DNA from: Planctobacterium marinum
GTDB lineage: Bacteria > Pseudomonadota > Gammaproteobacteria > Enterobacterales > Alteromonadaceae
Direction of reading: 5' to 3'
Length of the DNA: 64,000 nucleotides
NCBI RefSeq assembly: GCF_036322805.1
Contig: NZ_AP027272.1
Location: 248,001-312,000 of the forward strand
The translations under genes and the position numbers were made by a program. Each line of letters begins with the position of its first letter. Within the stretch, counting starts at the first letter, position 1. The notes beneath the pieces are model-generated. The model made no database searches and had not been told where the DNA came from. It saw nothing but the letters and a program-made list of their open reading frames with translations. Below are positions 1-64,000 of the stretch, piece after piece.

Positions 1-438
1 CAAGACGTTCTCGATCCGCAAACCGCTGTTTTTCTGGAGCGCAGCTTACGAGACTACCCCAATGTTCATCGCATTACTCTGGAGATATGTACTCATACCT
101 TATTTACCCATTCCGAACAGTTTAAAACCTTCATTTTGCTGGGTAAAACGCTGGGGATTCAGATACTCATCGACCGCTTTACCCAGCCTGCTGAGCAATT
201 GCTCAAGGTATTAGATTACCCCATTGATGGGGTTAAAGTGGAAAGCGGTGCTATTCAAGCATTAGTGCAATCTCAGCCTGAAGTGATGCAAGAGGTTTTG
301 CTCAAGGCCAAAGGCAACGATGCGCTATTGATTGCCGAGCACGTGGAAGATGATTTTACCCTCAAAACGCTGCGCAATATCGGCATCGAATACGGGCAGG
401 GCTTCTATTTCAGTCAGCCGGCGCCTGTTGTTGCCTGA
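1..438 (+). CDS. EAL-domain protein, C-terminal part, degenerate
   Basis: The frame is open from the left edge, so only the last 145 residues are visible. They match the second half of an EAL (cyclic-di-GMP phosphodiesterase) domain: an ITLEI strand, a LGIQILIDRF strand, PIDGVKVE, AEHVEDD, and a closing YGQGFYFSQP. In active EAL enzymes the central motif is DDFG, whose acidic pair binds metal. Here it reads DRFT, and the TE after the LEI strand is TH. The Glu of AEHVE and the Lys of VKVE are kept. I infer a non-catalytic domain that may still bind c-di-GMP or act as a scaffold. The domains upstream (often GGDEF, PAS or HDOD) are outside the window. The stop codon abuts the convergent GFA gene. 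Confidence 0.85.
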   Translation, partial: QDVLDPQTAVFLERSLRDYPNVHRITLEICTHTLFTHSEQFKTFILLGKTLGIQILIDRFTQPAEQLLKVLDYPIDGVKVESGAIQALVQSQPEVMQEVLLKAKGNDALLIAEHVEDDFTLKTLRNIGIEYGQGFYFSQPAPVVA

Positions 439-831
439 CTATTCACCAAAACCTTGTTCCATTTTCTTAAGGTTATCCATTTGGGTTATCCATTGTAATT
501 GAGACTCGCAATAGGTATCGACTACCGGAGCCAGGTGCTGGGCCTTGTCTAAGGCACCTAAATAAACAATTTTAAGACCGGCGTATTTTGGGTTTTCATT
601 AAAAATCGGCGTGGCACAATCGCAGCAAAAGCTTTTTGATGCGTTTTCCGAAATCTTAACGGTTTTTAATGTCCCTTTTTCCAGCGAAAAGTCACTACTG
701 AGGAATACCACATAGGTGGAAAAGGCACTGCCATTGGCCTTACGGCAAAGATTACAATGGCAATTTAAGATAGCCTTAACATTCTCCGAAGTCGTAAACT
801 TCACCTGTTTACAATTGCAACTGCCTTCCAT
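439..831 (-). CDS. GFA-family (CENP-V/GFA) zinc protein
   Basis: 130 residues. The pattern is that of the glutathione-dependent formaldehyde-activating (GFA) fold: C5-x-C7 at the N-terminus, C24-H-C26-x2-C29 in the NCHCNLCRK segment, and C69-x2-C72 in the FCCDC segment. These cysteines bind structural and catalytic zinc in the family. Most bacterial members have unknown substrates, so glutathione or formaldehyde chemistry is not implied. The start has a strong Shine-Dalgarno (GAGGA, 4 nt before the ATG). It is followed immediately by the convergent EAL gene with no spacer. It lies downstream of a GNAT gene on the same strand, 32 nt away, so co-transcription is possible. Confidence 0.85.
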   Translation of the reverse strand: MEGSCNCKQVKFTTSENVKAILNCHCNLCRKANGSAFSTYVVFLSSDFSLEKGTLKTVKISENASKSFCCDCATPIFNENPKYAGLKIVYLGALDKAQHLAPVVDTYCESQLQWITQMDNLKKMEQGFGE

Positions 832-863
832 GAAATCCTCGTTTTTAATTGTTACTGATGGCT

Positions 864-1352
864 TTATTGTTGTCGGCTATTAGGCACTTTAAGTTCATAG
901 CTGGTATATTTCTGACCAAACATTGTACTCTCGTACACTCTGGATGCCATTTTTGTCAGGAACTTGTATTCAGGACGGGTGTTAAACAGGTGCAAAACAA
1001 CAGTGCGATGGCCTAATTCTGATGCCCATATCATCAAGTCTTTGAATACCCGGATGCCAATGCCCCAATATGCTTCATTCAGGACGATGGCAAGCTCATA
1101 GGAATCATTTTCAAACTGGATGCCACACCAACCAGCAACGGCGCCATTTATCCTGATCCCTCTTACTTTACATCCTCTGGTTGCATCCACGCTTATCTTG
1201 CTTGCAATCCAATCCGCCAAAGACTCATCGTTAAACTGCTCGTGGGTTACTAAGTGTTTTCGAATCTTGTCTTCATTCAGAATTGCAAGGAACTCACCTC
1301 GTTCAAGCTCTTGCAAGTTTGTATATTCTATTTCTGTCATAGATGGATTCAT
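864..1352 (-). CDS. GNAT-family N-acetyltransferase
   Basis: 162 residues with the GNAT layout: an N-terminal LQELERGEFLAILN strand-helix, a central GxxAGWCGIQFEN beta hairpin, ELAIVLNEAYWGIGI (the Q/RxxGxG/A-like acetyl-CoA pyrophosphate loop, here YWGIGI), and a C-terminal VVLHLFNTRPEYKFLTKMASRVYE region resembling the RimJ/RimL-type NxxSxxLxxKxGF segment. Substrate cannot be predicted. Two starts are possible (ATG at 1352 or at 1340) and neither has a clear ribosome-binding site. The longer one is given. It sits 18 nt after a small membrane-protein gene on the same strand. Confidence 0.75.
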   Translation of the reverse strand: MNPSMTEIEYTNLQELERGEFLAILNEDKIRKHLVTHEQFNDESLADWIASKISVDATRGCKVRGIRINGAVAGWCGIQFENDSYELAIVLNEAYWGIGIRVFKDLMIWASELGHRTVVLHLFNTRPEYKFLTKMASRVYESTMFGQKYTSYELKVPNSRQQ

Positions 1353-1370
1353 TGTTGTTTAACAGCCTGG

Positions 1371-1763
1371 TTAAGCGATTAACATTGACGCAGCAATAGC
1401 CAACCCCAGAGGTAATGATAAGAGACCAAATAGCCAAACACGCTTTGTTAAGGGAGGAACGACTAAATCGGCGAATCTCTTATGAAGCTGCCAAGGTAGC
1501 ACAATAAGTATGGCGCTAGTAATAATTAAAACCCAACCAAATAGTTCAAAGAACCTTGAAAAAGTCATTTCTTCAGATATAGCAACAAACGACAAACCAA
1601 CAGTTAGCCTTAATAACATCTCCGTAAAGTGAACTCTTGCAGAACTCGCAAAGCTATTCAGGAATGAAGCTATTCGTTCTGGCAATACAAATGCTCCCAG
1701 TGCCAGTCCTATCAGGAATACTGACGTCGCGCAAACTATTGTCTTAGCTAATAATTCCGTCAT
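1371..1763 (-). CDS. Small integral membrane protein, unknown
   Basis: 130 residues. Four hydrophobic stretches are visible, roughly residues 7-27, 47-63, 73-91 and 108-129, separated by short polar loops including ASSARVHFTE and HKRFADL. I do not recognise the family. No catalytic motif, signal peptide or metal-binding cluster is seen. It belongs to a same-strand run of four small genes (membrane protein, membrane protein, GNAT, GFA), so it may be part of one transcript. The ribosome-binding site is weak. Confidence 0.6.
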   Translation of the reverse strand: MTELLAKTIVCATSVFLIGLALGAFVLPERIASFLNSFASSARVHFTEMLLRLTVGLSFVAISEEMTFSRFFELFGWVLIITSAILIVLPWQLHKRFADLVVPPLTKRVWLFGLLSLPLGLAIAASMLIA

Positions 1764-1816
1764 GATGGATTACTTTTTTACGTGGACATAGATGTCCTTT
1801 AAATTTGTAATCTGAT

Positions 1817-2107
1817 TTAGCTATCAACTTCGCTCGATTCAGTTTTAACCAGAGCTAACCTGTAACCGTTGAACTTTTTAGTGAGCACGACTTTTAAAGC
1901 ATAAATGCCAAAGAATAGGCCAATTAGTCCCCCCAATAATTGAGAATAAGTACCTATCTCGCTGGTATTGAGTCCCATAATTGCCGATGCCATCCCTATA
2001 ACGAAGCCTACCGCAAAAGCAGTCGGGAAGGTCCATAGCATGGCTCGCCAAAACCAACTCCACCATACTTTAACAGTCCATTTCCATGTAACCTGAATTT
2101 CTTCCAT
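1817..2107 (-). CDS. Small two-helix membrane protein, unknown
   Basis: 96 residues from the ATG at 2107, preceded by AGAGGAAATA, a good Shine-Dalgarno. The longer frame from 2131 lacks one. The N-terminus is Trp-rich and amphipathic (WKWTVKVWWSWFWRAMLW). Hydrophobic segments follow at about 26-45 and 57-75, then a basic-to-acidic tail. It is the first gene of the small leftward cluster. Function not recognised. Confidence 0.6.
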   Translation of the reverse strand: MEEIQVTWKWTVKVWWSWFWRAMLWTFPTAFAVGFVIGMASAIMGLNTSEIGTYSQLLGGLIGLFFGIYALKVVLTKKFNGYRLALVKTESSEVDS

Positions 2108-2396
2108 TATTTCCTCTTTTTTAAATGTCACACATCTTTACAGCGGCTCTTTTCAGTGTTGCCACTCTCTTGCCGTCTAACATTCTTCACTCAGGGTTTG
2201 CTAATTGCAATAGCGACAAGAAAATCAAATGAAGCTGATTGCTTTGAAGTAAGAATGTTTTTTCAGCGGACCTGACTCTTTTTATTCTTGATTCTCATCA
2301 TATATTCCCTGTCTCACACGAAGTTCCTATAATACTTCCCACCAAAAAATGACTTCCTTCGGGAAGGCCATAACAATCAATCTAAGGAAGGAAACT

Positions 2397-2732
2397 ATGC
2401 CCCACTGTATTGTCGAATACTCTGCCGATCTCAAAGAGCAACCACTTATGACTGCGGTGTTTGATGGCACCTTAAAATCGGGGTTGTTTAGTCATGATGG
2501 TGTTGATATCAAAGTGCGGGCGCTGCCTTTTAAGCATCATATAACCGGGGATACGCAGGCTTCATTTATCCACGTTGTGCTTAAAATTCTGGCGGGTCGA
2601 ACCAGCGAACAAAAACAACGGCTATCAGATTCGGTGTTACAGCATATCCTCAGTAATAACTATGCAGATTGCTCTGTCACCGTTGAGGTGTTAGATATTG
2701 ACACGCCTTGTTATGCCAAGGCGCTGGTATAG
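2397..2732 (+). CDS. 5-carboxymethyl-2-hydroxymuconate isomerase-like tautomerase
   Basis: 111 residues beginning MPHCIVEYS, the signature start of the HpcD/CHMI branch of the tautomerase superfamily. After removal of Met, Pro-1 is the catalytic base. An ATG at 2397 with AAGGAAGGA just upstream decides the start; the open frame begins 48 nt earlier without support. Characterised members isomerise 5-carboxymethyl-2-hydroxymuconate in homoprotocatechuate degradation. No other hpc genes are nearby, so the physiological substrate here is uncertain. It is followed after 33 nt by a small membrane protein on the same strand. Confidence 0.82.
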   Translation: MPHCIVEYSADLKEQPLMTAVFDGTLKSGLFSHDGVDIKVRALPFKHHITGDTQASFIHVVLKILAGRTSEQKQRLSDSVLQHILSNNYADCSVTVEVLDIDTPCYAKALV

Positions 2733-2765
2733 CCCAATAAATTCAGAAACGAAGGAAGTTAAGCC

Positions 2766-2987
2766 ATGAATAAAAATCTGACGGATTGGGTACTGTTGCT
2801 CATCGCTATTTTTGCGCTTATGGGCGCCGTATTTGTAGCAGGGGTAATAGCTGGGCAGGCCTTTATTACTGGGGAAGTTGAACTATCACCCCTTTATTTC
2901 GGTATTTTAGGCGGTGGTTTTGCTGCTGTATTTGTGTTGATGCGCAGCGTAAAGAAACTGCAGATCCGCTTTAATCAACAGCCTTAA
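2766..2987 (+). CDS. Small two-helix membrane protein, unknown
   Basis: 73 residues with two hydrophobic segments (about 8-30 and 42-60) separated by a short acidic loop, and a basic C-terminus (SVKKLQIRFNQQP) predicted to be cytoplasmic by the positive-inside rule. GGAAG lies about 7 nt before the ATG. It is probably co-transcribed with the upstream tautomerase gene. Its stop codon is part of the left arm of a terminator-like hairpin shared with the convergent methyltransferase gene. Family not recognised. Confidence 0.6.
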   Translation: MNKNLTDWVLLLIAIFALMGAVFVAGVIAGQAFITGEVELSPLYFGILGGGFAAVFVLMRSVKKLQIRFNQQP

Positions 2988-3014
2988 CAGGGCATAAAAA
3001 GAGACGCCCTGTTA
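2985..3014. terminator. Two-way hairpin containing both stop codons
   Basis: A perfect 9-bp stem (2985-2993 with 3006-3014) and a 12-nt A-rich loop lie between convergent genes. The outer TAA of the left arm is the stop of the small membrane protein. The outer TTA of the right arm is the stop (TAA) of the methyltransferase on the other strand. There is no strong U tract, so it may act as a pause or RNA-end stabiliser. Confidence 0.55.
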
Positions 3015-3710
3015 TAGTGAGCTTACTAACTGCCAGCTTTGCTGGCCGCTGTTCCAGTATTTGCGCTCAAACGGGGTAAACGGTGCGCCTTGCTCCACTT
3101 GGTTAATGGCGGCATTGCGACCACATAGTTCCAGCGCTTTAGCAAATTCCTGTACATAGATTTGCCAATTACTGCGCACGGTAAGGGTACCGCCAATTGC
3201 CAGAATATCCTGCAGAGAGGCGGTTGCATGCCAGCGTTTTTGCACCTGTGCCGATTTGGGGTAGGGGTTGGGATACAGCAAGTAGTGTCGAGCTACTGAC
3301 CAGTTCGCTGCTTTCACTAAACGCCAGAAGTCGATAACATCAGCTCGAACCACACAGTAATTACTTACTTCGTTTCCGGTATTTGCTTCGCCTTGCATAA
3401 ACTCCTGATATTCTTCTTGTTTACCGTGCTTCTCCACCCGCACTGCGGATTTATCCACGCCTACCACTAAGGCATCAGGATACTGTTTGGCCAGTCGCCA
3501 GGTGCTTTCGCCAATACCACAGCAGGAGTCGAGAATAATGTCTTTTTCTGGAAACTGCTTTAGCCAGGCGGATACACGCTCGTACGCTTCTTGCGTATGT
3601 GCCTGGATTGGCTTTTGGTTAACACTGTTTTGGTGGCGTAAAACAATCTCGGACAGCTTATCGTGGATGTCCGTTTGATTAGTACTAATAGAGCGAGAGT
3701 TACCTTGCAT
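3012..3710 (-). CDS. TrmB-like SAM-dependent methyltransferase
   Basis: 232 residues. The SAM-binding motif I is DSCCGIGEST at about residues 61-70. VVGVDKSAVR follows as the acidic ribose-binding strand, and LLYPNPYPKS corresponds to the PDPWPK motif of tRNA (guanine46-N7) methyltransferases. It is therefore TrmB-like, but the motif is diverged (PNPYP) and the RNA target is unproven; a canonical trmB is probably elsewhere. The ATG at 3710 comes 1 nt after the stop of the ABC permease (TGA-T-ATG), which suggests translational coupling. The longer TTG frame from 3755 would overlap the permease and is less likely. Confidence 0.75.
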   Translation of the reverse strand: MQGNSRSISTNQTDIHDKLSEIVLRHQNSVNQKPIQAHTQEAYERVSAWLKQFPEKDIILDSCCGIGESTWRLAKQYPDALVVGVDKSAVRVEKHGKQEEYQEFMQGEANTGNEVSNYCVVRADVIDFWRLVKAANWSVARHYLLYPNPYPKSAQVQKRWHATASLQDILAIGGTLTVRSNWQIYVQEFAKALELCGRNAAINQVEQGAPFTPFERKYWNSGQQSWQLVSSL

Positions 3711-3711
3711 A

Positions 3712-4482
3712 TCAGGAGCGGATCCCTGTACCGGTAGACAATAAACGCCACGCAATACCCGCGAAAATCAGATTAAATACCACCAAAACAGAAAGCGAGG
3801 TTAACACGGTAAAATCCGACTGGCCTAAAAAGCCAAAGCGGAAGCCACTCACCATATACACAATCGGATTGATCTTACTCACCCATTGCCAGAACTCTGG
3901 TAACAAGGATAAGGAGTAAAACACACCACCTAAATAGGTTAAGGGGGTGAGCACAAACGTGGGAATAATACTGATATCGTCAAAGGTCTTGGCGTAAACC
4001 GCGTTGATAAGCCCGGCTAATGAGAATAGCGTAGAAGTAAGTACTAACGTAATGACAATAACAGGCAGGCTGTGCAAGCTGATATCCACAAAAAACAAAG
4101 AGATGCAGGTAACGATAATCCCGGTGAGTACTGCCCGGCTTAAGCCGCCGCCCACATAACCGGCGATGATCACCCAGGTGTGTACTGGCGAGACGATAAG
4201 CTCTTCAATATTACGCTGAAACTTGGAGCTAAAAAACGAAGAGGAGACATTGGCATAAGAGTTGGTGATCACCGACATCATAATCAGGCCGGGCACAATA
4301 AACTCCATATAAGAAAAGCCGCCCATCTCACCAATGCGACTGCCAATCAGGCTACCAAAAATCACAAAGTACAAGGTCATGGTAATGGCGGGCGGAACCA
4401 GGGTTTGCACCCAAATACGGGTAAAACGCGTAATCTCTTTGCGCCAGATGGTTTGCAGTGCTACCCAGTTATAAGCATCCAT
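3712..4482 (-). CDS. yadH: ABC-2 type exporter permease, YadH family
   Basis: 256 residues with six hydrophobic segments and the ABC-2 membrane domain pattern: an N-terminal amphipathic TIWRKEITRFTRIW helix, the motif YMEFIVPGLIMMSVITNSYANVSSSFF, then EELIVSPV, and TPLTYLGGVFYSLSLLPEFWQWVSKINPIVYMVSGFR near the end. This closely fits YadH, the membrane half of a conserved exporter of unknown substrate. Its ATG overlaps the upstream ATPase stop by one base (TAATG) and has GGAGG in front, so the pair is translationally coupled. It is followed 1 nt later by the TrmB-like gene. Confidence 0.88.
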   Translation of the reverse strand: MDAYNWVALQTIWRKEITRFTRIWVQTLVPPAITMTLYFVIFGSLIGSRIGEMGGFSYMEFIVPGLIMMSVITNSYANVSSSFFSSKFQRNIEELIVSPVHTWVIIAGYVGGGLSRAVLTGIIVTCISLFFVDISLHSLPVIVITLVLTSTLFSLAGLINAVYAKTFDDISIIPTFVLTPLTYLGGVFYSLSLLPEFWQWVSKINPIVYMVSGFRFGFLGQSDFTVLTSLSVLVVFNLIFAGIAWRLLSTGTGIRS

Positions 4483-5423
4483 TAGTTGGCCTCCTGTGTT
4501 TGTTCATTGGCTTTTCGGCCATTTTCCACCAATGTCACAAACAGCTCCTCTAATCGGTTGGCTTTGTTGCGCATACTCATAATTTCAATGCCCTTGTCGG
4601 TGAGCTGCTGAAATAAGCGGTTTAGACTGTTATCTTTGGGAATGTCCACTTCCAGGGTATGGATGTCAGGCATGCGATAGGTGAAGCCTTCGAGTTTCGG
4701 ATCTTCGCTGCAGCCGGGCAAGTCCAGGATAAAGGTTTCCATGTTCAGTTTACCCAGCAGGGCTTTAATGCTGGTGTTCTCCACAATAATGCCCTTGTCT
4801 ATGATGGCAATATTGCGGCACAACATCTCCGCTTCTTCCAGGTAATGGGTGGTGAGAATAATGGTAATACCTTGCTCGTTGATTTCTTTTAAGAAGCCCC
4901 ACATGGAGCGTCGAATTTCGATATCTACACCCGCTGTAGGTTCGTCCAGAATCAGCATTTTTGGTTCGTGCATCAGTGCCCGAGCGATCATCAGGCGTCG
5001 TTTCATGCCGCCCGATAAGGTGCGCGCCGGTTGATTGCGTTTTTCCCACAAGTCCAATTGCTTGAGGTACTTCTCTGCTCGCTGTAGGGCGATATTTCGG
5101 GGAACACCATAAAAGCCCGCCTGATTACAGACGATTTGCAGTAAGGTTTCGAATTGATTGAAGTTGAACTCTTGCGGTACTAAACCGATGCTGGCTTTTG
5201 CTGCGGCCAATTCAGTATCGATGGAATGGCCAAACACTGACACTTCACCTTCGGATTTGTTCACCAAAGAGCTGATCACGCCAATTGTGGTGGACTTACC
5301 CGCACCATTTGGGCCAAGTAACGCAAAAAAGTCGCCGGAATCCACGGTTAAATCAATGCCTTTTAAGGCTTGAGTGCCACCCTTATAGGTTTTTTTCAGG
5401 CCTTTTATTGCCAATGCGTGCAT
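4482..5423 (-). CDS. yadG: ABC transporter ATPase, YadG family
   Basis: 313 residues from the ATG at 5423 (GGGAAAC upstream); ATG 5435 is an alternative. It is a complete ABC ATPase: Walker A GPNGAGKST at 37-45, Q-loop LVPQEFNFN, signature LSGGMKRR, Walker B MLILDEPTAGVD, and H-loop TTHYLEEAE. The C-terminal roughly 80 residues form an accessory domain typical of the YadG/CcmA-like subgroup. It powers the YadH permease encoded immediately downstream. The substrate of the family is unknown; polysaccharide or drug export is sometimes proposed. Confidence 0.9.
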   Translation of the reverse strand: MHALAIKGLKKTYKGGTQALKGIDLTVDSGDFFALLGPNGAGKSTTIGVISSLVNKSEGEVSVFGHSIDTELAAAKASIGLVPQEFNFNQFETLLQIVCNQAGFYGVPRNIALQRAEKYLKQLDLWEKRNQPARTLSGGMKRRLMIARALMHEPKMLILDEPTAGVDIEIRRSMWGFLKEINEQGITIILTTHYLEEAEMLCRNIAIIDKGIIVENTSIKALLGKLNMETFILDLPGCSEDPKLEGFTYRMPDIHTLEVDIPKDNSLNRLFQQLTDKGIEIMSMRNKANRLEELFVTLVENGRKANEQTQEAN

Positions 5424-5499
5424 GTTGTTTCCCATCGTTCTGTGTGCCAAGGATATTGCGGTGATTTTAATTTATTCAACCCGTATAAAACTAATTGCT

Positions 5500-5519
5500 G
5501 CTGGCAGTATTATGCCAGC
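5500..5519. other. Inverted repeat in divergent yadG/AhpD-like spacer
   Basis: Seven-base arms GCTGGCA and TGCCAGC with a 6-nt spacer lie in the 202-nt divergent gap. The half-site GCCAGCC recurs with the same flank near 5578. It could be an operator or a 5'-UTR hairpin; position alone does not decide. Confidence 0.35.
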
Positions 5520-5625
5520 CAGTCAGGAATTGCTTACAGGCTTGATAATGACGGTTTTGTTGCAATGGTTTTAATTGCCAGCCTGTCTGATATCTTCATC
5601 ATACAAACAACAATAAGGAAACACC

Positions 5626-6219
5626 ATGGCACATCTTGAACCGCTTCCGGCGGAAACGACACCAGAACTGGCTGAACACTTTGAAATCTTCGTGAATATT
5701 TTGGGTTTTGTTCCTAATTCTCTGCTGACCATGCAGCGCCGTCCCGAAATCGTCAAGGGTTTTGGCGTGTTAACTAAAGCTGTTATGGCCGAAGATGGTG
5801 CGGTTGATTTGGGCTTCAAGCGTCTATTGGCCCATTTCGCCAGTCGGGCTGCAGGCTGCCAGTATTGCGAAGCCCACAGTTTAATTGCAGCTGAAATTCA
5901 CGGTATTGCCCATGAAAAAGTGGCTGCAGTTTGGGAATATCAAACCAGCCCGTTATACACGGATGCCGAGCGCGTGGCCTTGGACTATGCGTTAGCGGCC
6001 GGAAGTGTACCCAATGCCGTTGATGAGCCCCTAATGGCCCGTATGAAACAGCATTGGTCAGAGGATGAAATCGTAGAAATCCTTGGCGCCATTTGCCTGT
6101 ATGGCTTTTTGAATCGCTGGAATGACTCTATGGCAACGGATCTTGAAGCGGCACCCAAAGCACTAGGCGACGAAGTGCTGCAAAAGGGCGGTTGGACTGG
6201 CGGCAAACACGTTAAATAA
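5626..6219 (+). CDS. Carboxymuconolactone decarboxylase/AhpD-like peroxidase-related protein
   Basis: 197 residues, all helical in appearance, with the AhpD-fold redox site C78-x2-C81-x2-H84 in GCQYCEAHS. In this family the cysteine pair and His act in peroxide or disulfide reduction. The name carboxymuconolactone decarboxylase is historical and does not predict that reaction when the CxxC is present. AAGGAAACACC precedes the ATG. A second, shorter AhpD-fold protein is encoded at 53484-53843. It is transcribed away from yadGH and converges on the chemoreceptor gene across a strong hairpin. Confidence 0.82.
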   Translation: MAHLEPLPAETTPELAEHFEIFVNILGFVPNSLLTMQRRPEIVKGFGVLTKAVMAEDGAVDLGFKRLLAHFASRAAGCQYCEAHSLIAAEIHGIAHEKVAAVWEYQTSPLYTDAERVALDYALAAGSVPNAVDEPLMARMKQHWSEDEIVEILGAICLYGFLNRWNDSMATDLEAAPKALGDEVLQKGGWTGGKHVK

Positions 6220-6231
6220 AGTACTGCCAAG

Positions 6232-6254
6232 GATGTGAGGCAATGCCTCACATC
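6232..6254. terminator. Hairpin between convergent genes
   Basis: Perfect 9-bp stem GATGTGAGG/CCTCACATC with a CAATG loop (the outer C-G of the loop can also pair), located between the stops of the AhpD-like gene and the chemoreceptor gene. There is no long U run on either strand. It is a likely two-way terminator. Confidence 0.55.
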
Positions 6255-6269
6255 TCCTCTGTACTGCTC

Positions 6270-8396
6270 TTACACTTTGAATTTGTGTACGATGTCTATT
6301 AAAGAATGACTGCTTTTCGCCAGGTCTTTAGAGCGATCAGCTAAATCGATTACTCGCTGCGCCACGCCACTTACATCACTGCCGATATTGTTAATATCTT
6401 TCGACATATTATGGGCTAACTGGTTTTGCTCTTCCGCTGCGGCGGCGATGACAGAGGTCATACCGGTGATCTGCTCCATCGATTCCCGGATACCGTTAAG
6501 GTGAGTGCCGGTTTCTTCAACCAAGGTGGTTGCAGCATTTGTAATTTGATTACCGTGAGCCATGGCATTGACCGCTTGAGTGGAGCCTGTTTGAATGCTC
6601 TGGATAATATCTTGGGTTTCCTCTACCGCGCTTTGCGTGCTGCTGGCCAAGGTGCGTACTTCATCGGCAACAACAGCAAAACCCCGGCCTTGTTCACCAG
6701 CACGGGCAGCTTCGATTGCCGCGTTTAAGGCCAGTAAATTGGTTTGATTGGCAATGTTCTGGATGGTGGTCAAAATATTGGTGATCTGCTCGATATCATC
6801 GTTGAGCTGGCCGATGACCGACGTCGCTTTATTAACTTCGGTATTCACATCACCCATGGTATTCACAAGGTCGTCCATGGCGGCGCTACTTTCCAGTACT
6901 TGCTGATTGGTGTTGTCGGTGACTTCCGCCACGTGCTGAATATTTTTGGTGACTTCCAGCGAAGCTTGAGACATTTGCTCTGCTTCTGAAACAATACGGT
7001 CTACTGAATCGCGGCTGGTGGCCAAGTCCTGGCCACATACGTTGGCCACTTGTTCGCTATCTTCACAGCCAGCATTCACCGAACTGGCGTTTTTATCGAT
7101 AGTACGCACGATATTGGCCAGATTATCGATAAACTTATTTATCCAGGTGGCTAGTTCACTAGTTTCGTCCTGGGTATAAATACGGATGTGCTTGGTTAAA
7201 TCCCCCTCACCTTCGGCAATATCCTTCATCAGGTCACGCATTTTAACGATGGGCTTAACAATCTGATTGGAAATAATGTTGATCACCACAAAACCCACAC
7301 CTGCGAGGATCACGGCGGCGATAATCAATTGAGATAGTGCGGCGTCACTGCGACTGGAGATTTCATCTCTCAGTCGATTCGACGTGGCTAGCATTACTTC
7401 TTCAGGTACGCTTACCAGCAAATACCACTGTTTGTCGACACCACCGATTTCGGTGCGAGTGATCACATTAACTTTACCGCTGGTGCTACTGGAATAAACA
7501 TTATTGCTGCTGGAAACCGCTGCGCTTAATTCTCGGGCGAAGGAACCACCCAGTTCCGATACCGCTTTGCCGGAGGCGCCGGGGTCTTCACTGTATCCGA
7601 TAATATTTCCGGTTTCGCTTAACAGCATCACTTCGCCTTTGCCATCAAACAAGGCGTCGTCACTTTTAGTCATTAAGGCTTTTACAAAGTTGGCGTCAAA
7701 ATCGACACCTACAACACCAATGAACTCACCGCGAGAAATAATGGGTACTGAGATGGTGGTTAGCAGGTAGTTAACGCCACTTAAGTCGAATACATCGGGA
7801 TCAATTAAGCAGCGATCACGACGACTGCGGGGACAGCTAAAATAGCCATTTTTACTTTCATCCACCACGGAACTCACCCAATCCAGGCTGATGGTGCCAC
7901 CTTCACGATACCAATAGGGGGAAACACGGCCGTTGTCCAACATACCCAACGGCTTATTGCGTTCATTACTGTTAAGAAAGTCCGCATCGTTGCCAAAAAC
8001 ATCGGGATTCAGGGGCGACATTATGCCCATGTAGCTGGGGTGGGCTTCCAACAGGTTGCGCAGTTTATTCAATACCAAAGCGCGGGCTTGCCCCGCATTA
8101 AAGCCATTTTCCTGCCAGGTGCGATGCAATAAGCTCAGGTCCGCGGCAAAGGTTTCTGCCACTAATGCTGCGTTCTCTACATTTTTGGCGATTTTCGCCG
8201 CTTGTACCTGTGATTCTGCCTCAATCAGTGCCATACCGTCTCGGCGTAGTGCTTCCCGAGCCACCTTTTCTACTTCGGTTTTTACGCTGGAGCTGTTGTA
8301 AGTGGTGATACTGGCAAGCACCACCGTTAGCAGGATGATGATAAACATCACCGAGTAGGTTATTTTGTTTCTGATGCTTCGGGTAATAAAGTTCAT
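6270..8396 (-). CDS. Methyl-accepting chemotaxis protein with periplasmic dCache-type sensor
   Basis: 708 residues from the ATG at 8396 ([11 protein letters not shown]). The longest frame starts at 8513, but its first 39 residues are non-conserved and polar. TM1 is about 15-35. A large periplasmic domain (about 36-350) with the repeated PAS-like strands of dCache follows, including [18 protein letters not shown]2 ([19 protein letters not shown]), a HAMP domain ([22 protein letters not shown]), and a full signalling hairpin with [21 protein letters not shown] come next. No C-terminal CheR-docking pentapeptide is seen. The ligand is unknown; dCache domains often bind amino acids, amines or organic acids. 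Confidence 0.9.
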
Positions 8397-8769
8397 CGTA
8401 TGGTTGCTTTGCGTCCGATATGGTTGTTTTTTATTACAATTAAGGTGGCCTTGTCCACTGTAAATTAGTATGCAATCCCTTGATTTAAAAGGCCCTGAGA
8501 GATAACTATGCATTTTTCCGCATAGCTATTCACTCACTTAATTTCTACGCTCTCTTTTTAGTTTATCTGCAAATCTCAGAATTTCTTGTGTTTTCCTGTA
8601 ATTGTTTGAAATTTATTGTATTTTGGTAGACTTAATTGCCCTAAATTGGGCATTTCACAAAGCATCCGTACTTAGCACTATGTATGGCGAACAGACTTAA
8701 CCCTGGGCAAGTTACATAACTACCCATAAACTGATTTATTACCGAATTTTTACTAAATCACCTTTTTTA
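8397..8769. other. Intergenic region upstream of the dCache chemoreceptor
   Basis: 373 nt, AT-rich, between two leftward genes. No ORF with codon-like character is seen. A 6-bp inverted repeat (CTATGC/GCATAG, 8506-8511 with 8520-8525) stands out weakly. The region probably holds the promoter of the chemoreceptor gene. I could not identify a convincing sigma-70 or sigma-28 promoter. Confidence 0.5.
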
Positions 8770-9174
8770 TTACAGATCTGCCTGTTGCAATAACACATTG
8801 ATTTGTTCGGCCGACATACACTGTCCTAGTTGCCAGGTGGTATTGAGTTGTTGTTTTAGCTGCTCTATTTGGTTTTTCTGGTGACTGAGTTTTGCTATCA
8901 GGTCGGCCAGTTCCTGTTGTTTGGATGCCAGTCGGGTGATCATCATTTCATGGTCGAGATTTTCTTCCTGACTCAATAGTTTTGGTAGCTCTTCCAGACT
9001 AAATCCCAGCTTTTGACCCAGTCGAATGCAGTCGAGTCGAGCTTTTACCTTATCGTCATATTGTCGATAACCACTACTTGTGCGGGGGACTTTGGGTAAC
9101 AGCCCCTGTTTTTCATAAAATCGAATTGTGGAGGCTGCTACTCCAGTCACTTGTGCCAATTCACCTATTTTCAC
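8770..9174 (-). CDS. MerR-family transcriptional regulator
   Basis: 134 residues. The winged-helix N-terminus is typical: MKIGELAQVTGVAASTIRFYEKQGLLP, then R-x-SSGYRQYDD and LDCIRLGQKLGFSLEELPKLL, followed by a long dimerisation coiled coil (about 75-115). The cysteines of the SoxR Fe-S site and the metal-binding loops of CueR/ZntR are absent: only two Cys occur (one in the LDCIRL helix, one near the C-terminus). This suggests an organic or electrophile signal rather than a metal; that is inference. It is divergent from an old yellow enzyme gene, with a perfect MerR-type operator between them. Confidence 0.9.
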   Translation of the reverse strand: MKIGELAQVTGVAASTIRFYEKQGLLPKVPRTSSGYRQYDDKVKARLDCIRLGQKLGFSLEELPKLLSQEENLDHEMMITRLASKQQELADLIAKLSHQKNQIEQLKQQLNTTWQLGQCMSAEQINVLLQQADL

Positions 9175-9190
9175 AATGCTATATTCTCAC

Positions 9191-9221
9191 TTGACCTTAA
9201 ACTTAACTTTAAGGTTAAAGT
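9191..9221 (+). promoter_or_regulatory. MerR-type promoter/operator for the old yellow enzyme gene
   Basis: A -35 TTGACC (9191-9196) and a -10 TAAAGT (9216-9221) are separated by exactly 19 bp, the over-long spacing that MerR-family activators correct by DNA distortion. A perfect dyad, ACCTTAAA (9194-9201) and TTTAAGGT (9208-9215), lies within the spacer with 6 bp between the arms. The start of the merR-like gene is only 16 bp away, so the same site can also autorepress it. Confidence 0.85.
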
Positions 9222-9287
9222 GTTCAATCATTGAAATCAAATAGCGCTTAGCACGCCTTTTTTATCGCTGTTACTGGAGAAAATCCC

Positions 9288-10538
9288 ATGCAACCAGCTG
9301 AAAAGCACCAATTATTCAGTGGACTGACACTACCTTGTGGGTTGAACCTGAAAAACCGTATCGCCAAAGCGGCGATGGAAGAGAACATGGCGGTGTCGGG
9401 ACAACTGCCGGGTGAAGATCTGTTTCGTTTGTACCAGGCCTGGGCAAAAGGTGGAGCCGGGATGATCATTACCGGCAATGTGATGGTGGATCATCTGGCG
9501 ATGACGGGGCCGGGCGGTGTTGCGCTGGAAGCGGATACATCGCTGCAACCTTTTGAGCAGTGGGCGAAGCTGAGTAAACAAAATGACTGCAAAATTATCA
9601 TGCAGATTAATCATCCGGGTCGTCAGGTATTTAAAAAAATGGGAGGTAAGGTGCTTTCACCCTCCGATGTGGCTTTGGATATGGGCGCTCATTCAGGGTT
9701 ATTCACTCAGCCAAAAGCCATGACTGACGAGGAAATTGAGGATGTGATTGAACGTTTCGTCACTACTGCGAAACGCGCCGAAGCAGCAGGATTTGACGGC
9801 GTAGAGGTACACGCAGCCCATGGTTACCTGTTAGCTCAATTTTTATCTCCACTCACTAATAAGCGTCAGGATCAATGGGGTGGCAGTATCGATAACCGTT
9901 CACGGTTGCTGCTGGAGATTATCAAACGAATTCGACAAGCTGTATCACCGCAGTTTGCGCTGTCGGTAAAACTGAATTCTGCCGACTTCCAGCGGGGCGG
10001 GTTTGACGTGGACGATGCTAAAAAAGTGGTTGAGAAACTGTCAGAAGAGGCGGTGGATTTTATTGAATTATCCGGTGGTAGTTATGAAGCGCCTGCCATG
10101 CAGGGCCGCACTGCAGACGGACGGACCCTTGAAAGAGAAGCTTACTTTTTATCTTTCGCTGAGCAGATAGCTGCTGTGTCTAAGGTGCCTGTGATGACAA
10201 CGGGGGGCATTCGCCGTTTGCCTGTGGCAGAAAAAGTGGTTGCTAATAATGTGGCTCTGGTGGGGATTGCCAGTGCATTGGCATATAACCCGGATTTACC
10301 TAATCGTTGGCAACAAGATGCCCGTTTCGAAGGTGTTATTCCACTGGTTAACTGGAAAGATAAAACCCTGGCGGGGCTTGCTACCATGGCGATGGTTAAG
10401 CGCCAGTTGCGTAGAATTGGTGCCGGTAAAACCAGCAAACAAAATATTTCTCCGCTTGTTTCCTTAATTGCTGATCAGTTGCGGGCTGCCAAACTCACCA
10501 AGCGCTATCGCAAACAATATGCAAATGAGGTGAGCTAA
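9288..10538 (+). CDS. Old yellow enzyme family NADH:flavin oxidoreductase
   Basis: 416 residues, an FMN-binding TIM barrel. Key segments are LKNRIAKAAMEE at the start of the barrel, QINHPGRQ, VEVHAAHGYLLAQFLSPLTNKRQDQWGGS (the HxAHGYL substrate/flavin loop and the RxDxYGGS-like motif), and VPVMTTGGIR (phosphate-binding strand). About 50 C-terminal residues extend beyond the barrel and are basic. The gene lacks the Fe-S and FAD domains of 2,4-dienoyl-CoA reductase, so it is a single-domain OYE of the YqjM/NADH:flavin oxidoreductase type, acting on enals, enones or nitro compounds. The MerR neighbour and operator suggest induction by an electrophile. Confidence 0.88.
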   Translation: MQPAEKHQLFSGLTLPCGLNLKNRIAKAAMEENMAVSGQLPGEDLFRLYQAWAKGGAGMIITGNVMVDHLAMTGPGGVALEADTSLQPFEQWAKLSKQNDCKIIMQINHPGRQVFKKMGGKVLSPSDVALDMGAHSGLFTQPKAMTDEEIEDVIERFVTTAKRAEAAGFDGVEVHAAHGYLLAQFLSPLTNKRQDQWGGSIDNRSRLLLEIIKRIRQAVSPQFALSVKLNSADFQRGGFDVDDAKKVVEKLSEEAVDFIELSGGSYEAPAMQGRTADGRTLEREAYFLSFAEQIAAVSKVPVMTTGGIRRLPVAEKVVANNVALVGIASALAYNPDLPNRWQQDARFEGVIPLVNWKDKTLAGLATMAMVKRQLRRIGAGKTSKQNISPLVSLIADQLRAAKLTKRYRKQYANEVS

Positions 10539-10588
10539 TCTTTGATTTGTGCGTACCATATAGTTCCTTTCCAGAATGAGATTGAATA

Positions 10589-11194
10589 ATGGTACAGCAA
10601 GCTATCAAAGGTGTAATTTTTGATATGGACGGTACGCTGGTGACCTCTGAGCTTGATTTTGCGGCGATGCGCGAAGCTATCGGTTGTCCAGCAGAGCAGG
10701 ATATTCTTGATTTTATTGCTACTTTGAATTGCGAAGAGGCGAGGGAGCAGGCCGAGCAAACCATTATTGATATTGAAGTTGCCGAAGCCGAGCATTGCCA
10801 GCTGATTGACGGGGTGCCGGAGATGTTAAAAACCCTGCAGCAATGGCAAGTTCCGGTGGCCCTGGTGACGCGAAACTGTCGCGCAGCGACGGCCATTAAA
10901 CTCGCTAAAGCAGAGCTGCAGTTCGATCCAGTGCTCACTCGGGAATGTGCGCCCGCTAAACCGGATCCAAGTGCTTTGTTGCAGGTTGCCAACAGTTGGC
11001 AGATCGCGCCCGAACATTTGCTTTATGTAGGGGACTATCTGCACGATATTCACGCAGCTGAAAATGCCAGTATGCGCAGTATGCTGGTGGCTTTGCAGGG
11101 AACTCCTGACTGGAAACATAACGCCACCTGGCAATGCAACGATTACACGCGTTTCCTGGATATCCTTTCGCCCCTTGTGACAAAAAGTCATTGA
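10589..11194 (+). CDS. HAD-superfamily hydrolase
   Basis: 201 residues with all four HAD motifs: FDMDGTLV at about 10-17 (nucleophile Asp and acid/base Asp), VALVTRN (motif II Thr), AKPDPS (motif III Lys), and VGDYLHDIHAA (motif IV acidic pair). The helical cap is inserted after motif I, the subfamily IA layout of phosphoglycolate phosphatase-like enzymes. The specific phosphate ester is not predictable. It is 50 nt downstream of the OYE gene, so it may be read from the same MerR-controlled promoter. Its stop codon overlaps the -35 element of the next operon. Confidence 0.85.
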   Translation: MVQQAIKGVIFDMDGTLVTSELDFAAMREAIGCPAEQDILDFIATLNCEEAREQAEQTIIDIEVAEAEHCQLIDGVPEMLKTLQQWQVPVALVTRNCRAATAIKLAKAELQFDPVLTRECAPAKPDPSALLQVANSWQIAPEHLLYVGDYLHDIHAAENASMRSMLVALQGTPDWKHNATWQCNDYTRFLDILSPLVTKSH

Positions 11195-11243
11195 CACATT
11201 TGATTACAAGTGTAATTCTGAATAAATTGATTACATATGTAAT
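11191..11243 (+). promoter_or_regulatory. BlaI-type promoter with two perfect dyad operators
   Basis: TTGACA (11191-11196) is a perfect -35. Two 14-bp perfect palindromes follow, ATTACAAGTGTAAT (11203-11216) and ATTACATATGTAAT (11230-11243), centred 27 bp apart. Both contain the TACA-N2-TGTA core known for BlaI/MecI operators. The first covers the -35/-10 spacer and the likely -10 (TAATTC, 11213-11218). The second covers the start of the transcript. This fits autorepression of the downstream blaI-like/M56 operon. Confidence 0.85.
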
Positions 11244-11252
11244 AGTGTTGCT

Positions 11253-11624
11253 GTGGATATATCTAAAACCGAACTGGAAATTATGCAGGTACTTTGGAAA
11301 TCGCATCCTCTGTGTGCACAAGACGTGATATCTGAACTTAACAAGCAAAAAGCCTGGCATGAGAAAACCGCGAAAACCCTGTTAAATCGACTTGTTAAAA
11401 AACAAGCTATCTCCTTCACCAAAGAGGGAAAACGCTATCTTTACAGCCCCTTGATTGCCGAAAAAGACTATCAGCAAAAAGAGAGTGCGAGCTTTATCAG
11501 TCGTCTGTTTAAAGGGCGGGTATCGCCGCTGGTGGCCGGATTTGCTAAACAGGAAACCTTGTCTGAGCAAGATGTTGAAGAGTTAAAAGCGATTATTGCC
11601 GATTGGGAGAAAAATCGTGATTGA
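11253..11624 (+). CDS. BlaI/MecI/CopY-family transcriptional repressor
   Basis: 123 residues from a GTG start. The winged-helix domain covers about 1-70: SKTELEIMQVLWKSHPLCAQDVISELN, then WHEKTAKTLLNRLVKKQAISFTKEGKRYLYSPL. The C-terminal dimerisation helices follow, with FISRLFKGRVSPLVAGFA resembling the region cleaved in BlaI (N-F bond), though the exact cleavage pair is not obvious. The GTG has no good Shine-Dalgarno and lies only 10 nt after the second operator. It overlaps the start of the M56 peptidase gene by 8 nt, the standard repressor-sensor pairing. Confidence 0.9.
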   Translation: MDISKTELEIMQVLWKSHPLCAQDVISELNKQKAWHEKTAKTLLNRLVKKQAISFTKEGKRYLYSPLIAEKDYQQKESASFISRLFKGRVSPLVAGFAKQETLSEQDVEELKAIIADWEKNRD

Positions 11625-12852
11625 TTGGCTGCTAATGCAGCTGCCGGGTTTCTCTCTGGTATTACTGCTGTTGTTAGCATGTTATCCGTTGGCAATTCGA
11701 TATTTGGGCGCCGGCTATTACTACGCATTGTGGCTCTTTGTGCCGCTGCAATTGTGGATCACTCATAGCAGAGCGGGTAGCGAGGTGTTTGCTGAGCTCG
11801 GCGTTAGCCGGTTTACCGTTTATGGCCAACAATCTTTCTCCACCTTGCAAAATACTACCACCCCCTATGGCAGCGAATTACTGATGATCTGGCTGTCGGG
11901 TGTGGTTAGTTTGTTGTTATTGGGTGTTTGGCAGCATCGCAGTTTTATGCGAAAACTAAACTTGCAACCGGGAAATCTGCCGGTAGCGAAAATACAAATT
12001 CCGGCGAGAGTAAAGGTATTGAGCAGTGCAAACCTGCAAACTCCGATGGTGTCCGGGCTGCTTTTCCCGAAACTTATTTTGCCCGTTGGTTTTGCGTCGC
12101 AACCGGAAAAAATGCAAACACTGATGTTACGCCATGAACTAGTCCACCTGGCTCGGGGAGATTTGCTCTGGAACGCGCTTGCCGTAGCCCTGCTCACTAT
12201 GTTTTGGTTTAATCCACTTTCCTGGGTGGCCTATCGCTGTTTTCGACAAAGCCAGGAGCTGGCATGCGATGCCAGGGTTTTGCATAAGCAGGATAACGAT
12301 ACCCGCCTGTTATACGCCAAATCGTTTGTCAGCCTGGCGCAGCAACAGCAAACCTCAACTTTCAGTTCTCTCTATTTTGGTGGTAAGCAGAATATCAAAG
12401 AGCGCATTCTCAATATGCGCTCAGGCAAGAGAAGCCTGTTAAAGCTGTTGCCACTGACAGTAATGTTTGCTCTTGCTCTACCGTTATCACAGGCTATTAG
12501 TGGCCAGAGCAGTGAAAAAAATGTGTATGAGTTTAAGGTACACCCGGTGATGCGCATTGAGCCTGTCTATCCCAAAATTGCAGCAGAGCAGGGACTCGAG
12601 GGCAGTGTGGTATTGAAGTTTAGTGTGAAAACAGATGGTTCAGTGACCAACGCTAAGGTCATTCGCTCTACCCCCGGAGCCGTGTTTGACGACAGCGCAG
12701 CACGAGCTCTGGCACAGTGGCGATACCAAGCAGTAGATACGCAAGTGGATAATTTGCTGGTGCAATTGGATTACGTCTTAGGGGATAACCACAAAGATAG
12801 TTTGCTGGCTGATCTGGAGCAGATAAACGTCTCTCCCGGTAAGTTGAAATGA
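11617..12852 (+). CDS. BlaR1-like M56 metallopeptidase with C-terminal TonB domain
   Basis: 411 residues from GTG 11617, chosen because GGGAGA lies 7 nt upstream. It has an N-terminal membrane bundle, then the gluzincin site H173-E-L-V-H177 in the RHELVHLARGD segment, with ELACD about 40 residues later supplying the third zinc ligand, then WFNPLSWVAYR helices and another TM segment at about 272-292. Instead of the beta-lactam-binding penicillin-sensor domain of BlaR1 it ends in a TonB C-terminal domain (IEPVYPKIAAEQGLEGSVVLKFSV, about 308-385). The family cleaves its cognate BlaI repressor upon a signal. What this TonB-like periplasmic domain senses is unknown. It converges on polB 12 nt away. 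Confidence 0.88.
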   Translation: MIDWLLMQLPGFSLVLLLLLACYPLAIRYLGAGYYYALWLFVPLQLWITHSRAGSEVFAELGVSRFTVYGQQSFSTLQNTTTPYGSELLMIWLSGVVSLLLLGVWQHRSFMRKLNLQPGNLPVAKIQIPARVKVLSSANLQTPMVSGLLFPKLILPVGFASQPEKMQTLMLRHELVHLARGDLLWNALAVALLTMFWFNPLSWVAYRCFRQSQELACDARVLHKQDNDTRLLYAKSFVSLAQQQQTSTFSSLYFGGKQNIKERILNMRSGKRSLLKLLPLTVMFALALPLSQAISGQSSEKNVYEFKVHPVMRIEPVYPKIAAEQGLEGSVVLKFSVKTDGSVTNAKVIRSTPGAVFDDSAARALAQWRYQAVDTQVDNLLVQLDYVLGDNHKDSLLADLEQINVSPGKLK

Positions 12853-12863
12853 CGGGGAGAAAT

Positions 12864-15215
12864 TTAAAACAAGCCCATTTGTTTTGAGCTGATGCTCTCA
12901 AAGTTTTGCCCTACAAATGGCAAAATACCTTCAGCGATGGGTTTGAGCTGTTTTTCTACGTAATGATGATAATCAATGGGGCTGCGCAAGAATTCAAGTG
13001 GCTCTGGACCATTGATAGTTTGCACGTACTTGATCCAGCCCTTTTTCTGATATTTGCGTTTTTTCCCTTGTGCCTGAAGGTGGTCGTCAGCGATGCGCGC
13101 CGCTTTAACATGCGGCGGCACGGTTTTTACATATTTATCAGCACCTTGTCGCAAGCGTTTGCGGTACACCAACTTGTCATCAAATTGTCCTAGTTCGGTT
13201 TTATTGACTATCTCATTGATATACTCGCTGACATCTTCACCGGCGAACACCATTTGATAAAGCTGTATCTGAAAGTCTTTGGCCAGCAGTGTCCAGTCAG
13301 AGCGAACTGTTTCTAATCCTTTGAACACTAACTCCTCTCCTTTGGCCGTTTTTTTAAGACCTGCATAACGCTTTTTACTGCCTAGCTCTGAACCGCGAAT
13401 GGTGGGCATTAAAAACTGGCTAAAGTGAGTTTCGAACTCCAATTCCAGATAACATTCGAGGTGGTATTCAGCTTGCAATTTTTCCTGCCAACGTTGGTTG
13501 ATCATGTTGGCCAATTGCTCACCGGTGTCTTGTGCTTGTGTATCGTCAGCACAATCTTGCAACCACACAAAGGTTGAATCGGTATCACCATAAATCACAC
13601 AGTGGCCTTGCTCTTCAATCCATTTGGCTGTGGTCTGCATAATGTCATGGCCACGCAAAGTGATGGAGCTGGCGAGTCGAGTATCGTAGAAGCGACAACC
13701 ACCAGAGCCCAATACGCCATAAAATGAATTCATTAATATTTTGATGGCTTGCGAGCGGGCGCTGTCTTGTTGCCGTTTAGCGACGTCTCGCTGTTGCCAA
13801 AGTTGGGTGATAATGTCGGGTAAAAAATGTTTTTCTCTAGAAAACATTGCTCCTTTAAAGCCCGGAATGGCGTCACCAGGTGACTGTAAAGCCTCAATTA
13901 ATCCCAATGGATCAATCTTAAAAGTGCGAATGATAGAGGGATACAGGCTCTTAAAATCCAGTACTAACACATGGCGGTAGAGTCCAGGACGCGAGTTCAT
14001 CACATAACCACCAGGGCTTGCCAGACCACCATCTTTTGGCAGATTTGGGGCAATATAACCAGCGCGGTGCAATTTGGGTAAGTAGAGGTTGGTAAAGGCG
14101 GCCACTGAACCGCCAGCTCTGTCCAGCTCCAGGCCGGTAAGTTGGCTACGTAAAACCAGGAACTGCATCAATTTGGTTTTTTCAAAAATCTCCAGTACCA
14201 GGATGCAATCTTGCAAATTGTATTCGGCGAGTTTGATTTTGTTGTGTTTAAAATCGTGGTTGATGTGTGCCATACGGTTACTGACATCTTCCACTTTTTT
14301 ACCTTTGCCTAACAATTCCTGAGCCACAAATTCCAGACTGAAGCTGTCAAATTGATAGGTGGCGGATTTGAGGGAGTCTATACCATCTAATACCACGCGT
14401 CCCGCCAGGTTTAAAAAGCCAGCCTGGCTACCGGTTTTGGCATCGCGCCAAGACATGGCAGAACCATCTCTACCTATGGTGAGTGACAAATTGTGGCGTT
14501 GTGCGCGTTTCAGCAAGAGTCTGAAATCAAAACTAATGACGCTCCAGCCGATGATGATATCCGGGTCCCATGCATTAAAGTGGGCAACAAAACGTTGTAG
14601 TAGTTCGATTTCATCCTTAACCCACAATATCCATTCGGGGGCATCTTGTTGGGGCTCACCCACCATCAGTACCAGGTTTCTTTCAGCACTCGCCATGCCT
14701 ATAGAGTAAAGTTCACCTTTTTCACTGCATTCAATATCCAGTGACATGGGTGAAAACTCTGGAGTGTAATCACTGGATTTTAAACGACAGTGATATAGCC
14801 CATGTGGTGTTGATTCTCCAGACACCACAGTGGCGCTACCATAAATAAAGCGCTCCATTAAAAAGCGATCGCTCAATCTGATGTCATCTTCGTAACTGAC
14901 AATATCTCGACTTTTTAACCAGTCTTTCAGGGCAAAGTGCTCCGCCTGGGTTTGACTGTAGATAGCACTGCACAACTGTTGATTGAATAGCTTAAGCGGT
15001 AATTCCCTGACTTCAGAACCGGGGTGCTGGTGTTGTAAATGGGCTTTTTCTGATTGAAGAGAGTCGCTGCTGACAAACAGTACAAACTTTTCTGCAGGAG
15101 AGCAGACTCTCACGGCACCATCGGCGGTGCTGAGCCAATATTCAAGAAAGGTTTGATTCTGCTTTTCCCATTGTTTTCTGGAAAGAATGAAACCTTCGGT
15201 AATAGCTTCTTTCAT
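12864..15215 (-). CDS. polB: DNA polymerase II (family B)
   Basis: 783 residues, matching E. coli Pol II length. The 3'-5' exonuclease has Exo I SLDIE (D160, E162), a later SVISFDF segment (Exo II) and Exo III in AEYNLQDC. Polymerase motifs are LDFKSLYPSII (D420), KILMNSFYG (about 493-500) and YGDTDS (542-547). The last five residues, QMGLF, are a beta-clamp-binding motif equivalent to QLGLF in E. coli. The enzyme does accurate translesion synthesis and replication restart. In E. coli it is SOS-induced, but I see no CTG-N10-CAG LexA box within about 150 bp upstream. The start has no strong ribosome-binding site. Confidence 0.97.
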   Translation of the reverse strand: MKEAITEGFILSRKQWEKQNQTFLEYWLSTADGAVRVCSPAEKFVLFVSSDSLQSEKAHLQHQHPGSEVRELPLKLFNQQLCSAIYSQTQAEHFALKDWLKSRDIVSYEDDIRLSDRFLMERFIYGSATVVSGESTPHGLYHCRLKSSDYTPEFSPMSLDIECSEKGELYSIGMASAERNLVLMVGEPQQDAPEWILWVKDEIELLQRFVAHFNAWDPDIIIGWSVISFDFRLLLKRAQRHNLSLTIGRDGSAMSWRDAKTGSQAGFLNLAGRVVLDGIDSLKSATYQFDSFSLEFVAQELLGKGKKVEDVSNRMAHINHDFKHNKIKLAEYNLQDCILVLEIFEKTKLMQFLVLRSQLTGLELDRAGGSVAAFTNLYLPKLHRAGYIAPNLPKDGGLASPGGYVMNSRPGLYRHVLVLDFKSLYPSIIRTFKIDPLGLIEALQSPGDAIPGFKGAMFSREKHFLPDIITQLWQQRDVAKRQQDSARSQAIKILMNSFYGVLGSGGCRFYDTRLASSITLRGHDIMQTTAKWIEEQGHCVIYGDTDSTFVWLQDCADDTQAQDTGEQLANMINQRWQEKLQAEYHLECYLELEFETHFSQFLMPTIRGSELGSKKRYAGLKKTAKGEELVFKGLETVRSDWTLLAKDFQIQLYQMVFAGEDVSEYINEIVNKTELGQFDDKLVYRKRLRQGADKYVKTVPPHVKAARIADDHLQAQGKKRKYQKKGWIKYVQTINGPEPLEFLRSPIDYHHYVEKQLKPIAEGILPFVGQNFESISSKQMGLF

Positions 15216-15484
15216 AAGCAGCGGAAAATCACTATTTTGGGTGTCTTGGGAAATTTTATTGTAACATCAGCGGTAGATGGGGTGTTGGATTTTGCGCTGA
15301 GCTTACGGGAATAAATAAGCCTGGCTTAACGTTGCATAATGAGTCGCTGAATAGCCCGACTTAATCCTTGTTAGGCGATTCAGAACCCTTAGGTAAGTTT
15401 CCCGGGAGATGTCTCTGCCTGGTTATATTGATAACGACAGACGATTGGAGTGAATTCCAGTCCGAACAATATTTGGTAGTTTAA

Positions 15485-16417
15485 ATGTGCAATTTTTCCG
15501 CTTTTGCAGCAATTTTCAGGTTTTTTGCGTCTTTGCTGCTGGTTCTGTTTTCGACAGTAGCAGAAGCTACTGAGTCGCCTCATCAGTGGCAAGGTAGTGC
15601 CAGCCTCGGACTGGAAAATGATTCTACTGTTATTATTGATGAACTGGATACTGTGGTAGATGAGGATAGCGCGAGCAACACAGTGCGCTTGGGTGTTGAT
15701 TACCAATACAATCCAGACGACAAAAACGAGTGGCAATTTTCAGGCAATTATATAGTTAAGAATTTCAGCGATAGTGATGACTTTGATTCTGCATTACAAA
15801 TATATTCAGCCGCTTACAGTCATGAATTTGAACGTGTGACCTTAGGAGTAAGAGCGCAAGTGATTGACTCCGAACTCAACCATGAGCCTTTTCTAAAACT
15901 TCAGCAATTGTCTCCTTATGTGTCGTTTTTCATCGGAAAACAATGGTTTGTTAATTTTGCTATCGGTTTTAACGATAAACGAATCGAGACTGACTCCAGC
16001 CGTTCTGCACAAGGAATGCAACTCAATGTGGATAGCTATCGATTTATCCAAGGCATTAATCATTATCTGTTGTTCTCTTATAAGAGTGGTAGTGAGAATG
16101 CAGAGGATCCCTTGTTCAACCAGTTGTTTAACCAGGTGCGCATTGGTTGGGTAAAGAAAATAAGGCTGTTTGAACGGGTTAATAAACTGCGGGTTAACTG
16201 GCGTTATTTGCGGCGTAACTACAATGACGAGATACACCCGGATATTGATGGGTTTCGCGTGGATAGTCGTCGCCAGTGGGAATTTGAATGGGAGCTGGAG
16301 TTGAATTCTAGCTTTCTTTTGGGGGCCAACTATCGCTTAAACGAACAAGACTCCAATCTTGGTATTGCACGTTATGATCAACATATAAGCAGTGTCTCGT
16401 TAGAGTATCGCTTTTGA
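15485..16417 (+). CDS. Predicted outer-membrane beta-barrel protein
   Basis: 310 residues. There is an N-terminal signal peptide (hydrophobic FFASLLLVLFSTVAEA, cleavage near residue 29). After it the protein alternates hydrophobic and polar residues in many short strands, and ends SLEYRF with the terminal aromatic residue recognised by the Bam machinery. The pattern of long strands and the ending resemble the barrel of DUF560/Slam-type or similar 14-strand proteins, but I cannot assign a family with confidence. Its 3' end overlaps the 3' end of the convergent subtilisin gene by 18 bp. Confidence 0.65.
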   Translation: MCNFSAFAAIFRFFASLLLVLFSTVAEATESPHQWQGSASLGLENDSTVIIDELDTVVDEDSASNTVRLGVDYQYNPDDKNEWQFSGNYIVKNFSDSDDFDSALQIYSAAYSHEFERVTLGVRAQVIDSELNHEPFLKLQQLSPYVSFFIGKQWFVNFAIGFNDKRIETDSSRSAQGMQLNVDSYRFIQGINHYLLFSYKSGSENAEDPLFNQLFNQVRIGWVKKIRLFERVNKLRVNWRYLRRNYNDEIHPDIDGFRVDSRRQWEFEWELELNSSFLLGANYRLNEQDSNLGIARYDQHISSVSLEYRF

Positions 16418-18151
16418 GGTTTGCTGTGGCATTGCATTGGCAAGCTTACCCGGCTCAAACGGTAACAGTCCTTTTCCGTACAGAGGATCGAAGCCTTCTT
16501 CGCCTAGATCAAGGCAATTGTCCAGTGCTAATTCCACCCACTTAATTCCCTCTTTTTGCGAAGGTAGTTGGCTGGCAATCCAGGCGGAGACAAAAGGAGC
16601 AGCCATTGAGGTACCGGATTGTGGAATTGTACTGTTTTCTTGGCCAGCAGCCAGAATGTTTACTCCGTAAGCTGCCACGTCAATGTGATTACCTCGGACG
16701 GCTTTCTTATAAATTTTGTTGTTAAGATCGACTGCCGTCACTGCGACAGCGCAACTATATCCGGCCGGATACATGGGTTTAGAGAAAGGACCTTCGTTGC
16801 CTGCTGCTGCAACGATAATCACACCTTTTTGGCACAATTGCTCGATACCTTTTTCCAACAGGCGGTTTGGTGGCCCCGCTAAACTCATATTGATGACTTT
16901 GATATCTTGCTGCACCAGCCAGTTTAATCCCCGCAACAGACTCAGAGCGGTAGTGATGGATTGGCTGCCTTTTGCTTCCACAAAAACCGATGCATTAAAG
17001 AGTTCTACTTGTTTGAGAATGCCTTGATATTGTGGTCCCTTGCCAGAGAGTACGGAAGCTACGGCTGTACCATGGGTAAACACCGGTGATTGATTATCTT
17101 GAGTAAAATGCTGTTGCGTAATCATTACGTCTTTTAACAAACTGTGCTCAAGGTTGATGGCGGTATCTACCATACCGATTTTGGTGCCTTGTCCCGGCAG
17201 CGATAGTAGCTCACCCGGTGAAATGCCGTCTACTGAGGTATCACTGGCTTCACTAGCATTGGTGTATATGTTGCTGTAGATGTGATTCAGATCCAGTACT
17301 GCGTCATGCTTATCTAGTTTCTTCATCACCAGTTGATAATCGTTGTGCAAGTCGTACGTAGCAGGCGCTTTGACACTCGCAATAATACTGCCAAAAGACT
17401 CAAGGTGTTCTTCATTGCTGAATTCATAGCCTTCTTTTTCTAGTGCAGATTTTGCATCAACATCAGCCATGATGACCCATTCATTTGTCCAAACGCGCTG
17501 TTCGTCGATGCCTTTTAACACCGCGGTATCATTCTCAATCGCGTGCAGTGTCTGCTCAAATTGCAAGTCGGAAAAGGCGATGTTGAGATCTTGTTCAGCG
17601 AAACTGTCCTCTAATTGCTCTTCCAGAGCATCTTCCGACTGCTCCGTGCCTTCTTCTACTTCGTCATTACTTTTGTCCCCAGTGTCTGTTTGACCATTTG
17701 GGTCAAAGCTGCCAAGTCCGTCGCCCAGAGAATCGTTTGTTTCACTCTCTGGATCGGGCTCTTCAGGCGTAGGGCGGGTAGGAATATCTGCGTCGCGGTT
17801 GGATTCAGCATTTCTGTCCAAAACTCGGGCTTCAAGTACTTTTTCCAGCTGACGCTCTGTTGACAACAGTGCATCTCTTTCCAACAGGATGATGCTATTT
17901 TTCTGTGCCTCTTCTTCCGACAGTCGTCCGGCCATCGCTGCCGCACGCAGTACTTGCCTGTCCAGCATGCGCTCTGTCATTAATTCAGCACGACGTTCGG
18001 CGCTACGCTCATTGGCCTGTGCGAAGGAGAAACTAAACAGCGTCACGCAAACTACGGCAAAACCAAACAGACACTGATAAACCCGCAGTATCATTATTGC
18101 TTGCTTGTGTTTGATGATATTTTGCACTGCCGCACCTTTAAACAAATTCAT
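16400..18151 (-). CDS. Exported S8 (subtilisin-like) serine peptidase
   Basis: 583 residues; ATG at 18151 with AGGTAAGTC upstream. A signal/anchor segment is at about 20-46. A highly charged helical stretch (47-118, Arg/Glu-rich) and a Pro/acidic linker (119-185) follow. Next is a propeptide-like module (about 215-290, VWTNEWVIMADVDAKSALEKEG, with the alternating pattern of I9-like inhibitors). The catalytic triad is D329 (IGMVDTAI), H360 (FTHGTAVAS) and S515 (SGTSMAAP), with oxyanion N452 in AAAGNEG. It is divergent from an ECF sigma/anti-sigma operon and convergent with an outer-membrane protein. A role in envelope signalling is possible but inferred. Confidence 0.9.
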   Translation of the reverse strand: MNLFKGAAVQNIIKHKQAIMILRVYQCLFGFAVVCVTLFSFSFAQANERSAERRAELMTERMLDRQVLRAAAMAGRLSEEEAQKNSIILLERDALLSTERQLEKVLEARVLDRNAESNRDADIPTRPTPEEPDPESETNDSLGDGLGSFDPNGQTDTGDKSNDEVEEGTEQSEDALEEQLEDSFAEQDLNIAFSDLQFEQTLHAIENDTAVLKGIDEQRVWTNEWVIMADVDAKSALEKEGYEFSNEEHLESFGSIIASVKAPATYDLHNDYQLVMKKLDKHDAVLDLNHIYSNIYTNASEASDTSVDGISPGELLSLPGQGTKIGMVDTAINLEHSLLKDVMITQQHFTQDNQSPVFTHGTAVASVLSGKGPQYQGILKQVELFNASVFVEAKGSQSITTALSLLRGLNWLVQQDIKVINMSLAGPPNRLLEKGIEQLCQKGVIIVAAAGNEGPFSKPMYPAGYSCAVAVTAVDLNNKIYKKAVRGNHIDVAAYGVNILAAGQENSTIPQSGTSMAAPFVSAWIASQLPSQKEGIKWVELALDNCLDLGEEGFDPLYGKGLLPFEPGKLANAMPQQTSKAIL

Positions 18152-18241
18152 GACTTACCTGTCATTTTACATTAACTTAATACTTTATGACGGTTGAGAA
18201 TTGTGATTTATTTCACTATTACGCCATTATGGTGAACTATT

Positions 18242-18270
18242 TTGACATATGGCGCTTGGTACTTTATACA
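18242..18270 (+). promoter_or_regulatory. Sigma-70-like promoter for the ECF sigma operon
   Basis: TTGACA (18242-18247), a 17-bp spacer, then TATACA (18265-18270). This predicts a transcript start near 18277 and a leader of about 60 nt before the sigma factor ATG. It looks like a housekeeping promoter rather than an ECF GAAC-type one. Confidence 0.7.
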
Positions 18271-18335
18271 GCAAGTCTCAAAAATATTTTGGAATAAATT
18301 GTAATCGTGTCACGTTTTACTCACAGAAGGTCAGG

Positions 18336-18833
18336 ATGAATTATTCAGCTGATGAACTTAAAAGGATTTTGGTAGACGAGCTACCAAGGGTGCGGCGTTT
18401 TGCCTACTCCCTAACTGGAAACAAAGCAGATGCTGATGACCTGGTGCAAAACCTGGTGCTCAAATTGCTGCAGAAAGGCCTGTCAAAAGAGGTTTCTGTG
18501 GTCCCTTGGATACTCAGGGTTTGCAAAAATATTTGGTTGGACGAAATTCGTTCTCGTGATGTCAGGGTTAAAGCCGTAATTGAAAATAAGATCCCCGGTA
18601 TGGAACGTGATTTCACTGAGGGCGAACAGGAAAATAGATACACGCTTGATCAGGTACTGGCTGTACTTGATGAAATGAGTGATGAACAACGGATGATCAT
18701 AAGTTTAGTGATCATTGAAGGATTTAGTTACGCCGAGGCGGCCGATGTATTGGAAGTGCCCCAAGGAGCGGTTATGAGTCGCCTTTCCAGAGCTAGAAAG
18801 AAAATGCTGGAGTTGATAGAGAGCAAGGTGTGA
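18336..18833 (+). CDS. ECF RNA polymerase sigma factor
   Basis: 165 residues from the ATG at 18336 (AAGGTCAGG just upstream). Region 2 is VRRFAYSLTGNKADADDLVQNLVLKLLQK (the usual DAEDLxQ is here DADDLVQ), with VVPWILRVCKNIWLDEIRSRD for 2.3-2.4. Region 4 is LDEMSDEQRMIISLVIIEGFSYAEAADVLEVPQGAVMSRLSRARKKM, a clean helix-turn-helix. There is no region 3, as expected for ECF factors. The gene starts an operon with an anti-sigma factor 9 nt downstream and is divergent from the subtilisin gene. Confidence 0.93.
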   Translation: MNYSADELKRILVDELPRVRRFAYSLTGNKADADDLVQNLVLKLLQKGLSKEVSVVPWILRVCKNIWLDEIRSRDVRVKAVIENKIPGMERDFTEGEQENRYTLDQVLAVLDEMSDEQRMIISLVIIEGFSYAEAADVLEVPQGAVMSRLSRARKKMLELIESKV

Positions 18834-18842
18834 GTAAGTAAC

Positions 18843-19523
18843 ATGAAGCAAGACGATTATGATTTATTATCACAATTCATTGACGGTGAATTGGATACTG
18901 CAGAAGCAACTGAAGTCAAGCGTAGATTATTGGCAGAGCCTGAACTGAATGAGCTTTATCAGCAATTAAAACAGCTTAACGACAGTGTAAAAACCGTAAT
19001 ACCAGACTTCCTCAATGAACCATTGAGTGATGAATTGAAGCAATTGCTGAAACAGACTTCGCCAGCTCAGACCAATGAGTCTGATGCTATGTGGCGTCGC
19101 TTTTTGCCCATGGCCGCCTCGATTGCGCTGGTTTTTGTTATGGGATACGCGTTTATCAGTCAGCCCTTTCAAGGTAACGGTATGACTATCAAAGGAAGTA
19201 TGCTGAGTAAAGTCGCCGATGATGAAAATTGGCTATCGGAAAATGGCACTGAAGTAGTGGTGGTACAAAGTTATCAAAGTGCGGCACAGAGTCTGTGTCG
19301 TGAGTATTACGCCAGAGCAGATAATAAAGTTGAGCACGGAGTCAGTTGCTATGAACAAGGACAATGGCAAAAACAAGTATTTGCCATAAAAGACAACGAT
19401 AGCGAGCAATATTATGTAACGGCATCCAGCAGCTATAATGATGTAGAGCAATTTGTTGTGGATAACCACCTTCTGCCGCTCACTGAAAACAAGGCTCATG
19501 AATTGCTGGAAAAGCTAGACTAG
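18843..19523 (+). CDS. Membrane-bound anti-sigma factor
   Basis: 226 residues. The cytoplasmic N-terminus (YDLLSQFIDGELDTAEATEVKRRLLAEPELNELYQQL) is the helical sigma-binding module of RseA/RsiW-like anti-sigma factors. The zinc-binding HxxxCxxC of ZAS proteins is absent. One TM helix (about 88-105, FLPMAASIALVFVMGYAF) leads to a periplasmic domain of about 120 residues carrying two cysteines (SLCREYY and VSCYEQG) that could form a disulfide. It follows the sigma gene by 9 nt. Release of sigma by proteolysis is usual in such pairs; the trigger here is unknown. Confidence 0.88.
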   Translation: MKQDDYDLLSQFIDGELDTAEATEVKRRLLAEPELNELYQQLKQLNDSVKTVIPDFLNEPLSDELKQLLKQTSPAQTNESDAMWRRFLPMAASIALVFVMGYAFISQPFQGNGMTIKGSMLSKVADDENWLSENGTEVVVVQSYQSAAQSLCREYYARADNKVEHGVSCYEQGQWQKQVFAIKDNDSEQYYVTASSSYNDVEQFVVDNHLLPLTENKAHELLEKLD

Positions 19524-19713
19524 GATCAGGCTTTTTCCTTGGTAAATTTTATTCTACTAAATTAGTTTAATCCTTGAGGTTCACCAAAAAATAGCTCTAA
19601 TCCCGCCTTTTCGTATGCGTTTTTTGCTATATACTTGATTCTAAAAGTACAAATAATTGCAGGCTATATAAACTCATAGTTGCCAGTGGCGCATTTAGGT
19701 AAGGATAACGGAA

Positions 19714-21363
19714 TTGCTAGATATTCCAGCCCCTCGACGAGTCAGTGAGCTGACCGCTCTGATAATTGATGAAGATCCGCTCGTTCATGAACTCATTAAG
19801 AGTGCCATGTTGGAAATTGGTATCTCTAAGATTGCTACGGCACAAAATGCCTATTATGCCGTAAGGCGCTGTGAACAAACGCGTTTTGACATCGTCCTTA
19901 TTTCCTTTAACGTGCAAAGTGACAAAGACGGATTCCATCTGTTGGAAGAGTTAAAGTTTAAAGGCTATGTCACTAAAGCCACTACCGTAATCTTTTTAAG
20001 CGCAGAAACTGCCCCTGAGTTAGTGCATTGCGTGGTGGAAATGCAACCCAATGATTTTTGGGTTAAACCACTGGATAGAAATCGAGTTGAAAACCGTTTG
20101 CGCCATATATTTGAGGTGCGTAAACGCCTGCATCGCTTATATTATTGTGTTGATACCGAAAACTACAGCTCGGCAATTTACCTGGCCGATGAACTGCTGA
20201 AGCGCAATGAGTTAGCTCACTACTTTCCCAATATCAAACGGGTGAAAGGTGAGTGCTTATTCAAGCTGTTTGAGTTTGCCGAGGCGCAGAAGTATTACGA
20301 AGAGTTGCAGCACGAATATAAATACGGTTGGGTGTCTATCGGTTTGTTACGGGCCATGTTAGCGCAAGACAAACTGGAAGAGGCCGAACCCAAAATTAAA
20401 GAGCTCAAAGAGCGCGAAGACACCCGCTTTTTGGTGTATGACGTGTTGGCTCATTATTTTATTGAGCATGAAGATTACAAAAATGCTTATGAAGAGATAA
20501 AAACTGCCACTCAACTGGCTCCCAGAAACATTGAGCGAAACCGGAAATCCTGTGATCTGGCAAGGCTTAACCACGATCGCAAGGGACAATATCTGTCGGC
20601 ACAAAATGTGGCTAAGTATGCCAGAAACTCCATCCATGACAGCCCTGACTTGCGTTTAAACGTGGTGCGAACCGGGATTGATTTGGCCACCACTCTCACT
20701 GCAGGTGAAGCGAGAACACTGTACGTAAAAATAGAACGTATGATGCGCGAACTTGAAGCGGAATTTGGCAAACAATTAGAAGAACCTTTGACCGTGGTCA
20801 AAGTCAGGCTTTTATGTGTCAGGCAGAATAAAAAAGAAGCCGAGAAGCTGTTGAAAGACAAGGTTTCGCAAGAAGCTAATGGCTCCATTGACGAAAACCT
20901 GGAAAAAGTTAAAGCTTTCCACGAGTTGGGGATGCGAGAAGAGAGCCTCAAATTGCTCGAAGAGGTGAAAAAACAAATCGGTGGCGACTCTTGGTCTGGA
21001 CGTGTTGTCAGTGAGTACATTGAACAGGAAAAAATCGAACGCAAGGAAATTCACTTCACGGCGAAAGAACTGGGTGAAATGGCTAAAACCCACTTCAAAG
21101 AAAAGCGCTTTAAGCCAGCATACGCAAATTTAACCCAAGCTTTTAAGTTATCGCCCAACAATCCGCAACTAGCGATGAGCCTGTTGCGCTTGCTCACAGC
21201 AATGGTGGAGCAAGAAAAAGATACTCTGGATGAGCACCAACAATCATTGGCTTGCGAATGCGCTGCTATTCTGGCAGCGAGTGACATGGAAAATGACACA
21301 AAGCAAAAATTAGAAATGTTTGCCAAAATATTAAAAATTGATCTGGCTAATTTGAGTCTTTAA
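19714..21363 (+). CDS. Receiver-TPR protein with Ser in place of the phosphoacceptor Asp
   Basis: 549 residues from a TTG start with AAGGA 8 nt upstream. Residues 13-130 are a response-regulator receiver: acidic cluster D19/E20/D21 in LIIDEDP, conserved Lys K118 in FWVKPLD. In the phosphorylation strand the expected Asp is S64 (FDIVLISFNVQSDKDG). It is followed by helical repeats to the end, recognisable as TPR-like units (AIYLADELLKRN, AEAQKYYEELQ, AYEEIKTATQLAP, AYANLTQAFKLSPNNP). Receiver-TPR proteins of this kind are common in gamma-proteobacteria and work in protein-protein interaction. Here phosphorylation is probably lost. There is no DNA-binding or enzymatic output domain. Confidence 0.82.
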   Translation: MLDIPAPRRVSELTALIIDEDPLVHELIKSAMLEIGISKIATAQNAYYAVRRCEQTRFDIVLISFNVQSDKDGFHLLEELKFKGYVTKATTVIFLSAETAPELVHCVVEMQPNDFWVKPLDRNRVENRLRHIFEVRKRLHRLYYCVDTENYSSAIYLADELLKRNELAHYFPNIKRVKGECLFKLFEFAEAQKYYEELQHEYKYGWVSIGLLRAMLAQDKLEEAEPKIKELKEREDTRFLVYDVLAHYFIEHEDYKNAYEEIKTATQLAPRNIERNRKSCDLARLNHDRKGQYLSAQNVAKYARNSIHDSPDLRLNVVRTGIDLATTLTAGEARTLYVKIERMMRELEAEFGKQLEEPLTVVKVRLLCVRQNKKEAEKLLKDKVSQEANGSIDENLEKVKAFHELGMREESLKLLEEVKKQIGGDSWSGRVVSEYIEQEKIERKEIHFTAKELGEMAKTHFKEKRFKPAYANLTQAFKLSPNNPQLAMSLLRLLTAMVEQEKDTLDEHQQSLACECAAILAASDMENDTKQKLEMFAKILKIDLANLSL

Positions 21364-21406
21364 CACACTGGCTACAATTAAGAAAAACAAGTAAATAGAG
21401 GACCTT

Positions 21407-21871
21407 ATGACCCGCCTTGCTAAATTAACCGCAGCGACCATGCTGACTATCTCCGCTTTTGGCGCTTATGCTGCAGGCGATGCAAAACACTATCCAGGGT
21501 TTTTTTTCGGAGCGACTCATGTAGACAGTGAGACTGATGCCACCTTTGGGATTGAATACGAATACAAACTGTCTACCGAATTTGGTGTAGGTGGTGTTTG
21601 GGAAAGAACCAAAGATGCACACCATGGGGACGGCGTAAATGTTTGGGTCGGTTCGTTTTTTTATCACCCTGATGAGCACTGGCGTTTGGGTATTGGTTTT
21701 GGAGAAGAGCGCGTTGGTGGTTACAAAACCAAACACCACGATTTAATGCGTTTAAGTGCCGCTTATGAGTACCACCTTGAAAACATCATAGTAGCGCCTG
21801 AATTGGCAGTGGATTTTATTGGTGATGAAGAAGCCACACTTGCAGGCGTATCCATACTTTATCCGTTTTAA
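21407..21871 (+). CDS. Small outer-membrane beta-barrel-like protein
   Basis: 154 residues with a signal peptide cleaved after about residue 22 (ISAFGAYAAG). The mature part consists of short alternating strands (FGIEYEYKLSTEFGVGGVWERT, NVWVGSFFYHP, WRLGIGFGEERVGGYKTKHH, LMRLSAAYEYHLE) and ends ILYPF with the C-terminal Phe typical of Bam substrates. The size fits an 8-strand barrel (OmpW/OmpA-like or porin_OMP family). It is His-rich at several turns. GAGGACCTT precedes the ATG. No specific function is recognised. Confidence 0.65.
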   Translation: MTRLAKLTAATMLTISAFGAYAAGDAKHYPGFFFGATHVDSETDATFGIEYEYKLSTEFGVGGVWERTKDAHHGDGVNVWVGSFFYHPDEHWRLGIGFGEERVGGYKTKHHDLMRLSAAYEYHLENIIVAPELAVDFIGDEEATLAGVSILYPF

Positions 21872-21886
21872 CTATTCGATTTGAGC

Positions 21887-21912
21887 TGCACTGCCTGGCG
21901 CCAGGCGGTGCA
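21887..21912. terminator. 26-nt near-perfect inverted repeat between convergent genes
   Basis: Thirteen-base arms that are complementary except for one T/G wobble, centred on GGCGCC. As RNA it folds to a very stable GC-rich hairpin on either strand. It sits between the two small outer-membrane protein genes, with no U tract. Confidence 0.6.
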
Positions 21913-21933
21913 CCACATAATACATTGCCTGAT

Positions 21934-22659
21934 TTAGAAGGACTTGTTGAAGCGCAAGCCGAAGTTGTGGTCTCGTCCTTGGCTTGTAACGCCGGCTAGA
22001 TAACGTGCTTCGTATTTAAAGCCCGCAATTGTGCCGCCTATCATTGGGCCTATCTGATGAGTTTGTTGGTTGAAATCGTCAAAATCACCCAATTTCCCGT
22101 ACTCATTGAACATCTCAAGTCCAATCTTTAGGCCATTATCCAGTTTTTTGCTTAGACTCGAGCGAGTAGAGATGCCTACACCGGGGTCAGCGCCGTCACT
22201 GTTAAATTGTCTGCTGCCGATCAGTATGGCTCGTATTCTGTAGCCACCTTCTAAATCCCATTGATTTGTCCAGTTAACGGCAAACTCTTCAGCTCTGCTC
22301 CCTCTTCGAGTTCGAAGGTCAAAGCGAACACCGCTTGACCAGTTGTCTGAGTCAGTCGCTTTCTTAAAGTTGTAAAGTAGCTCGCCTCTAAAATAGTCAT
22401 ATTGGAAGTCACCACGGTCCCGCATTTGCAGAATCAATCTGCCTCGCAATCTGTCTGAAAAAGCGTGCTGGTAATGCAATCGCGTTGCCCAGTAGTCTTC
22501 GTCACCATCGTCATCGGCTGGCGTGTATGCAAGACGCAATTGCATGCTTTTTTCACCTTCCTTGACATTTGGCCCATGTACCCCAGAAGTGTTTGCATGG
22601 GAATGGAAAGACAGAACGCTAGTAAGCAGCCCAATCAGTGCAATTGTTTTTATCTTCAT
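21934..22659 (-). CDS. Predicted outer-membrane beta-barrel protein
   Basis: 241 residues with signal peptide MKIKTIALIGLLTSVLSFHSHA (cleavage about 22). The mature chain alternates in about ten amphipathic strands (SMQLRLAYTPADDD, WATRLHYQHAF, RLRGRLILQMRDRGDFQYDYFRGELLYNF, SSGVRFDLRTRRG, RIRAILIGSRQF) and ends LRFNKSF with a terminal Phe. It resembles the copper-resistance/oxygen-insensitive MtrB-like or DUF-type barrels only in general features, so I assign no family. It converges on another small barrel gene. Confidence 0.62.
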   Translation of the reverse strand: MKIKTIALIGLLTSVLSFHSHANTSGVHGPNVKEGEKSMQLRLAYTPADDDGDEDYWATRLHYQHAFSDRLRGRLILQMRDRGDFQYDYFRGELLYNFKKATDSDNWSSGVRFDLRTRRGSRAEEFAVNWTNQWDLEGGYRIRAILIGSRQFNSDGADPGVGISTRSSLSKKLDNGLKIGLEMFNEYGKLGDFDDFNQQTHQIGPMIGGTIAGFKYEARYLAGVTSQGRDHNFGLRFNKSF

Positions 22660-22873
22660 ATGGTCTTAAATCCTGAAAATCTGGTAAACCTTTACGTTTG
22701 ATGGTGGCAATTCGATCAACACCTGTAGTGTAGTCTATGTTACAGGCTGCAAATTGTATTGCCCTTGATTTAAAGCTTTGATGTTGGGGAGGAGAAAAAA
22801 TATAAAAGGCCACTGCTTTCAATTTATTTCGAAGTTTGGCAATGGCTTTTTCGATATAGCAGAGCCAAAACGA

Positions 22874-23293
22874 TTAGCGGCTGGCTAACACCAGTCTGTC
22901 AAGGCAACCTAGCCATGCTTGATGATGCAGCACTTTATCTTCTTCGTCATCAAAGCCTGAGTGGATGAGTTGAATGTTGGTGGTTCGCGCATCGACGTCG
23001 TCAAACAATACTTCTACCTCACTGAGGTGTGGTTCTCCCACCCATTGCCACGAGAATTGTAGTCTGGTGTTTGGTTGAATATCCATGTATTCACCCATCA
23101 AAATGTGGGATTCACCGGCGACGTCGTAAAGATGAAAGCGAAACTTCCCGCCCACGCGAAAATCTGACATGATTTGTCCGATGACGAGATCGTTTAGATT
23201 AAACCAGTTGATTAACTTTTTCGGTTCGTGCCATGCAGAGAACAAATTATCGACGTTGTCGTTAAACGTCCCTTCTAGCGCAAAATGCAACAT
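22874..23293 (-). CDS. SRPBCC/AHSA1-family protein
   Basis: 139 residues with the START-like fold pattern of activator-of-Hsp90 homologues (AHSA1): LFSAWHEPKKLINWFNLN near the start, a central VGGKFRFHLYDVAGESHILMGEYMDIQPNTRLQFSWQW sheet, and a C-terminal helix DKVLHHQAWLGCLDRLVLA. These proteins carry a hydrophobic cavity for lipids or small molecules, and most bacterial members have no known role. The N-terminal F-x-A-W-x-x-P spacing is characteristic. It is divergent from the hydroxyacid dehydrogenase gene (167-nt spacer). Confidence 0.82.
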   Translation of the reverse strand: MLHFALEGTFNDNVDNLFSAWHEPKKLINWFNLNDLVIGQIMSDFRVGGKFRFHLYDVAGESHILMGEYMDIQPNTRLQFSWQWVGEPHLSEVEVLFDDVDARTTNIQLIHSGFDDEEDKVLHHQAWLGCLDRLVLASR

Positions 23294-23460
23294 GTTTTAC
23301 TGCTCTTTTTTCTTTGTGCAAATTATCAATGAGATAGAGCCGATAAACAAGCAAGGTTTATGGGCATTTGTGAATTGTTATACATTTTTTACCCGTTGTC
23401 TGCGAGCGCAGTATAACCAGTAGTGTAAACACTAAGATCAAAGCAGGAAAATATAAAACT

Positions 23461-24405
23461 GTGTTAATAGCTTATGTTCCTAACAAAAACACCCAATCGG
23501 CGCAGTCATGGCTAAATGCATTCAGCACAGCAATGCCTGAGCATCAGTTTAAGGTGCTATCAGAGTTGAGTGACAGCGAAAAGTCGAAAATAGAGGTGGC
23601 GATAGTGGCTAATACCGAAAACACCGACTTTACTCAGTTACCTCACCTTAAATGGGTGCAAAGTACTTGGGCCGGAGTGGAGAATTTATTGGATTGTAAA
23701 TCACTGCTGGATGTTCCAATTGTCAGACTACAAGATCCGACACTGGCAAATACCATGGCCGATAGCGTTTTATGTTGGGTGATGAATTGTCAACGCCACA
23801 ATCCGTTGTATGCCAGACAACAAAAAACAGGTCATTGGCAGTCTCACCCGGTAAAGCCGAATCAGGAGTTTGAGATACTGTTGCTAGGGGCTGGCAATAT
23901 GGGCATGACAGCGGCCAGGCGACTGCAAGAGCAAGGCTACAAACTCTCTATTTGGGCAAGAACAACACGTGATAGCATATCCGACGATGTGATTTTTTAC
24001 AGTGACCGGGAAGGGCTGCGCGCTGCACTGCAGCGCGCAGACGTGGTTGTTGCGTTGTTACCTCATACCCCCGATACACGATTTCTACTCGATGACGAAA
24101 CTTTATCCTGGTGCAAACCCGGTGCTTATTTAATTAATTTCGGGCGAGGTTCTGCCATTAAAACCTCGGCTTTACTCACTCATCTTGAACGCAGTGAGTT
24201 AGCCCATGCGGTATTGGATGTTTTTGACGTAGAGCCATTGCCGCAGGACCATCCCTTCTGGCATCATCCTAAAGTAACGGTGCTACCCCATATAGCAGCA
24301 CCTACAAACCCCCAATCCGCAACCTTGGTAATTAAAAAGAATTTGTCGAATTACATTTCCTTCGGCCAAATACCCAAGGCCGTTGATATTAAACGGGGGT
24401 ATTAG
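23461..24405 (+). CDS. D-isomer 2-hydroxyacid dehydrogenase, GhrA-like
   Basis: 314 residues from a GTG start. The NAD(P)-binding site is LLLGAGNMGMTAARRL (about 140-155). The catalytic residues are Arg in NFGRGSAI, Glu in DVFDVEPLP, and His in LPHIAAPT, all intact. Overall length and the substrate-domain segment LKWVQSTWAGVE fit the glyoxylate/hydroxypyruvate reductase A branch. The enzyme would reduce glyoxylate, hydroxypyruvate or related 2-oxoacids in the cytoplasm. It is followed after 23 nt by a glutamine amidotransferase-like gene, so a two-gene operon is likely. Confidence 0.88.
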   Translation: MLIAYVPNKNTQSAQSWLNAFSTAMPEHQFKVLSELSDSEKSKIEVAIVANTENTDFTQLPHLKWVQSTWAGVENLLDCKSLLDVPIVRLQDPTLANTMADSVLCWVMNCQRHNPLYARQQKTGHWQSHPVKPNQEFEILLLGAGNMGMTAARRLQEQGYKLSIWARTTRDSISDDVIFYSDREGLRAALQRADVVVALLPHTPDTRFLLDDETLSWCKPGAYLINFGRGSAIKTSALLTHLERSELAHAVLDVFDVEPLPQDHPFWHHPKVTVLPHIAAPTNPQSATLVIKKNLSNYISFGQIPKAVDIKRGY

Positions 24406-24428
24406 CCTCGGCGAGGAGACCAAAGGCC

Positions 24429-25163
24429 ATGAACACAAGACAACATTTAAAACTGCTATTGGTACAGATAAGAGATAAGCCTCAAGTGCGCGAAGAGGAG
24501 TTTGATAGTTTTGTGCGTTTTGCGGATATCAATAGAGCTCAGCTTGAGGTGTTGAATGTCTTTGACAGGCCAAGGTTTTCGCCAGAGCTGGTTGAGCAAT
24601 ACGATGCCGTGATCGTTGGTGGAGCCAGCGAAGCTAGTGTACTGGAACCCGAGGTTTACCCTTTTGTGCCAGATTGTGTGCGCTTACTTCAGTATTGCCG
24701 GCAAATTGGAAAACCCGTATTTGCGTCCTGTTTTGGCTTTCAATTAGCGGTGTTAGCGATGGGAGGGGAAATAGTCAGAGATGAACGGGATTTTGAAATT
24801 GGCACCTTGCCCATTTCTCTCACTGAAGCGGCCGGCACGGATCCACTATTCAGTGGCATACCGGATCCATTTTATGCTGTAAGTGTGCATCGAGAACGCG
24901 CCCCGCAACTGCCCGCCGAATGCGAGCTTTTGGCCTTTACTGAAGCCTGTCCCCATGCTTTTAAAGTAAGCGGTTTGCCCTTTTGGGCATTTCAGTTTCA
25001 TCCGGAAGTAGATAAAGATATTCTGATTGAACGCTTGTCGGTGTTTCGCACTCAATATACACAAGATACCGAGCATTTTAATCAGGTTATTGCTCAAGCT
25101 AAGGAAACGCCATGGTCCAATGGTTTGGTAAGTAAATTTATCGATTATTTATGTTCCGGTTGA
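24429..25163 (+). CDS. Class I glutamine amidotransferase-like protein
   Basis: 244 residues, a free-standing GATase1 domain. Nucleophile C101 lies in FASCFGFQLAVLAMGG, and the His/Glu of the triad are H191 and E193 in FQFHPEVD, so the site is complete. It lacks any synthetase domain. Stand-alone members of this family (often annotated GMP synthase-like) include gamma-glutamyl hydrolases such as PuuD-like enzymes; the actual substrate is not predictable. It is read with the upstream dehydrogenase gene. Confidence 0.85.
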   Translation: MNTRQHLKLLLVQIRDKPQVREEEFDSFVRFADINRAQLEVLNVFDRPRFSPELVEQYDAVIVGGASEASVLEPEVYPFVPDCVRLLQYCRQIGKPVFASCFGFQLAVLAMGGEIVRDERDFEIGTLPISLTEAAGTDPLFSGIPDPFYAVSVHRERAPQLPAECELLAFTEACPHAFKVSGLPFWAFQFHPEVDKDILIERLSVFRTQYTQDTEHFNQVIAQAKETPWSNGLVSKFIDYLCSG

Positions 25164-25361
25164 AAAGATTGGAAACAGAAGGCTGTCACCAATAAGCCCT
25201 AATATTCTGGTAAATTCCAAAAATTCATCCACACTGTAAGTAGAGAAATCAAATGCCATTGGATGTGCTCACAGCATGAAGGTCGTTTGATTAAAAACAA
25301 GAACCCAAAGCATGTGGGCGGAGAGCCAGAAAAAGGCGATTTCCGTTCTGACAGGTAAGAA

Positions 25362-27323
25362 ATGAACTCGCAACTTGCTGGTATGATAACAGGGTCGGCA
25401 CTGCTATTGAGTGTGTCGATTTATGCTGAACCGCAGCCTGATGAAACCGATGACCTGGCTTTGATGTCTTTCGAGCAACTTTTGGAACTGGAAGTGAGTG
25501 TTGCTTCCACCCAGTCTGAAAATATCGTCAAAACACCTGCCGTGGTTTCTCGCATTGATGTGGGCCAGCTACAAAAAATGGGCATCCATAGCTTAGCTGA
25601 GATGATTGCCATGCTGCCCGGTGCAGATGTGCAACACACCGGTATTGGCACGCAATCAGTGATGCTACGTGGACTATTTGAGGCCTTTAATCAGAAAGTA
25701 TTATTTCAATTGGATGGCGTACCCTATTGGCAAGCTTCCCACAGTGACATTCCCATTGCAGGCATTCCTTTGGAGGCAATCAGCCATATTGAAGTGATCC
25801 GTGGACCTGGCACGGTGTTTCATGGCTCTAACGCGTCCGCCGGGGTTATCAATGTGGTCACTAAAAAATCTGTTGCTGGCAGTTTACATGCAGCAGTCAT
25901 TACGGGTGGTGGCAAAGAGGCGGCGCTTAATCATGGGATGCCTCTTTGGGGCGGAACATTAAACCTATCTGCGCATTGGCGTGAGAGCCAGGAATACGAT
26001 GCTTTTATGGATTTCAGGCCCACTCCCGGTTTTTTCCCGCCGGACACACCAAACAGTGGCAGTATTGTTAAACAACCTGATGATAAATCCATTATGTTAG
26101 GCTGGGCAGATGATAGTCTTGAGCTGCAATATCACGAATTCCGCTCAAATGTTCAGGGCCTTGCCGCCGCAGCCACGATTTTGAATCACAGTGAGATGCA
26201 ACAAGAAGGGCGCCTGTTTAAGGTGGACAAAAGCTGGCTAACGGATACGCAACAGTACCGATTGTATGCTGACTACAGCAACTTCTTCTTGCGCATTCCT
26301 ACGGAACGCCTATTTAACGGCAGTGAGTTTGGCGTGCAAAACTTTGGTGATGGTGATGATAACAACCGATTGCGGGTCGGTGGTCAGTACATCCATCAGA
26401 CCAGTGATCAAACAGAGTGGGTGTTAGGTGTCGAAGCGGAGGAGCGGGAGACCGGAGACTACCTGAACACCGATGCAAATGGGGTAACCCGTGTTACCAC
26501 TATGGAACAAAATGACGTCTCCGAGTGGGCAGTGTACGGTCAATGGTTGCATGATTTTGACGATTTACGGGTGTCTCTGGGTGTGCGTTATGTAGACAAC
26601 CAAGCATCGGGCGCTAATGTGTTACCCAGGATTAGTGTGATCCATAGTTTTGATGCTTATAGTTCCGTTAAGGTGCTCTATTCCTCCGGTTTTAATTCTC
26701 CCAACTTTTTCCAGAAGCACATTAATATTCCACCAGGGGTGATCGTGGGTAACCCCGTAATCGAGCCTGAAACAGTAGATAGCCTCGATGTAGCCTACAC
26801 TTATACCAAGGATAACGAACTGTTTATCGCAAATTTTTATTGGACCCATGCCGATGACTTTATCCAGCGTATGAGCAATGAGTTTGAGGTTCGCTTCGAA
26901 AATACTGATCACTTCAATCGTTACGGTCTGGAGCTGGACTATCAGTTTGCAACGGAAACCACACAGTGGTACTCCAATTTGAGTTATCAGCATGAGGGCA
27001 GCCAATTTTCAGAGAAGGATATTGGACGCCAGTTTGTTCCGCGGTGGTTGGCGAGGTTAGGCATGGTATGGGACTTCAAACCGCAACACAGTGTTGGCCT
27101 GAGTTTGCGCTACGCCAGTGAGCGGACTGCGGTAGATGAAACTTTGCTTCTCAACATGCAATATCAATATGAGCGGGACTATTGGCAGGCTTATGTGACG
27201 TTGGAAAACTTACTTTCGGATGATTATGCAGCCCCCGATTTACAAGATCTGAATCCGTTGCGCACCATTACCGCTGGGGACGAGGACACTGCAGTAAGAG
27301 TGGGGGCCAGAGTATTTTTCTGA
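25362..27323 (+). CDS. TonB-dependent outer-membrane receptor
   Basis: 653 residues. Signal peptide about 1-22 (ITGSALLLSVSIYAEP). A short acidic segment with MSFEQLLELEVSVAST follows, as is common before the plug in this subgroup. The plug covers about 50-170: TPAVVSRIDVGQLQKMGIHSLAEMIAMLPGADVQ, SVMLRGLFEAFNQKVLFQLDGVPYW, IEVIRGPGTVFHGSNASAGVINVVTKK. A 22-strand barrel then runs to the terminal VRVGARVFF. The substrate is unknown. No Fur box or riboswitch is recognisable in the 198-nt upstream region. It ends at a strong bidirectional terminator. Confidence 0.92.
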   Translation: MNSQLAGMITGSALLLSVSIYAEPQPDETDDLALMSFEQLLELEVSVASTQSENIVKTPAVVSRIDVGQLQKMGIHSLAEMIAMLPGADVQHTGIGTQSVMLRGLFEAFNQKVLFQLDGVPYWQASHSDIPIAGIPLEAISHIEVIRGPGTVFHGSNASAGVINVVTKKSVAGSLHAAVITGGGKEAALNHGMPLWGGTLNLSAHWRESQEYDAFMDFRPTPGFFPPDTPNSGSIVKQPDDKSIMLGWADDSLELQYHEFRSNVQGLAAAATILNHSEMQQEGRLFKVDKSWLTDTQQYRLYADYSNFFLRIPTERLFNGSEFGVQNFGDGDDNNRLRVGGQYIHQTSDQTEWVLGVEAEERETGDYLNTDANGVTRVTTMEQNDVSEWAVYGQWLHDFDDLRVSLGVRYVDNQASGANVLPRISVIHSFDAYSSVKVLYSSGFNSPNFFQKHINIPPGVIVGNPVIEPETVDSLDVAYTYTKDNELFIANFYWTHADDFIQRMSNEFEVRFENTDHFNRYGLELDYQFATETTQWYSNLSYQHEGSQFSEKDIGRQFVPRWLARLGMVWDFKPQHSVGLSLRYASERTAVDETLLLNMQYQYERDYWQAYVTLENLLSDDYAAPDLQDLNPLRTITAGDEDTAVRVGARVFF

Positions 27324-27335
27324 GTGTGAAAACAA

Positions 27336-27362
27336 AAAGAGCCGCAACAATTGCGGCTCTTT
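27336..27362. terminator. Bidirectional rho-independent terminator
   Basis: A 12-bp perfect stem with a 3-nt CAA loop (core GAGCCGCAA/TTGCGGCTC) has a T-rich flank on the minus strand (TTTTTGTTTT) and a shorter one on the plus strand. It serves the TonB receptor gene and the convergent methyltransferase gene. Confidence 0.88.
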
Positions 27363-27380
27363 AAATGGTTTATGAGCTAA

Positions 27381-28148
27381 TCAGGGTTTGCGAAACTTTA
27401 AGGTCCAGCGGTCGGTATTACCAGTTACTGACTTGCGACCCACTTCATAGATCAGGGTATCGTCAAGACGGTGATGTAGGTCACTATAATCGACAAATTC
27501 AAACCCGGCTTCCTGAATTTCCTTGATTGCCAGTACAGGATCGAAGCGACGGCGATTTTCGTTATTTGGGGCTTCCATGTGGCGTGCTGTGTGATCAACA
27601 ACAGCATAAGTGCCACCAGACTTGAGCGCGTCGAAGGCGGCTTTATTCATGGCACGACGACCTTCTTCGGAAAAATTGTGATAGTTGCGGAAGGTCATTA
27701 CCATATCGACATCTGTTATACCTAAACCAGCATCAGACAGTTCCAATGAGTAAAATTTAGCGCCTTCAGCGCGGTATATATTGGCATCTTCAGCAATGAT
27801 CTGCATGTTTTCAAAGCCAGGCTTATTGCTCAATCTTTCTTTGATGCGGCTGGTTCCGATAGCTCCATAATATTGCCCATTTTCCGCTAATACCGGGGCT
27901 AACAATTTAGTATACCAACCACCACCTGGTACCAGTTCAACTACGCTCATATCTTCCCGGAAACCAAAAAATTCCAGGGTTTGCATGGGTAAACGATTAT
28001 CGTCGCGAGCCACTTCTTTTTCGCTTCGGATATCAGCTAGCAGGGCGTCTTCCAACTTTTGTTGGGTTTTGCTGAGCTCTTCAGCATTGGCCGTAAGACT
28101 GCTTAACGCCAGCGATACAGCGGCGATTTTTAATGCGGTTTTGATCAT
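27381..28148 (-). CDS. Class I methyltransferase with an export signal peptide
   Basis: 255 residues from the ATG at 28148 (GAGGAAAATT upstream). The N-terminus is a classical signal peptide, MIKTALKIAAVSLALSSLTANA, with cleavage near residue 22. The mature protein has the Rossmann methyltransferase core: VVELVPGGGWYTKLLAPVLAENG (motif I), an acidic ribose region (AEDANIYRAE), DVDMVMTFRNYHNF (motif IV) and GGTYAVVDH. SAM is not known to be available in the periplasm, so either the product is exported for another function or the signal is not processed. Similar signal-bearing predicted methyltransferases are widespread in gamma-proteobacteria with no defined role. Confidence 0.82.
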   Translation of the reverse strand: MIKTALKIAAVSLALSSLTANAEELSKTQQKLEDALLADIRSEKEVARDDNRLPMQTLEFFGFREDMSVVELVPGGGWYTKLLAPVLAENGQYYGAIGTSRIKERLSNKPGFENMQIIAEDANIYRAEGAKFYSLELSDAGLGITDVDMVMTFRNYHNFSEEGRRAMNKAAFDALKSGGTYAVVDHTARHMEAPNNENRRRFDPVLAIKEIQEAGFEFVDYSDLHHRLDDTLIYEVGRKSVTGNTDRWTLKFRKP

Positions 28149-28326
28149 AATTTTCCTCAATTTATAGTTGTTTTCCTGTAGCAGACAACAAGATAGACCC
28201 ATCATCGTGATTTGTCATTGCATTCAATACGCAGTTGCCACAAAAGGGATTAATTCAATGCTTGGTTTAGGGTATATTCTGTCTCTGGCAAGACTGTCTG
28301 ACTTTCAATCCATATTTTCGGAATTT

Positions 28327-29592
28327 ATGTTCAAAATTATTCACACCTCAGACTGGCACTTGGGGCAATACTTCTATACGAGACACAGAAAACAAGAGCA
28401 CCAGCAGTTTTTACAATGGTTGCTGCTGCTTGTTGAGAGGGAAAGCGTAGATGCTATCATTGTCGCGGGGGATATCTTTGATACCAGTGCGCCGCCCAGT
28501 TATGCCCGAGAACTCTACAACGAATTTATTATCGGCATACAGAAGCTGGACTGTCAGCTTGTTTTTGTTGCGGGTAATCACGATTCAGTAGCGGTATTGA
28601 ATGAATCAAAAAGACTGCTAAAGCAATTGCATACTCACGTCATTGCACAAGTATCTGAACAACCCGACGAGCAATTGATTATGCTGCAAAATCAGCAGCA
28701 AAATATGTTGGTGTGCGCGGTTCCTTTTGTGCGACCTCGCGATGTGATGTTAAGCGAGGCACAACAAAGTGGGTTGCAAAAACGCCAGCACCTGGGACAG
28801 GCCATCAAGGCGCATTATCATTCCCTGTATGCGCGGGCTTGCGAAATACGGGATGAAGCCACCACTGCCATGCCAATTTTAATGACGGGTCACCTTTCGG
28901 CGCTGGGTGTGAGTCAGTCTGATTCGGTTCGGGATATTTATATCGGGTCCCTCGATGGCTTCCCTGCGTCTGATTTTCCACCGGCGGATTACATTGCCTT
29001 GGGCCACATTCACAAGGCACAAAAAGTTGCGGATGCCGAGCAGATCCGTTATTGCGGCTCCCCCATTGCTTTAAGTTTTGATGAACTTTCACAGCCAAAG
29101 AGCGTTGAACTTGTGTGTTTTGAGCAACAGGCATTGCAGTCGGTAACCAGCATTACTATTCCGCGTTTTCAGGCAATGCAAAAGCTCAAGGGCAATCTTA
29201 AAGAGCTGGAACAACAGCTGGCGCAGTTGCCTCGTGATGAATCCATCTGGTTGAGTGTCGAAGTGACAGAACAAGACTTTCTGTCTGACTTACAACAGCG
29301 CTTACAGCAGCTGACAGAAGGCACAAGATTGGAAATTTTGCAGGTGACTCGGGCTAAAGGTCAGCGTCGCCAGGTATTATCTGCGCAGCACATTGAATCC
29401 CTGAGCGAGCTGACTCCCATGGAAGTGTTTGAACGTAGACTGGCACTGGAAGACTTTTCTGATGAAGAGCAACAAGCCCGAACAGCGCGTTTGATAACGC
29501 TGTTCAATGAAATTGAATCAAGCCTGGATGAGGACGCTGAAACGCCAGCAAAGGTAGCAGAATCAGCAGCAGAGCAAGGAAAGCTATTGTGA
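28327..29592 (+). CDS. sbcD: SbcCD nuclease, subunit D
   Basis: 421 residues from the ATG at 28327 (MFKIIHTSDWHLG); the longer frame adds 53 unconserved residues. The Mre11-type phosphoesterase motifs are all present: D9/H11 in SDWHLG, GDIFD, GNHDS, and the C-terminal GHIH in ALGHIHKAQ. The capping domain occupies about 270-420, and the tail is slightly longer than E. coli SbcD (about 400 residues). With SbcC it makes the hairpin- and end-processing nuclease that opens DNA cruciforms and processes double-strand breaks. The stop overlaps the sbcC start by 4 nt (GTGA). Confidence 0.95.
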   Translation: MFKIIHTSDWHLGQYFYTRHRKQEHQQFLQWLLLLVERESVDAIIVAGDIFDTSAPPSYARELYNEFIIGIQKLDCQLVFVAGNHDSVAVLNESKRLLKQLHTHVIAQVSEQPDEQLIMLQNQQQNMLVCAVPFVRPRDVMLSEAQQSGLQKRQHLGQAIKAHYHSLYARACEIRDEATTAMPILMTGHLSALGVSQSDSVRDIYIGSLDGFPASDFPPADYIALGHIHKAQKVADAEQIRYCGSPIALSFDELSQPKSVELVCFEQQALQSVTSITIPRFQAMQKLKGNLKELEQQLAQLPRDESIWLSVEVTEQDFLSDLQQRLQQLTEGTRLEILQVTRAKGQRRQVLSAQHIESLSELTPMEVFERRLALEDFSDEEQQARTARLITLFNEIESSLDEDAETPAKVAESAAEQGKLL

Positions 29593-32500
29593 AGATACTG
29601 AGTCTGGCGTTTCAAAATCTCAACTCTTTGCAGGGCAGGTGGAAAATAGATTTCACCGCTGAGCAGTTTGATGCCAATGGTTTGTTCGCCATTACCGGCC
29701 CCACTGGAGCGGGTAAAACCACACTATTAGACGCTATTTGTGTGGCCCTTTACCATCAAACCCCAAGGTTGGGCGCGCTGAGTCAATCCAGTAATGAAAT
29801 TATGACCCGCGGACAAGCGCAATGTGGCGCTGAAGTGGCGTTTGAAGTTAAAGGAAAGGTTTACAGAGCCAGTTGGTTTATGCGTCGTGCCCGAGGAAAA
29901 GCGGATGGTAATCTGCAACCAGCGGATGTGGAACTGGCGGAGGTGGAAAGTGGCAAAATACTGGCGTCGCAGATAAAACAAAAAGCCGAATTGGTAGAGC
30001 AAATCACCGGATTAGATTTCGCCAGATTTACTCGCTCTATGATGCTTTCGCAAGGTCAGTTTGCGGCGTTTCTCAATGCTCGAGAGGAAGAACGGGCTGC
30101 ATTACTGGAGGAACTGACAGGTACCGATGTTTACGGGCGAATTTCCGAAAAAGTGGCACAAAGAAGGTCTGAAGCTAAGAGACATTTGGAGCAGCTGGAA
30201 GCGCGTTTGGCGGGAGCCCAGTTGTTAAGTGATGAGCAGCGAGAGGCTTTACGGAATGACATAGAACAGCAAAGTCTTGAGGCTGAAAAAACCAAAGCTG
30301 ACCTTCAAAATACTGAAATGCATCTGTATTGGTGGCAGCAACTAGTAAAGCTGGAAGAGGAGTTATCCGGGGCACAATCTCAGCTGACAAACGCACAGCA
30401 AGCACGGCAGGCAGCCGAGCCTCAAATGGAGTGCCTCAGGCAAGGCGAGGCGGCCGAGAAGCTGCGCTTCAATTGGCAAAACCAACAACAAAACACAACC
30501 GCGCAACAGCAAATGCAAGCACGCATCACCGCACAAGAACAGGCGTGTGCTTCCGCCACCCAACAACAACAGCAAGCAGAGCAACAGTTTTCGACTTTGA
30601 ATGAGCAGCTCAAGAAGCAACAAGTTAGATTCGGCGAGCTTGAGACCATGATCCGCCAGACCCTGATCCCGTTAGAGCGAGAGTTGCTCAGTACTGAAAA
30701 TCAAAAATCCGACGCTCAGCAGCAGCTGGGGCAGCTGCAACAAAGTAACAATGAGCTGCAAAGCCAATGGCAGCAGATTAAACAATCCCTTAGTCAAACA
30801 GAAAATGAAATGCAGCGTTTGCAAGCTTGGTTGCGAGAGCATAAATGGCTAAAAGGGCTGGAGCACAAGCTATCTGGTTGGCAGGTGAGCGCAAAGCATA
30901 TAGCTGAACTGCAACAGGTAATTCAGGAAAAGCAGCAGGCTTTGCAAGAGAGCGAACAGCAGCATCAAAGGTTGCTTGAACAAGGTCAGGCAATGGCTAA
31001 AGCTGAATCTGAAGCTCGTCAAAAGTGGATGGCGCAGCAACAGCAAGTGATGCAATTAGAGCAAGCGTCAAACGCGATTGTGAGTGAAGAGAATAGAGAG
31101 CAGTGCCAACGACAACAGGTTGAACTCAGCCAGCAAATCCCGGTATTAATGAGGCTGAAGGAAATTCAGCGCCAATGGTTGTTTTATCAAGCAGAAATAT
31201 ACACTCAAACAACAGCATTGGCTGAAACGGAGCAAAATAAAGCGACGGCACAAGAGAAAATAGCGCTGCTGCGAAATGATTATGCAAGGCAGGAAAAATT
31301 GCTTAAAAGTTTGCAAAAGCAACTGGCCCTGACCCAGGAAATAACCCGCTTCAGAGAGGTACTGGATAAAGATTCCCCCTGTCCTTTATGTGGCTCAATG
31401 GAGCATCCAGAATCCCTCCCCGAACTGGTGGAAAGTGAAGTGGCCGAGGAGCTGCAACAGGCTGAACAAGAGCTGGAGCAGTTAAAGCAACAGGGCACAA
31501 AAGCCCGTGAGCAGCTTGAGTCGCTCACAGAGAAATGTCGATTATTGGGCTCGGGCATTGAGCAAGCCAAGACACAATCTAGCCAGGCTGAATCTGATTG
31601 GCGTGCGCAATTAGCAAATTTTCAGATTGCGGATACTCTATTGATTTCGGATAGAGAACAGCTTAGCCGGTTGTATAAAAAGTCAGAAGTGGAATTGGCG
31701 GAGCTTCAACGGCTATTAGCTGAGGACGCGGCTCAGCAGGAAAAACTGAAGGCTGCACAGCAAATGAGCAGTCAGTTGCAGGTTTTATGTGACAGTGCTG
31801 CTAATGATGTGTCCTTGCAGCAAGCTAAACTCGATGCTCATCAAAAGCAAATGCAACAGTTGCATAAGGAACTAGAAAGTCAAATTCAATCTTGCCAAAT
31901 ACAATCCCTTGCCTTTATAGAGGAAATGCAACAGGTGGCATTTCCAGAGCCTGTGCAAGCAATTCCAGATCCCCATTGGTTTGACGCTTTGCAGCAACAG
32001 CTATCGCAGTGGCAGGCTAATTCCGAAGCGATGCAGTCGTTGACCTCGACTTCCGATAAACTGCAAACCCAGCTGGCGGCTATTACTCCACAGCTGGAAA
32101 GCAACGAGCAGCAACTGAAGGATGAGCAGACCAGGCTGGAGGTTATAAAGGAAAACCTGCAGGCCATGCAGCAACAAAAACTAACACTGGCCGGTGAGCA
32201 ATCCAGCGAGCAATTACTCGATGAGGGACGTCAACAATTAGCCACATTAGTAGAGAACGTGGAAGCCAATCGAAGCGCTGCACAGCAGCTACGGGACCTG
32301 ATGTTAGCCAGTCGAAATAAGCTGCAAAGCTTGCAACAGCAACATCAGGAAATACAGCAACAAGGTGTCGAGCTTCGCGGGGTTTTCTCTTCCCGACTGG
32401 AGGAAAGCCCTTTTGACGATGAGGAAGCGTTTCAGTCAGCGTTATTGCAAGAGCGGCAGTTACAGCAATTACGGGAGCAAGATAAAACACTGGAGCAACG

Positions 32501-33293
32501 GCTTCAGGAGGCACAAACATTATTGGCCAACACTCAAAACAGGCTTGCTCAGCACCATGGCAATGTGCCCGAACAACAGGATAAGGAACTTCCCGACAGG
32601 GATGAGGCGATAGCCAGGTACACCCACCAAAAGCAACAATTTAATGAGCAATTGCAACTGTTAGCAGAGAGGTTGGGGGAGCTAAGGGGGCAGTTGCAGC
32701 GGGATGAGCGCAACCGTCAACAGCAAAGTGAACTGGCACACACCATCTCAGAATTCAAAAACGAGTTCGATGATATCCAGTATTTGTATGATCTTATTGG
32801 TCATGCCAAAGGAGAAAAGTTTCGTAAATTCGCTCAGGGACTGACCCTGGACAATTTGATTCATCTTGCTAATCGCAGGTTGCAGCAATTGCACGGTCGT
32901 TACCTGCTTAGCCGAGAAAACGTTGAAGGTTTAGGCATTAAGGTAACCGATACCTGGCAGGCAGACAATCAGCGCGATACCAAGACCTTGTCGGGCGGGG
33001 AAAGCTTCTTAGTGAGCCTCGCATTGGCTTTGGGCTTGTCTGATTTAGTGAGCCACAAAACCAGCATCGATTCTCTGTTTCTGGACGAAGGGTTTGGCAC
33101 CCTTGATGCCGAAACTCTCGACCTTGCACTGGACACCTTGGATAACCTTAATGCTTCAGGCAAAACCATCGGTATTATCAGTCATATCGAAACCTTGAAA
33201 GAGCGCATTCCGGTACAGATCAAAGTGAATAAGAAAAACGGCCTCGGGGTGAGTGAGTTAGAAGCGCAATATCGGGCTTCGGTTGCGGGTTGA
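29589..33293 (+). CDS. sbcC: SbcCD nuclease, SMC-like ATPase subunit C
   Basis: 1234 residues from GTG 29589. Walker A GPTGAGKTT lies at 37-45, the Q-loop region is MMLSQGQFAAFL, and the C-terminus has the signature TLSGGESFLVSLALALGLSDL and Walker B LFLDEGFGTLD. Two very long Gln- and Glu-rich coiled coils flank the zinc hook CPLC at about 597-600 (DSPCPLCGSMEHPE). At 1234 residues it exceeds the 1048 of the E. coli protein, the extra length being in the coiled coil. ATP binding and hydrolysis drive SbcD nuclease action on DNA ends and hairpins. Confidence 0.95.
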   Translation: MKILSLAFQNLNSLQGRWKIDFTAEQFDANGLFAITGPTGAGKTTLLDAICVALYHQTPRLGALSQSSNEIMTRGQAQCGAEVAFEVKGKVYRASWFMRRARGKADGNLQPADVELAEVESGKILASQIKQKAELVEQITGLDFARFTRSMMLSQGQFAAFLNAREEERAALLEELTGTDVYGRISEKVAQRRSEAKRHLEQLEARLAGAQLLSDEQREALRNDIEQQSLEAEKTKADLQNTEMHLYWWQQLVKLEEELSGAQSQLTNAQQARQAAEPQMECLRQGEAAEKLRFNWQNQQQNTTAQQQMQARITAQEQACASATQQQQQAEQQFSTLNEQLKKQQVRFGELETMIRQTLIPLERELLSTENQKSDAQQQLGQLQQSNNELQSQWQQIKQSLSQTENEMQRLQAWLREHKWLKGLEHKLSGWQVSAKHIAELQQVIQEKQQALQESEQQHQRLLEQGQAMAKAESEARQKWMAQQQQVMQLEQASNAIVSEENREQCQRQQVELSQQIPVLMRLKEIQRQWLFYQAEIYTQTTALAETEQNKATAQEKIALLRNDYARQEKLLKSLQKQLALTQEITRFREVLDKDSPCPLCGSMEHPESLPELVESEVAEELQQAEQELEQLKQQGTKAREQLESLTEKCRLLGSGIEQAKTQSSQAESDWRAQLANFQIADTLLISDREQLSRLYKKSEVELAELQRLLAEDAAQQEKLKAAQQMSSQLQVLCDSAANDVSLQQAKLDAHQKQMQQLHKELESQIQSCQIQSLAFIEEMQQVAFPEPVQAIPDPHWFDALQQQLSQWQANSEAMQSLTSTSDKLQTQLAAITPQLESNEQQLKDEQTRLEVIKENLQAMQQQKLTLAGEQSSEQLLDEGRQQLATLVENVEANRSAAQQLRDLMLASRNKLQSLQQQHQEIQQQGVELRGVFSSRLEESPFDDEEAFQSALLQERQLQQLREQDKTLEQRLQEAQTLLANTQNRLAQHHGNVPEQQDKELPDRDEAIARYTHQKQQFNEQLQLLAERLGELRGQLQRDERNRQQQSELAHTISEFKNEFDDIQYLYDLIGHAKGEKFRKFAQGLTLDNLIHLANRRLQQLHGRYLLSRENVEGLGIKVTDTWQADNQRDTKTLSGGESFLVSLALALGLSDLVSHKTSIDSLFLDEGFGTLDAETLDLALDTLDNLNASGKTIGIISHIETLKERIPVQIKVNKKNGLGVSELEAQYRASVAG

Positions 33294-33310
33294 ATCGAGT
33301 CTCATTCAGA

Positions 33311-33341
33311 ACTGCGAGCACGGTTTGCACTGGCTCGCAGT
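33311..33341. terminator. Hairpin between sbcC and the TonB receptor gene
   Basis: Perfect 9-bp stem ACTGCGAGC/GCTCGCAGT with a 13-nt loop lies in the 57-nt gap between convergent genes. There is no U tract. It is a probable two-way terminator or 3'-end stabiliser. Confidence 0.5.
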
Positions 33342-33350
33342 AAGGTTTGC

Positions 33351-35390
33351 TTACAGCGACGCGCTCAAAGTGATAAATAGGGAGCGGGGTTCACCGACAA
33401 AGTAACGATAGTTGCCAAAGGCAAAATCAGCGCGCTCGGCATAGTCTTCATCCAACAGATTGAGCAGCCTGAATGACAGAGAAAAGTGTTCTGATAGCGG
33501 CATTGCAGCGCGCAAATTCAGCAGCTGATGACCATCGTATTTTGCCGTGTTGGCCGGATCTAAATAGTAGCTGTCCAAAGCGTACCATTCCAGCTCTACA
33601 TGGTAGTCGTCTTGCGACCATTTTAAGCTGCTATTGGCATTGAATCGCGGTGCGGTATCGATATCGTTACCGCGAATATCTGTGCCACTGGTTATGGCGG
33701 GATTGTTGTCGTAGGTGTGGCGGGCGTAATCCAGTGCTACAGTCCACTGCCAACTTGGCGTGAATTGCCAATTGATTGAGAGCTCCATACCGTCGTGCCT
33801 GGTTTCTCCCTCACTGACATTTCGCCGTTGTGTATCCTGGAAAATATGATCGGATTTTTCCATGCAATACAAGCTCACATCGTAAAAAATGGATTGATTC
33901 AGAGATTGCCACTGACCGCGCAAGCCAAGCTCCAGAGAAACCATATTTTCGGAGTCCAGGTTGGCACTCACCTGGCCATTTTGCAATCTGAATAACTCTG
34001 TAGCCTGTGGTGCTCGATAGCCATGGCTCAATTGAGAATAAACAAATTGTGATGCAGACAGGGAATAGTGAAGCCCCAGCTTAGCCGACCAATTAGAAAA
34101 AGTGCGTACCTGATCTTCTGGTCGATAAAAGCGGCAATTGTCCACGTCAGTGGCACAGGCATTACCATCGGAAAGTAAATTTTCGTAATCGTAACGGCTG
34201 TGTTCATAGCGCAAACCTGCTAACAGAGCCAGGGTATCATTGAGTTGGTATTGCAGATCAACATAAGGAGAAAGGGAGGTAGTTTGCACTTCGTAATCAT
34301 AGTGTTCACCTTGTGGTATGGCAGCGCTAAACGGTTCTTCCTGAAACTCTTTTAACCATCCTTCGGTAGAGTCGACATCAACGCCAGTTGTAACCTTAAT
34401 GTCGCGGTATTGGTAAGCCATACTGCTTAACATCCCTAAGCTGCGCTGCCCGTTTTCTTCGGTGGCTTGCCAGGGGAGGAAGTGCTGCAAGAATGCCATG
34501 TCATGATAGCGCAGGTAGGGTTTTAACAGGAATTGTGCGCCGCTGTATGCAAATTCTATTTGCGACCAGGCACGAAATGAACGGCTATCCCGATAGGCTT
34601 CTGGGTTTGGATTTACCTGCTTAAGAGCGGCATCTTCATATGCTTCAAAACCTTGAATAAAGCCAGCGGTTTCCTGATCCAAATTGCTATAACTGATGCG
34701 ATTTTTGATGCTGTAATCTCGATGCTCTTTTTGGTGTAACAAATCGAATTTTTGCTGCTCAAAACCGCTATCGTTTTTATAGCCACCATCATTAGTGGTG
34801 ACCCCGTAGACAGCGAATTTGTGCTCGCTGTGACTGCTCTTTGCTACAAATTGCTGGCGGTTGTATTGATTAGGACCAGCCTCCAGTGCCACAGAAAGTT
34901 CAGGTAGTCGTTGCCAGTCAGGTGACAGCAGGTTAATTACCCCATGTACTGCGTTGCTACCATAAACTACCCCCGCAGGCCCCCGTAGAACCTCAACTCC
35001 ACCAGATTGCAGAGTGTTGATATCAAATAATTGATTTGCATTACAAAAACCTGGTGCCCGGAGGCTAATACCATCTTCAGCCATATAAAACGCACCACAC
35101 GCGCCGGCGCCTGTGAGGACCGGGGAGCGTAAAGAGGTCAAATGTTCCTGACCATTACCGCGGCTTATCCAGACTCCGGGGACTCGATTGGTCACCTCTG
35201 TTATATGTGTCGGCGCAATTGTGGCAATCTCTTGTTGGTTCACCCGAGACAGGTTGCTGTTCACCTCAGCAAGGGCAAGGTTATTGCGGGTACCGGTAAC
35301 CACGATGGTATCCATGGCATTTTCTATTGCAAAGGCATTTGCACTTGCAAAGATCAATATAAAACTGAAGATAAGACGCTTGTGAAACAT
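33351..35390 (-). CDS. TonB-dependent outer-membrane receptor
   Basis: 679 residues from the ATG at 35390 (MFHKRLIFSFILIFASANAFA, signal peptide). A TonB-box-like MDTIVVTGTR follows at once. The plug continues with VNRVNQQEIATIAP-type strands, VPGVWISRGNGQEHLTSLRSPV, a Cys-bearing loop TGAGACGAFYMAEDGISLRAPGFCNANQ, and VEVLRGPAGVVYGSNAVHGVINLL. The barrel fills the rest, ending SLFITLSASL. The two plug cysteines about 24 residues apart may form a disulfide. The substrate is unknown; copper- or vitamin-type receptors share the TIVVTGTR start, but nothing decides this. It reads leftward from a 289-nt AT-rich upstream region. Confidence 0.9.
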   Translation of the reverse strand: MFHKRLIFSFILIFASANAFAIENAMDTIVVTGTRNNLALAEVNSNLSRVNQQEIATIAPTHITEVTNRVPGVWISRGNGQEHLTSLRSPVLTGAGACGAFYMAEDGISLRAPGFCNANQLFDINTLQSGGVEVLRGPAGVVYGSNAVHGVINLLSPDWQRLPELSVALEAGPNQYNRQQFVAKSSHSEHKFAVYGVTTNDGGYKNDSGFEQQKFDLLHQKEHRDYSIKNRISYSNLDQETAGFIQGFEAYEDAALKQVNPNPEAYRDSRSFRAWSQIEFAYSGAQFLLKPYLRYHDMAFLQHFLPWQATEENGQRSLGMLSSMAYQYRDIKVTTGVDVDSTEGWLKEFQEEPFSAAIPQGEHYDYEVQTTSLSPYVDLQYQLNDTLALLAGLRYEHSRYDYENLLSDGNACATDVDNCRFYRPEDQVRTFSNWSAKLGLHYSLSASQFVYSQLSHGYRAPQATELFRLQNGQVSANLDSENMVSLELGLRGQWQSLNQSIFYDVSLYCMEKSDHIFQDTQRRNVSEGETRHDGMELSINWQFTPSWQWTVALDYARHTYDNNPAITSGTDIRGNDIDTAPRFNANSSLKWSQDDYHVELEWYALDSYYLDPANTAKYDGHQLLNLRAAMPLSEHFSLSFRLLNLLDEDYAERADFAFGNYRYFVGEPRSLFITLSASL

Positions 35391-35634
35391 ATTGTTCTTT
35401 TTATTTGATTTAGCAAAAGCTGTTTTTACTGAGTGAACCCTCAAAAGGAACAAAACAAAGTCAGATTCGAATTAAATTCTCTAATATGACGCTAATTTCG
35501 CCGAAAAATGCGAAATTCAATATTTCAATTTAGTCCGTCATGTTCACTCGGTTCATTGTAAAGGGCTTTTCAATATTATAAAACAGAGTTCATTTATTTT
35601 ATTGACCACCGTTCTTTTAATATAATGCCACATT

Positions 35635-35666
35635 TGTTGATTGAGTTTTAAAAATCTCAATCAACA
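35635..35666. terminator. Hairpin downstream of the MATE gene
   Basis: Perfect 11-bp stem TGTTGATTGAG/CTCAATCAACA with a 10-nt A/T loop begins 13 nt after the MATE stop on the minus strand. There is no outer U tract, so termination is a likely but unproven role. Confidence 0.5.
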
Positions 35667-35679
35667 GGTAAGCACTCGG

Positions 35680-37086
35680 TTAAATGGCTGTTTGTTTCCA
35701 GCGACCTGTCCTGAAGAGCAAATAACCAAACACTGCGATCAGCGACTCTGCTGCAAGCACAGCTACGTAAACGCCTTGCGATTGCAACTCAAAATATACG
35801 GCCAGGCAGTATGCCAAAGGTATTTGTATCAACCAATAACAGAAAAAATTGATGCGGGTGGGTGTCATAGTATCGCCAGCACCGTTAAATGCCTGCACCA
35901 GAACCATTCCCAGTGCAAAGAAACCGTAGCCATAAGCCACCATGCGCAAGCAGTCGATGCCACTCTGCAGTACGCCCGGGTCATCATTGAATACAACAAT
36001 GATATCAGGAGCAAACACAATAAACAGCAGCGCCACAGTTAGCATAAATATTATGTTGTAACGGGCAATAACCCACACGGAGCGCTCAGCCCTGTCTGGC
36101 TTGCCTGCACCCAGGTTTTGACCTACGAGTGTGGCGACCGCATTGCTCAATCCCCATGCGGGTAAAATGCTGAACATTACCACTCGAATCGCAATGGTAT
36201 ACCCGGCGACAGCTTCACTGCCATACAGAGACACAATACGCATCAAGATTACCCAGCTTGCGGTAGCTATCAGGAATTGCAGCATGCCTCCCATTGAAAC
36301 CCGAATAAGTTGCTGAATGATGGGTAATTGAATACGCAGTTGAGCTATTCTTACTTGTATTCTGCCGGCAACACCAAATAGGTGCCAAAGCTGATACAGC
36401 ACACCAATTCCTCGTCCAATACTGGTTGCAATGGCTGCGCCTGTTACCCCCATCTCTGGTATTGGACCCAAACCAAAAATAAAAATGGGATCCAGTATTA
36501 TATTGATGCCATTGGCAATCCAAAGGGAGCGCATGGCAATTGAGGCATCACCGGCGCCACGAAAAATGGCGTTGATAATGAACAAATACAAGATAGTGAT
36601 GGCGCTACACAGCATGATAGTGGTGTAGCTTTCACCCATCGCCAGTACTGCTTCGTCAGCCCCCATCAGGCGCAGGATATCTGCTGCATAAAAGCTGCCA
36701 ATCAGGGCGATGGCCAATGCTATTGAGAACCCAAGCCACAGCGCTTGCCCGGCAATAGTATTGGCCTGCTCTGGCTGCTTTTGGCCAATGCGCCTGGCAA
36801 CCAGCGCCGTCACTCCCATACTCAGGCCAATTGCAATGGCATAAATCAGGGTGAGTACGGCTTCAGTAAGACCAACGACGGCCACTGCTGCGAATCCTAA
36901 TGCGGAGACAAAAAAGATGTCTACAATAGCGAATACGGATTCCATTGCCATTTCCAGCACCATGGGAACAGCCAGTAAAAAGGCCGCTATACCAATGGAA
37001 CCTTGGGTAAAATCTTGTTGCGTATTATTGTTTAAAGATAGTTTGAATAGTTGCCATAACGATGGCTTATTTTTTTGATCATCCAT
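35680..37086 (-). CDS. MATE-family multidrug/Na+ efflux transporter
   Basis: 468 residues from the ATG at 37086 (GGATAAAG upstream; a GTG one codon earlier is an alternative). Twelve hydrophobic helices are arranged in two halves of six. Each half begins with a MATE signature: AVPMVLEMAMESVFAIVDIFFVSALG in the first half and RVSMGGMLQFLIATASWVILMRIVSLYGSEAVAGYTIAIRV in the second. Also seen are ALVARRIGQKQPEQA and ATLVGQNLGAGKPDRAERSVW, the paired cytoplasmic loops. MATE proteins export cationic drugs or dyes using Na+ or H+. No substrate is implied here. A 20-nt imperfect palindrome 26 nt upstream could be an operator. Confidence 0.92.
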   Translation of the reverse strand: MDDQKNKPSLWQLFKLSLNNNTQQDFTQGSIGIAAFLLAVPMVLEMAMESVFAIVDIFFVSALGFAAVAVVGLTEAVLTLIYAIAIGLSMGVTALVARRIGQKQPEQANTIAGQALWLGFSIALAIALIGSFYAADILRLMGADEAVLAMGESYTTIMLCSAITILYLFIINAIFRGAGDASIAMRSLWIANGINIILDPIFIFGLGPIPEMGVTGAAIATSIGRGIGVLYQLWHLFGVAGRIQVRIAQLRIQLPIIQQLIRVSMGGMLQFLIATASWVILMRIVSLYGSEAVAGYTIAIRVVMFSILPAWGLSNAVATLVGQNLGAGKPDRAERSVWVIARYNIIFMLTVALLFIVFAPDIIVVFNDDPGVLQSGIDCLRMVAYGYGFFALGMVLVQAFNGAGDTMTPTRINFFCYWLIQIPLAYCLAVYFELQSQGVYVAVLAAESLIAVFGYLLFRTGRWKQTAI

Positions 37087-37111
37087 CACGCTTTATCCAC
37101 TAAGCAAGGCA

Positions 37112-37131
37112 CTCGAATATCAATAATCGAG
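37112..37131. promoter_or_regulatory. Imperfect palindrome upstream of the MATE gene
   Basis: Nine-base arms CTCGAATAT and ATAATCGAG pair at 8 of 9 positions with a 2-nt centre. It lies 26 nt before the MATE start codon, a position suited to a repressor (TetR- or MarR-like) site. No regulator gene is adjacent. Confidence 0.4.
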
Positions 37132-37429
37132 CGCGAAAATCTACAGAAAGCAATTACTTTCCGGCCGGAGAGTCTTCAAAAGGCTGAAGCGGTTAAGAGG
37201 TGGTACGTTATGCTTGTCGAGAGGACGTGGCTCTTAAGAGCGCGTAAAACCATTAACCGGCTGTGATAACACAATATCAGCGCAAATGAAGTGGATTACA
37301 TTGTTCATTGGCCTGCTCCGGTAATAGTTGATAAGACTCGGCAGCATGACGAACACAGAGCAGGTTGTCAACGGGTTTGTTTGGAGGGTTACAAATTGCA
37401 ACAGTCGTTGATTGGCTCACAGGCAATAA

Positions 37430-37453
37430 AAAAGGCGCTTAGAAGCGCCTTTT
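37430..37453 (-). terminator. Rho-independent terminator of the M36 protease gene
   Basis: A 10-bp stem (AAAAGGCGCT/AGCGCCTTTT) and 4-nt loop, with TTTTTTATT following on the minus strand, lies 22 nt after the stop of the M36 gene. Confidence 0.9.
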
Positions 37454-37475
37454 ATCACATCAAACTAATCAAGGA

Positions 37476-40400
37476 TTAGTCACAAGCGACAGAGTCACCA
37501 GCAACAACTTCTGAGAAGATTGAGGTTTCAATGTTGGTAAAGGTTACATCATCGATGAACCAACCAAATTGACTTACAGTCACGTCAGAAGAGATTCTGA
37601 AGCGGAACTGTACGGTCTGACCGTTCAGTGCTTGACCGAAGCTGATGGTTTCAGTGTTACCCATGAAGGTTGCGAAGTCACCATTGATACCACTATACAC
37701 TGGGCGGTTTTGCAGTGCCTGAGTGGAGTTAGTGAATAGTGATGCATAGTTATAACCAGTAGAGAAAGTACCACCAGCAGCCGTTACATCCATCCAGTCG
37801 CCACCGTTGACGCTGATCTCAACAACTGCACCATCCCAAGCTTCTTCTAACCAGTAGAAGTGCCAGAAGTTGATGGAGAAGTCTTGACCATAAGCGACTT
37901 CTACCATGTCAGTTTCTACGGCAACGTCAGATTGGAATGAGTTGTTTAGTAACAACATAGTCTGGCTACCCAGATCCACACCAGGATTGAATGACTGGAA
38001 GTAGCCTGTATTAACTGTATCGAAGGTTTGGGTGCCAGCAGCATCTGAACCACCGTACATCACGTTTTCTTTGAAGTTATCCAGACTGGCCAGTGTTTCC
38101 ATGTTGTCATTGGCAGTTTGGCCTACAACTGGAAGTTTAACGAAGTCGTAGTTGACCAATGCGCCAGCGTAAATAGTTTCAGGCTCAACAGTATCATCGC
38201 CTTCAACCGCTTCAGGGAAGCTTACGCCAAATACTACTTGATCACCTGTACCTGCAGAATTCAGAGTAAAGGCAATGTCGCCACTACTTGCTGATTCAAA
38301 CAGACCAACATCACCGAAAGTAACCATACCATCGTTAGCCAGTGTAACATCGTGACCACTCAGTACTTCTACCTGTGCGGTTACACCAGAAAGTACTTCA
38401 CTGCCGTTATTTCTGATGCTGAATGACATGTTGGCACTTTCACCCGCATCGATAACACCGTCTGCAGTACAAACATCAACGCCTGCTTGAGAGATGCTTA
38501 CACTGCCAGCGCCGTAAGATGCAAGCTGTGTCGCATATGACTCAGTTACGCCTGAGTTGTCATCGCTAAAGCGAGGTGGAGAAATCGCGCCGAAGCCCAT
38601 ACCACGATTCGCGAATGCTTCAACTGCTGCGTTAAAGTCATCAGCATCATTTGCCAGCATGACTGATAACAATGCATCACGTGCTTCTGTGTAAGTTGGT
38701 GCGATTGGCGTCGCTTTATAGCTGGCCACCAGGTAGTTAGCCATGCGCGCTTCAGCCACGTCAAACTCATACATGTTCAACAGGCGAACATAAACGTCCC
38801 AAAGTACAGCAGCCCACATTTCACCTGCGCCGTGCGGAGATGCACCATTAGTTGGAGGTAGTCCTGGGACTTCAGCACCAGCTGTGATGTGTTGGAAGGT
38901 CAGAGGGTTGACTTCCTGGTTTGGCGTGTAAGGTGCACGACGGATACCCGTGTAGAAATCCTCTACGTAAGTACCAGTAGCAAATGGCATTTGCCATTCT
39001 TCGTTGCCTGGGATTTCTGCGTCAGACTCTTTGATGATGAACATCATAGAGTGGAAGTCACTCCAGCCCTCACCCATGGAGCGGCCCTGGAAGTTGATCA
39101 AACCAGCAGCGTTACCAACCAAACGGTTTTGGATGTAGTGGCCCCATTCGTGAGCGATGATGCCGTTGTCGAATGATGAGTCTTTAAGTGGGAACTTGCT
39201 GAATAGCTCAGCAGTTACTTGCTTGCCTCCGGCCATGCGAGAGTACAGTGCCTGACCTTCCTGGTAATTCAAACCTACGTTTGGAATTGTTACTGAAGGA
39301 TCATCCCCACCCATCGGTGCAGGCGTGCCGTCATCGACATTGTTAACAATAATGGCAGCAATAGCTCCGGCTTCTTGAGCATTTAGTACTTTTTGTACAA
39401 AGGTACAGCTACCACGGTCGATAACTGCGATACGACCTTCAAGCGCATAACCATTAACTGCTGACTCACAACCGTCGTTGACAGAGCCACTGTCAACGTC
39501 ATTACCGTCGTTCAAACGTCTCAGGTTGGCACTAACATCGGTGTACTGCTGAGGACCAAATGAAGACAACTGTGTGGATTCAAGTATGCCTAATGTGCCG
39601 TGAGAAACGATATTAACACCCTGATCTACACCATTAACGGCGTCTTTTGAGGTGTATAGGTATTGCTGCATACGCGGACTGCCACCGTCAGAAGGCGTTG
39701 CCATGTTGGCATTGTTCAGACCTGAGTAATCTTGTGCTTGTACTTCTAATGGGTCACCACCAACACCACCGCGGCCATAGTTGTCTAGCTGGGCGTTACC
39801 CGATGCTTCGTCAAAGCCGTGATCGTACCACCAGTCATGCATGAAGTTGTTCATTACGAACATGTTCACTACAGCAGATTGACGGTTCACAAAGCTGTTT
39901 GCACGCTGAGTTTCGTCAAATGGGTAGTCGAAGGTCATCGGTGAAGTAGTTGATACAATGATATCCCCTTCGTTGTAGCCTTGAGGAGCAACAACGTCAG
40001 CATAAGCTAATACGTTGTTTCCGTAGGTGTACATGGCATATTCAGGTAACCAAGGATCATCAGTACTGATTTTACTGTAGTTATCTACAGTAACTAATGG
40101 TTGCTCAACATAAGCTGTTGGGTCTATTTCTCCAGCGGCTTGAGGGATAACCTTGCCGTGAGGACCTTGGTAAGGGAAACCGTCTTCTTCAGCCCAAACA
40201 CGATAAGTAAATTCAGCGTTGGCTTGCTCACTCGCATGAGAGACCAAATTCTTGCTGAACAATACTTTACCGGCATTGTTGATAACAAAGCTGAAGTCAT
40301 GGCTGTCTAACGGGTTTTCCATCTGTGCCAGTTTAACTTCGACATAATAAGAGGCAGTTAGCTTACCGTTTAGATCGTAAAATACTTGCTTGGCGCGCGG

Positions 40401-41108
40401 CTGACCAACGACTTCCAAACCTTCTGTAGTTTCAGCGTCGAATAGAATGTAATCGCCTTTTTTCTCAGCAATCGTTAAGTTGGCTTTTGTTTTGCCGCCA
40501 CTGATTTCGGAGATAGCTTTGTTAACGGCAGCTTCAGGTGTGCCGAAGCTTGAGAAAAGTTGCAAAACTTGTGGTGCCGAAACTTTTGTACCCAGGTAAC
40601 CAGAACCTGCTACCAGGTTGTGCTCACGGTCCATAACGATGTTGTATTCTTTATTAAATACCGGAACACCTTGTACTTCTTGGCGGTACTTCGCCACCAA
40701 TGGGCCTTGGTCAGTGTCGTGAACATAAGCCAAAGTGGCGCGGTTGAGAGCAGTTTCTTCAGAAGAAAAACCTGTAAGGCTGTTCAGGTAGTATGAAGCT
40801 GCATATGCGTTTTTGTGCTCTGGAGCAATCAGGCTCAGATCGGGTTTGCTTTGACTCTCAGGAGCCCACAAAAAGGTTGCTTTACCCATTTGTGCATCAA
40901 AGTGGCTCTTAAGACCAGAAGCAGTTGCGCGCTCAGCCAATGCTTTTTCACGCGCTGCGGTCGCAAGGCCTACGCCTTTAAGCTGAGTTGCACCAGCGTG
41001 ATCGTAATTTTTCAGAGAGTGTGGAGCATGGACACTGGCTGTAGCGGCAGTCGAGGAGAGTGCTGCAGATACCAGCAACGCCACGGTTGAGGGACGAAGC
41101 TTGTTCAT
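37476..41108 (-). CDS. Secreted M36 (fungalysin-type) metalloprotease with PA domain
   Basis: 1210 residues from the ATG at 41108 (AAGGAATAACA upstream). Signal peptide about 1-25 (VALLVSAALSSTAATA). A propeptide with FTP and PepSY-like strands spans about 40-290. The M36 catalytic domain carries HEWGH (about residue 652, FDNGIIAHEWGHYIQNRL) and the third-ligand Glu in GEGWSDFHS. A protease-associated domain is inserted before it (LEGRIAVIDRGSCTFVQKVLNAQEAGAIAAIIVNN). After about 880 come beta-sandwich modules, one CARDB-like and a terminal MAM/jelly-roll-like WFIDDVTFTN. It is a large extracellular protein degrader. Its own strong terminator follows. Confidence 0.93.
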   Translation of the reverse strand: MNKLRPSTVALLVSAALSSTAATASVHAPHSLKNYDHAGATQLKGVGLATAAREKALAERATASGLKSHFDAQMGKATFLWAPESQSKPDLSLIAPEHKNAYAASYYLNSLTGFSSEETALNRATLAYVHDTDQGPLVAKYRQEVQGVPVFNKEYNIVMDREHNLVAGSGYLGTKVSAPQVLQLFSSFGTPEAAVNKAISEISGGKTKANLTIAEKKGDYILFDAETTEGLEVVGQPRAKQVFYDLNGKLTASYYVEVKLAQMENPLDSHDFSFVINNAGKVLFSKNLVSHASEQANAEFTYRVWAEEDGFPYQGPHGKVIPQAAGEIDPTAYVEQPLVTVDNYSKISTDDPWLPEYAMYTYGNNVLAYADVVAPQGYNEGDIIVSTTSPMTFDYPFDETQRANSFVNRQSAVVNMFVMNNFMHDWWYDHGFDEASGNAQLDNYGRGGVGGDPLEVQAQDYSGLNNANMATPSDGGSPRMQQYLYTSKDAVNGVDQGVNIVSHGTLGILESTQLSSFGPQQYTDVSANLRRLNDGNDVDSGSVNDGCESAVNGYALEGRIAVIDRGSCTFVQKVLNAQEAGAIAAIIVNNVDDGTPAPMGGDDPSVTIPNVGLNYQEGQALYSRMAGGKQVTAELFSKFPLKDSSFDNGIIAHEWGHYIQNRLVGNAAGLINFQGRSMGEGWSDFHSMMFIIKESDAEIPGNEEWQMPFATGTYVEDFYTGIRRAPYTPNQEVNPLTFQHITAGAEVPGLPPTNGASPHGAGEMWAAVLWDVYVRLLNMYEFDVAEARMANYLVASYKATPIAPTYTEARDALLSVMLANDADDFNAAVEAFANRGMGFGAISPPRFSDDNSGVTESYATQLASYGAGSVSISQAGVDVCTADGVIDAGESANMSFSIRNNGSEVLSGVTAQVEVLSGHDVTLANDGMVTFGDVGLFESASSGDIAFTLNSAGTGDQVVFGVSFPEAVEGDDTVEPETIYAGALVNYDFVKLPVVGQTANDNMETLASLDNFKENVMYGGSDAAGTQTFDTVNTGYFQSFNPGVDLGSQTMLLLNNSFQSDVAVETDMVEVAYGQDFSINFWHFYWLEEAWDGAVVEISVNGGDWMDVTAAGGTFSTGYNYASLFTNSTQALQNRPVYSGINGDFATFMGNTETISFGQALNGQTVQFRFRISSDVTVSQFGWFIDDVTFTNIETSIFSEVVAGDSVACD

Positions 41109-41373
41109 TGTTATTCCTTCATGTTTGGATATGTTTTTGGGTTCGCATCGATGTAAGCTCGGGCCCCTAATTAGCATCAGAGCCTTGTTTTTTTTCTGTC
41201 GTAAACGCTAAAACACCGATAAGCGGATAGCACTTTACCCCGCAGTTATATACAAATGCAATAGTTCTCAATGGCAAATTTAAATGAATGTTCACAAAAA
41301 TTTACGAAAGATTTTCGCTTTATCGATTAAGTTGCCATAAAGGGATAAAGTGGTCTATTGTCACCGTTGGCTT

Positions 41374-42075
41374 TTATCTTTGGCTGCTTTGTGCTGTCAA
41401 GGTTAAGATATGGCCCTCAGTTTCTATCGTGTGTATTTTGAATAGCGCTTCGCAGGGGGTTTTTTTTGCCACGTCTTTTCTCAGCATTAACACGACAAAA
41501 TTCTCTGATATATCCACCACTTCGCTGGTATCGAATCCAAGGTATTTCCGCACAAAGGGGTAAATGGCCTTATACAAGGTTTCTTTGGCAGAGAAGACTT
41601 GCGTAAACGCAAAGGAATAAGGAAGTGGTGAAGCCAATAATACTCGTTGCTCATTTTCGTTGATTATCTTGCGACTAATACGCTGGATGGTTGCATCTGT
41701 AAAGGTGGTTTCCAGATCTAATCCAAGCATGTCAAATTGCCGTGATACCGCAGCAGTTGCAAGATTAACCTTGTGGGAAATGGCACCTACAACGTTTTCT
41801 GGCCATTGAGGGGAACGATCTGCATTACTTGGGACTATTTGATTTCTCAACCCCAATGCCTCCAGAGCTTTACCACTGGCGAGTCGACCAGCAATAAACT
41901 CTGCCTGCCTTTTAGGGGCCGCTGATGCCAGGTGCGGGCTTAAGAAATGGCTGTTGGCTTGAATAAATTCATTCTGCTGATTTGTATCTGGGGGAATATC
42001 GCAAAAATAGAGCGTTAACTGGTGGTTATCCAGAGTTATTTGCTGGCTTCTGACAGGATCTTTTTTTTGCGTCAT
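41374..42075 (-). CDS. 4'-phosphopantetheinyl transferase, EntD/Sfp type
   Basis: 233 residues. Motifs of the Sfp/EntD superfamily are in order: AAPKRQAEFIAGRLASGKALEALG (CoA-binding basic segment), SPQWPENVVGAISHKVNLATAAV (the SxSH-like motif with His), MLGLDLE (Mg2+ ligands), and FSAKETLYKAIYPFV (the F(S/T)xKE(A/S)xxK motif). It transfers phosphopantetheine from CoA to carrier proteins of siderophore, polyketide, nonribosomal peptide or fatty-acid type. It is 11 nt downstream of modC and on the same strand, so probably part of the mod transcript. No PKS/NRPS gene is in the window, so the carrier-protein partner is elsewhere. Confidence 0.9.
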   Translation of the reverse strand: MTQKKDPVRSQQITLDNHQLTLYFCDIPPDTNQQNEFIQANSHFLSPHLASAAPKRQAEFIAGRLASGKALEALGLRNQIVPSNADRSPQWPENVVGAISHKVNLATAAVSRQFDMLGLDLETTFTDATIQRISRKIINENEQRVLLASPLPYSFAFTQVFSAKETLYKAIYPFVRKYLGFDTSEVVDISENFVVLMLRKDVAKKTPCEALFKIHTIETEGHILTLTAQSSQR

Positions 42076-42086
42076 GACTTCTTACT

Positions 42087-43187
42087 TTACCGTAATATCG
42101 CTGCCGATTTTATTTGCGCCCAAACGGACATATCGGCTTTTAGCTGCAAATTATTGACGGACTTATTGGTGACTTGCGCCAGCAGTGATTGGCCATCGGC
42201 GTTGAGTTCTATCAAACTGATCCCGGGTGCTGAACTCGGCTTTATTGTTTGAATTTTCACTAGCAACCGATTCAAGATACTGGTTTGACTGTGCTCATCC
42301 AGGCTAATGCTGATGTCGTTGGCAGCAATACACAAACGCACTTTACTGCCTGAAGATAGATTGCTTTGGGGTAACCAAAGTGAATGTTGAGCAAGGGTAA
42401 TTTGTGTTAAATGGTATTGTTCATCGTAATTTGCGACGCGACCTTCCAGGAACGTCATTGCAGTCTGTTCATCAACCCTATTTAAGCGATTAAACACGTC
42501 AGTCACTTCACCTTGTTGCAGCAATTCTCCTGATTCTAATACAAGTACCTGTTGCGCCAACCTGGCAACTTCAGTTTGTGAATGACTGACGTACAATACC
42601 GGGATCGCCAATATTGACTGCAGTGCTTCCAGATAACTCATCAGCTCTGTTTTTCGGGCATCATCCAGGGCCGCCAGGGGTTCATCCATAAGTAGTATTG
42701 ACGGGTTGCTGGCAACCGCTCTGACAATGGCAATGCGCTGCTGCTCACCACCCGAAAGCGAGGCAGGATACCTTGTCAGCAGATGCTCAACACCTGACAC
42801 CATAATTAATTCATTAACATGTGTCTCTGAAAGAGGTTCAAAGGCGCGTTTTGCGCCAAACTCGATGTTTTGCTTTGCCGTTAAATGGGGAAAAAGCACG
42901 GGTTGTTGAAATACAAACCCCACGTTTCTCTGTTGTGGTGAAAGAAAAACATTGTCGTTCTGGAAGGTGTGCTGATTGACTACAACACTGCCTTGTGAGT
43001 CCGGTTCAAGCCCGGCGATACAGCGTAATAAAGTGGTTTTGCCTGAGCCTGAAGCACCAAAAATTCCGCTAAATCCAGAGCCAGGTAGCTGCGTTTCGAG
43101 GCGTAATTTAAAGCCGTTGCGCTGCTCATTAGCTTTTTGCAGACTAATATCCAGTTGGATCATTTCGCTATCCTGACTACTAGCCAT
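42087..43187 (-). CDS. modC: Molybdate ABC transporter ATPase
   Basis: 366 residues. ABC features: Walker A GASGSGKTT, Q-loop VGFVFQQPVLFPHLT, signature LSGGEQQR, Walker B SILLMDEPLAALDD, H-loop VLYVSHSQ. The C-terminal about 110 residues form the TOBE/Mop-like regulatory domain typical of ModC (VRLCIAANDISISL and NRLLVKIQTIKPSSAPG). It hydrolyses ATP to drive molybdate or tungstate uptake via ModB. The ATG overlaps the modB stop by 8 nt. Length is close to E. coli ModC (352). Confidence 0.95.
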   Translation of the reverse strand: MASSQDSEMIQLDISLQKANEQRNGFKLRLETQLPGSGFSGIFGASGSGKTTLLRCIAGLEPDSQGSVVVNQHTFQNDNVFLSPQQRNVGFVFQQPVLFPHLTAKQNIEFGAKRAFEPLSETHVNELIMVSGVEHLLTRYPASLSGGEQQRIAIVRAVASNPSILLMDEPLAALDDARKTELMSYLEALQSILAIPVLYVSHSQTEVARLAQQVLVLESGELLQQGEVTDVFNRLNRVDEQTAMTFLEGRVANYDEQYHLTQITLAQHSLWLPQSNLSSGSKVRLCIAANDISISLDEHSQTSILNRLLVKIQTIKPSSAPGISLIELNADGQSLLAQVTNKSVNNLQLKADMSVWAQIKSAAILR

Positions 43188-43872
43188 ATTTCAATCCATT
43201 AGCAGTGTGCTTTTTTTGAAAGCTATACAGTGCAACCAATACGGTAAATGAAAATATCAGCATCAGCAGCGACAACTGATGGGCACTGGCGTAATCGAGT
43301 GCTTCCACATGGTCATATATCTGCACCGATACCACTTTGGTTTCTCCAGGAATATTGCCGCCAATCATTAAGATCACGCCAAACTCTCCTACAGTATGGG
43401 CAAACCCCAAAATCGTAGCGCTGATAAAGCCGGGCCGTGCTAAGGGCAAAATGATGTGATAGAAGGTGTCGATCGTGGAGGCTTTTAAGGTAGCCGCGGC
43501 TTCAAGGTAGCTTTCGTTTATTGCCTCAAAGGCGTTCTGGATAGGTTGCACCACAAAGGGTAACGAATAAAACAAAGAACCTACTACTAAGCCCCAAAAG
43601 GTGAAGGGTAAAGTGCCCAATCCCAGTGCATTGGTGAGTTCACCTAGTGGCCCATCTGGTCCCATAAATAACAGTAAATAAAAGCCCAATACCGTTGGTG
43701 GCAATACTAATGGCAAGGCGACAACTGCGCCAATTACCCCTCTTAACGGGGATTTTGTGCGTGCTAGCCACCAGGCTAGTGGCGTCCCCAGCAACAGCAG
43801 CAAAATAGTGACTATGCTGGCGAGTTTTAACGTCAACCAGATCGTCGTGATATCAGCCTCACTGAGTACCAT
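43180..43872 (-). CDS. modB: Molybdate ABC transporter permease
   Basis: 230 residues from the ATG at 43872, chosen because AGGGG lies 6 nt upstream and the length equals that of E. coli ModB (229). The longer frame (to 43944) adds non-conserved sequence. Five hydrophobic segments are present, with the permease EAA loop EAAATLKASTIDTFYHIILPLARPGF contacting ModC, and EFGVILMIGGNIPGET typical of ModB. It overlaps the end of modA by 14 nt and the start of modC by 8 nt, so the three genes are one operon. Confidence 0.95.
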   Translation of the reverse strand: MVLSEADITTIWLTLKLASIVTILLLLLGTPLAWWLARTKSPLRGVIGAVVALPLVLPPTVLGFYLLLFMGPDGPLGELTNALGLGTLPFTFWGLVVGSLFYSLPFVVQPIQNAFEAINESYLEAAATLKASTIDTFYHIILPLARPGFISATILGFAHTVGEFGVILMIGGNIPGETKVVSVQIYDHVEALDYASAHQLSLLMLIFSFTVLVALYSFQKKHTANGLKYG

Positions 43873-44626
43873 CTTTACCCCTGAAAGTTTGGTATCCATA
43901 AGACTGGATAATGCTAGCCACCTCTGCTGATTGCAAGTAAGCAAAAAAGTATATTGCAGCTTGATTGTTTAGCCCGCGATTTAGCAAAACACTGTCTTGC
44001 TGAATGGGAAGATGTAAGTGGGGTGGGACAAACCAATGTGAACCTCGCTGGTCGATGGCAAGCTGCATGAATTGAGACAGAGCAATAAAACCCAGTTGAG
44101 CATTCGCGCTTTTAACAAAAGCAAAGGTTTGCGCGATGTTTTCTCCGGTCACAATTTTTCCGGATAGCAGCCGTGCAAGCTGTTTACTGTTAATATATTG
44201 CTGTGCCGCTTGTCCATAAGGAGCGGTACGTGGGTTGGCCATTGCCAGTCTGGAAAAAGTCAGGCTTGTCCATTCGGGTTCCGTTGTGCCTAACAGAGAG
44301 GCATCAGCCGACCAAAGTACTAGTTGCCCAATACCGTAAGTGAATAGTTGGTCTGCTTTGGCGTATCCTTCGGCCACCAGGCGTGCTGGCTTGTCGCTGT
44401 CTGCCGACAGGAAAATATCAAAAGGTGCTCCGTTTTTAATTTGCGCGAAAAACTTGCCTGACGCACCAAATGATAACCGAACGTCTACATCCTGACTTTT
44501 AGGCCATTGCGCCACGATGTCTTTCATGGGATGGATAAAGTTAGAGGCAACAGCAATATGGACCGTCGGTTTCGCGAAGATACTTGCAGATATCATAGTG
44601 AGAAAAAATAACAGCGTCCATTTCAT
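43859..44626 (-). CDS. modA: Molybdate-binding periplasmic protein
   Basis: 255 residues from the ATG at 44626 (MKWTLLFFLTMISASIFA signal peptide, about 1-20); the open frame upstream is unsupported. The mature protein has the type II periplasmic-binding fold with VHIAVASNFIHPMKDIV, LSFGASGKFFAQIKNGAPFDIFLSADSDKPARL, MANPRTAPYGQAAQQ, and ENIAQTFAFVKSANAQLGFIALSQ, all ModA hallmarks. It captures molybdate or tungstate for ModBC. No clear ModE palindrome or molybdenum-cofactor riboswitch is visible in the 127 nt to the divergent aspartoacylase-like gene. Confidence 0.95.
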   Translation of the reverse strand: MKWTLLFFLTMISASIFAKPTVHIAVASNFIHPMKDIVAQWPKSQDVDVRLSFGASGKFFAQIKNGAPFDIFLSADSDKPARLVAEGYAKADQLFTYGIGQLVLWSADASLLGTTEPEWTSLTFSRLAMANPRTAPYGQAAQQYINSKQLARLLSGKIVTGENIAQTFAFVKSANAQLGFIALSQFMQLAIDQRGSHWFVPPHLHLPIQQDSVLLNRGLNNQAAIYFFAYLQSAEVASIIQSYGYQTFRGKDGTQ

Positions 44627-44753
44627 GAACTTATTGAAGTCCGCATCAAGAAAAGGAGGTATTTTGGTGGAGCAAATAACTGATAGCAAGTATTGCGGTG
44701 CAAATCCAACATTATGTATGCTGTGAGCCCCGTATTTTTGGTTGAGATAAAAG

Positions 44754-45644
44754 ATGAGCAAAGTGAATCGTGTTGCTATAGTCGGCGGCACACACGGCAA
44801 TGAATATTCAGGTATTTATCTATTACGGCAGTGGCAAAAGAACCCTGAGATTGTGAACCGAGAGAGTTTTCACAGCTCAATGGTATTAGCCAACCCACAA
44901 GCCCATGAGCAAAACCAACGCTATGTGGACTGTGATCTGAACCGACAGTTTCTGCCCAATTTACTGGCAGATAGCGAGCTGAATAATATTGAACAAACCC
45001 GGGCAAAACAGATCAACAATGAAATTGGTCCCCGAGGTGATGCTCAAACGGACTTTATCATCGACCTGCACAACACTACCTCTAATATGGGGCCCTCGCT
45101 GATTTTGTTGCAATCGGATGCCTTTAATTTGCGCATGGCCGCATACCTTAAAATGAAGATGCCAGAAGCGGTGATCGTTCTGGAAGACGAAGTGCCCCTA
45201 GAGCAACAACCCTATTTATGCGCTATTGCGCGACAGGGGGTCATTGTTGAAATCGGACCTCAACCGCAATCGGTATTGCGCCATGATGTTCTGGAGTGGA
45301 TGCAGACTATGACCAAACATTTATTGGACTATGTGCATCTGCACAATATTGAACAATTACCGGTTTTGCCTGACGAATTGCAAGTTTACAGCTATGTTGA
45401 AACCCTGAAATTACCCGAAGATGAACAGGGGAATCGCATGGGGATGGTGCACCGACATGTGCAAGACAGGGATTTTCATCCGGTTAAACCGGGAGAGCCT
45501 ATCATTGCTTTGTTTGATGGCGGTGAACTAGTTTGGGAAGGGGATTATGAAGCTTATCCCCATTTTATCAATGAAGCGGCTTATTATGATAATAACCTGG
45601 CTATGTCGATGGCGAAGAAGCTCACCATCGATATTCCTGAATAA
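44754..45644 (+). CDS. Aspartoacylase/succinylglutamate desuccinylase family zinc hydrolase
   Basis: 296 residues. The M14-like zinc site is GGTHGNE (H14, E17) plus H106 in DLHNTT. DLNR (61-64) supplies substrate carboxylate contacts, and E166 in EIGPQPQ fits the catalytic Glu. This is the aspartoacylase (ASPA) branch, which removes acyl groups from N-acyl-aspartate or related amino acids. The C-terminal beta domain (PVKPGEPIIALFDGGELVWEGDYEAYPHFINEAAYYD) is characteristic and closes the active site. It is divergent from modA and convergent with a cyanophycinase-like gene 11 nt away. Confidence 0.92.
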   Translation: MSKVNRVAIVGGTHGNEYSGIYLLRQWQKNPEIVNRESFHSSMVLANPQAHEQNQRYVDCDLNRQFLPNLLADSELNNIEQTRAKQINNEIGPRGDAQTDFIIDLHNTTSNMGPSLILLQSDAFNLRMAAYLKMKMPEAVIVLEDEVPLEQQPYLCAIARQGVIVEIGPQPQSVLRHDVLEWMQTMTKHLLDYVHLHNIEQLPVLPDELQVYSYVETLKLPEDEQGNRMGMVHRHVQDRDFHPVKPGEPIIALFDGGELVWEGDYEAYPHFINEAAYYDNNLAMSMAKKLTIDIPE

Positions 45645-45655
45645 AGCCTGCGCTA

Positions 45656-47383
45656 TTAAAGTTCTGCCACCTTGGCATCGACTTGGGCATGGATATAGCC
45701 GCGCATATTGTCCATGGATTGTGTTTTAGAGATGGCGCTGTGCTCATTGAACTGCAACGATAGCGTGAACAGCTTATCGTTATTGGTAAATACCGCCAGG
45801 CTGCGCTTGGCGGCCACCGCGATTTGTGATTCCAAGAGATCGCGATATTCAGTCTTTTGAGTGAGATCTTTATCTGAAACGATTTCATCCAGTTCCGCTA
45901 CGAATGGCACAAAATCCGCTTCGGGAAAGACCAATTTACCATCCTTTAACTCAAAGCGCTGCCCGGATACCAGATAGTGACTTGTATAGCTTATAGTCGT
46001 TGGCTGGTTTAGACTCTTTTGAGTTTGTTCCACAATGTACACGCCATTTTGCCCTACCACCTCAAACTTGGCGTTATCAGCATCTATCGGAGTGGTCACC
46101 AGCGCTGTCGTTTCATCGACACCAAAACCAAATCGGGCGTTGGAGCTCAATACCAGTTTGGCCAGGCGCAGCTGTCTGCCGCGTTCAGAAAAGTGGGTGT
46201 CCAACACACCGTAAGGGAAGAACTTCAATCCACCTTCAGCATGGTAGGTTACCGGGCGAATACTACTATGTGGGTCGACGCGCTCAATCCATGGGGCCTT
46301 CGCTTCTGCGCCCACTATCATGGCGCCATCACTGGTGCCCCCCGTGATCATGCCTGCCTCACTCGCACCGGGTTTACCGCTTTGCACTGCCGTGCCCGCC
46401 GAGGTGCCAGAAATAATCAGCTTTCCTTTATTAAATTTATTGCGCAATGCCGCAAGCCAGGGACGATCTTCTCCTTGTGGGTTAACGAAAGACTGCCAGG
46501 TTAAGCTTTGATCGCCACCGTTGAAGAAAATACCATTAGCCTTTTGTGCCAGCTGCGCCAGTTGTGCAGGGTTTTGGCAAAATTGTTGCTGATATTCGGC
46601 CAGGTAGGGGTAAACGGTTTCCCGGTTGTATACGCCCACATAGTCTGCGCGGGCGGTTGCCAGATTTTGACAGTGTCCTTTATCCAGCAATTTTGCCATG
46701 GTGGCTTCTATTGGCAGCCATTGCGCATCAACCCCCAAGCTGGCAAAAATATCCAGATAATAATCAGCGGCGGCAAATACGTCGTAACCAGACGCAGTAG
46801 ACACTAAAACTACAGGCGTTTGTCCCTTGGGAGTAACCTTTTTTACTGCTTCGATGAATGCTTGATAAATCTGTTGGCTGCTCTGGTATTTGGTGCCGAT
46901 AACCGATGCCTGTTCCCGAATAAAACTGCCATCAGCGGCTTTTGAAGGCGCTTCTAATACATCGTGAATCGGATAATAAAGTCTGTCTGGCAAACCACTC
47001 AAAAGCTTTTTGGCGGTAATGGTTTCGCCAGAAAGCGTAATGCTCAGATCGGCTAATTTGTCCTGAAACTCCGACTTGGTAAACGTTTTGGAAGCGTGCA
47101 GGGCTAAAAAGTTTTGTAGTACATTGAGTACAGCACCTTTCAGTTGTTTGTCTTGCTCTTGCCAAGCGGTGAGTGTCTTCAGTTGTGCAATGTTGTCTTT
47201 GCTGATGCGATAACTGTTTTGGGTTTTTGCTGACTCAGGAAAACTGACATCATCTTTACAGGCGCTGGTACCGTAAGAGCCACAGGTTTTCCAGCTACCA
47301 CCCACTAAGAACAGCTGGCTTTGCGCCACGACAAAAGTAGATAGCATCAATAAAACAATGGCGCTGGTGATTCTGACAAACAT
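45656..47383 (-). CDS. Exported cyanophycinase-like S51 peptidase
   Basis: 575 residues from the ATG at 47383 (AAGG upstream, 11 nt), with signal peptide about 1-23 (ITSAIVLLMLSTFVVAQ). After an N-terminal extension of about 150 residues comes the S51 core: VVLVSTASGYDVFAAADYYLDIF, then ANGIFFNGGDQSLTW, the nucleophile elbow ISGTSAGTAVQS (Ser), then GGLKFFPYGVLDTHFSERGRQLRLAKL and FGFGVDETTALV. Cyanophycinases hydrolyse the storage polymer multi-L-arginyl-poly-Asp to beta-Asp-Arg. Exported versions in heterotrophs feed on external polymer. No cyanophycin synthetase is in the window. A further about 130 C-terminal residues have no recognised motif. Confidence 0.88.
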   Translation of the reverse strand: MFVRITSAIVLLMLSTFVVAQSQLFLVGGSWKTCGSYGTSACKDDVSFPESAKTQNSYRISKDNIAQLKTLTAWQEQDKQLKGAVLNVLQNFLALHASKTFTKSEFQDKLADLSITLSGETITAKKLLSGLPDRLYYPIHDVLEAPSKAADGSFIREQASVIGTKYQSSQQIYQAFIEAVKKVTPKGQTPVVLVSTASGYDVFAAADYYLDIFASLGVDAQWLPIEATMAKLLDKGHCQNLATARADYVGVYNRETVYPYLAEYQQQFCQNPAQLAQLAQKANGIFFNGGDQSLTWQSFVNPQGEDRPWLAALRNKFNKGKLIISGTSAGTAVQSGKPGASEAGMITGGTSDGAMIVGAEAKAPWIERVDPHSSIRPVTYHAEGGLKFFPYGVLDTHFSERGRQLRLAKLVLSSNARFGFGVDETTALVTTPIDADNAKFEVVGQNGVYIVEQTQKSLNQPTTISYTSHYLVSGQRFELKDGKLVFPEADFVPFVAELDEIVSDKDLTQKTEYRDLLESQIAVAAKRSLAVFTNNDKLFTLSLQFNEHSAISKTQSMDNMRGYIHAQVDAKVAEL

Positions 47384-47714
47384 TCTTACAACCTTTTTCA
47401 AGCACTTATTTTCTTCAAGGATAGCCACTAAAACTGCCACGGTCGACTGTTTTTTAAACCCATGGAAGTACATAAATTTTAATAAATTCAGATGCTTGAA
47501 TAATTATCCAGAGAACCGGGGCAGGCCTTGATTTTTCTGCGCTTTAGCTGCAAGGCTATGCAAAAACAAAAAAATCATTTTTTTGTTCAGCTTGTTTTCA
47601 GAATGCCTGGAAAAACCCAAAGGGGCATGCTTGAATATTGGCGACTAAAGCGCGCACACTAGTGCCATTCATAATAAGCATTACAATAAAAAACACGACA
47701 AGAGAGACAAGGAA
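47384..47714. other. Divergent intergenic region with an A/T palindrome
   Basis: 331 nt between the cyanophycinase-like and M3 peptidase genes. It contains a perfect inverted repeat at 47565-47587 made of runs of seven A and seven T flanked by AC/GT, with a one-base centre. No ORF or RNA gene is recognised. The region must hold two divergent promoters. Confidence 0.5.
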
Positions 47715-49955
47715 ATGAATACCAAGGCTTCACACTTGCGCAAGTCTGCGATTGCGCTGGGGCTGACCATTGCCCTGAGCGCCTGCTCACAAAAACCAAG
47801 CGAAGAACAATCCAATAATGCAACAACGTCTGCAGAAAGCACCACGCAAGCAGTGACTCAGGAGGCGAAGCTGGACCAAAATAATCCGTTTTTTAAAACC
47901 TATCAAACCCCTTTTCAGATCCCGCCCTTCAACGAAATTGAGAATGAACATTATATGCCCGCTTTTGAAAAGGGTATGGCAGAGAATCTGGCGGAGATTG
48001 ATGCAATTGTTGCTAACCCCGAACCCGCAACCTTTGAAAATACCATCGAGGAACTGGAACGCTCTGGTAAACTGCTGACTAAAGTACAGCGGGTTTTTTA
48101 TAATCTGGCCAGTTCTAATACCAATCCTGAATTGCAAAAATTGCAGCGGGATTTGAGCCCCATCATCTCTGCTCATTACGATAAAATTAGTTTGAATGAA
48201 GGTTTGTTTAAGCGCGTTGATGCTGTGTGGCAAGTGCGCGATACCTTGGAGTTGACGGCTGAAAAGCGCAAATTCCTTGAAGATACTCACCGTGGCTTTG
48301 TGCGCAGTGGCGCATTATTGGATGAGCAACAAAAAGCGCAGCTCACAGAAATCAACGGTAAGCTTTCGCAGTTAACCACGGAATACGGTCAAAACTTACT
48401 GGCAGAAACTAATGGTTTTGAACTGATCCTGGATAAATCGGATTTGGATGGTCTTTCCGCTGGTGTTATCCAGGCGGCATCAGAAACAGCCAGGCAAAAA
48501 ATGGAAGCCGCTGAGAGCGAAGAAGACAAAGCAAAATACAAAGATAAGTATGTGTTTACCCCGCATCGCAGCAGCATGTACCCCTTCTTAACCGAATCCA
48601 CGCGACGCGACTTGCGAGAACAGTTGTACAACTCCTACATCTATCGCGGTGACAACGACAATGCCACTGACAATAAAACTATCGCGGCAGAGATTGCTTC
48701 TTTACGCGCCAAGCGGGCGAAAATTATGGGCTATGACACTCATGCTCATTTCGAACTGGAAGAGCGCATGGTGAATACGCCAGAAGGGGTTTATGACTTA
48801 CTGATGCAGTTATGGCGTCCGGCACTGGCCAGAGCCAAGCGTGAAGTTGCTGATATGCAGGCGATGATTGATGCCGAGGGCCATGACTATAAATTTGCCG
48901 CCTGGGATTGGTGGCAGTACGCCGAGAAGGTACGTAAAGCAAAATACGATCTGGATGAGGCCAGCCTTAAGCCCTATTTAACCTTAGATAATGTCCTTAA
49001 AGGGGCATTTGATACTGCCAATAAGTTGTGGGGGCTGACCTTTACTGAGCTATACGACATTGAGGTTTATCATCCAGATGTGCGGGTTTGGGAAGTCAAA
49101 GATAAAGATGGCAGTCATTTAGGTATCTTTATGGGGGATTACTTTACTCGTTCTAACAAGCGCGGTGGCGCCTGGATGAGCAGTTTCAAGGGGCAATCTA
49201 ATCTGGATTTGAGAGAACGTCCGGTGGTGGTCAATGTCTGTAATTTCTCACCGCCAGTAGGTGATACACCTTCACTGTTGAGTTTTGATAATGTCACTAC
49301 CTTATTCCACGAGTTTGGTCACGCATTACACGGATTAGTGACAAATACCACTTACAACAGTATGTCTGGTACCGCTGGACCGCGAGATTTTACTGAGTTT
49401 CCGGCGCAGATCATGGAGCATTGGGCCAGTGAACCTCAGGTGTTAAAAACTTATGCCACTCACTATGAAACTGGTGAGGTCATGCCTGATGAGCTGATCG
49501 ATAAGCTGTTAAAGGCGGCTAAATTTAATCAAGGCTTTGCCAATACCGAATATCTGGCGGCATCCTTGTTGGATATGGATTGGCATACTTTGAAAGCTGA
49601 TGACGAGCTACAAGACGCCGATGCGTTTGAACAAGCGTCTATGGAACGCATCGGTTTGATTGAAGAGATTGCACCGCGTTATCGTTCCACCTATTTCTCT
49701 CACATCTTTGCTGGTGGTTATGCTGCAGGTTACTACAGCTACGTGCATTCAGCCGTGTTGGACTCGGATGGTTTTGCAGCCTTTAAGGAAACTGGGGATA
49801 TCTTCAACCAGGATCTGGCGCAAAAGTTCCGTACTCATGTACTGGAGAAAGGCTCCACGGAAGATGCCATGACCTTGTATAAGAAGTTCCGCGGACGTGA
49901 ACCGGAGATTGATGCCTTGTTGAAGGTGCGCGGTCTGGACGGTTCGGCTGACTAA
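47715..49955 (+). CDS. M3-family peptidyl-dipeptidase (Dcp-like) lipoprotein
   Basis: 746 residues. A lipoprotein signal LSAC (Cys at 24) is followed by a Ser/Thr/Gln linker (about 25-55). The M3 fold follows with the zinc site H532-E-F-G-H536 in LFHEFGHALHGLV and the distal Glu in FTEFPAQIMEHWA. FAGGYAAGYYSYVHS is a substrate-binding loop of the Dcp/oligopeptidase A family. Similarity in length and motifs is with peptidyl-dipeptidase Dcp, which releases C-terminal dipeptides. The lipobox predicts a periplasmic membrane-anchored enzyme, unlike cytoplasmic E. coli Dcp. A strong rho-independent terminator follows. Confidence 0.92.
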   Translation: MNTKASHLRKSAIALGLTIALSACSQKPSEEQSNNATTSAESTTQAVTQEAKLDQNNPFFKTYQTPFQIPPFNEIENEHYMPAFEKGMAENLAEIDAIVANPEPATFENTIEELERSGKLLTKVQRVFYNLASSNTNPELQKLQRDLSPIISAHYDKISLNEGLFKRVDAVWQVRDTLELTAEKRKFLEDTHRGFVRSGALLDEQQKAQLTEINGKLSQLTTEYGQNLLAETNGFELILDKSDLDGLSAGVIQAASETARQKMEAAESEEDKAKYKDKYVFTPHRSSMYPFLTESTRRDLREQLYNSYIYRGDNDNATDNKTIAAEIASLRAKRAKIMGYDTHAHFELEERMVNTPEGVYDLLMQLWRPALARAKREVADMQAMIDAEGHDYKFAAWDWWQYAEKVRKAKYDLDEASLKPYLTLDNVLKGAFDTANKLWGLTFTELYDIEVYHPDVRVWEVKDKDGSHLGIFMGDYFTRSNKRGGAWMSSFKGQSNLDLRERPVVVNVCNFSPPVGDTPSLLSFDNVTTLFHEFGHALHGLVTNTTYNSMSGTAGPRDFTEFPAQIMEHWASEPQVLKTYATHYETGEVMPDELIDKLLKAAKFNQGFANTEYLAASLLDMDWHTLKADDELQDADAFEQASMERIGLIEEIAPRYRSTYFSHIFAGGYAAGYYSYVHSAVLDSDGFAAFKETGDIFNQDLAQKFRTHVLEKGSTEDAMTLYKKFRGREPEIDALLKVRGLDGSAD

Positions 49956-49972
49956 TCCGCCCGTAAATTGCT

Positions 49973-49997
49973 AGCCCGGTTTATGCCGGGCTTTTTT
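49973..49997 (+). terminator. Rho-independent terminator of the M3 peptidase gene
   Basis: Stem AGCCCGG/CCGGGCT with a 6-nt loop (49973-49979 with 49986-49992) runs into TTTTTT, 18 nt after the stop codon. Confidence 0.92.
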
Positions 49998-50026
49998 ATA
50001 TTTAGCAAAATACTCATTGATATTAC

Positions 50027-50785
50027 ATGAAACTCGTTGTTTTTTACTTGCTGCTTTTTATTAGCACTAATCTGTTTATAAGTGCTCCGGCCTGGGCTCA
50101 TCCTCAGGATGAAGACATTATTTTAGATATCGAACAGGGACAGTTAAACTTGGATGTGTCCACCTTGGATGAGGAGTATATCGCTGCGTTGAAGCGTCAG
50201 CGCATGCGCAAGTTGCAAGCCATGTCGTGGTCAGAAAAGTTTTGGTTGTATACGCAAGCAGGGTTTGAGCACATCATCCCAAAAGGTCTGGATCACATCC
50301 TGTTTGTACTGGGACTGTATTTTTCCAGTTTGTTATTCATCAAGCTGCTGTGGCAGGTAACCGCTTTTACACTGGCTCATTCAATTACCTTGGGATTGGC
50401 GGCGCTGGGATTTGTCACTGTGCCGGGCGCCATCGTGGAGCCACTCATTGCTTTGTCCATTGTGTGGATTGCACTGGAGAACTGCCTGTTTAAACAAACC
50501 GCTCGCTGGCGACCTGTGTTGGTATTTGGTTTTGGTCTGCTGCATGGTTTAGGCTTTGCCTCAGTATTGCAAGATTACGGTCTACCCAAGGGCGATCTGG
50601 TGCCCTCACTTCTGGCCTTTAATCTGGGCGTAGAGTTTGGCCAGTTGGCAGTGTTGTTTGCCGCATTTTGTTTAACCTTTTGGTTCAGGCAAAAGCATTG
50701 GTATCGCGCTACATTGCAAATGCCCGTTTCGATTATTATCGGACTTGTAGGCTTGTGGTGGTTTATCGAGCGTACTCTTTTATAA
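50027..50785 (+). CDS. HupE/UreJ-family membrane protein
   Basis: 252 residues. It has an apparent signal peptide ending PAWA (about 24) and a short periplasmic segment, then an amphipathic helix leading into about six TM helices. Family motifs: GLDHILFVLGLYF, FTLAHSITLGLAALG, ENCLF, VFGFGLLHGLGFASVL and FNLGVEFGQLAVL, with His and Asp/Glu inside membrane segments as in HupE/UreJ-type nickel/cobalt-linked transporters. The role as a metal permease is inferred from HupE. No hydrogenase or urease genes are in the window. Many bacteria carry such proteins without nickel enzymes beside them. Confidence 0.85.
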   Translation: MKLVVFYLLLFISTNLFISAPAWAHPQDEDIILDIEQGQLNLDVSTLDEEYIAALKRQRMRKLQAMSWSEKFWLYTQAGFEHIIPKGLDHILFVLGLYFSSLLFIKLLWQVTAFTLAHSITLGLAALGFVTVPGAIVEPLIALSIVWIALENCLFKQTARWRPVLVFGFGLLHGLGFASVLQDYGLPKGDLVPSLLAFNLGVEFGQLAVLFAAFCLTFWFRQKHWYRATLQMPVSIIIGLVGLWWFIERTLL

Positions 50786-50791
50786 TGTGCT

Positions 50792-50822
50792 GGGTAGAAA
50801 AGGGTGTCAGCCTCTTCTATCC
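50792..50822. terminator. Imperfect 12-bp hairpin between convergent genes
   Basis: Arms at 50792-50803 and 50811-50822 pair at all but one position (one G/U wobble) with a 7-nt loop. It lies between the HupE-like gene and the convergent membrane-protein gene, with no U tract. Confidence 0.5.
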
Positions 50823-50841
50823 GCACACTCATCTGTAATCA

Positions 50842-51522
50842 TCAAACATAATAACCCGTCACTGCGCTATACATGAGTACCAGGCCAGGGATGAGCAACA
50901 GCTCAAATCCTCTATTCGTTTTTTCGCCAGATTGGTTTCTGACCAGGGTAAATGCCAGAAATAGTAAACTGCCGATAAGTAAAAAGGTGATGCCCACATG
51001 TCGTTCATTGAGCTGCAAGAATATAATACCCGCATAAGTGGCAATAACGGCGTTCACAAACGACCAGATAGCCAGTGCTGCGCAATATTTTACCCGGCAA
51101 TAAAAGCGCAATCCCAATTGTAAAAGGGTCGTAGAGGCACTGAATACCGCTAACCACTCAAAAGGCGTGGTATTGGAACTGTTGTAGAAAATGCTCCACC
51201 AGAACAACACACTGGCTAAGTACAAGCTGATTTCTCGTGTGTTTCTAAATGCTTTTTTTAAAACGGTTTCTGATTCACTAAAATACAAAAAACTGGACAC
51301 TGTAAACAACAGTAGGCTAAATCCCCATAAGCTGTTTACCAGATAGGTTAACGCTGTTAACACCGGACGACCTTCTCTTAATATCAGTGTAAAGGCGCTT
51401 AATGCCAGCAATAGCAGTACAAAGTATCCCACCGAAAATTGCTTGTCTATCGAAATTGTTTCTTGCTGTTCTGGCCGCTGCGTAAGCAGACGATAATCAC
51501 AGCAGTTGGCTTGATTGTTCAT
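50842..51522 (-). CDS. Multi-pass membrane protein, unknown
   Basis: 226 residues from an ATG preceded by TGAGGAG. A polar N-terminus with NCCDYRLL is followed by about six to seven hydrophobic helices: GYFVLLLLALSAFTLIL, ALTYLVNSLWGFSLLLFTVSSFLYF, ISLYLASVLFWWSIF, WLAVFSASTTLLQLGL, ALAIWSFVNAVIATYAGIIFL, VGITFLLIGSLLFLAFTLV, and the C-terminal LLLIPGLVLMYSAVTGYYV. I do not recognise the family. A 59-codon ORF lies 24 nt upstream on the same strand, and a LysR gene is divergent from that ORF, so this may be the LysR-controlled target. Confidence 0.65.
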   Translation of the reverse strand: MNNQANCCDYRLLTQRPEQQETISIDKQFSVGYFVLLLLALSAFTLILREGRPVLTALTYLVNSLWGFSLLLFTVSSFLYFSESETVLKKAFRNTREISLYLASVLFWWSIFYNSSNTTPFEWLAVFSASTTLLQLGLRFYCRVKYCAALAIWSFVNAVIATYAGIIFLQLNERHVGITFLLIGSLLFLAFTLVRNQSGEKTNRGFELLLIPGLVLMYSAVTGYYV

Positions 51523-51546
51523 AAGTTTCTCCTCAGTTGTGGTTGC

Positions 51547-51726
51547 TTACAACAACCGGGCAAATAACCCTTCGTGGGCAGTTGTCTGGCTTTTACCTAA
51601 TTCCACAAGTTGTTTTTGCCATAGGCCATCGGCTGTGGAGTGGCTATGGCCCAAAACCTCTAAAGTGGCAGAACCTTTTAGTTTTTGCTGCTGTCCGCTG
51701 GCATGGTTTATTTTGTCTGTTTGCAT
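51547..51726 (-). CDS. Possible small protein (59 residues)
   Basis: A short reading frame upstream of the unknown membrane-protein gene and in the same orientation, with GAGGT 7 nt before its ATG and 24 nt from its stop to the next start. The translation is MQTDKINHASGQQQKLKGS followed by a polar, basic-to-neutral chain ending EGLFARLL. It has no signal peptide or TM segment. Gene spacing and the ribosome-binding site support translation; homology cannot be judged. A leader peptide or small regulator are alternatives. Confidence 0.45.
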   Translation of the reverse strand: MQTDKINHASGQQQKLKGSATLEVLGHSHSTADGLWQKQLVELGKSQTTAHEGLFARLL

Positions 51727-51802
51727 TGTGATTACCTCGTTAACTGTTACAGTTGTAATGTTAATAGACAGAGTTGCCCTTGATTAGTGGCTAAAAAGAA
51801 AT

Positions 51803-51827
51803 CATTTGTTTCTATTGGGAAACAATG
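51803..51827 (+). promoter_or_regulatory. Inverted repeat upstream of the LysR gene
   Basis: The arms are CATTTGTTTC and GAAACAATG (one bulged T) with a 6-nt centre, ending 20 nt before the LysR GTG start. Its symmetry suits a LysR-type autoregulatory site shared with the divergent membrane-protein operon. This is inference from position and symmetry. Confidence 0.5.
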
Positions 51828-51847
51828 AGATGGGCAGGAGAGTGGTC

Positions 51848-52744
51848 GTGTTAGATGAATCTGAGCAGTTATTGTGTTTTGCCGCCGTAGTCAAAACCGG
51901 CGCCATTACTCGTGGCGCAGAACTGTTGAATTGCTCCAAAGCTCACGTCAGTCGAAAAGTTGCGGCGCTTGAGAAGCGCTTGAGAACGCGTTTGTTGCAT
52001 CGCACTACTCGGCACATTGAATTGACAGACGCTGGCCAAACTCTGGCGCTTGAGACGGCCCGTCTATTGGAGTCAGTGCAAAACCTACGCAGCTTGTCTC
52101 GTAATTTAAACAAGGAGATCTCGGGCCGCTTTGTGATCACCGCCCCTGTGTCTTTTTCTACCTTTGTATTGGCACCGGAACTCAGCGCGTTACAACAGGC
52201 ATTTCCGGCGGTGCAATTCGAATTACAGACCACTAATACGGTATTGGATTTGGTGGAGTCTCAAGTGGATCTGGCGATTCGCACCGGGGACGTGGTTAAC
52301 CCCAATATGGTGGCTCGCCAGATAGGTAAGATGCGCGAAATATTTCTCGCATCGGAGCAATTCTACCCTGTTCCAGAAGAAATCACATTCGATGCTATAC
52401 AGCGACAGAAATTACTGGTGAGTCCGGCGTATTTACGAGAGGGTAAATTGAAGTTTTGCTGTGGAGCACAAACCAGTGAGATGGATGCCCGGGATGCCAC
52501 TCTGATCAGAGACAATCCCATCACTGTTGAAATGTTGTTTCAGCAAGATTATGTGGCCTGGTTACCCGACTATTGTCGCTATGTGAACCGCCACCAAGGG
52601 CGTTTGGTGCAACTTCTACCTGAATTTTGCGGCATCGAATGGCCAGTTTATCTGGTTTTCCCTTTTCAGGTTCCGCTACCGCCCAAACTGCAACAGATCA
52701 CAGAGTTTTTACAACAGAGGTTGAGTCAAAGGTTGCTGCAATAA
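51848..52744 (+). CDS. LysR-family transcriptional regulator
   Basis: 298 residues from GTG 51848, chosen because AGGAG lies 7 nt upstream; the longest frame starts 42 nt earlier. The winged HTH is typical: SEQLLCFAAVVKTGAITRGAELLNCSKAHVSRKVAALEKRLRTRLLHRTTRHIELTDAG. The substrate-binding-protein-like effector domain follows from about 85 (GRFVITAPVSFSTFVLAPEL, VDLAIRTGDVVNPNMVARQIG, VYLVFPFQVPLPPKLQQITEFL). It resembles the AaeR/PtxR-type subgroup. It is divergent from the small ORF and membrane protein, its likely regulated genes. The effector is unknown. Confidence 0.92.
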   Translation: MLDESEQLLCFAAVVKTGAITRGAELLNCSKAHVSRKVAALEKRLRTRLLHRTTRHIELTDAGQTLALETARLLESVQNLRSLSRNLNKEISGRFVITAPVSFSTFVLAPELSALQQAFPAVQFELQTTNTVLDLVESQVDLAIRTGDVVNPNMVARQIGKMREIFLASEQFYPVPEEITFDAIQRQKLLVSPAYLREGKLKFCCGAQTSEMDARDATLIRDNPITVEMLFQQDYVAWLPDYCRYVNRHQGRLVQLLPEFCGIEWPVYLVFPFQVPLPPKLQQITEFLQQRLSQRLLQ

Positions 52745-52843
52745 GATGCCTTAGCAAGAAAACTATCCGATTGTCATGCCGGTGACATTTGTCCAAAAAC
52801 TAAGCTGTTATGCTCACTCTGGTATGAATTTCAGGAACAAATC

Positions 52844-53377
52844 ATGAAAACATTTATTGAGCATCTTGCAACCTATGCAGAATACCATAGAGATTCTCGC
52901 AATATTATGACTCACCTTTTTGGTGTCCCCATTATCGTATTTGCTGTGATTGTTTTGCTTTCTCGGCCTGTGTTTGAAGTGGCGGGGTTAAACCTTAATC
53001 CAGCCATGTTGGGTTATGTCGCCGCAGTATTATTTTATCTTCGTTTAAATCTGGTATTTGCGGCAATCATGGCATTTTTAATGGGCATAGGTATTTACGC
53101 TGCTATGAGCATCGCGGCTGCAAGCACAACCGTTTGGCTGGTGACTGGTGTAGGGTTGTTTGTGGGTGGCTGGATAGTGCAATTTATCGGGCACTATTAC
53201 GAAGGTAAAAAGCCCGCCTTTGTAGACGATTTGGTTGGGTTGCTCATTGGGCCATTGTTTGTCCTTGCCGAAGTATTGTTCTTTCTGGGGTTATACCAAG
53301 GATTGAAGCGTGAAATAGAAGCTCAGGTAGGCGCTGTTCGCACGGGTTCAATAGACACTAATACCGCTTCAGCTTGA
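52844..53377 (+). CDS. Mpo1-like (DUF962) membrane protein
   Basis: 177 residues with the DUF962/Mpo1 signature: YAEYHRDSRNIMTHLFGVPIIVF near the start and WIVQFIGHYYEGKKPAFVDDLVGLLIGPLFVLAEVLF in the second half. Histidines in HRDSRN, THLFG and GHYYEGKKPA are the likely Fe2+ ligands. Four to five TM helices are seen. Yeast Mpo1 is a dioxygenase in alpha-oxidation of 2-hydroxy fatty acids. Bacterial members are uncharacterised, and lipid oxidation is inferred. A nearby sterol desaturase-like gene (54792-56045) also suggests lipid chemistry. Confidence 0.85.
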   Translation: MKTFIEHLATYAEYHRDSRNIMTHLFGVPIIVFAVIVLLSRPVFEVAGLNLNPAMLGYVAAVLFYLRLNLVFAAIMAFLMGIGIYAAMSIAAASTTVWLVTGVGLFVGGWIVQFIGHYYEGKKPAFVDDLVGLLIGPLFVLAEVLFFLGLYQGLKREIEAQVGAVRTGSIDTNTASA

Positions 53378-53395
53378 TTATCAATTAACATCTTG

Positions 53396-53435
53396 AAGCC
53401 AGTGCGATCCGGTTTGAAATCTGCACTGGCTTTCT
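53396..53435 (+). terminator. Rho-independent terminator after the Mpo1-like gene
   Basis: Stem AAGCCAGTGC/GCACTGGCTT (53396-53405 with 53423-53432) with a 17-nt loop and TTTCTTTTT following, 18 nt after the stop codon. Confidence 0.85.
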
Positions 53436-53483
53436 TTTTCATCCCGGCACAAAATAGTGTTTTATTTACCAGAGTAAAACACC

Positions 53484-53843
53484 ATGAAAAAGTCCTATTT
53501 AGATATTACTGACGATCTCAACGAATACCTACCGCAAGTACGCAAAGGTGTACCCGATGTTATGCAAGGCTTTTCTGCCATGGCTAAAGCGGCTTTGGCT
53601 GATGGTGCGTTAGATAAAAAGACTAAAGAGCTGATTGCGCTGGCTATCGGTGTAGCAGTGCGCTGTGATGGCTGTATAGGTTTTCATGCTAAAGCCTTGG
53701 TGAATTTAGGAGCCACGCGAGAGGAAATTGAAGAGGTATGCGGTATGTCGGTATACATGGGGGGCGGTCCTTCGCTAATGTATGCCGCTGATGCACTGAA
53801 AGCCTTCGACGAATTTACTGAAAAGCAAAAAATAAGACCATAA
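53484..53843 (+). CDS. Carboxymuconolactone decarboxylase/AhpD-fold protein
   Basis: 119 residues, an all-helical single AhpD-like domain with C61-x2-C64 and H68 in RCDGCIGFHAKALVNLGA, the redox-active CxxC-x3-H pattern. E49 of KELIALAIG is the upstream acidic partner. Likely an alkylhydroperoxidase-like or disulfide reductase activity in the cytoplasm. It is 5 nt upstream of an AraC-family regulator in the same direction, so the two are probably co-transcribed. A longer paralog of the fold is encoded at 5626-6219. Confidence 0.88.
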   Translation: MKKSYLDITDDLNEYLPQVRKGVPDVMQGFSAMAKAALADGALDKKTKELIALAIGVAVRCDGCIGFHAKALVNLGATREEIEEVCGMSVYMGGGPSLMYAADALKAFDEFTEKQKIRP

Positions 53844-53848
53844 GTACT

Positions 53849-54862
53849 ATGCTCTCAGCTTCGCTTCCCTCCTATACTGTGCGTTCACTGGTGAACTACC
53901 TTAACAGCTATGGTTTAGCGCGGGAAAAGCTGTGTTCTTTGATAAAGGTCAGCGAAGAACAGCTTAATGATCCCGAATACGCAATAGCCGCCGAACATTA
54001 CGAAGCGTTATTCGCCTTTGGGGCAAAAGAAGCTGGCATCGATAATATCGGGTTTCAATTTGGCAAAGCTTTTGAGTTGAGTGTTTGGGGGATCCTGGGT
54101 TTTATAGTCGCTGCGGCGCCGGATGTGAAACAAGCATTGGCGTTGCAAAAGCGCTACCAGTGTTTATTGGGAAATTCGGGGCTCGCATACCACGAATCGG
54201 ATCAGCAAACGGTTACCATGCGCTGGTTGTCGGAGTGTTGCTCCAGCGCCTACAGTGTAGAGCAGGTGATCACCGCCTGGCTGGCGTTTGCTTTTCAGCA
54301 CACTAATTCCAGTGAGGCACCGATAAGTGTGCATTTTACCCACAAGGCTCCGGATTCTTTGGTGCAATACGAAGACTTTTTTCGCTGCCCGGTTATATTT
54401 GACGGTGAGTTTAATGGGGTTAAACTCAAAGCGGATCTGCTGAACTTACCGTTGCGCACTTCGAACACCGAAGTGCTAAATGTATTGTGCTGCCACGCAG
54501 AGCAGCGCCTTACCCAAAAGCGCAACGATGCCTCTTTGGATATTATCCGCCAGTATATTATTGAGGTGTTGCCGGATCACGTACCTGATCTGGCGGAAAT
54601 TGCACAACATTTGGGGATTAGCTCCCGGCAATTGCAACGGCAATTTCAACGCTTCGATACCAGCTTAACTCAATACCTGGACAGCGTTCGCCTGAGTCTG
54701 GCGGTATCGTATTTAACGCAAACCGAGCACAAGCTCATATATATTGCGCAAGCGCTTGGTTATTCTGAGCAAAGCGCGTTTCAGCGTGCCTTTAAACGTC
54801 GCTTTGGAGTGACTCCGGGGGAGTATCGTTTGGCTCCTGTGCCTTTGCGTTTAGTTGATTAA
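53849..54862 (+). CDS. AraC-family transcriptional regulator
   Basis: 337 residues. The N-terminal domain (about 15-210, VRSLVNYLNSYGLAREKLCSLIKVSEEQL and FELSVWGILGFIVAAAPDVKQAL) belongs to the arabinose-binding-like domain of the OruR/ArgR-type AraC subgroup. The C-terminal double HTH is complete: VPDLAEIAQHLGISSRQLQRQFQRFDTSLTQYLDSVRLSLAVSYL and LIYIAQALGYSEQSAFQRAFKRRFGVTPGEYR. Members regulate catabolism of lipids, alkanes or amino acids. Its last 71 bp overlap, antisense, the 3' end of the sterol desaturase gene. Confidence 0.92.
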   Translation: MLSASLPSYTVRSLVNYLNSYGLAREKLCSLIKVSEEQLNDPEYAIAAEHYEALFAFGAKEAGIDNIGFQFGKAFELSVWGILGFIVAAAPDVKQALALQKRYQCLLGNSGLAYHESDQQTVTMRWLSECCSSAYSVEQVITAWLAFAFQHTNSSEAPISVHFTHKAPDSLVQYEDFFRCPVIFDGEFNGVKLKADLLNLPLRTSNTEVLNVLCCHAEQRLTQKRNDASLDIIRQYIIEVLPDHVPDLAEIAQHLGISSRQLQRQFQRFDTSLTQYLDSVRLSLAVSYLTQTEHKLIYIAQALGYSEQSAFQRAFKRRFGVTPGEYRLAPVPLRLVD

Positions 54863-56045
54863 ACCAGATTATCAACCCCAAGCTAATCATTGCAATCGTT
54901 GCTCCGGATAGCAGATTGATTTCCGGTTGCAAGGCAATAATAAATCCGGACGTTGCTAAAATACGCAGCGGTTCGGTCCACCTGGTCCAGGGTTTGTTTT
55001 CCTGTAATCCACTGATCAACCAGCAGTGAATTATTCCAGTAATACTCATGGCCATATTCCACCACAATGGCTGGTTGTTGATTTGCAGTAAGAAGACGAA
55101 TACCCCAGCCACCAGTAAGGTAAATTGCGCCAATATATAAACTGCCATGGCATTGGATAATGTGGTTTGATACTTACGCATGGTTTTGGTGGTGACATAC
55201 TTTCCGGGATATTGCACTTTCATATCCTCAGCGCGCCAACCTGGAGGCATAAGCAGGGTTTTGATTTTGTCTAAGGGGCTTTTGGTGTACCACACATCCC
55301 GCAGAATATTGCCATACACTTGCAAATTGGCCCAGATAGGGTTGTAGCTGTTGAGTTGCTGGCTCACGCCATAAACAATCTCAACACCGGCTTTTTCCGC
55401 TTGAAAAGATCCGAATATTTTGTCCCAAATAATGAACACTCCCGCGTAGTTTTTATCTATGTATTCGCGATTTAGCGCATGGTGCACTCTGTGGTGGCTG
55501 GGGGTAACGAATATCGCTTCGAACCAGTTTGGTAGCTTGTCGATATGACGGGTGTGTACCCAAAACTGATACACTAAATTTAGCGCCGCACAGGCAAGGA
55601 ATACCTCAGGCGGGATACCTGCAAACGCGAGGGGTAAAAACACTAGCCAGGCAAACACGGCGACACTGCCGGTTTGTCTTAGTGCCGTTGTTAAGTTGTA
55701 CTCTTCGCTGGAATGGTGCACAACATGCGAGCCCCACATAAGGTGCATACGATGACTTATACGATGCACCCAATAGTAACCCAAATCATAAAATACAAAT
55801 GCAACCACCCACAAAACAAGAATGGATTGCCATTGCCATATGGCATGGTTTTGATACAGCCAGACATAGGCAGAAAAGGGCAGTAATAGTTTAAAAATAC
55901 CTGTTAAACGACTCATCACACCCAGGTTCAGGGAGGTGATGGCATCGTTGAACTGGTAATATTGAGTGCCTTTCTTTTGATCCACCCAAATTTCGATGGC
56001 GATCAGTAAAAAGAAAAATGGGATAGCAAAGAGTATAATTTCCAC
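54792..56045 (-). CDS. Sterol desaturase/fatty acid hydroxylase superfamily membrane protein
   Basis: 417 residues. The di-iron histidine motifs are HRISH (about 94-98), HVVHH (about 107-111) and HHRVHH (about 184-189), in the usual spacing of the superfamily. The roughly 180-residue C-terminal extension with three or four TM helices (MAVYILAQFTLLVAGVFVFLLQI and later) and the GTQYYQFNDAITSLNLGVMSRL start are like alkylglycerol monooxygenase-type members. It is likely a lipid hydroxylase in the inner membrane, substrate unknown. The last 71 bp overlap the AraC gene on the other strand, suggesting tail-to-tail regulatory interference. Confidence 0.88.
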   Translation of the reverse strand: MEIILFAIPFFFLLIAIEIWVDQKKGTQYYQFNDAITSLNLGVMSRLTGIFKLLLPFSAYVWLYQNHAIWQWQSILVLWVVAFVFYDLGYYWVHRISHRMHLMWGSHVVHHSSEEYNLTTALRQTGSVAVFAWLVFLPLAFAGIPPEVFLACAALNLVYQFWVHTRHIDKLPNWFEAIFVTPSHHRVHHALNREYIDKNYAGVFIIWDKIFGSFQAEKAGVEIVYGVSQQLNSYNPIWANLQVYGNILRDVWYTKSPLDKIKTLLMPPGWRAEDMKVQYPGKYVTTKTMRKYQTTLSNAMAVYILAQFTLLVAGVFVFLLQINNQPLWWNMAMSITGIIHCWLISGLQENKPWTRWTEPLRILATSGFIIALQPEINLLSGATIAMISLGLIIWFNQLNAKAQEPNDTPPESLQSDV

Positions 56046-56219
56046 AATACTGGCCTTTTAAAAATAAGCTAGCAACATTGTGTTAGATTTGAATCGCTAA
56101 GTATTGACCTGTTGTGCCAGCTATTGACAGCAGAACGCGCAGATTTCGAACGAATTTCCCACCGCAAATGACAATACCTTCTATACTCAATACCAAGGTA
56201 CAACAGTTTAATGTGTTAA

Positions 56220-56765
56220 ATGCTTTCCAGATTGCGGCTTAAACCCAAATTACTTTTGGGCTTCGGTTTATGGTTTATGTTGCTAGGGATTATCTTTGTC
56301 ATACCTTTGGCTAGCCTGGACACTAATAAACCATTAACTGTTGATGTATTTAGCGCTTTGCAACAAGACCGTGCCATCGTCTTTTTTGGATTCACAAGTT
56401 GCGGCGATGTCTGTCCTGCGTCACTAATAATACTGAGGCGCTGGCGTACTGCAGCTGATGAAAGTCTAAGTGATGATTTGCCTGCGATAGTATTTATCGA
56501 CATTGACAAGAACAGCTCAGCAGCCGATGCGGATCAGTACGCGAAAAGTTTTGATGAGCGCTTTATCGGGTTGCACGCTGATGCTCATACGCTGTCACAA
56601 TTGAGCGCCGATTTTGGTCTCAACCTGACCCAATCAGGCGACAATATTCAGCATCAGGGGCGTACCTATATTATCGAAAAACGCGCGCAACGATGGACAC
56701 TAACCACTGCCGTTAACCCACAAGGACTCACTGAAGAGTGGTTGCAGCAAGAGCTTAATATATAA
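56220..56765 (+). CDS. SCO1/SenC-family copper chaperone-like thioredoxin-fold protein
   Basis: 181 residues with one N-terminal membrane anchor (about 11-30) and a periplasmic thioredoxin fold. The copper-binding C-x3-C-P is in [14 protein letters not shown], and the distal His is in [13 protein letters not shown], so all three ligands are kept. SCO proteins deliver copper to the CuA centre of cytochrome oxidase or act as thiol reductases. No oxidase subunits are nearby; instead the gene is 11 nt upstream of a membrane chemoreceptor, and a paired role in redox sensing is possible (inference). Confidence 0.85.
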
Positions 56766-56776
56766 AGAGAGTGATT

Positions 56777-58342
56777 ATGCTAAAAACACTGTTTATAAGT
56801 CACGATGCGGGCATGAATAGCGCCCTACAAGCCAAATTCACTGAAGACTTTATTGCCGCTGACAAAATTATTCTCAATATCATTTTCGCTTACGGTTTTA
56901 TTGTTGCCTTTATGACGTCCTGGCAACATGGTTATTTTAAATTGGGCATTATCGGGGGCGGATTAGTGGCGGCCATCAGTTTTATGGCTTACAAAACCAT
57001 GGCGGGGACCTTGTTGTGTCGCAACATTATGGCTACGGCATTGGTGGCCATGATGGCCATTGCCATACAACAGGCAAATGGTCTTGGTGAAGGGCATTTT
57101 CTGTTCTTCCTTAACTTCACTATTTTGATCCGTTATCGAGACATTGTGCCGCTAATAGTATTAGTTGCTATAACGGTTTTACATCATTTGACCTTAACCT
57201 ATTGCCAGAGTGTTGGCGTGGAATTGATGGGCAGTCCGCTGATAGTTTTTTCCTGGGGAGAGCAAAGTGATCTTGGTTTATTAGCGCCACTGATTTATCA
57301 CGTTGTGATTGCTGTGTTGGGGGCTATTATCGCTACCTGGTATATCTATGATTTGAACACCAAGTTTCTGGAGGCTAATGGCGTTATTCTGGTATTGGAC
57401 AAAGCCACAGAAGGGAATCTTTCTGCACGAGTAGATAAACAGGTGGAAACCAGTCTGACGCGTAATGTGAACAACTTTTTTAGTGGACTCTCCGCTTTCA
57501 TGGCCAGTATTCGTGATACTGCAGGTCAACTAAGTCAACTGGCGATTGACGAAGCCGAGTCGGCTGAACGTCGTTTAAGTCAGGCCAAAGAACAACAAAG
57601 TCAGGTTCTGGCGGTATCCGGATCAGTATCTGAAATGTCAGAGTCAACTCAGGAAATAGCGCGCACGGCAGAACAAACTGCCAGTTCCATTAATGAAACT
57701 ACAGACACCAGTGAAAAAGGCCGACAACTGGCGCAATCCTTTAGCCAGTCCATAAAAACGCTGGCACAAAATGTCAATAAGGCGTCCGAACGCATCGCGG
57801 AGTTAGAACAAAATAGCACCCAAATCCAGAGTATCGTCGGCACCATTCGGGATATTTCCGAGCAAACCAATCTACTCGCCTTGAATGCGGCAATAGAGGC
57901 AGCTCGTGCCGGTGAACAAGGCCGAGGATTTGCGGTGGTGGCAGATGAGGTAAGAGTCTTATCGCAGCGCACCCATAATTCCACTGAAGAAATATCCAAA
58001 ATGGTCGATGCGTTTCGCAGTTCCACCAATTCGGCGGTGGAGACCATGTCTGAATGTGCTCAATTATCTGAGAGCAGTGTCGAAGATGCCTCTGTGGCGG
58101 CCACCAGTTTTGAGGACATCGCCAAGAATATGCGTGAAATAAATCAGATGGCGGCTCAAATCGCCACAGCTGCGGAACAACAAACCTTGGTAACCGGTGA
58201 AATCAACAACAATACAACAAGGATTACAGAGGTTTCCGAATCTTTTTATGCCGATGCCCAACAAAGCGCCGAAGAAGCCGAGAGCTTGCGCAAATTAGCT
58301 TTGAACATTGAAAACAATCTGATCCAGTATCGTACCGAATAA
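56777..58342 (+). CDS. Methyl-accepting chemotaxis protein with multi-TM N-terminus
   Basis: 521 residues from the ATG at 56777 (AGAGAG upstream). The N-terminal about 210 residues form about six TM helices with almost no periplasmic loop: [81 protein letters not shown], and [31 protein letters not shown]-like linker precedes a full signalling domain with [39 protein letters not shown]. It is coupled to an upstream SCO gene. The membrane part likely senses a membrane or redox state instead of a periplasmic ligand. Confidence 0.88.
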
Positions 58343-58363
58343 GCAGCGCTCCTTAAGGCGTTT

Positions 58364-58393
58364 TCTGTGTCCACTGGCGTAAATGGACACAGA
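58364..58393. terminator. Hairpin between convergent chemoreceptor genes
   Basis: A 10-bp stem (core CTGTGTCCA/TGGACACAG) with a 10-nt loop, placed between the two convergent chemoreceptor genes. The left side has TTTT directly before the stem, which becomes AAAA on the other strand. Likely two-way terminator. Confidence 0.55.
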
Positions 58394-58409
58394 TATTGGA
58401 TTCGAACTA

Positions 58410-60173
58410 TCAGTTGTCGGCCATATACTCAGAAAGCCGGTCAACGTGCTCTTTGGTTTCTCCAATCAGTGAGGTTATCTCTCTAGCTGATTCTGTCGTG
58501 CTTTGCGCCAGGTTTCGCACTTCATCTGCTACAACAGCAAAACCTCGTCCTGCTTCGCCCGCTCGGGCTGATTCGATGGCTGCGTTTAAAGCCAGTAGAT
58601 TGGTTTGGTCGGAAATACCATTAATGGTTTGGATAATGCTGCTTATCCTATCCAGCACTTGTGACATGGCGCTATGCGTTTGAGCAATAACGGCGTTGCG
58701 CTGTGACACATCACTGCCATACAGCAGAATTTTACTGATATCCCCTTCAACGGTTTTCACAGTAGATAAGGTGGCGGCAATGGTCACCGGTTGGTTGTTA
58801 TTCTTTTTGGTAAATTGTAAATCGCTGCTAACCGATTCCTTATCCAACAATTGTTGCCAAAGCGCCGAACTCAATAGTTTTTTCAGGCTTAAGTCTTTGA
58901 GTTGTTGTTTATCCGGACAACCCAAGGCATCGAGTGCCAACTGGTTAGCGGTAGAGAATTCACCAGTGGGGCTAAACTCAAGGACAATGGTGCTGCGCGC
59001 AATAGCATGCAGCCGTATATCGTTTTCCAGGCCGCGGCGTTTGGTGCTGTCGATATTGCTTTGAATCGAGACAAATTTGTCCACTTCGCCTTTGCTATTA
59101 AATACCGGGTTAATAGCTAAGCTTATCCAATAGGAGTCACCTTTTTTGTTGTAATTAAGGATTTCTTCGTAAAAGGGAGTGCGATTCTCAAGATTTTTCC
59201 TAATGCGTTTGACCGTCTCTTGATCGGTATGTGTGCCCTGTAATAAATCACCGGGTTTGCGTCCCAATACTTCTTCATCAGTGTAGCCAGTGAGTTGTCG
59301 GAAACCCGGATTGACGTATTCTATTAAGCCATTGGCATCGGTGATGATCACCGAGTTATCAGTTTCGTTAGCCACCAGTGACAAGGTTTCGAACTGCCGT
59401 TCTTTTTGCACGCGTTCGGTAATATCGGTGGCGAATTTGACTATTTTGAGTACCTCTCCTTTGGGGTCAACAATCGGATTGTAGGTGGCTTCTATCCATA
59501 CTTCGCGATTGCCTTTGCCCAAGCGTCTATAGCGAGCTGATTGGAATTGGCCTTGTCTGAGTTTTTCCCAAAATTGTTTGTATGCCAGGCCATTGGCCTC
59601 TCGGGGATCCACAAATATGGCATGGTGTTTACCCAATATTTCGTCAGCCCGGTAACCCATTGCCCCAAGAAAATTGTCATTGGCATACAAGATATTGCCA
59701 TTTGGATCGAATTCGATGACGGCCTGAGATTTTGAAATCGCAGCAATCTTGCCCTCTTCATCGATGCTTTTTAGTTTTTGCTGAGTAATGTCAGAAGCAA
59801 ACTTGACCACTTTCTCAACTTTGCCATTCTTATCTGTAATAGGATTATAAGTGGCTTGCAGCCAGATAATGTCACCGTTTTTCTTGATGCGTTTAAATTC
59901 AGCTTGCTTGAAGTCGCCTCTTGCCAGCTCTGACCAAAAAGATTTATAGGCCTGACTGTTGCGTTCTTCCTGCTCCACAAAAATACTGTGGTGTTTGTTT
60001 CGAATTTCAGACAGTTGATAACCCATCGCCTGTAAAAAATTATCATTGGCCTTCACAATTTTGCCATCGGGGGTAAATTCAATCACTGCTTGAGAGCGAT
60101 TCAGTGCTTCGGTTATGGCTTCAGCGGTTTTGCTATCAAATAAGCCATTCGACAAGCGGGAAGAAAAGAACAT
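58410..60173 (-). CDS. Soluble chemoreceptor with four PAS domains and a short signalling tip
   Basis: 587 residues from the ATG at 60173 (GGAG 10 nt upstream); a GTG at 60209 would add 12. There are no TM segments. The first two PAS domains are close duplicates, each with AVIEFxPxGxIxxANDNFLxAMGY and VKFAxDIT (about 25-140 and 145-265). PAS3 ([29 protein letters not shown]) and a more divergent PAS4 ([24 protein letters not shown]) follow. The MCP tip ([42 protein letters not shown]) sits in only about 90 residues. The layout is like BdlA/Aer-2 type intracellular redox or oxygen receptors; whether haem or FAD is bound is not evident. Confidence 0.88.
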
Positions 60174-60401
60174 ATGTGCGGAACTCCGGTGCTGTGTCTG
60201 TTTTGACACAGAATTTGTGGCGTCGTCCCTGTCGAATAATCACCTCGTGATCCTCGAGACTTAAGTACAGTATCATAGAAACACTATAGAAATGAAATGT
60301 TACAACTGCAAAGTTTAGCCCCCATAGACCCCCGTTTTTAGGAAATGCGCATATGTTTTATTCGAGATACAAATCAACGGAAGTAGCTAGTAAGTCAGAG
60401 T

Positions 60402-60428
60402 AAAAGGAGTGGCTTAACCACTCCTTTT
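60402..60428. terminator. Bidirectional terminator downstream of the DUF1501 gene
   Basis: Perfect 11-bp stem (core AAAGGAGTGG/CCACTCCTTT) with a 5-nt loop, TTTTA-type flanks on the minus strand. It starts 6 nt after the DUF1501 stop codon and probably ends that operon. The 225-nt gap up to the PAS-chemoreceptor gene holds nothing else recognisable. Confidence 0.85.
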
Positions 60429-60434
60429 TCATGT

Positions 60435-61823
60435 TTACGCCATAAATCCCAAAGGTTTTCCAGAACCCGAAGGAGAATAAAAGCGATTTATATTCGGCAG
60501 TACATCCGCTAAGGCACTCGGCGTAACACCAAACCACAAAGCCAGTTCAGCAAAGTATTCGTCTAGTGATGTTGTGGGCATTAAAACACCGCGTCCGGTA
60601 TCCAGTGGATTATTCAGTGCCAGGCTGGGATAGGTGCCGTAAATAGTTCCGCCGTTAACCGCACCACCCATAATCAAGGCGTTGCCTCCCCAGCCGTGAT
60701 CTGAGCCTCGTCCATTGGAGGATAAGGTTCGGGCAAAATCGGAGGTGGTAAAGGTGGTGACTTGTTGTCCCAGCCCCATTTCATCAATGGCGGATTGAAA
60801 TGAACTCAGGCCGGCATCAAGCATGGTGAGCAGCACTTGCAAAGAACTGGTAAGTTCGTCGTGATGATCCCAACCCCCCAACGTGACAAAAAAGGTCTGC
60901 CGTTGCATTCCCAGCGTTTCTCTTGCGGCGATGGTTTTGGCCACCATTTGCATTTGCGACGAAAACTCATCTTGTGCAAATTGGGTGGTGAAACTATTTG
61001 CGGCCCCCAGAGCTGAAGAGAATTCGGCATTTGCCGACAACGAACTACTGAACAGATTGCGGTAAGCTCGGCGAAAGACATTGTCGTAGCTGTTGGCAAA
61101 AATCTCATCAATGGCTTGAGTTCGCAGTGGATCAACCTCTGCTGATTGGTCGCCATAGCCCACCAGTTGAGCGGTGGGCATATCCGCGTTACCAACGCTG
61201 TAATAATCCGTCACCCGGCCTGCCTGAAATTCGTTGGCACCGGAGGTTGAGATACTCATCGATATGCGCTGGTTACTGTTCTGGCTGCCCAGAATATCTG
61301 CGATGCGACCGCCCCAGCCGGTGGCGCTGCGCGCGTCCGGAATCGCGGTTTGCCATTGGCTGATTTGATCCGAGTGAGAGTATAAACCCAGTGGCAGCTT
61401 TGCTGTGCCATTGCTCAGCGCAGCTGTGCTGGTGGGCTCTATTAAGGTGCCAATATTGCTTAAAAACGCGAGCTTTTCTGAATTGTAGAGGTTCTGTAAA
61501 CCGGTTAATGCTGGGTGCAAGCCCAAGGTACGGCCATTGTTATTACTGTTATTTAGCGATAACAGTTGGTTTTGCGGCAGGGCTAAGTCCGTGCGGGTAG
61601 TTTGGTACTGTTGGTAGTAAGTGTTGTCAGTGGGTACCAACATGTTAAAAGAGTCGGCCCCGCCGGCCAGTAAAACACACACCATAGCTTTGTAATCATT
61701 GCTCTGTGCACTGGCTTTGGTAATGGCTCCCAATTGCGCCGCACCCACTAGGGTGGCAGCACTAATTCCTGCTCGGCCAGATTGATGTAAGAATTGACGT
61801 CTGGATAGTTTGAACTTTTTCAT
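60435..61823 (-). CDS. DUF1501 protein with Tat-type signal
   Basis: 462 residues. The N-terminus has a twin-arginine signal, SRRQFLHQSG (residues 7-16), followed by a hydrophobic h-region (AATLVGAAQLGAITKASA), so export in folded form is predicted. The DUF1501 domain runs from about 45 to the end (MVCVLLAGGADSFNMLVP, LGLHPAL, WQTAIP-type region, VTLGGWDHHDEL, FTTSDFARTLSSNGRGSDHGWGGNALIMGG). The conserved Asp, His and Asp/His-Gly residues hint at an alkaline-phosphatase/sulfatase-like metal site. The gene is 55 nt downstream of the DUF1800 gene on the same strand; this pairing is widespread and its function is unknown. Confidence 0.9.
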   Translation of the reverse strand: MKKFKLSRRQFLHQSGRAGISAATLVGAAQLGAITKASAQSNDYKAMVCVLLAGGADSFNMLVPTDNTYYQQYQTTRTDLALPQNQLLSLNNSNNNGRTLGLHPALTGLQNLYNSEKLAFLSNIGTLIEPTSTAALSNGTAKLPLGLYSHSDQISQWQTAIPDARSATGWGGRIADILGSQNSNQRISMSISTSGANEFQAGRVTDYYSVGNADMPTAQLVGYGDQSAEVDPLRTQAIDEIFANSYDNVFRRAYRNLFSSSLSANAEFSSALGAANSFTTQFAQDEFSSQMQMVAKTIAARETLGMQRQTFFVTLGGWDHHDELTSSLQVLLTMLDAGLSSFQSAIDEMGLGQQVTTFTTSDFARTLSSNGRGSDHGWGGNALIMGGAVNGGTIYGTYPSLALNNPLDTGRGVLMPTTSLDEYFAELALWFGVTPSALADVLPNINRFYSPSGSGKPLGFMA

Positions 61824-61878
61824 GGTTATTAATCCTTAGCTATGCAGCGCCACCGTAGCGATGGCACTGCTTCATTAA

Positions 61879-64000
61879 TTAAATAGCGATGGCGAAATCC
61901 GGTGAAATGGCGATCAGGTATACCGCCATGGCAACGCGTTCTCGGCTGTCTGAAAGGGCATCTACTGCTGTTTTAACTGCTGCGCGGGTTTCAGCCGTTA
62001 AGGTGCCGTAAGTCATCAAGGTATCCAGATGGTCCAGCAGGGCATCGCTATTATCGGCGAGTTGCAATTCAGCGCTAAAATCCAGTTTTTCAGTGGGTAG
62101 TTGACCAGATTGTGCTAACACCTGTCCTGTTTGCAGGGAGTAATAAATCAGATTCTTGATCTCCATAATGGTGGAAGCATTGGTGATCTGAAATTCCGGT
62201 GCCACAAGCCCGGCGTCTTTGATTTCACCATTGGGCGCGTAGCCAGGTTGGAAGAAATTAAAGACACTTGGTGCAGATAAGACGTATTGTCGTATCTGGG
62301 CGGTCATGTTGTAACCATCATCGCTAAAAGTGTTATCGCTGCTGGTGGCATTGAAGGCCCGCATTAAATTCACCACCCGCACGAAAGGCTCTCTCAGTCG
62401 ACCATCTGTGGCGCTTGCTAATTGCGGTGTGCTGCGCGCTTCGGGATCCAACAGAATTGCTCTTATTAAGGCTTTCATGTCTCCACGAGCAGCCCCGGTC
62501 TCGCCATTGAAAGCGGCACTCACTCTGGCGACGTATTCCGGACTGGGATTGGATTTCACCAAGCGCTGAATCAGCTGTTTACCGATAAAGGGACCGACAT
62601 TGGGATGATTGAATAGATTGTCGATGGCCGCTTCGATATCCTGCATGCCCGTTTGTCCTGCGGGTACAACCTGACCATTTAACAGGGTTTTGCTGCCCGG
62701 TTCATGATGGCTTTCATACATTTTCATGGGGGATAAGAAGGGGTCTGATTCAGACTCCAGTTCATGAATATCCATCACGCCGAAGCCACTCTCACCGGGG
62801 ATATTCCAGCTCAACCCCGTAAATATTTTGGCAAATTCCCGAATATCCTCCTGGTCATAGGTGGGAGTGGGATTGCCTTGGGCATCCAGTTTTCGGCTGC
62901 CATCGGCATTGAGTTCAAACAATCCGATACTGAATAACTGCATCACTTCCCGGGCATAGTTTTCGTCGGGGAAGGTGCCGCGCTGAGTATCTGTTTTGGC
63001 ATTGTGAATATGGCTTAAATAGATGCCCATGGCTGGACTGAGGGACACCGCCCGCAATAGCTCCCGGAAATTGCCAAAGCTATTGTCCAACAGTGCGTCG
63101 TAATATCCCACCATGGCTAAGTTGTTGGTACCTAATTCATCTACATTGGCGGAGATCACGAAGATTTCAGACAGCGCCAGGGCAACCCGTTGTCTGACCA
63201 TATCCGGCGAGGTCATTACTGATGTCCACCAACCATCTACCCAATAGCGCTCTGGATCACCAAGTTGCTCATAAATGATCTCGAACTCTTCATCGGAAAG
63301 TCCTTCGTTCTGTTCATAAAATTGTTCCACTCGATTCATCAGAAACTCGGCAAAAGGTCGGGTATAACCAACAGGCTGTGTAAACTGCTCTTCCAACCAT
63401 ACTTCTGGTCCCATTGCTGCCACTTGTGTGATGGTGGCATGATTCGCCCCCAAACTCGCTTGAGCTAAAAAGCGAGAGGCGTCTCTTGCTGCTTCGGTGG
63501 TCACGGTCATCAATGTGAGATCCGAAGCGGGATTGGGGTTGATGTAACCCGATGGCTGCTCTACGACATTATCTTCACACTCTTCTCCGTTTTCATCGCA
63601 CTCAGGAAACTCGTCGCATTCTTCCTCGTATTGATTGCACTCCGGAAGTTCTTCACATTCTTCCTGATTTTCGTCGCACTCGGGAAAGTCGTCGCACTCT
63701 TCTTCGTTTTCATCGCACTCAGGAAGGTCGTCGCATTCTTCCTCGTTTTCGTTACACTCCGGAAGTTCTTCACATTCTTCCTGATTTTCGTTGCACTCAG
63801 GAAAGTCGTCGCACTCTTCTTCGTTTTCATTGCACTCGGGAAAGTCGTCGCACTCTTCTTCGTTCTCGTTGCACTCGGGAAAGTCGTCGCACTCTTCTTC
63901 GTTTTCATTGCACTCAGGAACGTCGTCGCACTCTTCTTCGTTCTCGTTGCACTCGGGAAAGTCGTTGCACTCTTCTTCGTTCTCATTGCACTCAGGAAAG
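61879..64000 (-). CDS. DUF1800 protein with acidic Cys-repeat N-terminus (5' end outside window)
   Basis: At least 706 residues. The DUF1800 domain covers about the last 545, beginning near AARDASRFLAQASLGANHATI. Typical motifs include WLEEQFTQPVG, SIGLFELNADGSRKLDAQGNPTPTYDQEDIREFAKIFTGLSW, FNHPNVGPFIGKQLIQRLVKSNPSPEYVARV and VFNFFQPGYAPNG. A start at 63513 would be a TTG inside the frame; instead the frame continues without a stop to the window end, through a linker (EQPSGYINPNPASDL) into eleven 13-residue acidic, Cys-containing repeats. The start codon and signal peptide must lie past 64000. The gene precedes DUF1501 and is probably secreted or surface-bound. Confidence 0.85.
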   Translation of the reverse strand, partial: FPECNENEEECNDFPECNENEEECDDVPECNENEEECDDFPECNENEEECDDFPECNENEEECDDFPECNENQEECEELPECNENEEECDDLPECDENEEECDDFPECDENQEECEELPECNQYEEECDEFPECDENGEECEDNVVEQPSGYINPNPASDLTLMTVTTEAARDASRFLAQASLGANHATITQVAAMGPEVWLEEQFTQPVGYTRPFAEFLMNRVEQFYEQNEGLSDEEFEIIYEQLGDPERYWVDGWWTSVMTSPDMVRQRVALALSEIFVISANVDELGTNNLAMVGYYDALLDNSFGNFRELLRAVSLSPAMGIYLSHIHNAKTDTQRGTFPDENYAREVMQLFSIGLFELNADGSRKLDAQGNPTPTYDQEDIREFAKIFTGLSWNIPGESGFGVMDIHELESESDPFLSPMKMYESHHEPGSKTLLNGQVVPAGQTGMQDIEAAIDNLFNHPNVGPFIGKQLIQRLVKSNPSPEYVARVSAAFNGETGAARGDMKALIRAILLDPEARSTPQLASATDGRLREPFVRVVNLMRAFNATSSDNTFSDDGYNMTAQIRQYVLSAPSVFNFFQPGYAPNGEIKDAGLVAPEFQITNASTIMEIKNLIYYSLQTGQVLAQSGQLPTEKLDFSAELQLADNSDALLDHLDTLMTYGTLTAETRAAVKTAVDALSDSRERVAMAVYLIAISPDFAIAI
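63571..63999 (-). repeat. 39-bp tandem repeat (11 visible copies) coding an acidic Cys-rich 13-mer
   Basis: Eleven contiguous 39-bp units read in the DUF1800 frame. The consensus is FPECNENEEECDD. Variants are V or L for F, D for N at position 5, Q or G at position 8, and EE for the final DD. Cysteines alternate with spacings of 6 and 5 residues. Copies farthest from the domain are nearly identical, while those next to it are more diverged. The pair of units 6-7 recurs as 9-10 at exactly 117 bp (3 units), which shows a higher-order duplication. The array runs off the right edge, so copy number is a minimum. It is a minisatellite, not a CRISPR: there are no spacers. Confidence 0.9.

Follow-up and report, generated by a model that had tools for sequence, protein, structure and literature searches.

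An acidic, cysteine-patterned repeat array at the N-terminus of a DUF1800 protein of Planctobacterium marinum: a possible stalk

Genes for DUF1800 and DUF1501 proteins form a widespread pair, to which the parts of the literature consulted here assign no established function. In the available text of one report, the pair lies beside bacterial chitin synthase genes and a functional link is proposed (PMC5122149). One such DUF1800 gene, from Planctobacterium marinum, carries in front of its domain a tract of acidic 13-residue units with two cysteines apiece. What could such a tract do for a protein of this kind? The window (the whole stretch of DNA analysed, 64,000 nucleotides) comes from assembly GCF_036322805.1, contig NZ_AP027272.1, and corresponds to G000:C1:248001-312000, where G000 is the organism's own genome. 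The gene and its partner are laid out as follows.

63571..64000, minus strand: acidic Cys array, eleven 13-residue (39-bp) units of the form [F/L/V]PEC-x6-C-x2 (translation, Tandem Repeats Finder)
63475..63570, minus strand: linker (NVVEQPSGYINPNPASDLTLM...) from the array to DUF1800 (translation)
61891..63474, minus strand: DUF1800 domain (PF08811, E 1e-89, profile positions 1-418 of 419)
61879..64000, minus strand: open reading frame, the in-window part of the DUF1800 gene (706 of 845 codons, plus the stop)
60435..61823, minus strand: DUF1501 protein (PF07394) with a Tat-type N-terminus, 55 bp downstream of the DUF1800 gene
G000:C1:309879-312416 (L006:1880-4417), minus strand: the whole DUF1800 gene, 845 aa, ATG start
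G000:C1:312001-312416, past the window end, minus strand: two further units (one full, one short), six-Cys head and putative signal peptide (extended contig)

The array is strictly regular. Retranslation of minus-strand positions 63571-63999, in frame, yields 143 residues with 22 Cys, whose gaps run strictly 6,5,6,5..., and 75 Asp/Glu; the eleven 39-bp units and these counts agree exactly with those of the initial annotation. Tandem Repeats Finder gives a period of 39 with 10.8 copies and 0% indels for the window, and 12.3 copies for the extended contig. A pattern of eight Cys at this spacing matches 8 times in the window, every time within the array; in 100 dinucleotide shuffles it matches 0 times. 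Long open frames of 202 and 166 aa also cross the array, on the opposite strand (L006:3553-4161, plus) and in another frame (L006:3562-4062, minus); these are probably by-products of the 39-bp period and are no evidence of genes.

The initial annotation left the array open at the window end. The genome is a single contig of 4,872,183 bases, so the gene can be read past the right window edge, and rightward extension leads to an ATG start, a protein of 845 aa and a total of 13 units. Twelve of these are full and one is short (11 residues). From the start, the order is a putative signal, about 30 residues, a six-Cys head (FECDGDELCEAIMALCEDRQLCTILLQICTQHPDLCEEII), the short unit directly after the head, the twelve full units, the linker and DUF1800. 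The candidate Sec signal, an N-terminal hydrophobic segment read by eye, ends ...FLTLIAANSMA, and the protein is likely exported by this route. After the putative signal end, the N-terminal part holds 32 Cys; the DUF1800 domain holds none. The Cys gaps of the head are 5,6,5,6,6, compared with 6,5 in the array. The twelve strict units (156 residues) contain 83 Asp/Glu, 24 Cys and one His, while Lys and Arg are absent; the array also lacks Ser. A promoter/terminator scan of the 321 bases upstream of the gene gave a single terminator-like site, which lies on the opposite strand, and nothing promoter-like.

At its other end the array runs in frame into the DUF1800 domain, as first reported: no stop intervenes, and the PF08811 match spans residues 176-703 of the 706 in the window (302.1 bits against a gathering cut-off of 26.1). 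The short linker described between them is present, and the label 'Pro-rich' fits it loosely, NVVEQPSGYINPNPASDLTLMTVTTEAARDAS having three Pro. The partner gene is equally clear as DUF1501 (125.3 bits against a cut-off of 27). Its start, SRRQFL, is Tat-type by eye and by a simple motif, and an RR pair is found in the N-terminus of 14 of 14 aligned DUF1501 proteins. The DUF1501 gene adjoins DUF1800 in the aligned relatives, and the P. marinum locus is like the known pair in having both domains side by side and in the RR pair. A structural model of the DUF1501 protein has a mean pLDDT of 79.1. Its matches (best E 6e-7, TM 0.34) are to sulfatases, lipoteichoic-acid synthases and phosphoethanolamine transferases, which we take to be members of the alkaline-phosphatase superfamily. 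DUF1501 is accordingly given here as a predicted sulfatase/alkaline-phosphatase fold with no named activity.

Is the array real, and is it maintained? Slippage expands tandem repeats, and the array is known from an assembled contig, so a neutral low-complexity expansion or an assembly artefact has to be weighed. The genus-mate genome G002 encodes an orthologue of 921 residues with 19 units, 17 strict and 2 irregular. Three neighbouring units of G002 are identical in DNA, which is what slippage would produce and which indicates recent copying of units. However, the same design recurs in this second species, the P. marinum genome is a single contig, and frame and spacing are maintained across units. 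Unit spellings differ in G002 (e.g., RECDEDDEDCDDM, PECDESSEECEEA) with the Cys spacing unchanged, and VTEQPSGYVNPNPAADRTIM stands at the linker position. Over the 29 strict units of both species, E-C, E(+5) and C(+7) are invariant (29/29), and the Cys codons vary solely between TGC and TGT. Pairwise comparison of the twelve strict P. marinum units gives pS 0.70 and pN 0.088, a ratio of 0.13, and the 17 strict units of G002 give pN/pS 0.34; these are uncorrected pairwise counts among paralogous, possibly homogenised units, and the ratios are descriptive. The units of the array are kept by selection on Cys and acidic residues, and the neutral or artefactual explanation is highly improbable. The initial annotation had also predicted that gain or loss of units would alter the length of the array. 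This is borne out between two species (13 versus 19 units, with the three identical neighbours in G002), a comparison at the species level. G001, the third genome of the genus examined, has no match to the protein.

Outside the genus, the N-termini of DUF1800 proteins look different. A DUF1800 match is present in 20 of 40 near genomes, own genome included. A script classified 9 of 13 relatives outside the genus as having a strict N-terminal lipobox; two further relatives (L159 and L160) have LLAC-GG and LFAC-GG, and the other two (L164 and L169) have no lipobox. None of the 11 linkers measured in relatives contains Cys. Eight of them are short (29-92 residues, most Pro/Ser/Thr-rich) and three are long (280-298). 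In contrast, the DUF1800 proteins of P. marinum (L006) and G002 (L155) lack the lipobox motif, and the P. marinum protein instead has a signal peptide, by the reading above, a six-Cys head and the acidic Cys array. Head and array occupy the place of the lipid anchor and Cys-free linker of most relatives examined, and may have replaced a lipid tether in the genus. A fourteenth relative, L167, missed by the script motif, has no clear lipobox and carries two Cys (DCKRDCDD) before the domain, with no array; this protein and the long linkers weaken the comparison with lipoproteins.

These findings are consistent with the idea, to which we give slightly less than an even chance, that the array serves an exported protein as its stalk and belongs to a lineage-specific anchor-and-stalk module used in place of a lipoprotein tether. 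The anatomy of the protein, the sharing of the module (below), the selection on Cys and acidic residues and the copy-number difference between species are seen directly; from them we infer the export route, the disulfides, the anchoring by the head, the effects of ions and the mechanical role. The signal peptide, the roughly 30 residues, the six-Cys helical head and the acidic tract would constitute a single N-terminal module. Its head would fold into a helical knot, pinned by disulfides, and dock the protein to the envelope, and its array would be held extended by charge repulsion. In the oxidising periplasm, or outside the cell, the regularly spaced Cys would form local intramolecular disulfides, and the outcome would be a semi-stiff spacer that resists proteases and that Ca2+/Mg2+ would probably screen or cross-bridge. 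Such a spacer would present DUF1800 along with its Tat-exported, sulfatase-fold partner DUF1501, and gain or loss of units would set its length. This lineage seems to have exchanged the lipid tether for a long stalk of Cys and acidic residues, which hints that DUF1800 has to be kept at some distance from a membrane. The DUF1800/DUF1501 pair is known; what would be new is a tether of this kind on an envelope-type protein.

For the cell-surface stalk already proposed in the initial annotation, it is comparison that speaks: the array sits at the lipobox/linker position, it has no predicted secondary structure, and a like head precedes another acidic repeat in a G8 paralogue of the same genome. 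The disulfide cross-linking proposed there is plausible, given the likely export signal, the even number of N-terminal Cys (32 in P. marinum and 44 in G002, counted from signal ends placed by eye) and a DUF1800 domain that is free of Cys in P. marinum and has two in G002. Counting against the stalk is that two strictly kept Cys per unit exceed the needs of a passive spacer, and that the SDEDED-type tract of the G8 paralogue manages without Cys. If the stalk is correct, the 13-residue unit would be a compact, strictly regular design of a disulfide-braced polyanion.

The spacing of the Cys raises another possibility, namely that the array is folded and not a flexible tether: its units would continue the helical CxxxxxxC of the head as tiny hairpins, whose short helices, stapled by disulfides, make up a rod. 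Head and array share this spacing, and each of the 12 strict units of the P. marinum protein has a hydrophobic residue followed by P-E ahead of its first Cys. However, there is about one hydrophobic residue per 13, and of the 17 strict units of G002, 6 have Ala or Thr at the position before P-E. AlphaFold2 places helices in the head only: three of them, at pLDDT about 54-72, while the array (residues 116-303) is below 50 and has no secondary structure. The alignment behind this model is shallow (14 sequences, two with the array), and the low pLDDT is thus weak evidence of disorder in the array. A helical rod appears quite unlikely. The first part of the DUF1800 domain is mostly above 80, with a weaker stretch near 661-780; a search of this model against the PDB returned 57 matches at E <= 10 and 0 at E <= 0.001, a result that the low-confidence stalk included in the query may have hurt.

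The acidity of the array invites comparison with ion-binding repeats. Its units could bind Ca2+ or another cation through their clustered carboxylates, as a calcium sponge or a calcium-stiffened rod in which the Cys serve only as braces, and 83 Asp/Glu per 156 residues would suit such a role. DUF1800 is itself among the domains enriched in genes upregulated during calcium-induced biomineralization of Emiliania huxleyi (2/10, in the available text of PMC7563939), a hint that concerns the DUF1800 domain and not the array. Thrombospondin type 3 and calcium-binding EGF repeats resemble the array in being acidic and Cys-bearing, but a motif count finds 0 DxDxDG loops in the array, and neither Pfam nor NCBIfam places any family in the N-terminal 285 residues at E <= 1. 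The array is therefore not thrombospondin type 3, as the initial annotation had judged. EGF is a six-Cys module. Among solved structures, the array profile finds three weak EGF-type matches, modules of adhesion receptors (E 0.044-0.11); this similarity could favour ion binding, but the matches are short and of biased composition. Identity with calcium-binding EGF was rejected, there being no EGF Pfam match at E <= 1, a strict 6/5 spacing and structure matches at E 0.04-0.11 only. Binding of Ca2+ through charge is possible, but as the main role of the array ion binding seems unlikely.

A different cation might be captured through the thiols. The array could take up a soft metal (Zn, Cd, Cu, Hg) or iron and be tied to the operon directly upstream, which has the same orientation:

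L006:4573-8758, past the window end, minus strand: TonB receptor with STN domain, FecR and ECF sigma factor, upstream of the DUF1800 gene

The 24 Cys of the twelve strict units speak for this reading. However, CC, CxC, CxxC and CxxxC are all absent from the array (0 of each by motif count), which makes the thiophilic-metal binding suggested at the outset less likely. Metallothionein-like proteins are defined by CxC, CxxC and CC clusters, and a metallothionein-like identity was rejected on the same count. Moreover, the G002 pair has other neighbours, with no TonB-receptor operon beside it, and a close homologue of the receptor occurs in 0 of 29 relatives at the strict limit of E 1e-80. Metal uptake, as read from the TonB/FecR/sigma operon, is not favoured, and we consider metal capture by the array very unlikely. 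The TonB receptor itself has an acidic stretch (LPEELDDEDEGSEEFEDLF). Near the G002 pair, the stretches L155:13069-14279 (plus) and L155:10856-12934 (minus) comprise genes for a subtilase and for an ECF sigma factor, the sigma gene having a neighbour that is weakly DUF3379-like, below the cut-off.

A second protein of the P. marinum genome bears on the stalk from another side.

L170:9179-12001 (G000:C1:2287178-2290000), minus strand: like six-Cys head, SDEDED/SEEDED hexamers, G8 and a CEMIP-type beta-helix

In this 940-residue open frame, a head like that of the DUF1800 protein (FECDSNDALCEQVLEICEDENLCDLLVQLCQADQELCQEII) is followed by an SDEDED-type repeat without Cys and then by G8 and the beta-helix. 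The N-terminal parts of the P. marinum DUF1800 protein, its G002 orthologue and the G8 paralogue align from the signal onward, and signal, head and acidic tract look like a shared N-terminal module. At E 1e-10, the G8 paralogue has matches in 2 of 59 genomes, its own and G005, and neither genus-mate has one; the two G005 homologues, from another genus of the same family, begin, by eye, with neither a head nor an acidic tract. The head may be a docking element, and, being shared, it gives a starting point for studying what could be a new mode of protein presentation in such bacteria. A bolder proposal is that signal, six-Cys head and acidic repeat form a module for surface display, not described before and confined to the genus, which takes the place of lipid anchoring and was joined to unrelated domains on at least two occasions (DUF1800 and G8/CEMIP-type). 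Its Cys version, perhaps grown from the CxxxxxxC helices of the head, would be a disulfide ladder, an anionic stalk with covalent bracing and variable length that differs from the stalk repeats known in bacteria. This proposal we regard as doubtful.

SD repeats of Gram-positive surface proteins serve as stalks. The Ser-Asp stalks of SdrC/D and ClfA/B are like the array in being long, acidic, repetitive tracts beside a functional domain, and the SDEDED tract of the G8 paralogue resembles the SdrD repeat region (E 2.2e-13, far below the model's cut-off). Unlike them, the array lacks Ser and carries a pair of Cys in each unit, no sortase-type anchor is seen, and the order is reversed, with the presumed anchor side N-terminal. 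The low-complexity linkers of marine polysaccharide degraders (polyserine and others) are likewise spacers between modules of secreted proteins; they are Ser- or Pro-rich and Cys-free. Flexible linkers are discussed in the available text of PMC3124978.

How widely does the module occur? The head profile matches in 3 of 147 family genomes (own, G002 and G110), and the G110 match, 28 positions of a 100-residue open frame, was dismissed as chance. Among 369 class genomes the head profile finds only the own genome, and so does the array profile among 394 order genomes and again among 398 phylum genomes; all these sets are samples of larger groups, and G002, absent from the class, order and phylum matches, was presumably not drawn. 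A scan of the genome collection for the Cys spacing gave, among the matches listed (at least 116 stretches and at least 456 overlapping matches, possibly without the own genome), none that is array-like, the most acidic having 26% Asp/Glu; this is partial evidence that the array is rare. Phage, plasmid and viral collections contain no match to the N-terminal part, in a BLAST search whose low-complexity masking may hide the array, and none of six pattern-fitting stretches from these collections was confirmed. Solved structures gave no match to the head profile and one chance-level match to each whole protein. Narrow word searches of the literature, covering few subscription papers, found no description of the acidic Cys repeat or of the head. 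Elsewhere in the genome, a 1754 aa open frame at L002 has a region (G000:C1:3080011-3080478, plus strand) 40% identical to part of DUF1800. It is perhaps a second, divergent DUF1800 protein, whose upstream part, judged by eye, resembles a series of Ig-like modules.
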